The position numbers and the translations under genes are program-made. The notes beneath the pieces are model-generated. The model made no database searches and was not told where the DNA came from. It was given only the letters and a program-made list of their open reading frames with translations. From positions 83,036,151 to 83,100,150 of the forward strand of contig NC_133120.1 in the NCBI RefSeq assembly GCF_033568475.1: a stretch of DNA of 64,000 nt. Reading direction: 5' to 3'. This document shows positions 1 to 64,000 of the stretch, piece by piece (within the stretch, counting starts at the first letter, position 1; each line of letters starts with the position of its first letter). The DNA comes from Henckelia pumila (lineage: Eukaryota; Streptophyta; Magnoliopsida; Lamiales; Gesneriaceae).

Positions 1-171
1 AAAATGTACGAGTGCGGGGGTTTATTTATTTATTTAACTGTGGGCCGTAAGTCGTCGGGTCGAAGATTCAAACTCCATATCTGACCCGTTTTCGGCCCAT
101 AAGAGTTCATCGTAAATTAGATCGATTAGGAAATATCAATTCGCATGCTAAAAACAAACGTGGAAATTTAA
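1..171. other. Left-edge spacer
   Basis: No gene is visible. The stretch has short TTTA repeats near position 25 and is otherwise unremarkable. The last three bases (TAA, 169-171) are the left target duplication of the MITE that follows. Confidence 0.5.
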
Positions 172-512
172 GGTAGTGTTTGCAATAGATTATGATTTTG
201 TAGAAGTGAGTAATTTATAGATTATAAAAAAATTAAGAAAAATCAAAAGTTGATAGTGTTTGGAAACAAATTTGAAAATCTAAAAAACAAAGTTGGGTAG
301 TGTTTAATAAATAAGCGATTAGAGTGATTTTAGCAATGACCTTCTTATTAGAATCACTTTTGGAGAATCATAATCACCACATGACTAGCTTTTGGATTTC
401 AATTAATTTAAGCATAAGTTAACACATAATCTAGGTTTAAGAAACACGCAAAAATGATTTTTTTTAAGCCAAAAGCTAACAATAACTTTTTTTAGTGATT
501 GCAAACACTTCC
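172..512. mobile_element. PIF/Harbinger-like MITE, 341 bp
   Basis: The ends are imperfect terminal inverted repeats: GGTAGTGTTTGCAA on the left, and TTGCAAACACTTCC on the right. The element is flanked by TAA at 169-171 and at 513-515, a 3-bp duplication of the kind PIF/Harbinger elements make. The interior is AT-rich and has no coding capacity. The superfamily call rests on the TAA duplication and terminal sequence only. Confidence 0.65.
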
Positions 513-515
513 TAA

Positions 516-1594
516 GTGTAGTTCGAACATGCATTTTAAAAATATTTTTAGTGTTTTATAAATGAAATTTTTTTAGAGTATAGTTTTTAAAGAATAATTT
601 AGAGATGTTTTTAGAATGGAAAGATATGATGGAATTTAAAACATATTACTTTTGAATTGTTAAAATATTTTAATAGAATATTAGTTCAAATACATATTTA
701 TCGTAAAACAACTTTTAATACAGTTCATAATTTTTTTTAAAAAAAAACACTTTTATAAATACCATTTTTTTTTAGAAAAATGTGGTTGACCAAGAATAGA
801 TTGAAAAAAAAAACTAAAAGCGTAGCAACTGAAATCAATTTATTTTCTGCAAAATAAAAAAAAAAATTATATAATACAGCCCGAGAGATTAACATGCAAC
901 AAAGACGACGGAAACTAGAAATATGAAAATCATTATAGATTTTAAACTTGCTAAAAAGGTTCGAGGCGTCAGCATTTCAACTAATGGTAAATTATGTAAG
1001 TCGCCCAAATTTGGTTTAACATCGAATGATTTAATAGTAGTGCTTGTGTCTCTTCTTCATTTATATTCTTGAGAATACTAATCAATTTAAACAGCTCTAA
1101 TGTTGCATAAAACCACAATAATGAAGGCGGTGGCTGCAGCAACGAGAATCAGTTGCGCTTGATACGTAGGATGAAATTATTAATGGAAAGATAAAAAGAA
1201 GGATAAGTAAATATTATTTAATAGTTAAGATAAAATTATGTGTTTGGTTGGTGTTTTGTTTTCAGGACTAAATTTTGTACGACAAAATTACACATTTAAG
1301 GACTAAAATTCGTAACACTGCCTAATTGAAATAAGACAGACGATCTCATGATATATAGAAACTTCACTTCTCAATAAAATTACAAACTGCATAAACGAAA
1401 ACGGTGAAAGTTTACTGCATTTCTCATGCCATAACAATACATACGAGACGGTTTATAACCCAAAAGGCGAAAATATGAAAAGAAACGGAGAAGAGAACAT
1501 GGTGAGATATTTCCCTCGAAACAGGAAAAAATCACTCAGTCAAAGCCTCAGGGTCGAACAAGAGGCCCATCACGCTGGAATTAGCATCACACAA
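516..1594. other. AT-rich spacer downstream of SNU13
   Basis: About 1.1 kb with no open frame of note on either strand. It is rich in A and T runs. The part nearest 1594 should include the 3' UTR of the minus-strand SNU13 gene, but I could not place a poly(A) site with confidence. Confidence 0.4.
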
Positions 1595-3004
1595 TCATAT
1601 CAGAAGCTTCTCGATGGCATCCTGCATTAGGCGATATCAACTTAGAAAATCACCATGTTGATGATCTATGAGCAAACAGAAATAAAAATAAGGGAGTCGC
1701 TGGTCACAGAAAAATATGGGAGTCGATTATCTATAAGCAAATAGAAATAAAAATATGGGAGTAGCTTCGCTGGCCACACAATCATATAATAACAGTCCTT
1801 GATGCAATTTCGGAGTATATCATTTCATTAATCTACGAACAAACAGAAAAAGAATAACCTTCAGTTGCTGTATTTGAGATTTCAATTGGCTTCCTTCGTT
1901 GCTGGTCACAGAACAAGCAATGACTGGTCTGGTAACTCCACATGCCCGACCAAGAGCTTGCTTCGATGGAACAAAAACATAAGGCACATTCTGCACTCAA
2001 ATACAAAAGATCAGATAACTTGTTTAGCTTCTGAAATGACCACTCAACACAACCAAAAAATATCAAACTCGGAGCAAAGCTTTAAGGGTATTGTGTACTA
2101 AACCATCCCAAGTAACTCATACCTCATGCTAATTAAGTTTTGAAAGTTCCATTTTAGTTCCTTACTTTAAATGATTAAGCATGCCAACCTATGTGATGCC
2201 TGCAGAATGAAACGTCTTTTTCCCCCAGATTTTCCATTGACTTCAACTCATTAAAATAGACCCGTGGCACATTAAAACCATTATGTTAACGCTACATCAA
2301 GATCCTCTGTTCCTTCGGTTTCAGGGGCAATTGCAAGATTTTGGGAAGTCCACACAAAAGGCTAGCCGCCCCCATTTTCAAAGTATGTTTCAAACAAAAC
2401 TTTAAAATTAGAAAAGTCACCTTGTCTTCAGCAAGAAGCGGAAGGTGAAGAAGAATTTCGAGAGGCTCAGTGTCAGCTGCCATAACAACGAACTCGGAAA
2501 TTCCTCTGTTGAGAGTCTTAGTTGCTGCAAAAACAAACACACAGATATGCATTCCATCATCGACATCATATCGACTTGGACAATCACTTGGTGCACAAGG
2601 GATTCCGCCAAGGGCCCAGATGCAACTTAATGGGACGTAAGACTTGAGCTTTTAGATGGATTTAGCATAAAATTTGTTTGATTTCCTCCCCCAAAGAGAA
2701 AACGGGTTACTTCTGGAGAGTATATTTTTTGCAGAAACACAGAGAAAACGTGAAAAATTCACCTTCGTTAGCACCCTTCTTAAGTTGTTTGTAATTTGCA
2801 GCTTGTTGAACGAGGTCCATGATTGTGATGGTTAGCTGGGCATCTGCCAGCGGATATGCTTTTGGATTCACAGCTTCTCCAGTCTACGCACACGCATAAC
2901 AAATCAATTGGAAAATAACTTAAACAACGAATAAGAAGTATAAACAAGTTCGGTTAAAATCAAAATACTAGAGACAAGAGAGAAAATCACGAAAGAATTA
3001 CCAT
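1595..3004 (-). CDS. SNU13: SNU13 / NHP2L1 (15.5K) snRNP and box C/D snoRNP protein
   Basis: Five coding exons on the minus strand: 3002-3004, 2763-2883, 2421-2524, 1859-1990 and 1595-1621. Together they are 387 nt and encode 128 residues, the usual length of this family. The protein starts [18 protein letters not shown], continues with the L7Ae core including [39 protein letters not shown] and TRPVIACSV, and ends [11 protein letters not shown]13 binds kink-turn RNA in U4 snRNA (U4/U6.U5 tri-snRNP) and in box C/D snoRNAs, acting in the nucleus and nucleolus. Every junction has GT-AG borders and all phases agree. The first coding exon contributes only the ATG, with the donor GT directly after it. 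Intron 4 holds a decayed duplicate of the region around the last exon. Identification is by recalled family sequence; confidence is high. Confidence 0.95.
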
Positions 3005-3054
3005 GATTGCTGAGTCTTCTAAAGGGGAGGTTGCGGTAAGACACTGCACCGAAG

Positions 3055-3105
3055 AAATTAGGGTTTGGGAGGGGCCCTAATATGAGGAAGGCTTAGGGTT
3101 TAAAT
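3055..3105 (-). promoter_or_regulatory. Telo-box-type promoter motifs of SNU13
   Basis: Read on the minus strand, this segment just upstream of the SNU13 start has two copies of AAACCCTAA (one near 3060-3069, one near 3089-3098) and a GGGCCC core between them. Telo boxes and GGCCCA-type site II motifs are known in promoters of plant ribosomal and other translation or RNA-processing genes. The motifs are seen; their function here is inferred. Confidence 0.6.
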
Positions 3106-4098
3106 GGAGAGGCAACAAGATTGAAAATAACAAATCAACCCCTGAGTTTACTCTACTATTTGTATGGTCCCCCAAGGTTTTTTTTGCCTCGCTTCTAAAC
3201 TTCTAGTCCAAAAGCTTGCACCACTTGTGCTTGTATGTACTTGATTCTTGAATTTGATTATCCATTTGCCAAAGTATTTTTTTTAATAATATTTTATTTT
3301 ATTAAAAATAAATGGGCTTGAGTTAGGGGAATAGACTGTTTTGTCAATTATATTTTAACCTATAATAGTCACTAAAACTACGTAAAACAATAAAATTCAG
3401 TAAGACCGAGTGTTAATCGTTACACCAAAAGTTATTCTTGATAGTAAGAGTGTAATTCAAATATTTTAAATCATGCAACAACTCAAACATCATGGTTCAA
3501 TCGCTCGACTTAGTAGGGACAATTATTGCACCTCATTCTTCTCAATAATTGCACTCATTATAATTATTGAGAATCGAACTCGTGACTCTGACTTTGATAC
3601 AATTGTAGGACCGAGCGCTTGTCGTTTTACTAAAAACATATATTGCGGTAACGATGCAAATCAAATCTTTTAAATCGTAAATCAGTTAAAACACCATGGT
3701 TTTTATTGTTCTACCAAATATAAACAATTATGACACCATACACTCATCTCAACTCTTTTAAATCCTAATCCCTACTTTGTTGGGAGGCAGGATGATAGAG
3801 CTAGCCAGATGAAATTTTGAATTTTTGTAGGACTCACGTCGACATTTATTGACTTCAAGGTTATTAGGAAATTTTCACATAAACGAATGGCATGGACTCA
3901 AAATTGCCAGAGCCCGTTTTAGAAAAAGCAATTAGAGCCCAAAATATGAAAACCCAGCCTAGATCAAAGGCCCATATTAGACAATCCGCTAATTTCTAGC
4001 CAATCTCATCTCCATCTCAATGTTCCTTCCACACAGAGAGACAAGGAGGAAGCTTGAGCGTTCAAGTTTCAGTGGTTTCATAGTAGTCTACGGGAAAA
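3105..4098. other. Spacer with a degenerate ~205-bp repeat and promoter of the 4099 gene
   Basis: Two diverged copies of a unit begin near 3403 and 3608. Both have GACCGAG at the start, a TTTTAAATC block and CATGGTT at the end. They look like relics of an old repeat that I cannot name. Nearer the 4099 gene are GGCCCA (about 3969) and AGCCCA (about 3937), which read as TGGGCC/TGGGCT site II motifs on the other strand and are common in promoters of plant housekeeping genes. I see no clear TATA box. Confidence 0.4.
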
Positions 4099-5088
4099 AT
4101 GTCTATTCTACATGTTTCTGGATCCATTTCAACACCGCTGCAATCTATCTCATCGGCTAACTCGGTGGCAGGTGGATCAATGTCGGCACAATTGTTATTC
4201 CTCAACACAAAAATCTCAAAACTTTCCCTCACTAGTCCGAGTAATATTCCATCGGAAATGATGACGATCAGGATGGGAGGTGGGCCAAGAACGTATCCAG
4301 GAGGGGTCACGAAGTGGCAGTGGAAGAGAATGCAGGCCAAGAAATCCAAACAGCTGCTTCAGGCCCGTTTAGCCCGAGAGCGACAAATCTACGAGATGAG
4401 AAAACGGGCAGAGCTGAAGGCGGCAGTTTCCGAACTCGAGAGACCGTGGGAGAGGATTGAGAAGCCTCCGTCTTTGTTTTCCACCAGTGCTGACGAGCAA
4501 TTGAAGGTGCTGGCGGATAGGTTTCAGAAGCCTGGTGGGTTCGACTTGTGGTCTGAGAGAGACGGCCCGGAATTGTTTAGGCCCGATAACGGGCTTCCGT
4601 CGACAAGGTTTTTCCCGAAAGGGGTTGTTCATAGTGTAAAACCTTACGGCAGAGTTGGGAAAATAGGTGATGGGTTTGATGAATTTGGGAGTTTGAGCTC
4701 AGAAGAAGATACAGGGACGAATGGAGCTGATGGAAAGGCGAGTTTGCAGAGAAAAGGGATTTACGGGAATTCCAAGAGGAGGTCACAAAATGAATTCGAG
4801 AAAGGAAGCAATGGGGTTGATTTTAGGTCGAGTTCTGAGGATGATACACAAGAATATCAAAATAAGAAAGTTTCGAAGGAAAGATTTGGAAAGAAGGGCT
4901 ACACTAGGGAGCCTCTGGATGATTCAAAAGCGAGATTTCAATCTAGCAGGGGCAATGGTAGGCCGGATACTGGTTACGGTGATCCTCACAGAAGACATAT
5001 ACACGGAAAGCGTGAAGATTCAAATTCAGGAATGTATGATATGAGCAAGCGAAATGACGGGAGCTATGGGTTTGAATTGGATATCTGA
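4099..5088 (+). CDS. Probable plastid-targeted basic protein, uncharacterised
   Basis: A single intronless frame of 329 residues. Residues 1-50 are rich in Ser and Thr and poor in acidic residues, like a chloroplast transit peptide. Residues 59-70 read MGGGPRTYPGGV, followed by a long basic helix (about 71-112) with KWQWKRMQAKKSKQLL and RERQIYEMRKRAELKAAV. Residues 160-184 contain the segment LPSTRFFPKGVVHSVKPYG. From about 195 the protein is hydrophilic, acidic then basic, and probably disordered. The N-terminal part resembles, from memory, the leader region of some plant organellar DEAD-box helicase proteins, but no helicase motif is present and none lies downstream. A nucleic-acid-binding plastid role is a guess from charge and targeting. 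That it is a real gene is supported by length, codon pattern and the plastid-style N terminus. Confidence 0.75.
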   Translation: MSILHVSGSISTPLQSISSANSVAGGSMSAQLLFLNTKISKLSLTSPSNIPSEMMTIRMGGGPRTYPGGVTKWQWKRMQAKKSKQLLQARLARERQIYEMRKRAELKAAVSELERPWERIEKPPSLFSTSADEQLKVLADRFQKPGGFDLWSERDGPELFRPDNGLPSTRFFPKGVVHSVKPYGRVGKIGDGFDEFGSLSSEEDTGTNGADGKASLQRKGIYGNSKRRSQNEFEKGSNGVDFRSSSEDDTQEYQNKKVSKERFGKKGYTREPLDDSKARFQSSRGNGRPDTGYGDPHRRHIHGKREDSNSGMYDMSKRNDGSYGFELDI

Positions 5089-6686
5089 GGTTGTGACTTG
5101 TGATAGATGTTTACACTTGCTCGTGAAAAATGGAATCTTGATACTGTAATTGAACTATGGTAGATAAAAATTGGCTTTCCGGGGTCGGCAATTTCACCTT
5201 GCTCTCGTTATATTTTATTTTTATTTTTGGGTAGCTAGCTAGAATAAGGAGCTGAAGACTGGTTTAGGCATCATTCACCATTTTGTCACCCCGTTATGTA
5301 AAATATGTACATTCTTACACCTTTTTCTTTGGATTCACGAACTGTAAAACGTTATAAGTTGACTGTGGAAGAAATATAAGCATTGCAGGAGATATATGAC
5401 TAAATACTTACCATCGTCCGTGCCCTGCTTCTTTGGATTGTTATAACTTTGGCTGTCTCTAAGTTAATGATGTAATGAAGCCTTGTGCTGTGAATTGCCA
5501 TTTTCTTTAAGCTATTTAATTCTATTGGTTTAGTCTATTGAGTTGCTGCTTCTCTTGACAGCTGCAGATTTGGTCACTAATATTGGTTGACAATCTAGGT
5601 CACGGTTTGGATCTTTCTCTCTTGGTCCTTGTTCTTTTTTATTGTATTGTGTTCACAAATCTGTTCGCTCTTACTCCTCGTAGCGAGAGAAACACAATGA
5701 TTTATCGGTGTGCTATTCAAGAAGCAGAGACAAAACTATATTATAATACTGTAACAATTTGCTGTGCTTCTGGTTCATCATGAAAATTTTATCAATTTCG
5801 GAAAGGTCCTCAACTTCAGGAATGCTTCCAATTAAGGTGCTAAGTTTCACAATCTGCTAAATGGTCATAGTTGAGAAATGGCATGGAAATGCTCTTGTTA
5901 AGTTGGATGTTGTGAAGTCATGTTACTTTGTATCCTATTTTAATCCGTCTCTATGAATATGATATTCATTACAACAAGAATTGATGCACCTATTTTCTCG
6001 CTCTTACTCCAACGTGGTGAGGATGCTATTGTGCTTTCCTTTTATAGATTGTCACATTTTATGAAATCTGTTGTCTCAAGCTTTCATCTTGATGGTATTC
6101 CAGCTCGCTGCGGATTTTGTTTTACTTTTATTTTTAGTGTGGCTTTCTTTGATTAACATACGAAATCTGAGGTTGAAGTCAGAGACATACTTACGCTGGA
6201 ATTAGCATGTCATATTTACGTGAATGGTGGCAGCACAAATGCATTTTTTGTGGTTGATGGCACAAGAAGAGGCGAACAACACACTAGGCGCGGCTCTCAA
6301 CTAAAGTAAAGTTTAGGTTCATAGTTTTCAAAATCATATGTTATATCCTATCCTAGTGCATAAGGTGGGCGCGCGCAGTCATATCATGGAAATAAAAGTC
6401 AATGGCTGTGCACATGTGCAAGTTGCATGCAATGTCCATTTTCTTTGATAATGGCACCATATGTCATTTCTATGCATATGCATGCTTTATTTTTGCAGGA
6501 ATGGTTTCTTTATAACGATGCTGTTGACTTCAGTTGATTGGTGACCTTGGTATCAGCATACGTTGTTTCTTGGATGTGATGGAATTCACTTTGTCCCCAT
6601 GCCCACCGTCCAAAAATAATGACAATTCGAACCCACATATGTACAGACTCCACTCCAACTCCAAGCTACTGGGTTCAAGGTAAATC
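5089..6686. other. 3' UTR and spacer
   Basis: The first several hundred bases after 5088 should hold the 3' UTR of the preceding gene. The rest has only short random open frames (for example near 5583 and 5953) with no protein character. A GCGCGCGC tract lies at about 6370. Confidence 0.4.
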
Positions 6687-7000
6687 AATGCGGGTAGAGC
6701 TGTCAAAACGGGTCGGCGGGACGGACCAACCCGCAACCCACCAAAACCCGCCAATTGGAGGTGCGGGACGGGCCGGCCCACCAATTAGGCGGGTTAGGAA
6801 ATTATCAACTCGACCCCTCTATTTGGTGGTGCGGGGCAGACCGACCCATCAATTTTTAGTTATATTTGGCGGGTTGGGGTGGGTTGACCCGCAACGCACC
6901 ACAACCCACCACTTGGTGGGCCGGGGCGGGCTAGCCCACCGTTTAGGCGGGACGGGCCAACCCAGCGGGTCCAACCCACTTTGACAGCTCTAAATGCGGG
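6687..7000. mobile_element. hAT-type MITE, 298 bp, with perfect 8-bp target duplication
   Basis: The element proper spans 6695-6992. Its ends are perfect 13-bp inverted repeats, TAGAGCTGTCAAA and TTTGACAGCTCTA. It is flanked by AATGCGGG at 6687-6694 and again at 6993-7000, an exact 8-bp duplication, which is the hAT hallmark. The interior is GC-rich against an AT-rich background and consists of many short variants of GGCGGGTTGGGGTGGGTTG in both orientations, so it could fold on itself. It has no transposase. Confidence 0.9.
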
Positions 7001-7929
7001 TAAGAGATTGAAATACATGGTCACGTCAAGCTAATGAGTAGAAATCTTACATGGAGGGAATCAAGCCTCTTACTTTACATAGGGTGTCCTTACCAGTACT
7101 TAATTATAGAAAGACATGGTAATGGTAGGAGTTTACCAGGAAATACCAGTGAAGTTTCTGTAATTAAGCCTACTTTAAGATGACTCTGGGAAATTATCCT
7201 TTTCTTAGTACTTTAGTTTGGCTTCTGGTTAACCTATCAACTTCAGGTATTGTGTTCAGATTCTATCTAGGTATTGTGTTCAGATTCTATCTTCTATCTT
7301 ATCTCAGTAAAATGTCATGCTCCAAATGCATACATTACACCATTGGATCAGTTTCAGGGACTGATCCACCCCGGATATTAGTTTCGGATGGAAGAATCAT
7401 TTTATCTTGCAGAAACCAGCAAGATCAATGACAAGCAGGGATTATCAACTTTAGCGTGAAATAAGAAATTTTGTACATTTTCCAAGAGCTTAACGTTTGG
7501 ATCATGGTTCTTGGGGAAAATACTAGTGTGAAGAAAAGATTTGAAAGTTGATTTTACAATAGGAAAGCAGCTATTATTTGTCTCCTAAAGCATGAAAGAT
7601 CCCACCCAAATTCTTTTGATTTGATATATGTGGTAAACGCCATCATTTTGGGTCGAATGCAATTACCACATTGTGGAAAATAATCCATTGCCAAAAATTA
7701 TCAGGTTTTTTGAAATGAGGAGTTGAATACTTTTCCTCTTCTTTTGTATTTTTTTTAATCGAGCCCTATTTGGGAATTGTTTTAATTTTTTTTTAAAAAA
7801 AATTTAATAAACGTCATAGAACATTTTGTTGAGAAATAGCATTTATCAACCGAATTTTTTTATCCTTTGTATTTTAAAATTATTTCGCAATTTTTATCCT
7901 ATTTCATTTATTTCACATTCCTTTTTTCT
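7001..7929. other. Spacer
   Basis: No supported gene. A 24-bp direct duplication lies at about 7247-7294 (two copies of a unit starting GGTATTGTGTTCAGATTC). The rest is AT-rich with T and A runs. Confidence 0.35.
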
Positions 7930-8390
7930 TGTTTTTTTTTTACGATAAAGGCTTGTAATTGCATTAATATCAAGAAAAGTCTTTAATTACAAGATTTATC
8001 AATCAAAAAAGAATTATCCTGTGCCCAAACAAACGGGAAGGGGGAGGAAATAGCAAAAGATGCAACCGAATGTGCAACTTCATTTGCAGAACGTCGAATA
8101 TGTCTAAGAGAACTAGTGATGTCTTCTCCAAATGAATGTAATAGATGCTGCTAAAGCGTCGGCATAACTTCAATTGTCTGATGGCTTAGTGACTGCTTAT
8201 ACTACCAGAAAAGATTCTTCAATCTGAAGAAGTAAAGTGAATCTATAGATTATTTTCCTGCACTATTTGTAAACCACTTAAAATAGCTTCTAGTTCAGCA
8301 TAAACAATAGAAGAAGGCTTCTTAATATCCTTTTTTCTAGTTCAGCATAAACAATAGAAGAAGGCTTCTTAATATCCTTTTTTTTTTGTG
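7930..8390 (-). pseudogene. 3' end of a LINE (non-LTR retrotransposon), RNase H remnant
   Basis: On the minus strand, broken frames recall the C-terminal RNase H-like region of plant LINE polyproteins: one piece reads SIVYAELEAILSGLQIVQ, and a later piece reads LRHIRRSANEVAHSVASFA. Downstream (lower coordinates) comes a short 3' UTR and then a run of about 10 A on the minus strand (T run at about 7933-7942), consistent with a LINE poly(A) tail. Stops and frame changes separate the pieces, so the copy is dead, and it is strongly 5'-truncated. A 47-bp segment is tandemly duplicated at 8290-8336 and 8337-8383. No clear target duplication was found. Confidence 0.6.
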
Positions 8391-8866
8391 TTCTTATTTA
8401 TAAGCTTTATACATTTTTTTTAAAAAAAATGTTTCTAGTTATCTACAACACCAAAATTATTTGTTGTAAATATCATTAGTTAATATATTTATATATTTGT
8501 GCATATTATTATTAGTTTATCATTTCTATTTGATTAAATAATTTATATATTTCTCATTCACTCTTTACCGATATAGATCTTGCCATTACAATTTTTAAAT
8601 GCATTTACAAGTCAAATTATCTACATCGAGCAAATAAAGATTATTTTATTTCAACAACAATTTTTTGTTAGATTCGACTTGATTGCGGTGGATCACTACT
8701 TCGATCCAATATTATCTTTTTGTGTAACTTATTGGTGTTACCACCTTTTTTAGTGTGTACTCGTTAAAAATGATTTAACCTGAAGTGGAGATATTTTAAG
8801 AACAAATTCTTTGACTTTTAATCAAAGAATCATGTTGATGTTGAAACTTGAACAATATATGATGGT
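8391..8866. other. AT-rich spacer
   Basis: No gene and no recognised repeat family. Short A and T runs only. Confidence 0.35.
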
Positions 8867-8923
8867 AGAATCTGAGGAATTCTTAATTTAAAAAAAAAAA
8901 AAAAAAAGAATCTGAGGAATTCT
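8867..8923 (+). mobile_element. Poly(A)-only retroposition scar with 17-bp target duplication
   Basis: The 17-mer AGAATCTGAGGAATTCT occurs at 8867-8883 and exactly again at 8907-8923. Between the copies are only TAATTT and 17 A residues (23 bp). A long exact duplication with a pure poly(A) insert is the signature of LINE-machinery insertion by target-primed reverse transcription, here truncated almost to the tail. The repeat is seen; the mechanism is inferred. Confidence 0.7.
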
Positions 8924-9713
8924 ACAGTATCCCCTCAAATTTGCACTTACGAGTCTCTGAATAAGTTCAATTAGCATTTTCTTATAATTTTAGGGCGTAT
9001 TTTGCATTTTAAGCAAATATACATCACTAATCACTAACCAAAAGTCCAAAATAATTGGTCAATCATCAAATTATTATTAATTATTTTGATTGGCATGAGA
9101 ATCACGTGGATCAACAACAAAGCCATAAAAAAGCAACAATTTCTTTTGGGAAAAAAAGTGGAAGAAAGAAAGTTAAATGAGATAAGCTATTTCTACTTTA
9201 GAGCTTTGGATTTGATCGGTGGGGATGATCAACATTTACAATTTTTTTGTGAAATCAAGTGTGATGATCACCAAGAGTCTCTTATTCTTAAGATTTTTCG
9301 ATACCGGTGAAATTTAGGAGAACAATAATAACTCATAAAATTTTTGTGTAAAAAATAATAGTGGCAAATTTCCATAGATATGCCAATAATCTAATTTAAT
9401 TTCACATTCGAGGCCAAAAAGAAAAAAAGAAAAGTAATAGAGATTGACATTATGGTATTATTATAATATATAGTGGTGTTGAATTGGGTCTACTGCCCTC
9501 ATTGAAACAAAGATATTCCATAATTACATAATCTAATAATCAACTACTAGCCGACCATTCAGGGTTTTTTAAACTATATTTATTTTTTCAAAATGAAAAT
9601 TTGTCATCTCAATGTGCACTGAAATCACACGAGAATATGCCGTTTCGTTGAGTTAACTCTTTAAAACATCTTATAATTAGACATCGTTTGATTATACATC
9701 TTAATTTCATCTC
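8924..9713. other. AT-rich spacer
   Basis: No supported gene. A 74-residue open frame at 9086-9310 has no recognisable domain and AT-driven composition. The last bases before 9719 form the target site of the next element. Confidence 0.35.
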
Positions 9714-9718
9714 AGCGA

Positions 9719-11135
9719 TGTCACGCCCCGCTCCCGGGTCCGGGTGACATCGCCGTTGCTTTCAAATATCATTTGAAAACAACCAGGCTCTTAGTACAGA
9801 ATTTAACTAAAATCACTCTATTTTATAGATAAAATACAACTCAGAATTCCCAAAAAAAATCGAATAAAATTGCGGAAGCTTCTTACATCTTAAAAATCAG
9901 AATAATAACTATAAAATCTCAAAAACTCTCTTTATCACCATCTCCCAAAACATGTCGTGTTCTCGATTTCTTCGACTTGATCTTCATTCCTATCCGGGGA
10001 GGAAAGTAAGGGGTGAGTGTTTTGGGAAACACTCAGCAAGTGGGGGCCGATCGATCATACCAACAATACATATATATATAGATATATTCATTTGAGAAAA
10101 CTCATACTTGTATTTCAAGCATGTCATATTTCAAAACATATCATCTCATAACATGTCACATCATAGCATAACATAAACATCATCATCATAACAAAATCAA
10201 CATGATTTACATATTTTGGCCAGACACTGAAATTCCTCTCATTATTCGTGGCTAACTGATCAGTCCCCTATATGTAATCCCTCTAAGGGGTGAGGTCATA
10301 GAACGGTTATTATTACCCACCGCATCAGGGCCATAACATATCATGGTTCGGAAATTCCCTTTCCACTCCTAATTTGAGTCATAACAGTGCCAAAACATAC
10401 TTATAACAAATTCATCAAGAATATCAATTACATAGCAAAATTCGAAAGAATATCATGAACGATCGAAATTTTAAATCATACATAAGGTTTTAAAACAAAA
10501 GCCCACTTACCGAATAACTTGTGCGGAAACAAAAATCAGAAACTTGAACAGATGGGAAAAGCTTCGACCGAAATCTTAGAAACAGGTCCACGAAATAATC
10601 AGCCTTAATTTCTCAAACTTCCTACTGTTGAGTCTCCTCGGGAATTGGAAAATTGATTGAATTATTACTTTCTCTTCACAATTCCTACTCCAACTCCACG
10701 TGCATGAAGAAAAAAAAAAGCCAACTTCTTGACTCAAACTTAAAGCTTTGACTTTCAAATTATAAAAGTGAAGGTATACTAGAAATTGACTCAAGGGAAA
10801 ACCTTATTCATTCGAAGGTTTGCTTCGAAAATAAGGAGAGGAAATAGAGATGATTTAAGTGTGATTTTCAACAAAGCTTGCTCATCTATTTATAAGCACA
10901 AAAAGAAGTTTAAGATGGACTAGGATTTCGATAATCAAAGTTTGAATGAAAATCATATCACTTAAAGATTTTACTCCATCTATATCTTGATTACTTATCT
11001 TCATTTTGTAAACTAAATATCTCAAAAAATTAATAAATAAAATCTAAATATATACTATATCTCCAAAATTATCTCGGAATATATAATTATACCATGAATT
11101 AAAAAATATAAAATTTAAAAATCCGGGGTTTCACA
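9719..11135 (-). repeat. LTR (3' LTR in element orientation)
   Basis: 1417 bp, same length as the partner at 11584-13000. A 72-residue open frame at 10576-10794 recurs unchanged in the partner LTR, which reflects recent LTR homogeneity rather than a gene. Confidence 0.9.
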
Positions 11136-11583
11136 TTCCTCCCACCTTATTGGAAGTTTCGTCCTCGAAACTTGATTTAACTTAGTTGAAACTAGAATCT
11201 CATTACTATTAATTCTAGAATAAATCCCAAAAATTTTAACTTAATTTTTCAGCCCAAAAGGTAAAACTTAAATCTAAAAATTTATAACTTAATATACAAG
11301 TCCTAATATCAAAGTCAAACTTAAATCTCAAATGTCAACTTAAATCTCAAAAATCAAAACTTAATCTAATTCCCAAATGATTTCCTATGAATCCAAAAAT
11401 GATGACTTAAATATTTCATTCTAACTTAAACCAAGAATTCACCAACAAAAACAATCTCAAATTTTATACTGACTATGCAATATAAATACTACACTCAAGT
11501 GGTTCCTTCCCATGAAGATCATAAATTCTTAATTATAATTTTCCATCAAGACCATGAACCTGGTTTTGCTTTGATACCACTTC

Positions 11584-13000
11584 TGTCACGCCCCGCTCCC
11601 GGGTCCGGGTGACATCGTCGTTGCTTTCAAATATCATTTGAAAACAACCAGGCTCTTAGTACAGAATTTAACTAAAACCACTCTATTTTATAGATAAAAT
11701 ACAACTCAGAATTCCCAAAAAAAATCGAATAAAATTGCGGAAGCTTCTTACATCTTAAAAATCAGAATAATAACTATAAAATCTCAAAAACTCTCTTTAT
11801 CACCATCTCCCAACATGTCGTGTTCTCGATTTCTTCGACTTGATCTTCATTCCTATCTGGGGAGGAAAGTAAGGGGTGAGTGTTTTGGGAAACACTCAGC
11901 AAGTGGGGGCCGATCGATCATACCAAAAATACATATATATATATAGATATATTCATTTGAGAAAACTCATACTTGTATTTCAAGCATGTCATATTTCAAA
12001 ACATATCATCTCATAACATGTCACATCATAGCATAACATAAACATCATCATCATAACAAAATCAACATGATTTACATATTTTGGCCAGACACTGAAATTC
12101 CTCTCATTATTCGTGGCTAACTGATCAGTCCCCTATATGTAATCCCTCTAAGGGGTGAGGTCATAGAACGGTTATTATTACCCACCGCATCAGGGCCATA
12201 ACATATCATGGTTCGGAAATTCCCTTTCCACTCCTAATTTGAGTCATAACAGTGCCAAAACATACTTATAACAAATTCATCAAGAATATCAATTACATAG
12301 CAAAATTCGAAAGAATATCATGAACGATCGAAATTTTAAATCATACATAAGGTTTTAAAACAAAAGCCCACTTACCGAATAACTTGTGCGGAAACAAAAA
12401 TCAGAAACTTGAACATATGGGAAAAGCTTCGACCGAAATCTTAGAAACAGGTCCACGAAATAATCAGCCTTAATTTCTCAAACTTCCTACTGTTGAGTCT
12501 CCTCGGGAATTGAAAAATTGATTGAATTATTACTTTCTCTTCACAATTCCTACTCCAACTCCACGTGCATGAAGAAAAAAAAAAGCCAACTTCTTGACTC
12601 AAACTTAAAGCTTTGACTTTCAAATTATAAAAGTGAAGGTATACTAGAAATTGACTCAAGGGAAAACCTTATTCATTCGAAGGTTTGCTTCGAAAATAAG
12701 GAGAGAAAATAGAGATGATTTAAGTGTGATTTTCAACGAGGCTTGCTCATCTATTTATAAGCACAAAAAGAAGTTTAAGATGGACTAGGATTTCGATAAT
12801 CAAAGTTTGAATGAAAATCATATCACTTAAAGATTTTACTCCATCTATATCTTGATTACTTATCTTAATTTTGTAAACTAAATATCTCACAAAATTAATA
12901 AATAAAATCTAAATATATACTATATCTCCAAAATTATCTCGGAATATATAATTATACCATGAATTAAAAAATATAAATTTTAAAAATCCGGGGTTTCACA
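11584..13000 (-). repeat. LTR (5' LTR in element orientation)
   Basis: 1417 bp partner of 9719-11135, with about a dozen differences by eye. The primer-binding site lies immediately to its left. Confidence 0.9.
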
Positions 13001-13005
13001 AGCGA

Positions 13006-13977
13006 TGTTCAAGTTTTACACATGATTAGAGTTGTAAATCATTACCTTATCCCTATATATTTTGATCTATCATCCTGATATTCTCCATCGTCTCATCAAA
13101 CTAGTCGAATCGTGCCTAAGATGTTTGTAAATCATCTTTATTGATTATTCTAAAAATAGAGAACAAAAACGTTTGATGTGGATTTTCCGAGTTCACACGA
13201 GAAATATGAATGTTTAGAATAAGAATATGTACTGCATGAACTCAAGTACAAAGCTATGAGCCACCATCACATCTTGCGCTCATGATGAGAAAATTGAGAA
13301 TTTCCCACTTATGATCTAACTTTTGTAGACGTGGTCCTCATCAAGGCTTATTAAGGATTTTAATTGGTGAACATGCATACAATTGTTAGATGTAAATTGT
13401 CTTATTCGAGTCACATCTAGGAGGGGAAAGGTGGATGATGACCCTGAAGTCAGAATTAATGGCCCTGATCAATTTTGCAGGTCAATTGAGATCCTTGATA
13501 TCCCACCCGGACACTACCCGGGTGGGGTAGCATCGACCGATTCCTTGGAGGGATAAAAGGAAATGGGGATGCTATTCCAACAACGACTCTAGTGAAAGTG
13601 GAAGGAATCACAACAAAGTTATGTTTTTAACAGTTTACCATCTTCTTAAGCGTTTTCATGGCAATAATTCAAAGAGCTAATAAAGATGGTGGGATTCTAT
13701 TAGAACCCGATCCAATTTTACAATGGAACGACTTGTCCCTCTTTCTTGAAAATGAAAAAAAAAATAAATTTTGATTTCTTATGTGATATATCTAAAAGGT
13801 ACTTTAACTGGTTCTATTTACATCTAAGTCATCACATCGACTCAATTTTTGGTACGTTTAATGCTGTGCCTTTATATATCAGAAAAAACCAAACCAAGTT
13901 GCCAACCCACCAAGAAGTTGGAGCACCAACTGTGAAAACTTGGAATGGAACAAGTAAAGAAACAGGGAACACAAAGA
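13006..13977 (+). promoter_or_regulatory. Upstream region of the NPF gene
   Basis: About 970 bp between the LTR element and the NPF start. TTATATAT at 13872-13879 is a good TATA candidate about 100 bp before the ATG at 13978. A perfect GC-rich hairpin lies at 13502-13526: CCCACCCGG, 7-nt loop, CCGGGTGGG. No other gene is visible. Confidence 0.5.
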
Positions 13978-16475
13978 ATGGATGAGGGAAAATGGGTTCA
14001 TGATTCTTCTGTTGATCATAAAGGAAGAGCTCCTCTTCGAGCCTCGACGGGTTCGTGGACAGCTGCCCTTTTCATCATAGGTAAACACCAATATATGATT
14101 CATGTGCATCAGATGCGTGTGACGTGCTATATTTCTTGCAAGTGAGAATGTTTTCTCGAAACTATTTTATACTTCTGTTTAACTCTATTTTCAGATGATC
14201 TTTTTCTGGAATAATGATTATACCATGCTCGAAAATAATCGAGCTACCATAATACTACGTCGAGTGTAAACAACTCGTTAGATTAAGTTATAAGCAACTT
14301 CGAATTTGCAACTTAATTCATGATTCTTCAGTTTCTCCATATTAGTCAAGAACTGAAGTTAACTTAAGCAGAATCTCTTCTTACTGAGTTCCAAAAGACT
14401 TGGAAAATAAAGTTAGTGGTATTAGAATGCAGATATTATGCAAATTTTAAACAAGAACCAGGCCAATAAATAATAAAAATAAATAAATAGATGAAAACCA
14501 CCTTGTTTTCTTGCTGCAAGATGCCATTTTTACCCATAAAATTATAGACAATCTTCATTTCATTAATGAAATTTCTGAGAGGATTTAGAAACAATATGGA
14601 CAAGCTACCAGTGTTTCATGTGCGGATGCAGTAGCTTACAAGAATCTCTTTGGAATTTTCCATTGCAGCCATCGAGTTCAGTGAAAGGTTGAGTTATTTT
14701 GGAATAGCAACAAGTTTAATCATATACCTCACAAAAGTGATTCATCAAGACTTGAAAATAGCAGCAAAAAGTGTCAACTATTGGTCTGGTGTAACAACTA
14801 TGATGCCTTTACTCGGGGGGTTTTTAGCCGATGCTTACCTTGGCCGATTCTACACGGTTCTAGCCGCATCCATTGTCTATCTCCTGGTAACATGATCTTC
14901 TTTTTCTTCCAAAACTGTCGGAACTAAGTCTTGAAACATCTGATTTTCATTCAAAGAAACCATGTATATAATATTGCCACTTTTGATGTCAAAGCAGGGG
15001 TTGCTTCTGTTAACGATGTCTCAAATAGTCCCGGATTTGAAGCCATGTGAAACAGGATATTGTCAGAACCCTCGAAGAATCCACGAGGTGCTCTTCTTCC
15101 TAGCAATCTATTTGATCTCGATAGGCACTGGAGGGCATAAGCCCGCGTTGGAGAGCTTTGGAGCAGACCAGTTTGATGATGACCATCCTGAAGAAAGAAG
15201 GAAGAAAATGTCTTTTTTTAATTGGTGGAACATTGGCCTTTGTTGTGGTCTCCTATTCGGTGTAACAATCATAGTTTACATCCAAGATCACATCAGCTAT
15301 GCTGCAGCTGATATAATTCTTACAGCTGTGTTGGCTTCCTCTACTGTTGTATTTTGTTCAGGAAGGCCATTTTATCGTTTTAGAAAGCCGACTGGAAGTC
15401 CCTTAACACCAATGCTACAAGTATTCTTAGCAGCCATCCGCAAGAGAAATCTTGCATATCCAGTAGAACCTGAGCTACTGTATGAAGTTCCTAGATCAGA
15501 AAAGACACAAGGAAGGCTTCTTTTTCACACCAAAAAGCTCAAGTAAGATATCTTATTCCAAAATCAATGAATTTAATTAAGGGGGTGTGTTACCGAGTAT
15601 GTTGGATCATAATATTTACCAGGTTTCTCGATAGAGCTGCAATAATTGAACACGTGCAAAATCCAGCTGAGAGTGAGTTAAAACCGTGGAGACTTGCAAC
15701 TGTAACCAAAGTAGAGGAAATGAAGCTCATAGTCAACATGATCCCGATTTGGTTCACTACTCTGCCATTCGGTATCTGTGTGGCACAAGCTGCTACATTC
15801 TTCATCAAACAAGGTACAACATTGAATCGCAAAGTCACACACAATTTTATGATCCCACCAGCCTCGATATATTCGATGACAGCAGTAGGGATGATAGTCT
15901 CTGTTGCAATCTACGACAAAATCCTGGTGCCCTTCTTGAGAAAAGTAACTGGAAACGAGAGAGGGATTAGTATTCTCCAAAGGATTGGTTTTGGGATGAT
16001 TTTCTCGGTTTCCACTATGGTGGTGGCGGCCTTGGTTGAGAGAAAGAGACTACGCATAGTGGAGAAAAATCCAATGGAAGGTTCAGTTTCAATGAGCATT
16101 TTCTGGCTAGCACCGCAATTTTTTATCATCGGAATAGGCGACGGGTTCACACTAGTGGGATTACAAGAGTACTTCTACGACCAAGTGCCTGATTCTATGA
16201 GAAGCTTAGGCATTGCATTTTACCTCAGCGTCATTGGTGTAGGAAACTTTCTTAGCAGTCTTCTAATAACTTTAGTGGATCATATAACAGATAAGGGTGG
16301 AGAAAGTTGGTTTGGCAAGGATTTGAACAGTAGCCGACTCGACTATTTTTACTGGTTTTTAGCATGCGTTACGGCTGTCAACTTAGGAGCCTATGCCTTT
16401 ATTGCTAGACGGTATTCTTACAAGAATGTACAGAAAACAACAGCAGCCTCTGCTGATGGTCCTTTCGACGATTAA
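13978..16475 (+). CDS. NPF (NRT1/PTR) family proton-coupled transporter, NPF5-like
   Basis: Four exons: 13978-14080, 14669-14886, 14998-15542 and 15623-16475. They total 1719 nt and 572 residues, normal for NPF. The N terminus is MDEGKWVHDSSVDHKGRAPL. Exon 2 opens with the ExxER proton-coupling motif in EFSERLSYFG. Exon 3 carries GTGGHKPALESFGADQFDDD and the NWW segment, then a central loop with FYRFRKPTGSPLTPMLQV. Exon 4 has the later membrane helices (PQFFIIGIGDGFTLVGLQEY, VGNFLSSLLI). About 12 membrane segments are expected. NPF proteins carry nitrate, peptides, glucosinolates or hormones across plasma or vacuolar membranes; the substrate here cannot be read from sequence. The subfamily is by recalled similarity. 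I chose the ATG at 13978 because MDEGKWV is a typical NPF start; an in-frame ATG at 13945 would add 11 residues. The gene converges on the receptor kinase to its right. Confidence 0.93.
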
Positions 16476-17016
16476 ATCCCGAGTTTCATCTAGATTGGTA
16501 GGTACTCTGGCAGCACCATCTGCAAAACTTGTTTTCTTTTTCAACTGGACCTGATTATCAATGTTTACCTGAAGATTTAGAATAACTACAACTCACAAAA
16601 AGTTAATGTTCCATTGTGCAAGGTTTCAAAAGCAAATTCTACAGCAAAATATGTGAGTTTTTATGGCATTTCTTGAATTCAAAATATTAAGTATGCACGA
16701 CTTAATGTTCTGGAGATTAAAAGGACCATCAAGAAGTAATCTATCTGCAATACTGCATGTATCTTTACTATAAGTTAATTACATTAGTTATCTGAATAAA
16801 GTAAACCTTTATTCAGATTCGTCGGAATAAATTTGAAATAATTTTATAATAACAAAATATTAAAGAACATGCCAATTTCTTTGAAGAAATAACTAAAGAT
16901 TTATTTGTGTCATGAAATTAAAAAAACTGTAGGATTCTCTATACTGTAAGTAATACTAGTTTTGATCCCTGGAGTGCAAAAACACTTGAAGAAACAAGTG
17001 GTAGATATTGCTAGTT
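16476..17016. other. Convergent 3' spacer
   Basis: About 540 bp between the 3' ends of the NPF gene (plus) and the receptor kinase (minus). AATAAA occurs at about 16795 on the plus strand. No gene. Confidence 0.5.
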
Positions 17017-19422
17017 CTAAGCTTGAATTTCCGTCTCATTTTCACATTCCAATAGAGTTTGCACCACAGAAGCCATTGTTGGCCTCTTGTTTCTATCTTC
17101 ATCCACACAACGAACTCCTGTTTGAATAAGAATAGCTGCTTGATTTCTGCTGAATTTGCCCTCCAATCTTGAATCCACGATGCTTTCAATCCAAGATGAG
17201 CTTCCTATCTCAATCTTTTTCCTCGTTACCCGCACAAAATTCGTCAGCGCGGATTCATTTTCATGTCCATCTTCATCTTCCATGATCCAATTTGACAGCC
17301 TGATCCCCCTTACCATTTCCAAGATCACCACTCCATATCCAAAGACATCTACTTTTGCGGTGATGGGATGGTTCAGTGCCCATTCAGGAGCCATGTAGCC
17401 TTTTGTCCCGCGGATTCTGGTGAATTCTGAGCCAGGTCCTCCTCGTTGCGAGAGTTTTGCCAGGCCAAAATCTGCAATCTTTGGTAAAAATTCTGGGTCG
17501 AGAAGTATATTTTCAGGCTTCACGTCGCAGTGTATGACCCATTCTAAACACTCGTGGTGGAGATAGGCCAACCCTTTTGCAGTGCCTAATGCCACGGCAT
17601 ATCTTTGTTTCCATCCGAGGAAATTGGAGTCGAAAAGATGCCTGTCGAGCGAGAGGTTTTCGACATATTCATAGACTAAAAGGCGACGTCTCCCTTCAGA
17701 ACAAAACCCCCAAGTTCTTACAAGATTCATGTGATTGATCTTTCCGATGGTGCTAATCTCTGCCCAGTATTCTTCTTGCCCTTGAAGTACATCCCCTAGC
17801 CTCTTTACTGCCACGACTCTTTCGTCTGATAGAACGCCCTTAAAAACAACCCCCGAGCCTCCTCTTCCCAACTCCTCCTTGAAATTTCCGGTTGCTTTCT
17901 TAAGCTCACTGTAGCTGTAACATCTAAACTGACTGGATATCATGCGATATCCGGCCTCAACTGAGGCTGGAATCCCATGTTTTCTGAATAAGAACCACCA
18001 GCCTAGTACAATGAAAATCAGTTCAATTGTCCCAATGGCTATAGCAAAAGAGTAAATATACACCCACTTCACCCTTCTGTTGGCAAAATCATACATAGAG
18101 GGCGAACCCTCGAGAACAACTGAGTCGCTAGATCCACAAGTTGTACTTGAACTTGAGGCATGAAAAATATCAGGTTTTTCCGTCTGTAGTTCTCCAGGGA
18201 TCTTGATGTATATACTTGCAGGGAAATCGGGAGAAGCATAACCATTCAAAAGAGCACTCTTCACAAAACAGAAACCTTGTCCCAATAGCCGATAACTGAA
18301 TCCTAGACACCGAAAATCTTCCAAACAGATTTGCCTACACGTCTCAAATGTCACTGGATTTGTGGCATTCAAATCATAACCGTAGAAATCTGTATGAGGG
18401 ATCTCCAAGAATTTCACCATTCGAGAACTCAACAGGCCTTCATCAAACATGCCCTTGCATCCGGAATTCCAGTCACTCGGATCAACCACTTCGAATCCAG
18501 GAGGGCACACACACGTAGGTTCCGGTGCATAAACACATATGGCGTTTCTCCCACACACGCCTCTTACATTACAAGGTTCTATAAGAGCCTGCCATGTCAC
18601 ATCCCACAAGCCCGTCGAATTAACCAAGCTATAAACTCTTAAATTCCCATCATAATCCATTGTCAGCCTCCTTTTCACTCCATAACCCATATCAGAAGCA
18701 TTAAACTGTAAAAGATCACTTGACAAAAACCTGCCCATATCATCTAAAACCGCGATTCTGCTTCCGTTATAGTTAGTTCTACCATTTGTGTAAATACTAT
18801 TGTCAGGATTCGGCCAGTAAGAGATAGATGTGTCAGGGCTATCATATATCAACCTCAAAACGTTATCGCTACCAAAGTAAAGATTAAAATAGCCCGTTTC
18901 ATAACTACCATTTCTCAAAAGAGATGTCAATTTTGTAGTCTTGGTGAATCTCTGATACGGTAAAAGCGTATCAGCGGGAGAATCAAAACTTTCCCAGAGG
19001 ATATCACCTCCAGGATTTGTCAAAACAAGATTCCCTGAATCAAGAACCTGAGCTGCAGCAACATCAGTAGAAGTTGTATTGGTCTCCCACACGATGGTGC
19101 CATCGATATCCGTCAAGACCATCGTCCCGTCTCGCCGAAACGTCAGTCTTGAGCCTTTGCTGTTGACTGGTCTGTCCCGATTAGCCACCCAAACAACAGT
19201 TTTGTCCAGGGAGTTTGTGAACCAGATTGCAAGCCAGTAGGCATTGGTTCCGAGGCCGTAAAAGCCGCAAGTGAAGGAGTTGTCGGGGGAGGTGATAAAG
19301 TCCGAATCTTTTTCGACGGACAAGGAATCACCTCTTTCCAAAGATACAGTTGCGGAATGAATGAAGAGCAAGAAGAAGATCAGGAGTGGAAGACAGAGGG
19401 ATTCAAGAATTGGGCTTCCCAT
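17017..19422 (-). CDS. G-type lectin S-domain receptor-like Ser/Thr kinase, ZmPK1-like
   Basis: A single intronless frame of 801 residues. A signal peptide covers about 1-27, followed by a B-lectin domain (about 30-150, with VVWVANRDRPV and DSGNLVL), an S-locus glycoprotein region, a Cys-rich EGF-like segment (about 283-310, CNVRGVCGRNAICVY), a PAN-type region (about 355-410), one membrane helix (about 453-478) and a kinase domain (about 515-795). Kinase landmarks are GRGGSGVVFKG (519-529), Lys540 in VAVK, HCDVKPEN (631-638) with catalytic Asp633, DFG (651-653) and APE (678-680). Cys rather than Arg precedes Asp633, so this is a non-RD kinase, a class often linked to immune receptors. The protein would sit in the plasma membrane with lectin outside and kinase inside. 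The ligand is unknown. Similarity to ZmPK1-type kinases is from memory of the family. Confidence 0.94.
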   Translation of the reverse strand: MGSPILESLCLPLLIFFLLFIHSATVSLERGDSLSVEKDSDFITSPDNSFTCGFYGLGTNAYWLAIWFTNSLDKTVVWVANRDRPVNSKGSRLTFRRDGTMVLTDIDGTIVWETNTTSTDVAAAQVLDSGNLVLTNPGGDILWESFDSPADTLLPYQRFTKTTKLTSLLRNGSYETGYFNLYFGSDNVLRLIYDSPDTSISYWPNPDNSIYTNGRTNYNGSRIAVLDDMGRFLSSDLLQFNASDMGYGVKRRLTMDYDGNLRVYSLVNSTGLWDVTWQALIEPCNVRGVCGRNAICVYAPEPTCVCPPGFEVVDPSDWNSGCKGMFDEGLLSSRMVKFLEIPHTDFYGYDLNATNPVTFETCRQICLEDFRCLGFSYRLLGQGFCFVKSALLNGYASPDFPASIYIKIPGELQTEKPDIFHASSSSTTCGSSDSVVLEGSPSMYDFANRRVKWVYIYSFAIAIGTIELIFIVLGWWFLFRKHGIPASVEAGYRMISSQFRCYSYSELKKATGNFKEELGRGGSGVVFKGVLSDERVVAVKRLGDVLQGQEEYWAEISTIGKINHMNLVRTWGFCSEGRRRLLVYEYVENLSLDRHLFDSNFLGWKQRYAVALGTAKGLAYLHHECLEWVIHCDVKPENILLDPEFLPKIADFGLAKLSQRGGPGSEFTRIRGTKGYMAPEWALNHPITAKVDVFGYGVVILEMVRGIRLSNWIMEDEDGHENESALTNFVRVTRKKIEIGSSSWIESIVDSRLEGKFSRNQAAILIQTGVRCVDEDRNKRPTMASVVQTLLECENETEIQA

Positions 19423-19497
19423 TTTTCTCAGAATGTGAGAATGGACAAGGGAAAGAAGTGTAGAATAAGTTGTAGGCCGGCTCCATACTTGAGCGTG

Positions 19498-19505
19498 TAT
19501 TTATA
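19498..19505 (-). promoter_or_regulatory. TATA box of the S-domain receptor kinase
   Basis: TATAAATA on the minus strand, about 75 bp upstream of the ATG at 19422. This leaves room for a transcription start near 19465 and a short 5' leader. Confidence 0.7.
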
Positions 19506-19605
19506 CAGAAGAAGCATGAATACTTTGCGGACATGGACGATGGACCCGGCGGCTGCCCAAGTTGATCTTGTATTTAATGAAACTTTCATTCCATTTCGTG
19601 AATAG

Positions 19606-19951
19606 AAAATTTGAATCTGTATTAATTTCGAAGTTTCTAAAATTTAAAGCTATAAACCATATTAATAAATAATAATAATATTATTATTATTATATTTTGA
19701 AGGGTCTTCAACTCGGTGGGATAGGTAAGCATTTAACTTGTGGTCAAACGTAAGATTCTCCCAATCAACGTGTCATATTTGGCTTGTTCAACGGGGGTTT
19801 AATTAACTAGCGTTACTATCGTGTAAGTTCGAGAGCTAACCGAATGCGCAATGAAAAATAACCGTTGTGGTTTACTTGACTAATCTGATTTGCATACTAT
19901 TGTGTTAGTTCAGAGATTTACTCAATTTGCACCGAAAAATTCTTTTATTAA

Positions 19952-19993
<42 letters not shown>
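19606..19993. other. Spacer with (ATA)n microsatellite
   Basis: No gene. A trinucleotide (ATA/TAA) tract of about 14 units runs from 19951 to about 19992, directly beside the inverted-repeat element that follows. A shorter AAT/ATT inverted tract lies at about 19664-19694. Confidence 0.6.
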
Positions 19994-20544
19994 CAATGTT
20001 CTAAAAAGCGTGTCGAAGCGTGAGAGCCAAGTTTCAAACTTTTTAAGCTTAAGCGCGATTACTGCGAGCTTAAGCGTACGCTTAAGCCTAAAAAAATGTT
20101 TTTAATTTAAACTATAATTTTAGTCATCTCAAACAAATCGAGTGTAATGAATTAATTCTTTGTGAGATTCTTATTCAATTTATTTCATCATTCATTTCAT
20201 ATCTCGTGTCATCGAACATAAACTAAATTAATTGGTTTAATTTAAAACATTAGCTGTAAAATCTCTCAATATGTACTGCATTCAAATCATCGCTACACTT
20301 AACCATACAATATTATACATATTTAACATTTACATTGCTAACAATCGCTGACTAGTAAAAACGATAATTTATGATCTATTTTGGTCTTATTAATCAATTT
20401 TGATTTATAAAAAAATCACATTTAAGTGTATTTAATGACACTTAACATGATCAACCTATGTTTGATCGCGTTTGGCCGAAGCGTAAAAAAGTTTCAAGCT
20501 TAAGCGAGATTAAACGAACTTAATCAAGTTTTTTTAAAACATTG
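19994..20544. mobile_element. Terminal-inverted-repeat element, about 550 bp, family unsure
   Basis: The left end reads CAATGTTCTAAAAAGCGTG and the right end TTTTTTTAAAACATTG, which are imperfect inverted repeats. Subterminal stretches repeat GCTTAAGCG-type words near both ends (about 20041-20090 and 20499-20525). No transposase. No convincing target duplication was found, so the superfamily is open. Confidence 0.55.
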
Positions 20545-20940
20545 CTTACAATAGCCTTTTTGGACGTTAACAATTATTGCATGATTATAAATATAATAGT
20601 CACTAAAATAATTCTTTCAGAGATCTGATGTGTACATGAAGAAGATACGACGGATAAGAAAGTTGACTTGTGATGTAGGACAATTATTTGATCGTAACTG
20701 AAAATGTTGACAATTACACTAAATTAAATATTTAAATTTCCTGCAAAGAACACCAGCAAGAGACATTCCATTGACCCGATGAATCCGCGTGGTCGCAAAT
20801 CGCATAATAATATGACCCATCGGTCAGGACAGGATAATTGACTTGTATAGTTGTATTAGTATTACTAATAAATAATGAATGGATATAGTTGTGAAAGCCA
20901 CAAACAAATGTACCAGACTAACAAGTTTCTCGGATACAAG
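20545..20940. other. Spacer at the 3' side of the ABCG gene
   Basis: No gene seen. AT-rich, and should include the 3' UTR of the minus-strand ABCG gene that ends at 20941. Confidence 0.4.
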
Positions 20941-23010
20941 CTAAAATGTTGTTTTCAACACTTTCCGTGAGAGTATGATCCAGGAAAGCACTCGATAAAA
21001 TACGAAAAAGATCAGCATAATCCCGATATTAATCCACCTCGTATCCGTGTCCAGTTCTCTACTCTTCAACACATCTCTGCCGGTGAGCAAACAATCCGAC
21101 TCGACTCCATTCTTTGTCAAGAAACACGTGCTTCTTTTACTCCAGTACTCGTTAACCACCAGCGAATCCAAAGGGTAACGGTAAAGGGAAACATAATACA
21201 TAAACAACCAATACTTTGGAATGAACTCCTTAGGAATAAAATACCCAGAAAATAGGAAAAATGCACCAAGAACTGTGCCGATTAAAGAGTTACCAGATAT
21301 AAAATCCGGGGAAACAACACTTAGAAACAGCACAAGAGAGCTTGCCATCAGAACAATAAGCCAAACGGTGAACGTGAAAAAGGCGAAAGCAGAAGCTGAA
21401 GGATTCAATCCCACAATCCAGTATAAGGGAGCAGAAAACAGAATAGCAACTAAGAATAAAAACGGGCAGAAAACTATTGTGTTGGCTATCAAGTATGATG
21501 AGATTTTGTATGCACCCCTGGATGCTTCTTTCATTAAAACATGCTGTTCTTGAAGGTAAATGGGTAAAGCTTCTATCGTGGAAGAAAGGAGAAAGCTGAG
21601 ACTAAACGCGAAAAGGCCCAATATTTCTGCAACCCCTCCCCCTTCATTTTTCCTCACTTTTATATACACACTGCCCAACCCAAACCCCCCTACAAGTGCT
21701 TGCATTGTGCGTGCCAACAGAAGTTGCTTTGTTCGGTAAATGATCTTCCAGAACCTTAGGCAGAGGAACATTATTTCTAACCACCACGAAAAAAGAGACT
21801 CGTTGACAGTCTGTTCGTTGGCTAGATTTAGTTGGAGCATTGAAAAAGCGGGGAGCTGTACAACTCTCTCCACTTGAGATGGAAGATGTTTTGAGCATGA
21901 TTCCTCAAGATCAGAGATGATTTCCATGGAGAATTCGAGAGGGTTTATCTGTGGTGGGATTTCGTATCCTAATCTTGTAATGGCTTGTTCAAGTTTCTCG
22001 AGGGAGCCATTATGCACGACAGAACCGTGAGAAAGAATCAAGAAATTAGGAATGAATTGCAAAATCCTGTAGCTTGGTTGATGAATGGCCAAGATTATGG
22101 TTCTTTGTTTGAACCTAGCCATCGAAGAAAGAAGCTCGATTACCTGCAGTGCCGAACTGCTGTCCAGCCCTGAAGTCGGCTCATCTAGCAGTAATACAGG
22201 TGGATCATGGATCATGTCCACTCCAATGGACACCCTTTTCCTCTCCCCACCTGAAATCCCTCTATTTTCTTCATCCCCAACAAAAGTATCTGCAACGTGC
22301 ATCAGCCCCAGTTCATGCATCAGGCTGTCGACCCTTTCGTTTCTCTCTCCAACACTCATTTCTTTGAGCCTAAACTTGGCGCTGAAAACAAGTGTTTCTT
22401 TGACCGTTAGAAGAGGGAGCAGAGTATCCTCTTGTGCTACAAATCCACATATCTTCCTCAGCTGGACTTGGCTCGTTATTGCATGATCATTGAGAATAAC
22501 GCTCTTAGGATCAAAATCTATGTTGCTTACTCTGCCTGAAACTATTCTTAGCAGTGTAGACTTACCGGTGCCACTGGGGCCAACAATGGCTAGGATCTCA
22601 GAGCTTCTAGCCGTGAAAGAGACGGATTTAAGGATGTGGAGAGTCTTCCCCTTCTTCACACGGTGAAAAAGAAGACTAGAAATCGATGCATCTCTTGTTA
22701 TAGCGTATGATAGATTAGTTACATTGAGTGTGTAGGCCATTGTGGATTGGTGGTGTTGGAATGGGGAGTGATTACAGGAAGAAGATTGACTTGTGGACTC
22801 GTCTGGTGATTCAGATGTTGAGAAGAGTACCACAGAGTCGTCTTCATGGCTCGACCTTGGCGCCTGAAAGCATGCCGCCATTTTCAGTGCAGTCAAGGTT
22901 TTTGATGTCAGTTGGACTAATTGATGGGAGTCTGGATCTATAATATAAGAAAGAAGCGGTTGAACTAACCTCGCTGGTTGGTGAAATAACTTCCTCTTGT
23001 GGGTGAACAA
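20941..23010 (-). CDS. ABCG half-size (WBC) ABC transporter, ABCG4/ABCG8-like
   Basis: An intronless frame of 689 residues with nucleotide-binding domain first, membrane domain second, as in plant ABCG half transporters. The Walker A is GPSGTGKST (144-152), the ABC signature ISGGERKR (252-259), Walker B VLLLDEP (272-278) and the switch His is in AIHQPS (about 310). The membrane domain spans about 405-685 with roughly six helices, including FFLFSGYFIPKEFIPKYW (about 584-601). Such transporters dimerise in the plasma membrane and export lipids, terpenoids or hormones; the cargo here is unknown. Similarity to the intronless ABCG4/ABCG8 branch is recalled, not searched. The start is uncertain. 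The first in-frame ATG (23010) gives a 43-residue extension without transporter character; the next one (22881, MAACFQAP) gives 646 residues and has an AT-rich TATA-like tract 60 bp upstream. Confidence 0.93.
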   Translation of the reverse strand: MFTHKRKLFHQPARLVQPLLSYIIDPDSHQLVQLTSKTLTALKMAACFQAPRSSHEDDSVVLFSTSESPDESTSQSSSCNHSPFQHHQSTMAYTLNVTNLSYAITRDASISSLLFHRVKKGKTLHILKSVSFTARSSEILAIVGPSGTGKSTLLRIVSGRVSNIDFDPKSVILNDHAITSQVQLRKICGFVAQEDTLLPLLTVKETLVFSAKFRLKEMSVGERNERVDSLMHELGLMHVADTFVGDEENRGISGGERKRVSIGVDMIHDPPVLLLDEPTSGLDSSSALQVIELLSSMARFKQRTIILAIHQPSYRILQFIPNFLILSHGSVVHNGSLEKLEQAITRLGYEIPPQINPLEFSMEIISDLEESCSKHLPSQVERVVQLPAFSMLQLNLANEQTVNESLFSWWLEIMFLCLRFWKIIYRTKQLLLARTMQALVGGFGLGSVYIKVRKNEGGGVAEILGLFAFSLSFLLSSTIEALPIYLQEQHVLMKEASRGAYKISSYLIANTIVFCPFLFLVAILFSAPLYWIVGLNPSASAFAFFTFTVWLIVLMASSLVLFLSVVSPDFISGNSLIGTVLGAFFLFSGYFIPKEFIPKYWLFMYYVSLYRYPLDSLVVNEYWSKRSTCFLTKNGVESDCLLTGRDVLKSRELDTDTRWINIGIMLIFFVFYRVLSWIILSRKVLKTTF
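22938..22948 (-). promoter_or_regulatory. TATA-like tract favouring the internal ABCG start
   Basis: TATATTAT on the minus strand lies about 60 bp upstream of the ATG at 22881. If this is the TATA box, the longer frame from 23010 is not the protein start. A second candidate (minus-strand TTAAATAA) lies at about 23056-23063. Confidence 0.35.
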
Positions 23011-23063
23011 AAATAGGTCGGCTTTCTGGCAAACTTAGGTGAGAAAGGAATTTGGTTTATTTA

Positions 23064-23434
23064 AATCATAAAACATGTTACAGATTGACCTAACTCAACA
23101 AATAGATGAACGACATATCCTACATCAGAAAACAGAAGGCCAAGGCTTGCACATTCTAGATTAAAAGATCTAGTGAACAAAAGGCCAAGGCTTTGCCATT
23201 TCACGAGTTCGAAATATTTAAGCGAATGCTGGGTAACCTTAAAAAACCCAATGTCAAGAATTCACATTCTGCGGCATATATTTCTAAGAGGCGCCATATT
23301 TAAAAGTAAGCATCTTGCATACTGTAAATTACTCGTGAATATTAACAACATTTACCCCAACATGTAAAATAATTCATCTAACGGAACCAAAGAATTACTG
23401 TACAAGATATAATTACAAAATTTAAACAAAAAAA
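23064..23434. other. Spacer between ABCG promoter and ATG1 3' end
   Basis: About 370 bp. It should contain ABCG upstream sequence and the ATG1 3' UTR. No open frame with protein character. Confidence 0.4.
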
Positions 23435-26400
23435 TCATGTATCATCACCAGTTTCCAATAGATGTGGCTGATTCTCGGACTTGAAAAGAGCCAATTTTTG
23501 AGACAGCGAAATGCTATGCCTGTGGTTGAGGACATCAATGTAACTTTGTATACGATATCGATCTGTGTTTGTGAGAGAAAATGGAGGATTCAGGATGAGG
23601 CAAGGTGCTTCCACTAGAAGAAATACAAGTAAATCCACTGCTTTTGAATAGATAACAACAGCATTCTCTATATTGCCCATATATTCCTCAACCTGCAAAA
23701 CAAGTATAGTGAAAATTATTTTGATTTTCGTCATGAAAGGCTTTCAAAATAATTTTAGCTTGCGTTTAGATCGATGGATTTCAAGTGTATTCAAATGTAT
23801 TTTTGTTGTTCAGAGAAGGAAGACCATAAACTTCAAATTCATTACTTACATGTCTATAGTATTTTATATTAATTAGGATGGATTTCAAGTTCGCTAAATA
23901 ATGATGTCATTTGAAATTCATTCTACTTTTATATCACATATATGTAAATACGTAAGGTATTGATTTAAGATTTAATCTATTGTTTCATCGCAAACAATAG
24001 AACTATAATTGAAATCCATGTCCCAAAGTGCAGGCTGAAGGAAAGGTTTCAAATCTCCAGCGAATTACTTGTCTTATGTCAAGAAGAAGCAATCTAGGCA
24101 AAGGAAGACAAAATAGAACTTACTGCCCCTCGTTTGCCCAAGGCAAGGGCAGACTGATAAATGAGCTCCATTGCATCTGGCATCTCCATATTACCTGAAA
24201 TAATGAAATGTTCATAGATGCCACTGCACAATATACAACCATATGAAGAGATTGCATATAAACATATGAATGTAGAAATAGGAAACATTCTTGTTCGTGA
24301 TCAGAAGTTAAGCCATTTTCACAAAAAATGTTGATAAAATAACATCAATTGTTGCATTTTAAATACGATTTCTAAAGGTTCACGTCTGTGAGAATTAATC
24401 CGCAACTGTCAGCACAATTACATGTCCAGCTGCATGTTCATAAAAAAAGAGTGCATTGTTACTCTCTTTCACTTCCTTTTCGCATTACTTCTCTTTCTAG
24501 TATTTGCATTTTAATTTTTGGTAAGGGCGGTATTCCCTTTTTTTTTCAAGTGTCCTTGTAGTACTTGTAAATGTGTATTGGCGTTACCATACCAGGCTTT
24601 ACTACTTCTGCAAGTTCCTCGGCCATCCGAAGTTCCCCCAGAAATGCTAGCTCTATCTGAGAACAGATATCATCTGGTCTGTTACTGTTACTCATATCAA
24701 GACACTCTTGTGTATCTGGACTATGCTGCATTCTAGAGATGTCCTTGATTTTTGTAGTCTCTTTGCTTGGACTTCCTTCAATAGCAGAGGCTGCATGAGT
24801 ATGACAAACATGCAATGCTTGTTTCCATATGGCAAGAATTACAAGCTGAATTGAAAATGCTTCCAGTTTCTTCCCTCCTCCAATCTGGAAAAAGACCAGG
24901 CAGTATCAAGTAGGATATATATAATATTAGGAACCCAAAAATCTGCTCATTCAGTAGAGTCTACAAAAAGATTATGAAAGCAAGCCCAAAAAAAGGGAAT
25001 CTCAAAAGTTTGATTGTGCATGCAGGACACAGACACAGGACTCATATGGTTTGGAAAAGGAATCTCAAACTTCGACTGTACACGCTGTGCACAAAATAGA
25101 TTCATGCCAATATTTGAATACTGGCTACAAGAGTTCAATAGGATTAAATCCCAGCTTTATCACCTAAGGGCATTTACAAGAACAGAATTCAATCAAACAA
25201 AGATATAATAAAAAATATACAGCATTCTAACATTGGCAGGTGCCAATGACACATTGACCACCCACTAGGTTTGTTCATTCGAAAACCATTATTCTGAGAA
25301 TGACAAATTTTCTGATCAAACTACCCCTATAAATGGATTACCTAGCTGAATGCAGGGACTAATTTCGACAGCTAAACAAGACAGTGCATCTTTATTACAC
25401 GCATATCATTGGAGTAAGTACAACCTTCAGCTAATTATTATGTACTACCTTTTCAAAATCACTTCATTTTCTCATGATTAATCATTAGTGCTTAAAGCAA
25501 AAGACATACAATATTCCAAAATATTTGGGGTTCAATGTTATGCAGCTAGTGAAGCAATTAGCATCATGTAATATTGTACCTTTTCATTTGGGGTAAAAAA
25601 AATAATAAAATAAAGAACGTGAACTGAGGCATAGTCAAGGTGTCAAGAAAATCCACTAGGGTTTTGAAAAACCAGGAATCGTTTTGAAGAAGAATTAGAG
25701 AGTGTAGTACAACAAAGTTAAAAAGGATCTAGATATTGGTTCTGGTAAAATGTTTAAGAAACAATAAAAAAGAGCTGAGGCAAACCTCAAAGTAGTGCTG
25801 CTAACGTGGAAAGCCCATAAAACCAGAAAGACACGACAAAAATTCTCGTTAGACAATTATACTAATATCTAAAAGTCTAAAAAGGTTGTTGAAGAGAGAT
25901 TAGAAGAAAACAGAATCATGGAGAATCAAAGAAGGAATCGACATTTCAATCTATAATGGGTCCGTTGTTCATCTACAACCCATTGCAGAAGTATCCACGA
26001 TCCTAAATGTTACCTTCTCATTTACTAACTCAGTGATGGCAGATGCAGAACATTTCAATGACTTGATCCTAGTTGTGCAATGAGTTGATGGCTGCTCTGA
26101 AGTGTCTGCTACATCCATCGATCCTCGTGACGTCCCAGCAGTGGACATCCGATTGTCTAGATTTCTAATGTACCCAATTCTACCAATTTCTGTAGTATTT
26201 ATTGGCACTGGAGCACTGGTTGAGGAAGCCACATATCCAGATTCAGAAGATGGACGCTCAGTTTTAAATGGTAGCTGAATTGGCTTGGAAGCGCGTCCTG
26301 AAGATGATAGGTCCATTGGAGGGCCAGACACAAATACATAATCCCGGTCGATTGACTCCAATGAATCCATGACTGTTCAGTCCATTCAAATTAGATCACA

Positions 26401-29400
26401 ACAATAAACATCTCCAAGCAAGACAAACAACTACCTAACTACAAAAATGAAAGAAGATGCACCTTTTGGATGGTTATCTAGTAATCCAAGATCTAGAGAT
26501 TCTTTCAAGTTTCCTTCTGAAAGTCGCTGGCTGCCAAGACTGGAACCCAAAATTTCAGTTTGTTGTGGAACACTACCATACTTGGAAGGCAAATCTGTTC
26601 TATTTTGGAGATTAGAAATTTGTCCCTGATCAGCTTTTACATTGAGAGAAAATCCATACATGTGTTTTATGGAAGATCTCCTCGTAAAGGATGGACTTTG
26701 ATCAGGGCCACTGGAATCACCATCTAAACTGAATGGTAAGCAATCTTCTAGCATGTTTTCTTCCGTATTCCTCTCAGGAAGAGGAAATCCAGCAGTTACT
26801 CTTTGTGGCTGACTATTCCTGCACACAACAAAGAAGAGCATTGTTTTTAAACAAAAAAAAGGAGCCTCTATTTGCAGGATAATGAAATCTCTGTTCACCT
26901 GAATGATTCAGCAGTCTCCCTTTGAGAAAGATAGGGGTGGTTGAAAAACTCTTCAAACGTCAATCGCTCCACTGTGAGTAGAAAGTAGCAAACATTATTT
27001 TATGTAGAGAACATATGGCTAAAAGAATCAAACAATATTCAGATACAATCCTTTAAACAATCCAGGTTGCAGATCTATTTAAAAAGAGGGTAAACATACA
27101 GGCATAAACGTTAAATGCACATAATGCAACATATGTTTTCGCGACAACCATGACAACTATCATTATTTAAGGCACTACATCAAAGTAACTGTCCCAGAAC
27201 ATGTTCTGAAGTTAAAGAGTAAATTCATTAGAGCTTAATGCAATTCAGTAGTGATGCAAGAATAGCACCTGGATTACGTCTCAACAGTTTCCTACACAAA
27301 TCAATGCAGTGAGGATTCAAATTCCTTGCCTCGGGGGGAAATTGCAATTCAGTTGATTTTATGATGTTCTGGAGCAGCTGAAAATGCATATTATTTTAAA
27401 AATGACAACTTTTCACCAGAAAAAATCGTACTAAACACTGAGATAAACTTTAAAACTTTATAATAACATCAAGACAAACTCACCTGTATCTGATTGCTTC
27501 CTGTAAAAGGAGTTTTCCCAGTGACAAGTTGAAATAGAATTGCACCAACACTCCAGAGATCTGCCTGCATTATTAGCCCATACTTTGCTACGAATTCAGA
27601 TAGCGCATGAGTGACTAATTAATCAGTAAAGAATGGATCTCACCTTGGCATCATACTTCTGAAGCTGCATTATCTCCGGAGCCATGTATAAAGGTGAACC
27701 GCACAAGGTTTCCGCAAGACCTCTAGGATGAAGAGATCTGGCAGAAGAAAACAAAAATGACTATTGAAAACTTAAAGGTATCACAAACAATCATTGTAAT
27801 ATAATCTGTCAATAAAGCAAGCAAAAGAACTTTAAGCATGCCAAACTTTGAAGAAGAGATCAAGAACATGTGTTGTAGAGACAGATCTGGAAAAAAATAA
27901 AAAATCAGAAAAGATTGAAGGAAGAAACCACCCTAAACATAATACGTTTACATCTGAGCCAAAATTACTATCTAATCCATATGGTATTATATATAAGATA
28001 ATGGCACAATGCGCACTAACTTAATTCTATCATCAATCAATGGGGATTGTGCAGCTTATGGTCCACATTCATCATGGATAGACCAAGATTAGGAATACAG
28101 TCACGGCCAGAGGAGCATTCTTCATCGGGGAGAATTATTTTGGTAATGAGATAGACAACATAAAAAATAAAATCATATAGTTGCGTGATCAGAAACCTAG
28201 ACTGGATAATGATCTCAGTAAATAAACTTAATAAAAAAACTTAGACGTGCAAAGACCTACAATGCAGAACCAATATATGATTGAAGTTGTGTAACTATTT
28301 TTGCAATGATAAAATGCATGTGGATTATGGTACAAAACATCGGAACATACACAAGCAAGAATATCTAAGCATAACCCTTACATATAAGGAGCTAAAACAA
28401 AGTTTTAAGTTTTAACCATGCATAGTAACATTGACTTCTAGAAAATGTCAAGGACTAAGTTCATAAGCTGTCAAAGAAAATTAATTATATTACAGCCAGT
28501 GAATATACCTTGCAAAGCCAAAATCAGCAATCTTCAAGACACTGTTGTCTTCATGTGTGGACAGGAGGAGATTCTGTCCCAGGAATGTAATGCAAATGGA
28601 ATGTATCAATTATGAGCATTTGGCTCTACAGCAATTATAAATATAAAACCCAGTGTGAAGATGGTACCAATACTACTAGAGTTATGTTAGCAATCACTAA
28701 AGCTTTTACTCGAAACACTGGAATTGATGGTAGAACAAAGGATTTCTAGTGACACCCGCAAAAAGGGGCCTGAAAATTTACGACTTCAATCAAGTGAATT
28801 AAACATCCAGGAGGTGCCACATGTTGATCGAAACATAAACAAATATCTGTAATGGAGAAACCTAAAAAAACTTATGCACGGAGAAATAGAAGTGCTCAGA
28901 GGGAAACTATATTATAAATAAAAAAGTAATCGCCTTCCAGAAGTAGATATTTGAGTTCTGAAAATATAAAGGTTTATGATTACCATAATTAATAGAAGCA
29001 CAAGACGCTAAAGCACATAGATATCATAGATCTTGGGTGCAATTAATCAAATTGGACTGAATGATATGCTACAAATACAATCTAGATATCTAAAGAGAGT
29101 TTAATCCAAAATATACTTTTACTAGCTATTTAATGAAAATAAACAAATAGTATTATAATATAATCGCAAATGAATTACTAATGCTATTTATTTCATTTGT
29201 ATTTTATATCCACATTTTAAGCGTGCAGGTGAAGTGTCTTGAACCCCAAAAACTCAGAAAGATGGAGCTCTATCATTGAGGGACATGTTTCATTGAAGGA
29301 TTGCACGTTAGCTTGAATCTAAGTGCAAAGGTTGAGGCTTGCGCTTAGACACAGTCCTCGTGGGTTTTAATAAGTATGTTAATTACACTCTCATTTGAAA

Positions 29401-30039
29401 AGAATATTTCTTTTGGAACTCTTTGAATCCATATAAACCATCAAAAGCTTAGTCTATTTGCAGAAAAAGCTTCCCAGCAACTAAATCTACCATGCACCTT
29501 TCACAAAATGAAAACTAGTATTAAAAACAACTCTTCCAATATTAAATAACTGATCATTGATTAGTTATCATACTGAGGGTACAATTAGTTATCAACATAA
29601 TGAATTATAATAATTATATGTGCGGGTACAAGTGCCCACTGTTATTTTAGAGACAGAAAGGGTATCGTCGTATCGATATATAAAGGAAGTGAAAGACTGG
29701 CATTCGATGCAAACCTGGGGTTTTAAATCCCGATGTATGAGGCTGAATTCACGAAGAACTTTCAGACCCTCCGCTGTAGTATGTTGTACACAATTTAGTA
29801 TATGAATTATCCAACAACTAGAACAGACAAAAAAATGAAGAGGAGATACCTAGTTGATGCATAAAGTGCTTTGCAGTTGCTTCAAGGATCCTTCCTTGAC
29901 GTCTTTGAATAAACATTGAAAGGTCTCCTCCTTTGCAGTACTCCAAAATAATATATATCTTTCCGGATTCCTAAAAACATAAATGATAATAGCTCTAATC
30001 TGAAACAAGCACAGACCATACTATAAACTACAAAGGGGA

Positions 30040-30071
<32 letters not shown>

Positions 30072-31190
30072 GAACATGGTGTCTTCATGGTTCCCAGAAG
30101 CTTTACTGGAACAGACACGTGATCCATGAGAGTAATTTTATATTTATGTGATGCACAAACAAGGTACTCAATGTTGAGCCTGGAATAAAATTATGCTCGA
30201 CAAACACACCTCAAAGAACACCAAAAGCCATTAAGTTACAATTTAAGGTACTCAAGATACCTAGATTTCCCCACTAAGCAGTAGCTAAGGAATACAATCT
30301 ACAGAAAACCAAATCATTGGAGCATATCTTGCAGTGTTGGAGGCCCCAACCACCTACCTACATTCACGCAATCACGACAAAATACAATAATCACATGAAA
30401 GCATAGATATGCGAAGAGGGAAACAACATTTGTCCATTACAACATGCTGTTGACGGCATAACGCCAACATTAATTGTTATTTACCTTCCAGCTGAGAGTT
30501 TGAACCTCTTAAAATCTATATCCAACTTTGTTCTTTATTTGTTCAATCTCTAAGTCAATATATCGATTGCATTCACACAACAAAACAGTACCTAGATAAG
30601 AACAAACATAAACAACCTAATGACATGATTATGGCTAAAACTATCTTAGAATTAACTGCTTTGTTTCGGCCAATCGGCCTTCTTGTCCTGCAGTGGTTAT
30701 GGCAAGACTACTCAGCTCAGTTCATTATCCCACCATGCTCAAAACCGACCGCATTATACTCTTAAAAGCCACTGCTAATACAATAACAAGATACACATGA
30801 ATCTCGAAGTTCATCATCCAACAGGCGTAAAACAGGAAACGAAATTAAAAAGTAAATAACCAACTGGCTTAACTTCAATTCAACTCCTAGCGAACCAATT
30901 GTTTCAAGGAACGGAAACAAAGGTTCGCACTTTACCTCGATCATGTCGTGTAAGCGGATGATATTAGGGTGATTAATCCTCTTGAGGATGAAAATTTCGG
31001 ACTTGAGGCTCTCTTGAAGTTTGGAATTTAATCTAGCGGTGACGATTTCTTTAATCGCGACTTCAGTCCCGTGCACCTGATGGCGAGCGTACCACACCGT
31101 CGAGAACGACCCCGCGCCTATCTGTTTCCCCAACTTGTAATCCCCCACCATGAAACACCTCCCGGCGCCACCCCTGGTCGATTGAGCCAT
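23435..31190 (-). CDS. ATG1: ATG1 autophagy-initiating Ser/Thr kinase (ATG1b/c-like)
   Basis: Thirteen coding exons on the minus strand: 30936-31190, 29850-29970, 29715-29773, 28509-28573, 27644-27737, 27484-27564, 27269-27377, 26899-26971, 26463-26818, 26014-26372, 24593-24884, 24124-24194 and 23435-23692. They sum to 2193 nt and 730 residues, as expected for plant ATG1, with GT-AG borders and agreeing phases. The kinase domain (about 16-275) has VAIKEI with Lys47, HRDLKPQ (catalytic Asp141), DFG (162-164) and [14 protein letters not shown] Ser/Thr-rich linker follows, with YVFV (about 416-419) after acidic residues, a plausible ATG8-interacting motif. The C-terminal region (about 560-730, with [17 protein letters not shown]) matches the conserved part that binds ATG13. 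ATG1 starts autophagosome formation in the cytosol under nutrient stress. The start MAQSTRGG was chosen over an in-frame ATG 12 codons upstream because ATG1b/c proteins begin this way. Confidence 0.95.
23757..24035. mobile_element. MITE-like repeat in ATG1 intron 12 (copy 1)
   Basis: About 280 bp between the last two ATG1 exons. It starts with GCGTTTAGATCGATGGATTTC, trimmed here to the first 20 bases as GCGTTTAGATCGATGGATTT, and ends with the inverted word TTGAAATCCATG. A diverged copy lies at about 57045-57320, sharing internal blocks such as ATCTATTGTTTCAT and AACTATAAT. Non-coding; superfamily not determined. Confidence 0.55.
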
Positions 31191-32770
31191 TGGGATTGGT
31201 GATTGTCCACACACGCGCGGCCTCAAGTCGGTTGAGCTTAGAACAAGAAGCAGAGTATCATTTGCAAGTGGGAGATTCAGGAGTGGACTCTCTGCTGATC
31301 TTACTTTTTGGGGATTTGTAGGGTTTTTTTAATCTTCGATTGTTAGCTGTGAAGAAGAAGGAGGAGGTGGTGGCGATTGACTTGAAAATTTTAAGGATTA
31401 GTTTAATTTTTTTTTTGAATGATGATCCCCATTAATTCGATGAATGAGAATTTCAGATTAATCATGGAGGCGCAGGTTAATCACTTTGCTTGACGCTACG
31501 TTGTGCCGTGTGCGTGCTGCGCACCCACCCCCTTGCCGTGAGTTTGACACGTGGCGAGATTTCATTGGATTTTGAATTTTAGTACTTTTATTTTATATTA
31601 TTATTTTTTAAATATTATTAATCCTAAATCCATATTTCCACTCAACTCAAATATATAAATTTAGTCCTAACGCGAACGGTTTATTGGCAACATGGGTATT
31701 TGGGATTGTCATATTAGATTGAATATTTGAGTTTAGGAGATAGATGAGTATTTGAAATTTTGAAAGTGGATATTTAATGAGAATATATTATTTTTTAAAA
31801 TTTGATTGGGGCAATTTAGTAAAGAGAGAGGGATTTGAATTTATGCATTGATTGAATCATTCATAAAAAAGAGAAGCATATGTATTACGTTGATTACTAT
31901 ATGAGCATCTAATTCAAAAATCAATTTCGAAAGTTGTAGCTGATTTGCAAGCTGAATGTCTTTCTTTCATTTCAAAAATTTTGGGATAGATGAGGTATGA
32001 AACATCCCTGGAACTGCTGAGCTAAAACAAACAAGACATGATCATCATGGTCATGTCCCTTCGTCCCCACATCAAACAACAAAAAAATCCACATAATCTA
32101 CTACTAGGGCATTAACATTAATCATGTGGCCTCGAGGAGGTGGTCTTGAAGTACCGATCGAAGATATCTAGCTGAGAATGATGCCTTGGGGAGCGAATAA
32201 ATTAATTAGTTTATTGATACATTCAACAATGATTCTATGATTATTTTGTCAACTCTCAAAAGTTTGTTTGTTTATAGTCAACCAGTCATAAAGCTCAAGA
32301 AAACGAGCACAACAGATTGCAAATTCTCTCTCGGACCATTATTAACAATCCAGCAAAACAAGTCACCTACTCTATGAATTCATAATAGGCCACAACGATG
32401 TCATTTTCCAAAATTTCTTGGAGTTTCGAAACACATGAGAGATATCATCTTAATATGTGTAACAATTTGGACAAATGTTATCACTTATAAGTTTATAACA
32501 CCTATTTTCAGTATATTATCCATCACCATGCATGATTGAATTACATAATGTCCTCAAAAAATGAAATTTTTATATTGCTTGGGATATTTTATTTCTATAA
32601 TTTTCTCTGTCTTGGTAGAAGATCCCATAATCCCCCACCATTTCCTTCATCGCATACATCGAGAGTGAGATAATACTCCAATGTTACTATGACATATGAC
32701 CTCTCATTTGAAGTTCCTAATGGTGTACGGTTGATTTCGGCATAATCTACCTCGCGCAACGTTCTCTGTC
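31191..32770. other. ATG1 upstream region and spacer
   Basis: The first few hundred bases carry the 5' leader and promoter of ATG1 (minus strand). From about 31560 the sequence is AT-rich. I saw no gene and no clear repeat boundary before the LTR-like unit at 32771. Confidence 0.4.
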
Positions 32771-33802
32771 TGTTGGAACTACATAGTTTTGATAATTGAC
32801 TCAGATCTAGAAACTTCAGAGATCAACTGATCAAATACCGAACACAAAAGACACTAACTGACCGAAAAGTTCTCATGGCAAAATCAAGAGATCAACTGAA
32901 CTAATCATCGGTGAATAAAAGATGAACTCAATATATATCATGAAAGAAACAAGTATTATTCAATCATCGGAGCAGTTGAGCAGAGTTCAACTGAGAGTAT
33001 GAAGACAACTCGACTTAGTTTATCAGAGATAAACTGAATAAATTGGGCTTAACTAAAACCTATGTCGATCGAGAATATGTGCAAACCAATCCAAATCAAA
33101 CGAATCTCTCGTGGATAGTTTTTTCCGTACTAGACAAAAGCGCCGAAAGCAGAAATACATCAGTGTATGATGGTACCAGAGAATGTCGCGGAAAAGACAA
33201 GCTAACGACCAATTATTTGAATTCAAATAAAGCCGTTGTCTTTGGATTTATAAATACCCACCCATCTGATGATTCAAGCATTCGACTCCTCAAGAATTTT
33301 CATATACACATTAAAGGTATCAGACATAAACTGAACTCATTCAGTTTACTCACTCAATCGAGAAAGCAAGCTTATCATCTAAGAGTCGAAAAACACAAGC
33401 AAGGACATTCAAACATAGAAAAAATCAATTAGTGCTTAGTGTTGTTTATCAAAAAGTATTTTATCAATTGAGGTGCTGCAAACCTCATTGTAACAAGAAG
33501 CAGTCGTAAACTGTTCTCTTGAGTGTTTCTAGGAGTTCTGAAATAGGCAGTGTGTGTAAGTCCTAGTCTAGAGTGGGATGTTGCAAGTGCATTGTACTAA
33601 TCAAATTCTTCTAGAGTGAATCCTTCCAAGGAGGAAAAAGGAGTGAAGTAGGAGTCGTTGAAATATCTGAACATCCATAAACAACCATCTGTGTTACTTT
33701 TCTTCAGTTTACCACAATCACACACAGTCCATTAATATTAAGTTTAATCTGTTAGTTGGCATCATTTCGCACAATATAGTTGTTTGCCAATTAATATCAA
33801 CA
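32771..33802. mobile_element. Solo LTR or LTR fragment, copia-like (fossil)
   Basis: A block of about 1.03 kb starts TGTTGGAACTACATAG and ends ATTAATATCAACA, giving TGTTG...CAACA ends typical of Ty1/copia LTRs. A TATA-like TTTATAAATACCC lies at about 33248-33260, as in an LTR promoter. No partner LTR or coding core is visible. The 5 bp on each side do not match, so the boundaries or its solo status are uncertain. An open frame inside (33043-33432) has no known domain. Confidence 0.5.
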
Positions 33803-34383
33803 CATGAGAAAGACAGAGATCAGTTGACCAACTTCAACTGAACTCAATTTGAAAGATTTCGAAGTCAACTGCTACACGATTTTTTTGCACAAATCAGTTT
33901 ACCAGCAACACCGCACTTGATCCTATCACTGTCGAAGCATATATCTCCTATATCTTATCCCTTTATAAATAAACTCCGTAGCCCACGAAACACTTCTCCA
34001 TACAAAAGAGTTGTATCCATTTTGTCACTGTTAGAAAATGGGCAGACATAAAGCACATTTGACATTGTAAATTTTAGACACGAGTAAGGATTAATCAAGC
34101 TACGCAAGTTCTTACTTACAATATTAGTTGTAGTTCGGTGTGATATATATATTGAAAATCTTCGTTCATACTATATACCTTGGGCAAAAATTTTCATGCA
34201 TCGATATCGTACGAAAATTTTGATATAACGACATTTCTGTATGATACAAATAACATATCGATTATATCGAATATTATATTTTGATATCGGTATAATATCG
34301 TATTATACTGTTCATACTGGCAAAAAAAAAATAGTTTATAAAGTGAAATTGAGGACTACTATGATTTTGACTTTTGAGAATTC
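33803..34383. other. Spacer left of the nested retrotransposon block
   Basis: No gene. Sequence at 34195-34320 is rich in ATATCG and ATAT words, possibly an old degenerate repeat. The last bases are the target site (AATTA at 34384-34388) of the outer element. Confidence 0.35.
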
Positions 34384-34388
34384 AATTA

Positions 34389-35012
34389 TGATGATGTCGA
34401 AATTTTACCTCGGGTTCGGTCTGGTAGAATGGATCCTCCAATTCCTTTATAGAGTAGGTCGGGTCGGGTATCAATGAAATCTGCGCAAGCAACAGCTAGG
34501 TCAAGGGGCGCCGAAAGTGTTTTCGGCGTGACCCCTCCGATGCCTAAGTCAGTGTCTTGAAGGCAGAGGGTATGATTAATGCGAAAACTGAGATATATGA
34601 GTGCGTGAATGTAAAAGTGAGAGTGAATGTGTGATGAATAATGAAGAGTAAGTAATGAATAATGAATAAAACCATAACAATACCTGTATTTATAGGGGAA
34701 AAATAGTAAGTTACCTAGTCGAATTATAACATGTCCTGGACTAGGACTCTTCATCCATTGGTCCATTTGTAAGCTTATCTCTATCTCGTGAATATTTGAA
34801 AAGATCCAGACTTATCTCATATATATCAGAGTCTTACTTGAATTATAAAAGAATACTTGCGGCCCATTAGAAACAACTTGGGTGGGCCCATAATGACCAG
34901 CCTTGGTCAAAGTCCAACATAGGCCAAACTGGGCTGGACCTTGACATGTTGGGCCATATCGGATTGACCCATTATAAACGGGCTCGGGTTGAAATATTTT
35001 CTCGGGGTAACA
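34389..35012 (-). repeat. Outer element LTR (3')
   Basis: 624 bp. On the minus strand it has a TATAAATA box at 34687-34694, and the block at about 34516-34554 is shared with the inner element's LTR. Confidence 0.9.
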
Positions 35013-35389
35013 ATAGTACCTCCCTAACTGGTCTAAAAGAAGAATGAGTTTAGACCAAGAATGTAGACCGGACCCCGAACTACCTGTGCCTCCTTTAGAC
35101 GGCCCATATTTGAATCCGCGTGATGTGTTTTCAATGAACGGTCTAGATGAAGGTCTGATTAGAACCGAGCTCGAATAAAGGGCAATAGACGACAACCTGA
35201 TGAAACTGAGCTCAAATAAAGAGTTGTAGATAACAATTGATGTTTTCGAGCGGATCAGGCTTTTAAGATAACCACGAGTTGTGTGGGATTACATGATGTC
35301 GATCTTGGTCGGGTTTTGGAGAATACCACTGACGTGGATTTATGATGCCATTGATGTGAACTTTTTGATGCCACTGATGTGGGCCACTG

Positions 35390-36310
35390 AAGTGGGCTTT
35401 GAGTGCCAGACCTGCCTGGGCTTTGTAAATCACTGATGTGGGCCACTGACGTGGACTTTGAGTGCCAGACCTGCCTGGGCTTTGTATACCACTGATGTGG
35501 GCCACGGACATGGGCTTTTGATGCCGGACCTGCCCGGGCTTTGTATACCACTGATGTGGGCCACTGACGTGGGCCACTGACGTGGACTTTGAGTGTCAGA
35601 CCTGCCTGGGCTTTGTATACCACTGATGTGGGCCACCGACATGGGCTTTTGATGCCGGACCTGCCCGGGCTTTGTATACCACTGATGTGGGCCACTGACG
35701 TGAACTTTGAGTGCCAGACCTGCCTGGGCTTTGTATACCACTGATGTGGGCCACTAACGTGGACTTTTGATGCCGGACCTGCCCGGGCTTTGTATACCAC
35801 TGATGTGGGCCACTGACGTGGACTTTGAGTGCCAGACCTGCCTGGGCTTTGTATACCACTGATGTGGGCCACTGACGTGGGCTTTTGATGCCGGACCTGC
35901 CCGGGCTTTGTATACCACTGATGTGGGCCACTGACGTGGGCTTTTGATGTCGGACCTGCCCGGGCTTTGTATACCACTGATGTGGGCCACTGACATGGAC
36001 TTTGAGTGCCAGACCTGCCTGGGCTTTGTATACCACTGATGTGGGCCACTGACGTGGGCTTTTGATGCCGGACCTGCCCAGACTTTGTATACCACTTATG
36101 TGGGCCACTGACGTGGACTTTGAGTGCCAGACCTGACCGGGCTTTTTATACCACTGATGTGGGCCACTGACGTGGGCTTTTGATGTCGGACCTGCCCGGG
36201 CTTTGTATACCACTGATGTGGGCCACTGACGTGGGCTTTTGATGCCGGACCTGCCCGGGATTTGTATACCACTGACGTGGGATTTTGATGCCGGACCTGC
36301 CCGGACTTTA
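35390..36310 (-). repeat. Tandem array, ~59-bp unit, about 16 copies of two types
   Basis: Each unit contains GGGCTTTGTATACCACTGAT and GTGGGCCACTGACGTGG. Two subtypes differ in the middle: one with GATGCCGGACCTGCCCGGG, one with GAGTGCCAGACCTGCCTGGG. Reading upward they run roughly II, II, I, II, I, II, I, II, I, I, II, I, II, I, I, I, so an alternating dimer underlies much of the array. Long open frames on the minus strand (for example 35255-36049) are by-products of the repeat. It lies on the 3' side of the outer element. Confidence 0.85.
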
Positions 36311-36839
36311 TAAAGTGTTGAACCATAAATTGGGCCTTATTGCAATATTGCATGCCCGATATGATATAATTGGGCCTTACTGCGAGATTGCATGCCCGAT
36401 TACATAAAATAACCCAAATAAAAATGCAAGGGAAGAGAAGTCCAACAAATTTGATCACAAGAAAACAAACATGTAATTTTTATAGTAGAAGATGTCTCAG
36501 AATATTATTAATAATGATAATAAATAAAAATTTAATAATTTAATTCAAACATAAAGATGATTGAAATACTTATCTCGTTCATGCGTTGTCGATGACATGA
36601 CTTCAGATGTATAGCAAGATAATATCTTATATACTTTGATCAAAGGACCGACTTGATGTAGCCAGCGAAAATCGATCTCAACCGTCCAGAATGTGCGTCA
36701 AGATGTTCGGAACTCATGATAAAAATTTCAAATAATTTCAAAGGTTAGATTTTTGAGAATGACTTTTTCAAGAACACTGCTCAGAAACTATGCAAGCAGA
36801 TTGTGTTGCAGCTCGGCGGTCTGAGCCACCTTTCCCCAA
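36311..36839. other. Unique core of the outer element
   Basis: Non-coding stretch between the two tandem arrays of the outer LTR element. No open frame with protein character. Confidence 0.4.
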
Positions 36840-37283
36840 GTCCCAAAATTCTGATCACGATCTTCACCGTTCAGATCCTAGAAAACATATTAATAAATAT
36901 GTCTGCAAAATTTGAACCTGATCCGACGGTTAATTAATTCTTATGATTTTTGCTAGTTTCTGATGCGCAAGCCATGCGAAAAACACATAGAACATGTGCG
37001 AGCGAGAAACGTCTGTTCGGCGGTTCAGATCTGATTCTAAAAGACACCAATCACGATCTCCACCGTTCAGATCCTAGAAAACATATTAATAAATATGTTT
37101 GCAAAATTTTAACCCGATCCGATGGCTCAATTAATTCGTATGATTTTTGAAAGTTTCTGATGCGCAAGCCATGCGAAAAACACATAGAAGCTGTGCGAGC
37201 GAGCAACGTCTGTTCGGCGGTCCAGATCTGATTCTACAACATACCAATCACGATCTCCACCGTTCAGATCCTAGAAAACATAT
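36840..37283. repeat. ~197-bp tandem array, left part (about 2.5 units)
   Basis: The marker CACCGTTCAGATCCTAG recurs at about 36864, 37061 and 37258, spacing 197 bp. The array is cut at 37283 by the Tat insertion and resumes at 55109. Confidence 0.85.
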
Positions 37284-37974
37284 TGATGTACCTCAATTAA
37301 GTGATCTCCTTAGATGAGCTGAAGAAACTCCTCCAAATAAAATATGAACTGCTTCTGCTGACCTGAAACCACTAACAAGAGTGTTAAAGGGAGGCCGGAA
37401 GGTGTTCCGGCGTATCCCCTCCGACGCTCAAGTCAGATGCTAGGATAGCGAAAATATAGAGAGTGGTGTGTGAATACGAGTCAAGAATTAGGATGCAAAT
37501 AATGAAAATGAACCTGATATTTATAGGAGAAAGCTCCGTAATTTTCGCTTACCTCCCTTATTAAGAACCCGAGAATCACGGGATCACGATCCCGAATATC
37601 TAGGCTGAGATCTCGCCCGAATCTTATCTCAAACACTGATCCTAACATCCTAGCTGGTTCATCGAGGTTGCCGAACAAATTCAACCAATTAACTCCTTAT
37701 TGTCATCAGGGCTGAGCTGAGCTCCCAGACACCTGAGCTGAGCTCCCGAGGCCGAGCTCCCGACCCGAGCTGGCAATTATAGTGGTGGAGCTTGGCCGAG
37801 CTCCCGAGCTCCCGAGGCCGAGCTCCCGACCAGAGCTGGAAGTTAAGGTGGTGGAGCTTGGCCGATCTCCCGAGTTCCCGAGCTGAGATCCTGAACTCTC
37901 TTTGATAAATTAGGGATGTTCCTTTTACCTTAGGATCATTTATGAGCTGAGGTGATTTCCTCCTGGGGGTATCA
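37284..37974 (-). repeat. Tat element LTR (3')
   Basis: 691 bp, starts TGATGTACCTC and ends GGGGGTATCA as written on the plus strand. It has GAGCTCCCGAG-type repeats and a block (about 37400-37436) shared with the outer element's LTR. Confidence 0.9.
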
Positions 37975-38349
37975 CAAGTCCCCCCCTTAAAAGTTGAACT
38001 GAGGTCAAAGACTCGAAGTTCGTTATTTTTGTTCTGAGGTGTCCCTAAGAAAATGCCGAGCTGAGCTATCCAACCAAGCCCAGCTGTCATTCTGACAAGA
38101 TGTACTTTGTTTCACCCCTCCAACGGTAACTTTTCGAATTCAACTTGATCTGAGCCATCCACCTGTCCTAAAATCAACGGCCTGGATTAATCCGACCTTT
38201 CTATAAATAGGCCTCACCGTAAAAATTTCATTTTCACTTTCTCTGCTCTTTGCTTTCGCGAATTTTCTCTCAAATTCCTTTTTCCCGAGCTCCTTTGCTC
38301 TCCTTCTTTTCCTACGCATTCGATCTTCCTAAGTAAGTAAACCTTTCTT

Positions 38350-40401
38350 ATGGCCACTTCCTCCCGAGCTCACTCTGGGAGCTCAGACGAGGTATTCCGC
38401 GAGGTGGATCAATTTCACTCCTTCGCCCTTACCTCCGCAGGAGAGCCCTCGGGCCGGGACCCTGCTCACGCTTCACCCTTTCCTCAGAAAGATGACCTGG
38501 GCCACGACCCAGGAGTCCCCTCGGTATCGTGGTTTGAGCAATACTCATCCGAGCTAGATGCTTCGGATGAGGACAAAATAAGAGCTCTCTCTCACGCCCC
38601 GGAGGGTTACGAGTTCATCATTCCTGACCCTGAGGACCGAGCTGACCATCCTCCAGAGGGGTATTACACTTTTTTTTTAGATCAGCTGGAGGCCGGTCTT
38701 AGGTTTCCTCTCCCCCTCCTCTTTCAGCAGCTCAGCCGATACTATGAACTCCACTTAGGACAGTTCACTCCAAATTCCTTCCGAACCCTGTGCAGCTTTG
38801 TAGTTCTTTTTAGAACCTTAGGTTTTGAAGTAAATTGTTTTACTATTTGTAACTTCTTGCTCCCCAAACGTTCTGAGGAAGGCCCCTTCTACTTTTCTTT
38901 CCGACCTAACTGTAAATTCTTCAAGGGTTCTTCTAGTTCGAACAAGAACTGGAAGAACTCCTTCTTTTTCGTTCACCCCACCGATGCTTGGGACATATGC
39001 TCCACTTGGAGAGAAGTCCTCCCTCTTTTGCCTGTTCCTACTCCGGGCTTTCGACAGGGGGAGCTATTCACAGGAGCTCAGAGGGCTATAGGGGGTAGGT
39101 GCTTTAATGTAGCTGCCCTGATGGCAGAGGATCTGCTCTGCCACCACGGGCTCAGTTCGGCCGACGTTTCTGTCCGGGGAAACTTAGGTATAGCCCTCCC
39201 CTTCTTTGGCCTCCCAACTCACCCCCCCCCCTTTTTTTTTTTTGACTGACCTCATTTTTTGATTACTCAGAGAAAAGAGTTATGGACGCTGCCATGAAGA
39301 GGATGGTGGAGAAGCAAAAGGCCTCCGCTCACTCAGGGGCCAAGGTTGAGAAGAGCTTAGCTAAGCCCAAAGCTCCCTCCCCCCGTGCTGCTGCTACTTC
39401 CGAACCCTCCACTGCTGCTTCTAAGGGTGCTAAGAGACGTGCCCCGTCCATCCCTTTCCCCGAGGTAGTGGAGTTAGACTCAGGAAAGTCTTCTATTCCT
39501 GAGGTAGCTCCCCTCCGTCAGTTCAGGGCGGACAGGCCCCACACTCCTGTGGTCCGATGCCGAGCCAATTTCTTTGAGATGTATCACGATGCATTGCGCA
39601 TTGTGGGGGTCGGGCCTACCCCAACTGCCGGGTCAGTCCTCCGGGACATGATCTCCCAGGCTGATGCTGACTATGTGAAGAGCCTTGGATGGGCTGAGCT
39701 GATGCAACGTTCCAACACTGCTTCCGCTGAGGTGACTTTAATTTCAGCATTATGTTATATTTTCCATGTATGTTTCTGGTTTGCTTACTCTTATCCTTTT
39801 TTAGGCTGCCGTTCTTAATGCTGAGATGTCCCTCTGAGCTTCCTTGGCCCGAAAGCAACTTTCGAAGGACACCCGGGGTTATGAAACCCATATCGCTGAG
39901 CTTAACCAATTGGCTGAGGAAGCTAAACTTGCTAATGCAAGAGAGGTGGCCAATCTCCAAGCCCAAATGGACGAGATGCGGATGGGCTATCAAGCGGAGA
40001 GGCTGAAGTGGCAAAATGACCTCCGAATTTCCGAGGTACAGAAGGAGGCCTTACATGGAGACCTCAAAGACTCTCAAGATCAGCTTGCTGGAGCCCTTCA
40101 AGAGCTGGAAGAATCTCGAGCTGAGCTGATCAAAGGGGCTGAGGGCTTCAAGAGTTCCTTCCTGAAGTCCGATGAATTTATGGATGAAGTGGCTGCCCAA
40201 GCTTATGGCTACCTATCCAAAGGGTTCGAAGGTTGTACCCAGCAGTTCAAGGCAGCAGGTTATCCTCCTGAAGGGACCCCTGTAGACTTCTTGGATCTGA
40301 ACGGGTTTTCCCTTTCAATCACCTCAGGAGAGGCAGCCCAGGAGGGCGAGGAAGAGGCCGAAGCCGAGGAAGGCAAGGGTGAAGGGGAGGATGCAAACTA
40401 A
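38350..40401 (+). CDS. Antisense extra ORF region of the Tat element (plant gypsy-type transposon domain)
   Basis: Open segments on the strand opposite gag-pol, between the pol/array region and the left LTR. The first (38350-39249) starts MATSSRAHSGSSDEVFREVD and carries FPLPLLFQQLSRYYELHLGQ and LGFEVNCFTICNFL, which recall the 'putative gypsy-type transposon' domain of plant genomes. A middle segment is rich in Ala, Lys and Ser. The last is a long Glu/Lys/Ala-rich coiled coil with a very acidic tail. The open frame is interrupted two or three times; some interruptions have intron-like borders. A TATA-like TATAAATAGG lies upstream at about 38201-38210. Antisense extra ORFs of unknown role are known in Tat-lineage elements such as Grande. 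Function unknown. Confidence 0.7.
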
Positions 40402-40689
40402 ATTTTGTAATGGTTGATGTAAACACTTAGAAGTATTGGCATACAATGCAAGCTCAGTTCTGTTCTTATTCTTTTATGTTATCATTAATTGAACTGTGAT
40501 TATTAATGCTCTAGGATGAGCTGAGCCGAGCTCCCGGAAGAGAGGTAAAATAAGCACTTAAAAATAAACCAACACCCGATGGTGAGCTGATCTCAGTTCC
40601 CTTAAGGGAGGCAAGATTTACACTTAAAAATAAACTAACACTCAAAGGTGAGCTGAGCTGAGCTTTAGATGGCCGAGCTGAGCTCCCAA
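40402..40689. repeat. Start of a ~68-bp tandem array in the Tat element
   Basis: From about 40511, units contain GAGCTGAGCYGAGCTCCC and ACTTAAAAATAAACTAACAC. The array is cut by the nested pair and related units continue at 47810-48345. Confidence 0.65.
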
Positions 40690-43577
40690 TGAAACACCCT
40701 AGTACTACTAAATGCGGAAAAACTTTTTTTTTTTTTTATATATACTAAAGATAATATTATACATATACGCCCATACATATATGTATATACTTTAAAACTG
40801 ATATTACAAATAATAACTCGCTTAATAAAATAATAAACATTTATTTGATAAAATCTTGAGTCATGCAATAAATAAAATAATGTCTATCGTGAAAATTCAT
40901 AACTTATGTCTACTAAAATCATAAACATTCAATAATTAATCATAACCAATAAAAACATAAAAATATCCTAAATATATAACTCATGCATAAATAAAATTCT
41001 AGCGAGACGGTCACGGGGCCACTGCCATGCTCGCTCATACGTCCTCGCCACCGGTAGGAGCTACATCATACTCACCTGCACCATATAAGCGTAGTGAGCC
41101 TAGAGGCTCAACATGTCTAATCCTTTATAACAAGGTTACAAATAATGCATCACGTAAATACTAATACATATACATGTACATGAGCATGCATGGAAACATT
41201 TTTCATAACATAAATGCTTAATCATAAATCTTATACATAACATAACTTTCTTCATCATACATAACATAATTGAGCATGTCATAAACATAAAAACTGTGTA
41301 TGGTCATATCCATGAATGTGACTAATAACTGTGCCGACTGATCAGTCTAAAGAACCATCGTACGTGGCGGTGGATAAATCCACCTCTATGCTGGTAGTAA
41401 ACTACCTCTGTGCCAGTGGTAAAACCCACTTCTATGCCGGTAGTAGAACTACCTCTGTGTCAGTGGTAAAACCCACTTCTATGCTGTCACATCACTTCAA
41501 TTTCCATAAAAATATTTTCATGCTCAATTCTTAATCATAAACACATCATAAAATATTTCATGTATGCATGCACTTAAAATATGTCCGTAATATATATTTA
41601 ATTAATTTTAATAATAAATATACTTTTACTTAAAATAGACTTCATGCATAAAAATAATTAAATATATATTCCGGACTTAGTTTATTTTCATGGATTGGTC
41701 CAGACTGCTGGTCTCTCTACTAAACCCCTTAACTGACTTAAAGCCTGTTAACTAACTTAAAGCCCATAATTAAATAACTAATTTTAAAAATTATAATTTT
41801 TACTAAAATAAAATACTTAAATGTTATTGGGCTTAAATAAAAATATTTAGGCCCAATAACTAATTAATTCATAAAAATTCCTAGACTGACCCAATAAAAT
41901 CACTGATTAGCCCAAAAATTCCGATGGGCCCACGGGCCCATAAAATTATTGGGTTAACTTAAAAATAATTTAAAAAGCCTAAATAAAATTATTTGGAAGC
42001 CCAAATAATTTTATTTCAAATTAAATGGCCTAAAAACCAATTAAAACATTAAACACTTTAAAATTAAAAATACTCAAGCCCGGCCCACCTAGCCCGGACC
42101 CGAACCTACCTGACCCGACCCTAGACCCTAATGACCCGACCCACTACCCTGACCCGACCCGGAACCACCCAGAACCCCAAACCCGATCCCCCCTCCTCTC
42201 CTTTCCTTCGGCCGTGCGAGCAGCCCCCTTTTCCGGCATTCGGCCGGCCAACTCCGACCACCAATGGCCGGAGCACCACCACCCTCAACAAGCCAACTCC
42301 CAGGCGGTTCTTTCACGACAAGAACCAGCCCAAACCATTGCCTAGAGACAGAGAACGAAGCCCTGCAAGTTGGCCCTTCCTCAGCTCGCGCGCAGCCGGA
42401 GCAGTCCCAGCGTTTTGCTTCGTGCCGATGACTCAGACCACCAAAGGCCACGAAACCAGTCCTCAATCTTAGCCAACATCCTAAGCTTTCAAACCCAACA
42501 AACCTCACCCAAAATAATGGCCTGAGGAAGGAGAACGAAGTCTTCTTCCTCAGGACCCTAATCTGCGCGAGCTGTGCAACAGAAATGGAAGGCTTCGACT
42601 TGGACCCCTCCATCCTCAAACCGACCACACTACTCGACCCTAGGGACCCTAGGACACCCCTTGACCAAGCCCTTAGCCCTGGACCGAACCATGCTAGGCA
42701 AAAACATGAGTTATGATCATGAATTCTCATATACATGCATCAAACATCAAAAGTTTGCATAAATTCGAAATACTTATGAAAAATTCTGAACAAGAACAAT
42801 CATGCATGAATAATAGCTCATATGGTGGCCAAAGAAAAGTTTTAGACATGCCTTGATAATTATTGGACGGAAATTGATGCGTTTACGGGCTTCCGGGACG
42901 ACGAACGGACCAAAATAATCCAAGAAAATGATGGATCGGCTATGGAGGTTGAAGTTTTCTGTCAACACTATGGTGGAGGCTGATGAAACGTGAGGAAGAT
43001 GATGAAAAAATATGGGGGAGGCGGCTAAAGATTTTTAATCGGTATAGGGATTTATTTTTAGGTTTAATTTGAGTAGATATTGGTTAAATAAATAATAATA
43101 ATCAACATAAAGATAATATACCAACAAAACTTTATTTAAAACTCCTAATAATAATAAAAAAATCTGATAACACAACCAAAATCCCGAAATATAAAATTAG
43201 GGAATTTTTAAATATTAATAAAAGTCATTAAAATGACTTATTTTGACTAAAAATCAACTATTAAATAAATATATAACTAAATACTAAATTTTTCTTGACA
43301 AAATATCTTAAAATAATATTTTAAGGCTTAAAAACTCATAAAATATTTTTGGCTAAATATTTTGGCATCTCGTCCGTCCACGGTCCCGTCTACGCGATCA
43401 AAACCAATTAATTTCCATAAATCACAAAAATCACTAATTTTGGGTTAAATGCTAAAATAACTTAAATCATTCATATAAATCACATAATAACACATAAATT
43501 CATTTAACCCTTATTTTAAAATTAATTTCTCCTAATTATGCATGCGAATTTACGTATTAAAATTTCCGGGTGTTACA
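40690..43577 (-). repeat. Giant LTR, left copy
   Basis: 2888 bp. Contains a short internal duplication at about 41385-41480 (CTACCTCTGTG and AAAACCCACTTCTATGC repeated) and a GC-rich part (about 42080-42460) in otherwise AT-rich sequence. Open frames inside recur in the right copy and are not gene-like. Confidence 0.9.
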
Positions 43578-43844
43578 ATTCTCCCCCCCTTAAATTGAAT
43601 TTCGTCCTCGAAATTCGACGGAATCTGTCTGGGAGGCATTCTGTACCACCACATATTTCCTTACGTAAATCGCAATGCATAACTAAGGGTTTCAAAAGTC
43701 TTACTGAACATGAAATACTTAAAATTAATACATATGCTCCTTCTAAATCTTATTAAAACATTTAAAACTTACAGACCAGTAGCAGGATTTCTGAGCTTCA
43801 CGTGGCAGATGGACACCCTCCGAGGACCGTGCTCTGATACCAAT
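43578..43844 (-). other. 267-bp core of the giant-LTR element
   Basis: Holds only a purine-rich tract with a polyprotein-tail relic at the left, AT-rich filler, and the Met-tRNA primer-binding site at the right. Confidence 0.8.
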
Positions 43845-46731
43845 TGAAACACCCTAGTACTACTAAATGCGGAAAAACTTTTTTTTTTTATATATATACT
43901 AAAGATAATATTATACATATACGCCCATACATATATGTATATACTTTAAAACTGATATTACAAATAATAACTCGCTTAATAAAATAATAAACATTTATTT
44001 GATAAAATCTTGAGTCATGCAATAAATAAAATAATGTCTATCGTGAAAATTCATAACTTATGTCTACTAAAATCATAAACATTCAATAATTAATCATAAC
44101 CAATAAAAACATAAAAATATCCTAAATATATAACTCATGCATAAATAAAATTCTAGCGAGACGGTCACGGGGCCACTGCCATGCTCGCTCATACGTCCTC
44201 GCCACCGGTAGGAGCTACATCATACTCACCTGCACCATATAAGCGTAGTGAGCCTAGAGGCTCAACATGTCTAATCCTTTATAACAAGGTTACAAATAAT
44301 GCATCACGTAAATACTAATACATATACATGTACATGAGCATGCATGGAAACATTTTTCATAACATAAATGCTTAATCATAAATCTTATACATAACATAAC
44401 TTTCTTCATCATACATAACATAATTGAGCATGTCATAAACATAAAAACTGTGTATGGTCATATCCATGAATGTGACTAATAACTGTGCCGACTGATCAGT
44501 CTAAAGAACCATCGTACGTGGCGGTGGATAAATCCACCTCTATGCTGGTAGTAAACTACCTCTGTGCCAGTGGTAAAACCCACTTCTATGCCGGTAGTAG
44601 AACTACCTCTGTGTCAGTGGTAAAACCCACTTCTATGCTGTCACATCACTTCAATTTCCATAAAAATATTTTCATGCTCAATTCTTAATCATAAACACAT
44701 CATAAAATATTTCATGTATGCATGCACTTAAAATATGTCCGTAATATATATTTAATTAATTTTAATAATAAATATACTTTTACTTAAAATAGACTTCATG
44801 CATAAAAATAATTAAATATATATTCCGGACTTAGTTTATTTTCATGGATTGGTCCAGACTGCTGGTCTCTCTACTAAACCCCTTAACTGACTTAAAGCCT
44901 GTTAACTAACTTAAAGCCCATAATTAAATAACTAATTTTAAAAATTATAATTTTTACTAAAATAAAATACTTAAATGTTATTGGGCTTAAATAAAAATAT
45001 TTAGGCCCAATAACTAATTAATTCATAAAAATTCCTAGACTGACCCAATAAAATCACTGACTAGCCCAAAAATTCCGATGGGCCCACGGGCCCATAAAAT
45101 TATTGGGTTAACTTAAAAATAATTTAAAAAGCCTAAATAAAATTATTTGGAAGCCCAAATAATTTTATTTCAAATTAAATGGCCTAAAAACCAATTAAAA
45201 CATTAAACACTTTAAAATTAAAAATACTCAAGCCGGCCCACCTAGCCCGGACCCGGACCTACCTGACCCGACCCTAGACCCTAATGACCCGACCCACTAC
45301 CCTGACCCGACCCGGAACCACCCAGAACCCCAAACCCGATCCCCCCTCCTCTCCTTTCCTTCGGCCGTGCGAGCAGCCCCCTTTTCCGGCATTCGGCCGG
45401 CCAACTCCGACCACCAATGGCCGGAGCACCACCACCCTCAACAAGCCAACTCCCAGGCGGTTCTTTCACGACAAGAACCAGCCCAAACCATTGCCTAGAG
45501 ACAGAGAACGAAGCCCTGCAAGTTGGCCCTTCCTCAGCTCGCGCGCAGCCGGAGCAGTCCCAGCGTTTTGCTTCGTGCCGATGACTCAGACCACCAAAGG
45601 CCACGAAACCAGTCCTCAATCTTAGCCAACATCCTAAGCTTTCAAACCCAACAAACCTCACCCAAAATAATGGCCTGAGGAAGGAGAACGAAGTCTTCTT
45701 CCTCAGGACCCTAATCTGCGCGAGCTGTGCAACAGAAATGGAAGGCTTCGACTTGGACCCCTCCATCCTCAAACCGACCACACTACTCGACCCTAGGGAC
45801 CCTAGGACACCCCTTGACCAAGCCCTTAGCCCTGGACCGAACCATGCTAGGCAAAAACATGAGTTATGATCATGAATTCTCATATACATGCATCAAACAT
45901 CAAAAGTTTGCATAAATTCGAAATACTTATGAAAAATTCTGAACAAGAACAATCATGCATGAATAATAGCTCATATGGTGGCCAAAGAAAAGTTTTAGAC
46001 ATGCCTTGATAATTATTGGACGGAAATTGATGCGTTTACGGGCTTCCGGGACGACGAACGGACCAAAATAATCCAAGAAAATGATGGATCGGCTATGGAG
46101 GTTGAAGTTTTCTGTCAACACTATGGTGGAGGCTGATGAAACGTGAGGAAGATGATGAAAAAATATGGGGGAGGCGGCTAAAGATTTTTAATCGGTATAG
46201 GGATTTATTTTTAGGTTTAATTTGAGTAGATATTGGTTTAAATAAATAATAATAATCAACATAAAGATAATATACCAACAAAACTTTATTTAAAACTCCT
46301 AATAATAATAAAAAAATCTGATAACACAACCAAAATCCCGAAATATAAAATTAGGGAATTTTTAAATATTAATAAAAGTCATTAAAATGACTTATTTTGA
46401 CTAAAAATCAACTATTAAATAAATATATAACTAAATACTAAATTTTTCTTGACAAAATATCTTAAAATAATATTTTAAGGCTTAAAAACTCATAAAATAT
46501 TTTTGGCTAAATATTTTGGCATCTCGTCCGTCCACGGTCCCGTCTACGCGATCAAAACCAATTAATTTCCATAAATCACAAAAATCACTAATTTTGGGTT
46601 AAATGCTAAAATAACTTAAATCATTCATATAAATCACATAATAACACATAAATTCATTTAACCCTTATTTTAAAATTAATTTCTCCTAATTATGCATGCG
46701 AATTTACGTATTAAAATTTCCGGGTGTTACA
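43845..46731 (-). repeat. Giant LTR, right copy
   Basis: 2887 bp partner of 40690-43577. It is followed by a 10-bp stretch (ATTTTAATCA at 46732-46741) and then the Cassandra element. Confidence 0.9.
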
Positions 46732-46938
46732 ATTTTAATCATGTGACACCCGGAGCCAAAAAGTCCTAGGGCGGTACATGGTCCGCAATATGGGTGGTTA
46801 ATACCTGAAAGATGGAAACCCCACCAAAGAATGGGCGACGGGTGACATGAATGAACCGATCCCACACCGGAATGAGAGGTACAAAAGATTTGATATGTAC
46901 AACTCATATCAAGAAGGTGCATCTTCTTTTCGGGAGCT

Positions 46939-47020
46939 CATCATATAAGAACTCTAAAGTTAAGCGTGCTTGACTTGGGGAAATTATAGGATGAGTGACC
47001 CCCTGGGAAGTTTTCCAGGG
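46939..47020 (+). other. 5S rRNA-like segment in Cassandra LTR 1
   Basis: Contains AGTTAAGCGTGCTTG (the 5S box A region), TAGGATGAGTGACC and CCCTGGGAAGT (the box C region), in 5S order and spacing. In Cassandra this segment is known to act as an RNA polymerase III promoter. It is not a genuine 5S gene: the rest of the molecule is missing. Confidence 0.85.
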
Positions 47021-47350
47021 TGCGTGTGAGTGAGGACATAAGCACGCTGAAAAGACCCGTCTTGATACAGTGGGTCGTTACAAATGGTATCAGAGCCTGG
47101 CCTCTCCCAGTACGGTGTGGTTCGGGGACGAACCAAGCGGAAGCTGGTGGGCATGTGACACCCGGAGCCAAAAAGTCCTAGGGCGGTACATGGTCCGCAA
47201 TATGGGTGGTTAATACCTGAAAGATGGAAACCCCACCAAAGAATGGGCGACGGGTGACATGAATGAACCGATCCCACACCGGAATGAGAGGTACAAAAGA
47301 TTTGATATGTACAACTCATATCAAGAAGGTGCATCTTCTTTTCGGGAGCT

Positions 47351-47432
47351 CATCATATAAGAACTCTAAAGTTAAGCGTGCTTGACTTGGGGAAATTATA
47401 GGATGAGTGACCCCCTGGGAAGTTTTCCAGGG
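47351..47432 (+). other. 5S rRNA-like segment in Cassandra LTR 2
   Basis: Same segment as in LTR 1, in the second LTR. Confidence 0.85.
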
Positions 47433-47494
47433 TGCGTGTGAGTGAGGACATAAGCACGCTGAAAAGACCCGTCTTGATACAGTGGGTCGTTACA

Positions 47495-47809
47495 CCCAAA
47501 CTCTTGAACTGAGCTCCCGAGCCGAGCTATCAAATACGCCGGGGAACCTTAGCCGATCTCCCGAGCTCCCACGTCCGTGCTGCCGACCTGACCTGTTTTA
47601 TGTGACCCGAGAGCTTAAATGGGTTCCCGACCTGACCTGGGTTATGTCGCCCGAGAACTTGACTGAGTTCCCGACCTGACCTGCCTTATGTCGCCCGAGC
47701 GCTTGAATGAGTTCCCGACCTAACCTGAATTGTTCTAAGTTTACCTTGATAAGCTTTGTTTAAACAGGCACTGTATTGGTACGATAGTATTACAGGTGCT
47801 TAAGCTGAT
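47495..47809. repeat. Short ~52-bp degenerate repeats in the Tat element
   Basis: About three units with TTCCCGACCTGACCTG and TATGTCGCCCGAG between 47580 and 47730. The surrounding sequence uses GAGCTCCCGAG words like the Tat LTR. Confidence 0.55.
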
Positions 47810-48345
47810 GGTGTTTGGTTGAACCGAGCCGAGCTCCCTTAGAGGAGGTAAGATTAATTCTTCAAAATAGGCTCACCCGAAGGTAAGCTGAGTTGAGCTC
47901 CATGAAGGGAAATAACATTAGAATTTTTTTAAAAAATAAACTAACACCCAAAAGTGTCGAGCTGAGCTGAGCTCCCCGGAGAGAGCACAGTACGGATTTA
48001 AAAATAAACTTTCGGAGGCGCTGAACAGAGCTGAGCTCCTTAAGGGGAGCAAAGTACTTGTTTAAAAATAAACTAACACCCGGAGGCGTTGAACAGAGCT
48101 GAGCTCCCTTAGGGGAGCAAAGTACTTGTTTTAAAATAAACTAACACCCGGAGGCGTTGAACAGAGCTAATCTCCCTAAGGGGAGCTAAGTACTTGTTTA
48201 AAAAATAAACTAACACCCGGAGGCGTTGAACAGATCTGAGCTCCTTAAGGGGAGCAAAGTACTTGTTTAAAAAGTGAACCAACACCCGGAAGCCGAGCTG
48301 AGCTGTTGGAGCCGAGCTGAGCCATCGGAGCCGAGCTGAGCCTCT
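47810..48345. repeat. ~68-bp tandem array of the Tat element
   Basis: About seven units with GAGCTGAGCTCC, GGGGAGCAAAGTACTTG and AAATAAACTAACACCCGGAG. Clearest between 48000 and 48290. Related units lie left of the nested pair at 40511-40689. Confidence 0.75.
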
Positions 48346-48589
48346 GGGACCAAACTTCCGACCTGACCTAAAATGTGTTCTCAGATTGCCTAAACGGACT
48401 CCCGAACTCCCGAGCTCCCCAACCAAAATTCCTGGACCACCAACTCATCTCCATGAGACCACTATGAAGAGACCCTTCATAATTATCAAGCACGTGTTTA
48501 ACTAACTTGCTAACACCATTTGTACTTGAGTATCTAAAATGAGCTAAGGGCTGAAATCAACGTGCCGTAACTGAACTGAGCCCGAGAGT

Positions 48590-49170
48590 CAGGGTCGAGG
48601 TGACCAAACTAAGGTAGAGGGCTGAACCAAAGTCAGGGGCCCAAGAGGCGTGACTAAGGTGATGAGCTGAGCCCAATTCAGAGGCCTAAGAGGCGTGACT
48701 AAGATGATGAGCTGAACCAAAGCCAGAGGCCTAAGAGGCGTGACCAAGGTGATAAGCTGAATCCAAGTCAGGGGCCTAAGAGGCGTGACCAAGGTGATGA
48801 GCTGAACCCAAGTTAGGGGCCTAAGAGGCGTGACCAAGGTGATGAGATGAACCCAAGTCAGGGGCCTAAGAGGCGTGACTAAGGTGATGAGCTGAACCCA
48901 AGTCAGGGGCCTAAGAGGCGTGACCAAGGTGATGAGCTGAACCCAAGTCAGGGGCCTAAGAGGCGTGACCAAGGTGATGAGCTGAACCCAAGTCAGGGGC
49001 CTAAGAGGCATGACTAAGGTGATGAGCTGAACCCAAGTCAGGGGCCTAAGAGGCGTGACTAAGGTGATGAGCTGAACCCAAGTCAGGGGCCTAAGAGGCG
49101 TGAATAAGGTGATGAGCTGAACCAAAGTCAGGGGCTTAAGAAGCGTGACTAAGGTGATGAGCTGAGGCAC
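48590..49170 (-). repeat. 45-bp tandem array, about 13 copies
   Basis: The unit contains GGTGATGAGCTGAACCCAAG and GGGGCCTAAGAGGCGTGAC. Because 45 is a multiple of three, the minus strand stays open for 193 codons with a 15-residue repeat (VTPLRPLTWVQLITL). This is a repeat by-product beside the 3' end of pol, where Tat elements are known to carry satellite-like arrays. Confidence 0.85.
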
Positions 49171-49268
49171 ATTTACATCGATATTTCTGAAAAAATAACT
49201 GCTTATAGATAAACGTAGAAGGTAGCTTGCATAAATTACAACTTAAAGGAAAATTGAACTTGCAACAT

Positions 49269-52200
49269 TTAAGAATAATATTTGCGTAAATTGTAAGCGC
49301 TCCAAGGTCTCTTTAACATCTTTCCTTTTGAATCCTCCAAGTAGTAAGCATCCGAACTGAGCCTCATCACCACCTTGTATGGTCCTTCCCATTTAGGGTC
49401 GAGCTTCCCTACAGCCATCTCCTGAACTTTTCTCAACACCAAATCTTCTACCTGGAAATCCTTCCTGCGCACCCGACGATTATAGGACCGAGCTATCCTG
49501 TTCTTGTATGCCTCCATTCTGATAGCAGCAGCTTCTCTCTTCTCACCCAAAAAGTCTAGGTCTTCTCTCCTTCTCTTTCCATTTTCTTCATCATAAAAAA
49601 TGATCCGGGCCGACTCCTCCCCAATTTCTACTGGCAGGACGTCCTCATTTCCGTACACCATACTAAATGGAGTCTCTCCAGTTCCAATTCTTGGTATGGT
49701 ACGATATGACCATAATACACTAGGGAGCTCTTCCACCCAATTTCCCTGGGCTTGACCCAAACGCGTCTTCAAGCTTTGCACCAAAGACCTATTGGTTACT
49801 TCCACCTGACCATTACTCTGAGGATAATGAACAGATGTGAAGTGTTGCTGAATTTTCATTTTTTTACACCAAGCTTGCACTCGAGAACCTTGAAACTGCC
49901 TCTCATTGTCAGATATGAGCTTACGTGGTACTCCAAATCTGCACACAATATTCTTCCACAGAAATTTCAAAACTTCCCCTTCAGTAATTCGAGCTAAGGC
50001 CTCTGCCTCAACCCATTTAGAGAAGTAATCAATGGCAACCAGCAAGAATTTCTTTTGAGCTGGGGCTGGAGGGAAAGGACCCACAATATCAATTCCCCAT
50101 TGATCGAAAGGACATGCTACTACTATCCATTTCATTAACGCTGCTGGTTGGTGCTGAAGTCTACTATGTCTTTGACAACTATCACAAGAAGTCACCAAAG
50201 TTAGGGCATCTTTCAGAATAGTGGGCCAAAAATATCCCGCCAAGAGAACCTTACGGGCTAGAGAATAAGATCCTAAATGATTACCACAACACCCCTCGTG
50301 TATCTCCTTTAGGACATAATGAGCTTCCTTGGGGCCTAAACACTTGAGAAGAGGTCCGGCAAATGACCTCTTATAAAGAAATCCCTCCATCATCACAAAG
50401 CGGAGACTCCTCTGTTTCAACCGATATGCCTTCTTCGGATCCTTTGGTAACTCACCCCTCTCTATGTAATCCAAGAGCTCCTTTCTCCAGTCTCTCTCTT
50501 CCTGAGCTAATGGTGCGAGCTCAGTAGAGGGTGTCAATTCCACTTGCACAACAACTTCCCTGGTTTTCCAGCTATGAAGTGAGCTAGCCATCTTGGCGAG
50601 ATAATCTGCTTTTTCATTGCCCTCCCTCGGAATTTGTTCAAACAATACCTCATCAAAGAAACCCTTAGCTTCCTCTATCGCCTTCATATATTCCTTCAGC
50701 TTTTCATTTTTGACTTCATACGTTCCATTCACCTGCTGGGCTACTAACTGTGAATCAGAGTAGAGGTGCACCCGAGCTGCCCCAGCTTGCTTAGCTGCTC
50801 GGAGGCCAATCAACACAGCCTCATACTCTGCTTCGTTATTAGAAGCTCGAAAATCCAACCTAACTGCCAATCTGATCTCATCTCCATGAGGGGAGATCAA
50901 AAACACCCCCACCCCACATCCTTCACTATTAGAAGAGCCGTCAACGTATACTTTCCACAAATCCTCTGCTTCCATATGTCTCATTTCGGCAAGAAAATCA
51001 GCTAACGCCTGGGCCTTAACGGCCGTCCTTGGTTCATACTGGATATCATACTCACTGAGCTCCGTAGTCCACTTTACCAACCTTCCCGAAATATCAACTC
51101 GAGTTAATATCCTCCCAATATGGCTGTTGGTTAGTACCACAATAGGATGTGATAGAAAGTAAGGTCTGAGCTTCCTTGCTGTCATAACCAGGGCTAATGC
51201 TAACTTTTCCACCTCCGAATACCGAAGTTCTGCACCCTTAAGGGCATGTGAGAAGAAATAGATAGGGTGTTGAGCTGTTCTATCCTGCCTAATAAGTACT
51301 GAGCTAACGGCCCCTTCCAAAGCTGATAAGTAGATGTACAATGGTTCACCAGAAATTGCCTTAGCCAACACAGGGAGTTCAGCTAAGTAGCTTTTTAAAT
51401 CATCGAATGTCTTCCCGCATTCATCATCCCATTCAAACTTCTTGGCTTTGCGAAGCACCTTGAAGAAAGGTAAGCTTCTATGGGCTGATCTTGATATAAA
51501 TCGAGACAAGGCTGCAATCCTTCCCGCCAACCTTTGAACTTCTTGCAAGTTACGGGGAGCAGACATGGATCGAATAGCCTGCACCTTCTCAGGATTGGCC
51601 TCTATGCCCCTCTCAGTAACCATATACCCCAAAAACTTACCTCCCCTGACTCCGAATACACACTTCTCCGGATTAAGCTTCATCCGATAAGCCCTCAAAG
51701 TCGAGAAAGTCTCCTCAAGGTCGGTCAGCAACCCCACATCATCCTGAGACTTTACCAAAATATCATCTACATAAACTTCCACATTTCTGCCAATTTGGGA
51801 GGCAAACACTCGGTCCATGAGTCTTTGATAAGTGGCCCCTGCATTCTTCAAACCAAAAGGCATCACTCTGTAACAAAAAGTTCCATGAGAGGTGGTGAAA
51901 CTTACTTTGTCCTGATCTTCCTCCACTAGAGGAATTTGATGATACCCCTGATATCCATCCATGAAGCATAAGTACTGATGACCTGCCGTTGAATCAACCA
52001 ATTGGTCAATTCGAGGCAGTGGATAGCAATCCTTTGGGCACGCCTTATTTAAGTCCCTGAAATCAACACACATTCTCCACTTGCCTGAACTCTTAGGGAC
52101 AAGGACCACATTGGATAACCAGTTAGGGAATTGCACTTTCCTAATGTGTCCCGCCTTAAGAAGTTCCTCTACCTCTTTTTTAATGACCTTATCCTTGTCT

Positions 52201-52631
52201 GGACCAAAGTGTCTCTTCTTCTATTTTATCGGCCTTACTCCCACAAGAATATTTAGTCGATGAACCATAATTTCTGCACTGACCCCTGTGAGCTCCGATA
52301 CAGACCAAGCAAAAACATCTTTGTTCTTCTTTAAGCAACCAACCAAGTTTTGCTTTACTGATGGGCTCAGATCAGCAGCTAATTTGACAATCTGAGCTCC
52401 CGGGATTAATTCCACCTTCTCATGACCTTCTTCGGACATGAGAAGCACCTTCTGTCCGTGCACCTTTGATGTTCGACCTATTGAAACCATTCCTACTTCC
52501 CTCTTCTTCTTCTTTGAATCAATCCTTACCTCATTCACATAGCATAACCGAGCTGCTTTCTGATCACCCCGAACAACCCCCACTTCTCTTCCACTTGGGA
52601 ACTTCAACTTCTGATGATAGGTAGATGCCAC
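49269..52631 (-). CDS. Tat element pol region: RT, RNase H, archaeal-type RNase H, integrase
   Basis: The main open segment is 49269-52136 (955 residues). It has reverse transcriptase with WRMCVDFRDLNKACPKD and YVDDILVKS, a first RNase H, a second archaeal-type RNase H (VYVDGSSNSEGCGVGVFLI, NNEAEYEAVLIGLRAA), the integrase HHCC finger (HEGCCGNHLG, CDSCQRH), an integrase core with WGIDIVGPFPPA, LISDNE and YPQSNGQVEVTNR, and a C terminus ending NLRKYYS. The second RNase H is a marker of the Tat lineage. The upstream part of the region continues toward gag in separate open segments. Fossil; about two breaks in gag-pol overall. Confidence 0.92.
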
Positions 52632-52634
52632 GGC

Positions 52635-54377
52635 TCAAAAATCACTCAGGGCAGGGCGCCCCAATATTCCATTGAAAGAGGATGGTGCCTCCACCACGGT
52701 GAAGCAAGCCATTTTGGTTACTCTCTGTTCTCCACTCCCAAGGGACAAGGGGAGCACTATCTGTCCCATTGGTTGCAGAGCATGACCTGTGAACCCATAC
52801 AACTCTGTGGTGATTGGATCCAATTCAAATCCTTCCAATTTCATTTGGTCCAGAGTTTCTTTAAAGATAATGTTTACTGAGCTCCCAGTATCCACAAAGA
52901 TACGAGCCACATCATAATTGGCTATGGTCAAGGTGACCAGTAGGGGATCATTATGAGGTAGCACCACATCCTTTAAATCTTCCCTTCCGAAACTGATGTT
53001 CGGGTCAGTGGGACAGCTGAGCTGAGAACTTACCTCAAAATTTTCCAACCTACGCCCGTGAGCTTTGCGAGCCCTCCCCGAATCTCCATCCGTACTACCC
53101 CCGGAGATCATATGGATAACACCCCGATTGGGATGATTTGCAATCTGCTGCACCCTATCTCCTTGACCGTTTGGAGGAGCTCTTCCCTGATGATCACCTT
53201 GATTCTCTCTAACTTCATTCCTTTGATTCCTCCATTGGGGAGCTCGACCTTGGCGAGGAGGATTTGCTCTTCGAGTCAGCTCAGCTCTGATTCGAGGGTC
53301 ATCATACATGATCCTTTGAACCTCCTCACCTAGCCTTTGACAATCATTGGTGATATGCCCATACTCCTGATGAAAATCGCAAAACTTGTCAGATGGCGGT
53401 AACCGCGGGCCTTTCTCAGCATTGCGGGGCCTCACCAGTGCTCGCCTATCCTCACATACTTGCATTGCCTTCTCCAGGCTCACCGATAGGGGTACATAAG
53501 GGTAGAGTCCTTTGACCCTGTTCATCTCTTCTGCCACCCTCTTCCTTCCTCCTTCTGTCTTCCCCTCTGCCTTTGCTCCCACCTTGGCACTGGGCTTACT
53601 CCCAGACGTTCCTTCCTGTCTCCTCTGCCGCTGTGCATCCTCCAAATTCACGTACTTCTCAGCTCTACTAAGGAGCTCATCATAAGTCAAAGGAGGCTTC
53701 TTGACTAAGGATCTGAAAAACTCCCCTCCTCTCAACCCTTGAGTGAAAGAGTTGACCAAGGTGTCAGCAGTGGCAGCAGGTACTTCCAGAGCTGCTGTAT
53801 TGAAGCACTGAACATACTCCCGCAACGATTCCACCTCAGATTGTTTCATATTGAACAAACTGAGAGAAGTCTTCAAATATTTCTTGCTACTCGCATATTG
53901 GTGTAGAAAAGCTGAGCTGAAGTCATTGAAACTTTGAATACTACCAGGCTGTAAAAGGTTGAACCATTGCTGGGCTGACCTTACCAAAGTAGTGAGGAAG
54001 ACCCGACATTTAATTGCATCTGAATATCTATGCAACAAGGCTGCATTTTCAAATCTCCCCAAATGTTCCTCCGGATCTGAGCTCCCGTCATATTCCCCTA
54101 AAGTAGGCTGCTTAAAATTTGCAGGGAGTTCCTCATCTAGAATAGCTCGAGCAAAAGGACTTTCCCTTTGTATAGGCCCAGGCCGACCTCCTACTTGCCG
54201 ACCTAGTCTCCTAATCTCTTCCCACACCGCATCCATTGGGTTTGGCTGACCCACGGGAGGAGGTGGTGGATTGTGACCCATGGCCGCTTGCACCGTTTGA
54301 GTGATGAACTGGCTGAGCTGATCTACAGTCATATCCGCCACATTTCCTCTTCCCCTTCCTCTTCCTCTTCCTGCCAT
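52635..54377 (-). CDS. Tat element gag with protease region
   Basis: 580-residue open frame. Starts MAGRGRGRGRGN, then the gag core (about 85-270, with LGEYDGSSDPEEHLGRFENA and AQQWFNLL), a CHHC finger-like CDFHQEYGHITNDC, and near the C terminus an aspartic protease motif IFVDTGSSVNIIF. Lies just inside the right LTR with the primer-binding site between them, as expected. Confidence 0.9.
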   Translation of the reverse strand: MAGRGRGRGRGNVADMTVDQLSQFITQTVQAAMGHNPPPPPVGQPNPMDAVWEEIRRLGRQVGGRPGPIQRESPFARAILDEELPANFKQPTLGEYDGSSDPEEHLGRFENAALLHRYSDAIKCRVFLTTLVRSAQQWFNLLQPGSIQSFNDFSSAFLHQYASSKKYLKTSLSLFNMKQSEVESLREYVQCFNTAALEVPAATADTLVNSFTQGLRGGEFFRSLVKKPPLTYDELLSRAEKYVNLEDAQRQRRQEGTSGSKPSAKVGAKAEGKTEGGRKRVAEEMNRVKGLYPYVPLSVSLEKAMQVCEDRRALVRPRNAEKGPRLPPSDKFCDFHQEYGHITNDCQRLGEEVQRIMYDDPRIRAELTRRANPPRQGRAPQWRNQRNEVRENQGDHQGRAPPNGQGDRVQQIANHPNRGVIHMISGGSTDGDSGRARKAHGRRLENFEVSSQLSCPTDPNISFGREDLKDVVLPHNDPLLVTLTIANYDVARIFVDTGSSVNIIFKETLDQMKLEGFELDPITTELYGFTGHALQPMGQIVLPLSLGSGEQRVTKMACFTVVEAPSSFNGILGRPALSDF

Positions 54378-54398
54378 ATCTACGTCTTAGCTCGATTT

Positions 54399-54416
54399 TC
54401 CCACAGACGGCGCCAA
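54399..54416 (-). other. Primer-binding site of the Tat element
   Basis: TGGCGCCGTCTGTGGGAA on the minus strand, 1-2 nt from the right LTR. The same 18 bases occur at 55458-55475 in the outer element. TGGCGCC-type sites are usual in Tat/Athila-side gypsy elements. Confidence 0.8.
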
Positions 54417-54417
54417 T

Positions 54418-55108
54418 TGATGTACCTCAATTAAGTGATCTCCTTAGATGAGCTGAAGAAACTCCTCCAAATAAAATATGAACTGCTTCTGCTGACCTGA
54501 AACCACTAACAAGAGTGTTAAAGGGAGGCCGGAAGGTGTTCCGCGGTATCCCCTCCGACGCTCAAGTCAGATGCTAGGATAGCGAAAATATAGAGAGTGG
54601 TGTGTGAATACGAGTCAAGAATTAGGATGCAAATAATGAAAATGAACCTGATATTTATAGGAGAAAGCTCCGTAATTTTCGCTTACCTCCCTTATTAAGA
54701 ACCCGAGAATCACAGGATCACGATCCCGAATATCTAGGCTGAGATCTCGCCCGAATCTTATCTCAAACACTGATCCTAACATTCTAGCTGGTTCATCGAG
54801 GTTGCCGAACAAATTCAACCAATTAACTCCTTATTGTCATCAGGGATGAGCTGAGCTCCCAGACACCTGAGCTGAGCTCCCGAGGCCGAGCTCCCGACCC
54901 GAGCTGGCAATTATAGTGGTGGAGCTTGGCCGAGCTCCCGAGCTCCCGAGGCCGAGCTCCCGACCAGAGCTGGAAGTTAAGGTGGTGGAGCTTGGCCGAT
55001 CTCCCGAGTTCCCGAGCTGAGATCCTGAACTCTCTCTGATAAATTAGGGATGTTCCTTTTACCTTAGGATCATTTATGAGCTGAGGTGATTTCCTCCTGG
55101 GGGTATCA
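54418..55108 (-). repeat. Tat element LTR (5')
   Basis: 691 bp. Minus-strand TATAAATA at 54652-54659 is the likely LTR promoter. Pairs with 37284-37974. Confidence 0.9.
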
Positions 55109-55410
55109 CATATTAATAAATATGTCTGAAAAATTTGAACCCGATCCGATGGTTCAATTAATTCGTATGATTTTTGCAAGTTTCTGATGCGCAAGCCATG
55201 TGAAAAACACATAGAAGCTGTGCGAGAGAGCAACGTCTGTTCGTCGGTCTAGATCTGATTCTACAAGATACCAATCACGATCTTCACCGTTCAGATCCTA
55301 GAAAACGTATTAATAAATATGCATACAAAATTTGAACCCGATCCAACGGTTCAATTAATTTCAATGATTTTCACAAGTTTGTGATGTGCAAGCCATGCGA
55401 GAATCCGAAA
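55109..55410. repeat. ~197-bp tandem array, right part
   Basis: Continues the array cut at 37283; the marker CACCGTTCAGATCCTAG recurs at about 55285, in register (about 197 bp) once the Tat element is removed. Confidence 0.8.
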
Positions 55411-55476
55411 TTTGTTTCTTCTCTTGTACTCATCATCTTAACCCTTTGTTTTCAAATTCCCACAGACGGCGCCAAT

Positions 55477-56100
55477 TGATGATGTCGAAATTTTATCTCG
55501 GGTTCGGTCTGGTAGAATGGATCCTCCAATTCCTTTATATAGTAGGTCGGGTCGGGTATCAATGAAATCTGCGCAAGCAACAGCTAGGTCAAGGGGCGCC
55601 GAAAGTGTTTTCGGCGTGACCCCTCCGATGTCTAAGTCAGTGTCTTGAAGGCAGAGGGTATGATTAATGCGAAAACTGAGATATATGAGTGCGTGAATGT
55701 AAAAGTGAGAGTGAATGTGTGATGAATAATGAAGAGTAAGTAATGAATAATGAATAAAATCATAACAATACCTGTATTTATAGGGGAAAAATAGTAAGTT
55801 ACCTAGTCGAATTATAACATGTCCTGGACTAGGACTCTTCATCCATTGGTCCATTTGTAAGCTTATCTCTATCTCGTGAATATTTGAAAAGATCCAGACT
55901 TATCTCATATATATCAGAGTCTTACTTGAATTATAAAAGAATACTTGCGGCCCATTAGAAACAACTTGGGTGGGCCCATAATGACCAGCCTTGGTCAAAG
56001 TCCAACATAGTCCAAACTGGGCTAGACCTTGACATGTTGGGCCATATCGGGTTGACCCATTATAAACGGGCTCGGGTTAAAATATTTTCTCGGGGTAACA
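55477..56100 (-). repeat. Outer element LTR (5')
   Basis: 624 bp, with minus-strand TATAAATA at 55775-55782. Pairs with 34389-35012. Primer-binding site immediately to its left. Confidence 0.9.
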
Positions 56101-56361
56101 AATTAGTTTTCAAAATTGATTAGTTTGAGTTTTTTGCCTTATTTTTATTATTTTATTGATTCCATTACATTTTAATAGTATTTTTTTAACTTATAATTAT
56201 TGTTTGGCATTTGGATACATAGAAATTTTCAAAAATTCTATATCGAACGACGGAAAATTTCAGTAAAAAAAAGATACACAAACAAGCAATATCGTTAATG
56301 CAATACAATTATATATTAAACTTCCAACTTTTGCTACCCCTAGGTTTTGATCTCATGCACA

Positions 56362-56950
56362 ATTTTGTTTAGGGATGACAATGAATCGGGTCTAAATCCG
56401 ACCCGTATCAAACACACCCCGACAGAGCGGGTCTAGACCCACCTAAGAGGGTCCACAAGAGGGTCCCAGGTTTGGTCAAACCCGCCCCGCCAAGTATATA
56501 TATAAATATAAAATATATATGTAATATTAATAATATATAATCATATTTTTATACTAAATAATTAATATTTTATCCATAATTTGAGTGTATAATATTATTG
56601 GAATGAAATGAATTTATTTTATTATGATAGGTTTAGTATAAAATGTATCTTTATAATGTTTTTTGGTTAATAATTATTAATTAATTACAAATTGATCAAT
56701 TTTAACTTGTGAAAATATTTTTTTGTTTTAAATATTATCAATATATATTTTAAATTAAATTTAATTATTTTTTAAATTTTAAATTTTTTAATTTAATAAA
56801 TTTAAATTATTTAATTTCTAGCAGGTCCAACGGGTCTAACCCAAATTGAATCCGTCGGGTTTGCGGGACGAAGCGGGTCCAAAGGGAGGCGAGTGGGTAT
56901 CGGGCTTTGGCTTTTGCCAAACCCACCCCGTTACAATCCCTAGTTTTGTT
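56362..56950. mobile_element. hAT-like non-autonomous element, 573 bp
   Basis: Element proper 56370-56942. Left end TAGGGATGACAATGAATCGG, right end ACCCCGTTACAATCCCTA, imperfect inverted repeats. Flanks are ATTTTGTT (56362-56369) and GTTTTGTT (56943-56950), 7 of 8 matching, consistent with an aged hAT target duplication. Both ends carry CGGGT-type GC-rich words and the middle is very AT-rich. No transposase. Confidence 0.75.
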
Positions 56951-57044
56951 CGAAACCAAATCGAATTGTTCCAAATCAAACTCAAATTCAAACCAAATAT
57001 ATTAATGTATAAATAAGACCAAAACGTCAACGGCAAAGTTGCAC

Positions 57045-57320
57045 TTTGATGAAACTATTTCAAATGTAATTTTTATTCAGAGAAATAACACAGTAAACTT
57101 CAACTGCAACTCATTTATATTTACATCTTATTTCATATTAATTATGATAGATTTCAAACTTAGGTTATAATGGTGTAATTTCAAATTCCTTCTACTATAT
57201 ATAACTAATGTATGAATAAATAAGACATGTATATTTTTTATCTATTGTTTCATTGTTGATGATAAAACTATAATCAAAATACATGGATTTGAAATCTTTT
57301 CGTTCAAACACGGTCTAAGC
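57045..57320. mobile_element. MITE-like repeat (copy 2 of the ATG1-intron family)
   Basis: Shares ordered blocks with 23757-24035: TTCAAATGTA, TTATTCAGAGAA, ATATTAATTA, ATCTATTGTTTCAT and AACTATAAT. The right end reads TTCAAACACGGTCTAAGCG, which on the other strand resembles the left end of copy 1. Non-coding. Confidence 0.5.
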
Positions 57321-57800
57321 GTAAATTAAATTCACAACATTTATGTAATATAATTATACTTCACACACGTAACACATTTGCTTTGTTCGGAGTTGATAGA
57401 AGTTTGATCCGTAAGGCTGTCGGTATTGGTTTTAATTAAGAAGAGGATTCGAATTTTGTTTCGCATTTTTAACTTGGATCCGTAAATTATCTTTGTATTA
57501 TATAACCATTGAAAGTGACATTAAGTTGAATAGCATTATCTTTTAATGCAATCGAGTCCTTACCTGAGAAATGCATATTTAGGAGTCAGCGCTTTTAATT
57601 ATTGTAATTTGTAAGTGTATACATACATTAGTAAACCAAATGACATTGATAATCTATTCATAGATTTAATGATGGCGGGGAGAATAATTTTATAATAAAT
57701 TATTTGTTTGAAAATGAGATTTGTTGACATAAAATTAGTAGCATTGCATTGACAATTTTATCTTGGATTCTCGGATTTTTTTTTGATTTATTAGATTTAT
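57321..57800. other. AT-rich spacer
   Basis: No gene or recognisable repeat. Confidence 0.35.
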
Positions 57801-57965
57801 TGTGAGACGGTCTCCTGAATTTATATCAATGAGATTGGTCGATCCAACAGATATATACAATTAGAAGTAATACTTTTGACATGAAAAATAATTTTTTTTC
57901 ATGGGTCGAGTCGGATAGAATATCAATATAATAAAATTGATCTGTGAGACCGTCTCATAAGAGTT
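57801..57965. mobile_element. Palindrome-ended MITE-like repeat (copy 1)
   Basis: About 165 bp. Left end TGTGAGACGGTCTCCTG, right end CTGTGAGACCGTCTCATAAG: inverted ends built on GAGACGGTCTC, which is itself a palindrome. A relative lies at 62511-62784. This end sequence is common in plant genomes. Confidence 0.6.
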
Positions 57966-59378
57966 TTTGTCTTTTTAATTTTTTGTTGAGAAATTGAGAT
58001 ACAGGAAGACAAAGAAAAACAATCAAATTAAAGACTTCTCTAGCATTAATCGAGAACAAAATACAAAGTAAAATTAACGAGTGAACCCCAAATCAAAGAT
58101 GTGGTCATTGATTTTTTACGAACCTTTGTGACACTTAATTAAACTAGTAAACAGCACGTGCGATGCATGTGGTGACATTTTGTTTATATATAATATATCT
58201 ATTTATTATTTTTTATAATTATCGATATTTTCACGACATCATAATAAAAATCATATAAACTTTAATTATTAATTATGAAAATCAACTGAAATAATACAAT
58301 GATCATTTTTTTTCACTTTTAGTCATGTTAATGGTGAATTTTTATTTTCAATCCTGTAACTTGAATGTTTTCATTTTTAGTCATATTATGATGCATTTTC
58401 ATTTTTAATCATGTCACTTATATATTGTTTTTATTTTGATCATTTAACTCCCATGTTTTTTTGGGTTATGTACTTATGTTGTGGTATATATATTTTCATT
58501 TATAGTCATGTAACTTTTATATATTTTTTTTTGTCATTTAACTTGTATTATATCCCTATATATTTTTATATGATCTTACTTATAGTGTAAATAAAATGAC
58601 AAATTTCTTATTTCACAATGATAAAACTTTACTTTTTTATTCAAACTTTTAGATAGGTAATAGATAATAGATAGATAGATTTCACAATGATAAAATTTTA
58701 CCATTTTTATTCACATTTTTATGTAGGTAATAGATTTAATTTATACTCCTACATTAATTTCGTAAATATATGTTTTTAACTTTAGTTGTTAATATTATTA
58801 CAGAAAATTTTAGTTTTTAGTTTTGTTCTTTTCAAGATTTATATTCTTATATTTTTTTTATTTTAACTATTTATATTAATACCGTAAGTTTTGGTTTTTT
58901 TCTTTTCTTCTTTTCAAAATTTATGTATCTATTTGATTAACTGCAACTCGATTAAGTCACAAACTAAAATTTAGTTTATTCTTATATATTTTTAAATTTC
59001 CTAACATTACATAAGTTGTAATATAAATAAAGACAAATTGTGAGAAATTAAAAAATGGTTCTTTCAAAAAATAATAATTAAAAAATGAATTATTTAATTA
59101 TATTAATGGACGCATTAGTTGAAATTTAATGAAAGTGTATAATTTATTTATGGATATTAATATTTATATATAATATAATAAAAATATTTATTTACTTTTA
59201 TGTTCTAACTAAAATGTTGTTTTACTTTTATATCTTTTTATATTTTTATATGACCTTATTTATAGTGTAAATAAAATGGCAAAGTTGTTATTTCACAATT
59301 GTAAAACTTTATCCTTTTATTCATACTTTTAGAGAGGTAAAGTAAAATTAATTTCATTAAAAAAAATTTTATTTGTCA

Positions 59379-59439
<61 letters not shown>

Positions 59440-62264
59440 TGAAAATATTTATTATGTTAATTGTTTTGAATTGAAATAATACACAATCTAATAAAATAAT
59501 TATTTATTATCTTTAATAATTTTAATAAATAGATATTTTATTTTTATTTTTAAAAATATAATCATTTTTATGTTAATCAAAATAATACACAATTTAATAA
59601 AATAAATATTTATTATCTTTAATAATTTTAATGAATATAAATTTTTTCCAACATCTAATCAATTTTTTTTAATTGTTTTAGATTTTCCTAAGAAATATGT
59701 ACGATAAAATATTATTTCTCAAATTTATTTTTATTATCAAATTTTTATTCAATTTTGGCGTATCGTTGTTTTCAAATTTTTTTATAAGTATGTCGTAACC
59801 AAATTTTATTTTTCTATTATATATATATTTTAGAAAAAACCAATTTGATGCTCACGTATTTTAAATTTTATTTTCTTAAATTCATAGAAAATAATTCAAA
59901 CCAATTCATTGAAGGTGAAATTTTATAATTAAATAAGATGCGAGTTAACACAATGTATTTTTAATACCAAAAAATTATATGAAAATAATTTATTCATTGA
60001 TTGCATTTATATTGTAATAGTATATTATTAAATTTATAAATATAGTATGATATTTAGAAAATAATTAACACGTGTCTCATGGGTTAGACACGTGAAAATA
60101 TATTAGATATAACATAAGACAAATAATAAATTTAAATTTATTCACCTTTAAAATAAAAATAAAAAAGTAATAATTAAAATTTCAAATAATATTCATTTGT
60201 TTTATTGTTTTTAAGATATAGTGAATTTTTAATATTTGATAAGGTCTTATATTTGAGTCTTAAATTTATTTAGATTAAATGTGGATTACATTTTGACATT
60301 TATTTTTGAAAAAATTGTTTTTTTGATTCTATAAAATTCTTTATTTATAATTTCGATACTCCGTGTTATCAGATTTCAAAGTCTGTTATATTTGTTTTTT
60401 TTTCTTACGATTTTAGAGTATTCTTTTATGTGATATTTTTGTACCATAGACGTTTATAGTATTGTATCAGCATTTTTGATAAACAATAAGTAAAATTGTC
60501 AAAAATCGAAACACGCAAGACTAAACTGAAGTTAAAATTTTGATATCGCTAAAAACCCTTTATATCTGTTAAGTCCTTGTCTTTCAAATTTTGGACATAA
60601 AACGCCTACAAAAATACGTATGGATAAGGGAATACACTCAAACTTGAAAACGTGAGGATATATGTGCTCAAGATTTGAAAACACAAGGAGTTAATAGATA
60701 ATTTATTTTTCATAATGGATTTTTAGAAATTTTGAGATGTATGTATGTAATTATTTCATATGAAAATATAGACCTAAAATCGTAATTATCAAATATTAGC
60801 GGACTAAAATTACAATTTTTTCTTTATTTTTTCATCATTATCTTTGATTTATTTATATTTATGAATGAAATTTATAATATTTAATTTTATTTAAATTCCA
60901 AATTATATATAAATTTTATATTATATATTTTTTTCTTATTTTTTTACATTCATTTTTCACCAAGTTTTCATGAAATTATTTATCGACAAATTCTTTAATA
61001 AAATTTTTTTATTTCTATTCACACTTTTAAAGATAAAATTATTAAATATACATAATTTTTTTAAAAATAATTAATTTAAAATATATTTTATTTTTCAAAC
61101 ATATATTCACTTTATATATCAATTTTTATATTTTTAAAACACTATGTAGAAAATATCATCTCAATACAATTAATCGAATGAATATACAATCCAAAGGCAA
61201 AATAAAAAATCCATACTGAAAAACTTAGTCATTCTATTTATACTTTTATAGTAATAATAAAATAAATATATATTATCTTTAATAGTTTTAAAGTATACAT
61301 GCATATTTTTATTTTTCAACATCTTAATCATTTTTATATGTTAATAGTTTTTATATTTTTCTAAGAATTATGTTTCGATAAATTTTATCTCTCTAATTTA
61401 TTTTTATAATCAAATATCTATTGAATTATGACGTATCATTATTTTCAAATTTTCTTATAAATATGTCGTAACTAAATTTTATTTTTTATTATAAATTTTT
61501 TTTAAAAAATGTGTTTTAATTTTTTTTTCTATATGAAAATAATTTAATTTTTGATTTCACTTATATTGCTATAGTGTATAATTAATTTTACAAATGCAAT
61601 ATGATATTTAATAAACCAATTAAAATGTTGTGTTTAAAGAGTTCAAATAATTTTATATTATTTTTTATTTTTTTCTAATATAGCAAGTTTTTATTAATAG
61701 ATTATTGCATTATGAAACTTATTCTTCATAAAATTTATGGTGATGTTATATTTCTATATATTATATTAAATGCAAATTTCGTAGAAGTGTAAATATTGCT
61801 TAAATATTTTAAATGATCAGTTATTTTATTGTCATAGTACAAAAAGTATGTGAATTATTCTATTGCTATATTTGTTAGTGTAATTAATTATATTAATTCA
61901 TCATTTTTATTAGCATCTTACTATTATATTATCCTAATCATAACAGTTTTTTTATCTTAATTTACCTCATAATTCAATATTTTTCAAGACAAAAAATCAT
62001 TATTATCCATAAATATTAATATTAAAAATAAAAATAAAAATGATTCACTTAGAACATGATCCACAAGAGTTTTTTTTGCTTATTAATTATTAATTTACCC
62101 CATACTTTTACATTTTTTAAGACAAAAAATAATAATGATTAATTTATAAAATTAAAAAATAGTTAGTAGAAATAATGCATTATTTTATAATTTTCTTCTC
62201 ATTATTATTTTTTAGAATGAATTAGGAATATAATGACAAGCATTGAAATGTATTCAATGGGTAA

Positions 62265-62307
<43 letters not shown>

Positions 62308-62510
62308 GCATCAATTAAATGAATGAACAACACATTATTTTGTATAAATTGCACATCCCAAATTTGACCCTAAATTTTACACCATTTTTCCACTTATGCT
62401 CATGCAATTAATATCAATCATTCATAGCTTTTGGGCAATGTAGTAAACACACAATGCAAAACTTTGCCCTTTATTCATACTTTTATAGTAGAAATAGATG
62501 AGTTGGTTTA
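57966..62510. other. Very AT-rich region with unnamed diverged repeats and microsatellites
   Basis: No gene. The phrase TTTTATTCATACTTTTA or a close variant, usually after a cue like ACAATGATAAAACTTTA, recurs near 58620, 58690, 59300, 61235 and, just inside the region's end, 62470. A phrase like TTTTCATTTTTAGTCATGT recurs at 50-70 bp spacing between 58310 and 58560. A pure (AT)n tract lies at about 59380-59428 and a (TAA)n tract at about 62264-62305. Short hairpins lie at 58155-58171 and 60069-60094. Some of this may be decayed Helitron or MITE material, but I cannot prove a family. Confidence 0.4.
60069..60094. other. Perfect 9-bp stem hairpin
   Basis: CACGTGTCT, 8-nt loop, AGACACGTG. It contains two CACGTG G-boxes. 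It could be a Helitron-type terminal hairpin or a chance palindrome; no CTRR end follows directly. Confidence 0.4.
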
Positions 62511-62784
62511 TTGTGAGACGGTATCATGGATCTTTATTCGTGAGATGAGTCAAACTCACCCATATTTACATTAAATAGTTATACTTTCGTGAGATTGATT
62601 TCTTAATTGGGTCATCCAGAAAAAAAATATTATTTTTATGCTAAAAGTATTAATTTTTATTGTAAATAGATAGGATTGACCCGTGTCACAAGAGACCTAC
62701 TAAAAAAAATATATTATCATAAACGATCCAATTAAGAGATCCGTCTTACAAATTATTCGTGAGATCGTTTCACAGAGTTTTTGT
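62511..62784. mobile_element. Palindrome-ended MITE-like repeat (copy 2)
   Basis: About 274 bp. Left end TTGTGAGACGGTATCATGG, right end TTCGTGAGATCGTTTCACAG. Related to 57801-57965 at the ends, longer inside, and more decayed. Confidence 0.5.
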
Positions 62785-63618
62785 ATATTTAAAAAGGACA
62801 CATTTAAAATATTAATTAATTTATGTTTAATTATTCATATATCAAATTTCTTTGTACCTTAGTAAGGCACAATTCACCCTTCTAGCAAGTGCAACGAGGG
62901 TTGACTTCAATATGACATTGACTATTTTTTTGTCATATTTGTCGATGATGATAAAATAATTCCAAAGTTTTGATATGCGACTTGGCCCTTGAAATTCCAA
63001 ATGGCGATTTTGCTTTGATTAGTATGTATATAAATAATAAATTTTACAAATTTTCAAAAGCCAAAAAAAAAAAAAAAACAAAGTGTATGATTGTATGAAT
63101 AAAGATATATGCTTATTTCTCAAAAAAAAAAAAAAAAGATAAATGCTTACAAATTATTATTATATTACTGAAAATAAAAAATATATATATATATATAACA
63201 ATCACTCAGTCCCAAATATTTAGTATAATTTCCACATTAGTCCAATATATACTTATTCTTAAATATATTAAACTACATTCAATAAATTTTTTTAAAATAT
63301 TTATTAAATAAAGTGAAAATTTCTTTATAAAATATACTTTTTTAATCGGAAATTTATGAACAAATGGAGTATTTAAGGAAACAAATACAACTTTTTAAGG
63401 TAAGAAAAGAGAAGTATCAGTTGGTTTGTAATACCTGCCGATGTAAAAATTGTAGTTGCTGGGCAAAGATCTTACCAGAAAAAAAGTAGGCATTCTCTTC
63501 TGGGTTGTGCTACGGCAACAGTACCGCTGTTTCTGTCTTTCTGAATTTAACTCATATTATCACAAATTCATTGATTATTCAAAATTTCTAGCTCTGGGTT
63601 TCGTGTTTGATCCGAAAT
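62785..63618. other. Spacer and upstream region of the right-edge gene
   Basis: AT-rich with A runs (about 63064-63079 and 63122-63137) and a short (AT)n at about 63181-63197. From about 63400 the composition becomes more mixed, and TATTTAAGG at about 63370 is a possible TATA box for the gene starting at 63619. Confidence 0.4.
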
Positions 63619-63678
63619 ATGGAAACATCTGAAGGAAAATCATTAGCTAGAGAAAAAGATCAGGGGTTTTCACGCCAG
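63619..63678 (+). CDS. Probable first coding exon of a gene running off the window
   Basis: ATG at 63619 opens METSEGKSLAREKDQGFSRQ (20 residues), ending at CAG followed directly by GT, a good splice donor. The intron then runs with a T tract to the window end. I do not recognise the protein; 20 residues are too few. Support comes from the context: a gene-like leader, a donor in the right place, and mixed composition after a long AT-rich desert. Confidence 0.4.
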
Positions 63679-64000
63679 GTGTTTTTTTTTTTTTTTCAGT
63701 TATCGATTTTGGTCATTTACTTTTCTCTGCTCTGTGTTTCATTTTCTTGTGAGTGGGATCTAGTCTGAAGGTTTTTGGTGGGTTTTTCTGGGTGGAGATT
63801 TTAAGTTCGTGATGTTCTTGAAATGCGATTGAATATTGAAATTCTTGGTGATCGTGCTGTAAATGTTTGCTGCAATATGTACTATTCTGTTTGCTTTTTC
63901 TTCCTACCTTTGAATTTGATGGCATTTTTTTGTTGGTGATTATATATAGTCGACAAAAGTTTGTTCCCACTCTCTCGTTTTCTGTATTTGGTATTTGGTT

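Follow-up and report, generated by a model that had tools for sequence, protein, structure and literature searches.

The systems closest to the locus described here are complex insertions of LTR retrotransposons. Sabot and Schulman (2007, PMC1950507) attribute such insertions to template switching and describe them as having an internal LTR in common and outer LTRs that resemble each other. Two further papers describe tandem LTR-retrotransposon structures (PMC11899658) and tandem arrays of Cassandra (PMC7215508), which are complex and in some cases have one duplication, and an origin of TRIM arrays during retrotransposition has been proposed there. In HIV, 2-LTR junctions retain dinucleotides and contain PBS and PPT inserts, according to PMC5618025. 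Cassandra is widespread in plants, while its autonomous partner is given as unknown in PMC7215508 and as without indication in PMC10886601.

Our literature search covered titles and the starts of abstracts, with most subscription journals outside it. Among the matches listed, none describes joins of cDNAs from different families with a shared duplication; nor do any of those titles and abstract starts name the partner of Cassandra. LTR insertions of complex or tandem structure behind one duplication are already known, and what is new, within the literature searched, are the joins between cDNAs of different families.

Anatomy of the composite and its empty site

The window, the whole stretch of 64,000 nucleotides that was analysed, is C1:83036151-83100150 of an 885-Mb genome. 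It holds a LARD-like large element on the minus strand (40690-46731, 6.04 kb) and a TRIM on the plus strand (46742-47494, 753 bp), which lie head to head (U3 to U3) with 10 nt between them. We take the small element to be Cassandra, the name given to it in a first-pass annotation of this DNA. That annotation did not mention that the two elements run in opposite directions. The parts of the composite are as follows.

40685..40689, no strand: left CCCAA, one half of the shared 5-bp target duplication; paralogues L030-L034 have it once in their empty site
40690..43577, minus strand: 3' LTR of the LARD-like large element, with the U5 end (TTTCA) next to the left CCCAA
43578..43844, minus strand: gene-less interior of the large element, 267 bp; PPT AAGGGGGGGAGA (43580-43591) with AT, PBS TGGTATCAGAGC (43831-43842) with AT
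43845..46731, minus strand: 5' LTR of the large element, with the U3 end (GGGTGTTACA on the plus strand) towards Cassandra
46732..46741, no strand: 10-nt spacer ATTTTAATCA, made up of AT, TTTAAT (filler) and CA; the junction is unique
46742..47082, plus strand: 5' LTR of Cassandra, with a 5S-like stretch at 46915-47028
47083..47153, plus strand: Cassandra interior; AA and PBS TGGTATCAGAGCC (47085-47097), then PPT-like GGTGGG (47146-47151) and CA
47154..47494, plus strand: 3' LTR of Cassandra, without a difference from the 5' LTR; the U5 end adjoins the right CCCAA
47495..47499, no strand: right CCCAA of the shared target duplication, matching the left copy

The LTRs of the large element (2888 and 2887 bp) differ by three substitutions and three one-base indels, and the right one (43845-46731) is the 5' LTR because PBS and PPT read on the minus strand. 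Its 2.9-kb LTRs and its short interior, gene-less and with PBS and PPT kept, are those of a LARD-like element. Cassandra consists of two 341-bp LTRs without a difference between them and a 71-bp interior; it has the size (below 1 kb), the short LTRs, the PBS (presumably of Met-type tRNA identity) and the PPT of a TRIM and is non-coding, as judged from the interior. The 5S-like stretch aligns end to end with positions 1-120 of the Rfam 5S_rRNA model at 15.8 bits, below the gathering threshold of 38 (E 1.1). Two Rfam matches were listed, of which this one scored better, and an Rfam search of a larger stretch gave no 5S match at E 0.1.

The outer U5 ends of both elements are bordered by CCCAA, and the inner flanks of both differ from the outer ones. 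The first-pass annotation had reported the two CCCAA copies, the 10-bp spacer and the lack of a matching pair for either element by itself, and each of these points is borne out. Own 5-bp duplications are the rule elsewhere, being present in all five simple Cassandra copies (among L001-L008) and, the window copy excluded, in 10 of the 11 large-element copies for which the two ends could be compared; L017/L018 is the exception without a matching pair, and L021 and L029 have one end only.

A 5-mer match alone is weak evidence, and the window pair could be a chance match or an assembly error. The probability of a chance match, earlier put at about 1 in 1000, is nearer 1 in 470 given that CCCAA makes up 0.0021 of the 5-mers in the local flanks. 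The flanks are part of a dispersed repeat, and we used both flanks joined with one CCCAA as a query for the empty site. It returned 30 loci (L030-L059), of which L038 and L040 are the window itself and L059 is the same place as L031. The insertion site is spanned by all 25 related loci that were aligned; two others were examined separately, L039 being uninterrupted and L058 having a gap at the insertion site. All eight loci with at least 82% identity (L030-L037) read through without an insert, five of them (L030-L034) with CCCAA present once at the insertion point (..GAGCTCCCAAACT..) and three (L035-L037) with the pentamer itself altered; these empty sites are paralogous rather than allelic, coming from relatives of the repeat in one genome assembly. 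The empty site excludes a chance match of CCCAA, and together with seven further composites at unrelated places it leaves chance or misassembly practically without probability. The pair therefore sits exactly at the duplicated pentamer, a 5-bp duplication of a single-copy empty site, as for one insertion made by integrase, which argues that the two elements entered as one unit. A search for further copies of the exact junction, also suggested earlier together with that for the empty site, found the large-element/spacer/Cassandra sequence once in the genome, in the window, with up to three mismatches allowed.

Further composites in the genome

Genome-wide patterns gave about two dozen to 29 candidate places where Cassandra and a large element adjoin, the window included. 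The pattern for U3-to-U3 joins matched 10 rows at seven places, the window and six others (backward control 0), and three of the six are joins of Cassandra with a large element. One of these three, C2:135938850, turned out to use the Cassandra U5 end. L061, L069 and L070 were set aside, since no more than one side of each has an LTR like that of the large element. The pattern for joins of the Cassandra U5 end gave 38 rows (control 2), 31 of which belong to a palindromic repeat and were dropped, and seven places were kept. The pattern in which the U5 end of a partner meets the U3 end of Cassandra matched 18 rows (control 1); four were probed, one of them confirmed and three without the expected end, and 14 were unprobed. 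Three rows of this last pattern are doubtful, their spacers being 12, 18 and 20 nt long.

Outer ends were sought at 15 of the 29 places. Both were found intact at eight, and the pentamers next to them agree in all eight, again counting the window:

Window composite: duplication CCCAA, U3 to U3
C1:74132348: duplication GTTAT, U3 to U3
C1:94143775: duplication CCAAC, Cassandra U5 to partner U3
C2:25790199: duplication GTAAC, Cassandra U5 to partner U3
C2:135938850: duplication TATTC, Cassandra U5 to partner U3
C2:108791137: duplication GTTGT, U5 to U5
C3:131867937: duplication AAATG, U5 to U5
C2:116329340: duplication AGTGG, partner U5 to Cassandra U3

All four combinations of ends are thus present, and the elements are opposed in orientation in four of the eight. 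At six of these places (all except the window and C2:116329340) we read the flank on the Cassandra side first and located the outer end of the partner afterwards. An end was not at its expected place at five of the 15 probed, namely C3:33734423, C4:124557835, C4:45542369, C77:6416471 and C4:152013344. The composite at C2:60304856, which has a truncated partner LTR and a 61-bp duplication of host DNA, is no clean paired integration. C1:140411174, with a truncated Cassandra and another LTR that was not recognised, was left out of use.

The U5 end first assumed for the partner, GGYGTTTCA, gave nothing near three junctions and was rejected; the end as read is GGTCGTTTCA, so the assumption was wrong. 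The corrected pattern had 215 matches (backward control 15), and among the first 100 listed were all three outer ends, about 10.1 kb away and with the expected pentamers; these ends were then read. The sister LTR of L066 was missing from the search listing and proved to be truncated.

Joins between two large elements gave 43 matches (control 2), mostly with long spacers. Spacers of at most 7 nt occur in 13 of these 43 as against 12 of 18 Cassandra joins (p 0.011), and some of the short large-large joins may be real.

The repetition of the pattern also bears on whether two elements could have inserted independently side by side and lost their inner duplications by later deletion or recombination, a variant of which (insertion of Cassandra next to the large element and loss of one duplication) the first-pass annotation had offered. 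In favour of such a history, the region is rich in repeats and CCCAA is common in it. The inner flanks, however, are the 10-nt spacer, which has no CCCAA, and the empty site has one copy; the same arrangement recurs with seven other pentamers, and the near identity of the LTRs within each pair (0 differences in 341 bp; three substitutions in 2.9 kb) is what one event predicts. Independent insertion would leave both the repeated shared duplications and the regularities of the spacers described below unexplained, and we regard it as highly improbable.

Spacer nucleotides and the order of joining and integration

The bases that stand between an LTR and the PBS or PPT are those expected at the tips of unintegrated retroviral cDNA. 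Two such bases are found inside each element here. Those adjoining the LTRs of Cassandra are AA (U5) and CA (U3), while AT adjoins the U3 end of the large element and of the partner and also the U5 end of the window family, and GT the U5 end of the 10.1-kb partner. In a review of Ty3 reverse transcription nothing was found on the dinucleotides of cDNA tips.

The window spacer starts with AT and ends with CA, which would be the pre-integration U3 ends of the large element and of Cassandra, respectively. Other spacers, read from the Cassandra or the partner side, are AATAAT twice (AA..AT), GTA, TG and AAT, and the spacer AC is the partner U5 dinucleotide in antisense. In the partner-U5/Cassandra-U3 pattern the spacers ATTGGTA and TTTGGTATCA extend into the PBS, and TT, AG, GA and A have no known expectation; GTGGGCA is the end of the Cassandra PPT. 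Retained dinucleotides, remnants of PBS and PPT and small filler are the features of end joining of the 2-LTR type.

We compared the spacers with chance at 11 of the 29 places, those where the family ends had been read or could be inferred, the expected dinucleotide being taken from relatives at C3:33734423, C4:124557835, C2:60304856 and the U5 side of C3:131867937. A family-specific end dinucleotide is present at 16 of the 22 spacer ends and absent from six, a fraction that is not a rate since the patterns require intact LTR tips and miss resected junctions. Random spacers of equal length would give 1.4-2.1 matches and spacers swapped between junctions 6.1; 16 was reached in 0 of 100000 random trials and 0 of 100000 swaps. 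A stricter set of seven junctions has matches at 11 of 14 ends, against 0.9-1.3 for random spacers (0 of 100000) and 3.1 for swaps (46 of 100000 as good).

These ends weigh against the mechanism that the first-pass annotation had favoured, in which reverse transcriptase switches templates between co-packaged RNAs and produces one mixed cDNA, the model of PMC1950507. Such a cDNA would leave a single duplication, as is found at the window, and co-packaging of Cassandra with its partner is likely in any case. The window, however, has four LTRs in two different pairs on opposite strands instead of a shared internal LTR between similar outer ones. The pairs are separate and complete there and at C1:74132348, the opposed orientation of half the proven composites and the absence of any shared LTR do not fit a switch, and the spacers carry family-specific dinucleotides that would be unprocessed cDNA ends. 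We therefore consider template switching very unlikely.

With the empty site and the seven further composites behind one duplication each, it is very probable that two cDNAs were joined and inserted as one unit, in whichever order, which upholds the single entry proposed earlier. The starting material would be two separate linear cDNAs, both probably formed within a single particle with the machinery of a Ty3 element that has ends similar to those of Cassandra. A pair of ends, one from each cDNA and in the window both U5, would be integrated at one site and so give the single CCCAA duplication, and the other two ends, in the window both U3, would be joined by host end joining. The joined ends would keep AT and CA, extra nucleotides that are normally trimmed by integrase, and gain six filler bases.

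As to the order, we lean slightly towards mixed integration first, by an intasome in which an end of one cDNA is paired with an end of the other, and the free ends joined afterwards, because cDNAs joined before integration would be apt to close into circles. It is quite possible, if somewhat doubtful, that the cDNAs were instead joined first, as in the formation of 2-LTR circles, and that the joined linear molecule then integrated through its two outer ends. The spacers resemble 2-LTR junctions, C2:60304856 keeps its Cassandra-partner join in spite of a broken outer partner end, and an inverted Cassandra-Cassandra array (L002) also has one duplication, ATGTG, common to both its ends. On the other side stand two points of reasoning, neither of them decisive: free cDNA ends should more often close into circles, and outer ends from different molecules would have to pair.

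The partner element and comparison with known systems

The partners in five of the eight composites (C1:94143775, C2:25790199, C2:135938850, C2:108791137 and C2:116329340) are 10.06-10.19 kb long and that at C3:131867937 is 7.94 kb, lengths obtained by arithmetic on matched positions, with short pieces of the partner read. The pieces of the 10.1-kb partner contain a long LTR and the PBS GT-TGGTATCAGAGCACGG. A chromodomain was recognised in one copy (L100, C2:108791137; Pfam Chromo, 25.4 bits, cut-off 25.1, E 1.3e-5), and from this single match the partner is predicted to be a chromodomain Ty3 element, its integrase lying outside the pieces read. The tips of its LTRs resemble those of Cassandra (TGTAACACCCGG vs TGTGACACCCGG, GGGTCGTTTCA vs GGGTCGTTACA).

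The interior of the window large element has at its PPT end 38 nt that match the corresponding region of the 10.1-kb partner (L114) at all 38 positions, and its PBS end is about 76% identical to 10.1-kb partner copies L094-L096 over 209-224 columns. On both grounds the window element looks like a gene-less derivative of the partner group.

Joins of Cassandra and Ty3-group cDNA that have been integrated are physical evidence that both were handled side by side, and they make the 10.1-kb Ty3 element, putatively autonomous, a candidate for the helper of Cassandra. The mixed co-integrates are probably a regular by-product of the mobilisation of Cassandra in trans, with particle and integrase shared with a Ty3 chromodomain family and its LARD derivatives and with one end of each cDNA able to pair into one integration. 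If so, fossil joins identify directly, in any genome that has been sequenced, which element helps a non-autonomous retroelement, and they offer a simple search for pairs of helper and parasite in other genomes. The joins suggest, too, that in plant cells integrase is able to use ends from two different cDNAs, or else that cDNAs integrate once joined.

Set beside the known systems, the composites share with the complex insertions of PMC1950507 the presence of two elements behind one flanking 5-bp duplication. They differ in that those insertions have three LTRs, one of them common to two related elements, whereas the window has four LTRs from different families, and in that the composites occur in any orientation and have spacers with cDNA end nucleotides. 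The arrays of PMC11899658 and PMC7215508 share their inner LTRs, while the composites connect the LTR tips of two families. With the HIV 2-LTR junctions (PMC5618025) there is a likeness in the joined LTR tips, the end dinucleotides, the inserts of PBS/tRNA and PPT and the deletions, but those are circles of one virus and the joins here are of two cDNAs, chromosomal and behind a target duplication. The small element of the window has the anatomy of Cassandra as given in PMC7215508 and PMC10886601, and where these two papers give the partner as unknown or without indication, the co-integrates point to one Ty3 group as the candidate.

Cassandra joined to Cassandra or to the large element

Two Cassandra types lie in an inverted array at C2:104375281-104376657 (positions 1202-2578 of locus L002). 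At the join between them part of one LTR has been lost. An ATGTG duplication is common to both outer U3 ends, and the array is a Cassandra-Cassandra joined insertion. At C2:60304856 (loci L066 and L093) Cassandra is joined to a truncated LTR of the large element; 61 bp of host sequence is present in duplicate around this pair, and the two Cassandra LTRs differ at 10/341 positions.

The tips of a palindromic repeat, GGTCGTTACA..AAGGGCGCCCTT..TGTAACGACC, are similar to the U5 end of Cassandra. This repeat was found at 19 places genome-wide, for example at C1:68263102 and C2:181194733.

Large-element copies and arrays

Matches to the large-element LTR occur in runs, mostly 3.03-3.11 kb apart within a run, and these runs are tandem arrays:

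C4:49370493-49398386, run of LTR matches
C72:3200603-3214226, run of LTR matches
C2:199764150-199780785, run of LTR matches

A complete copy at C2:106949061-106958027 (L017/L018) has differing flanking pentamers, TCAGT versus CTTTG.

Surroundings of the insertions

Tandem-repeat arrays lie one on each side of the insertion in the window:

35253-36391, 59-bp units
48518-49282, 45-bp units

The composite at C2:116329340 appears to sit inside another retroelement, because its flank (L110, C2:116319060) codes for the zinc-binding domain of an integrase (E 5.4e-13 in Pfam).
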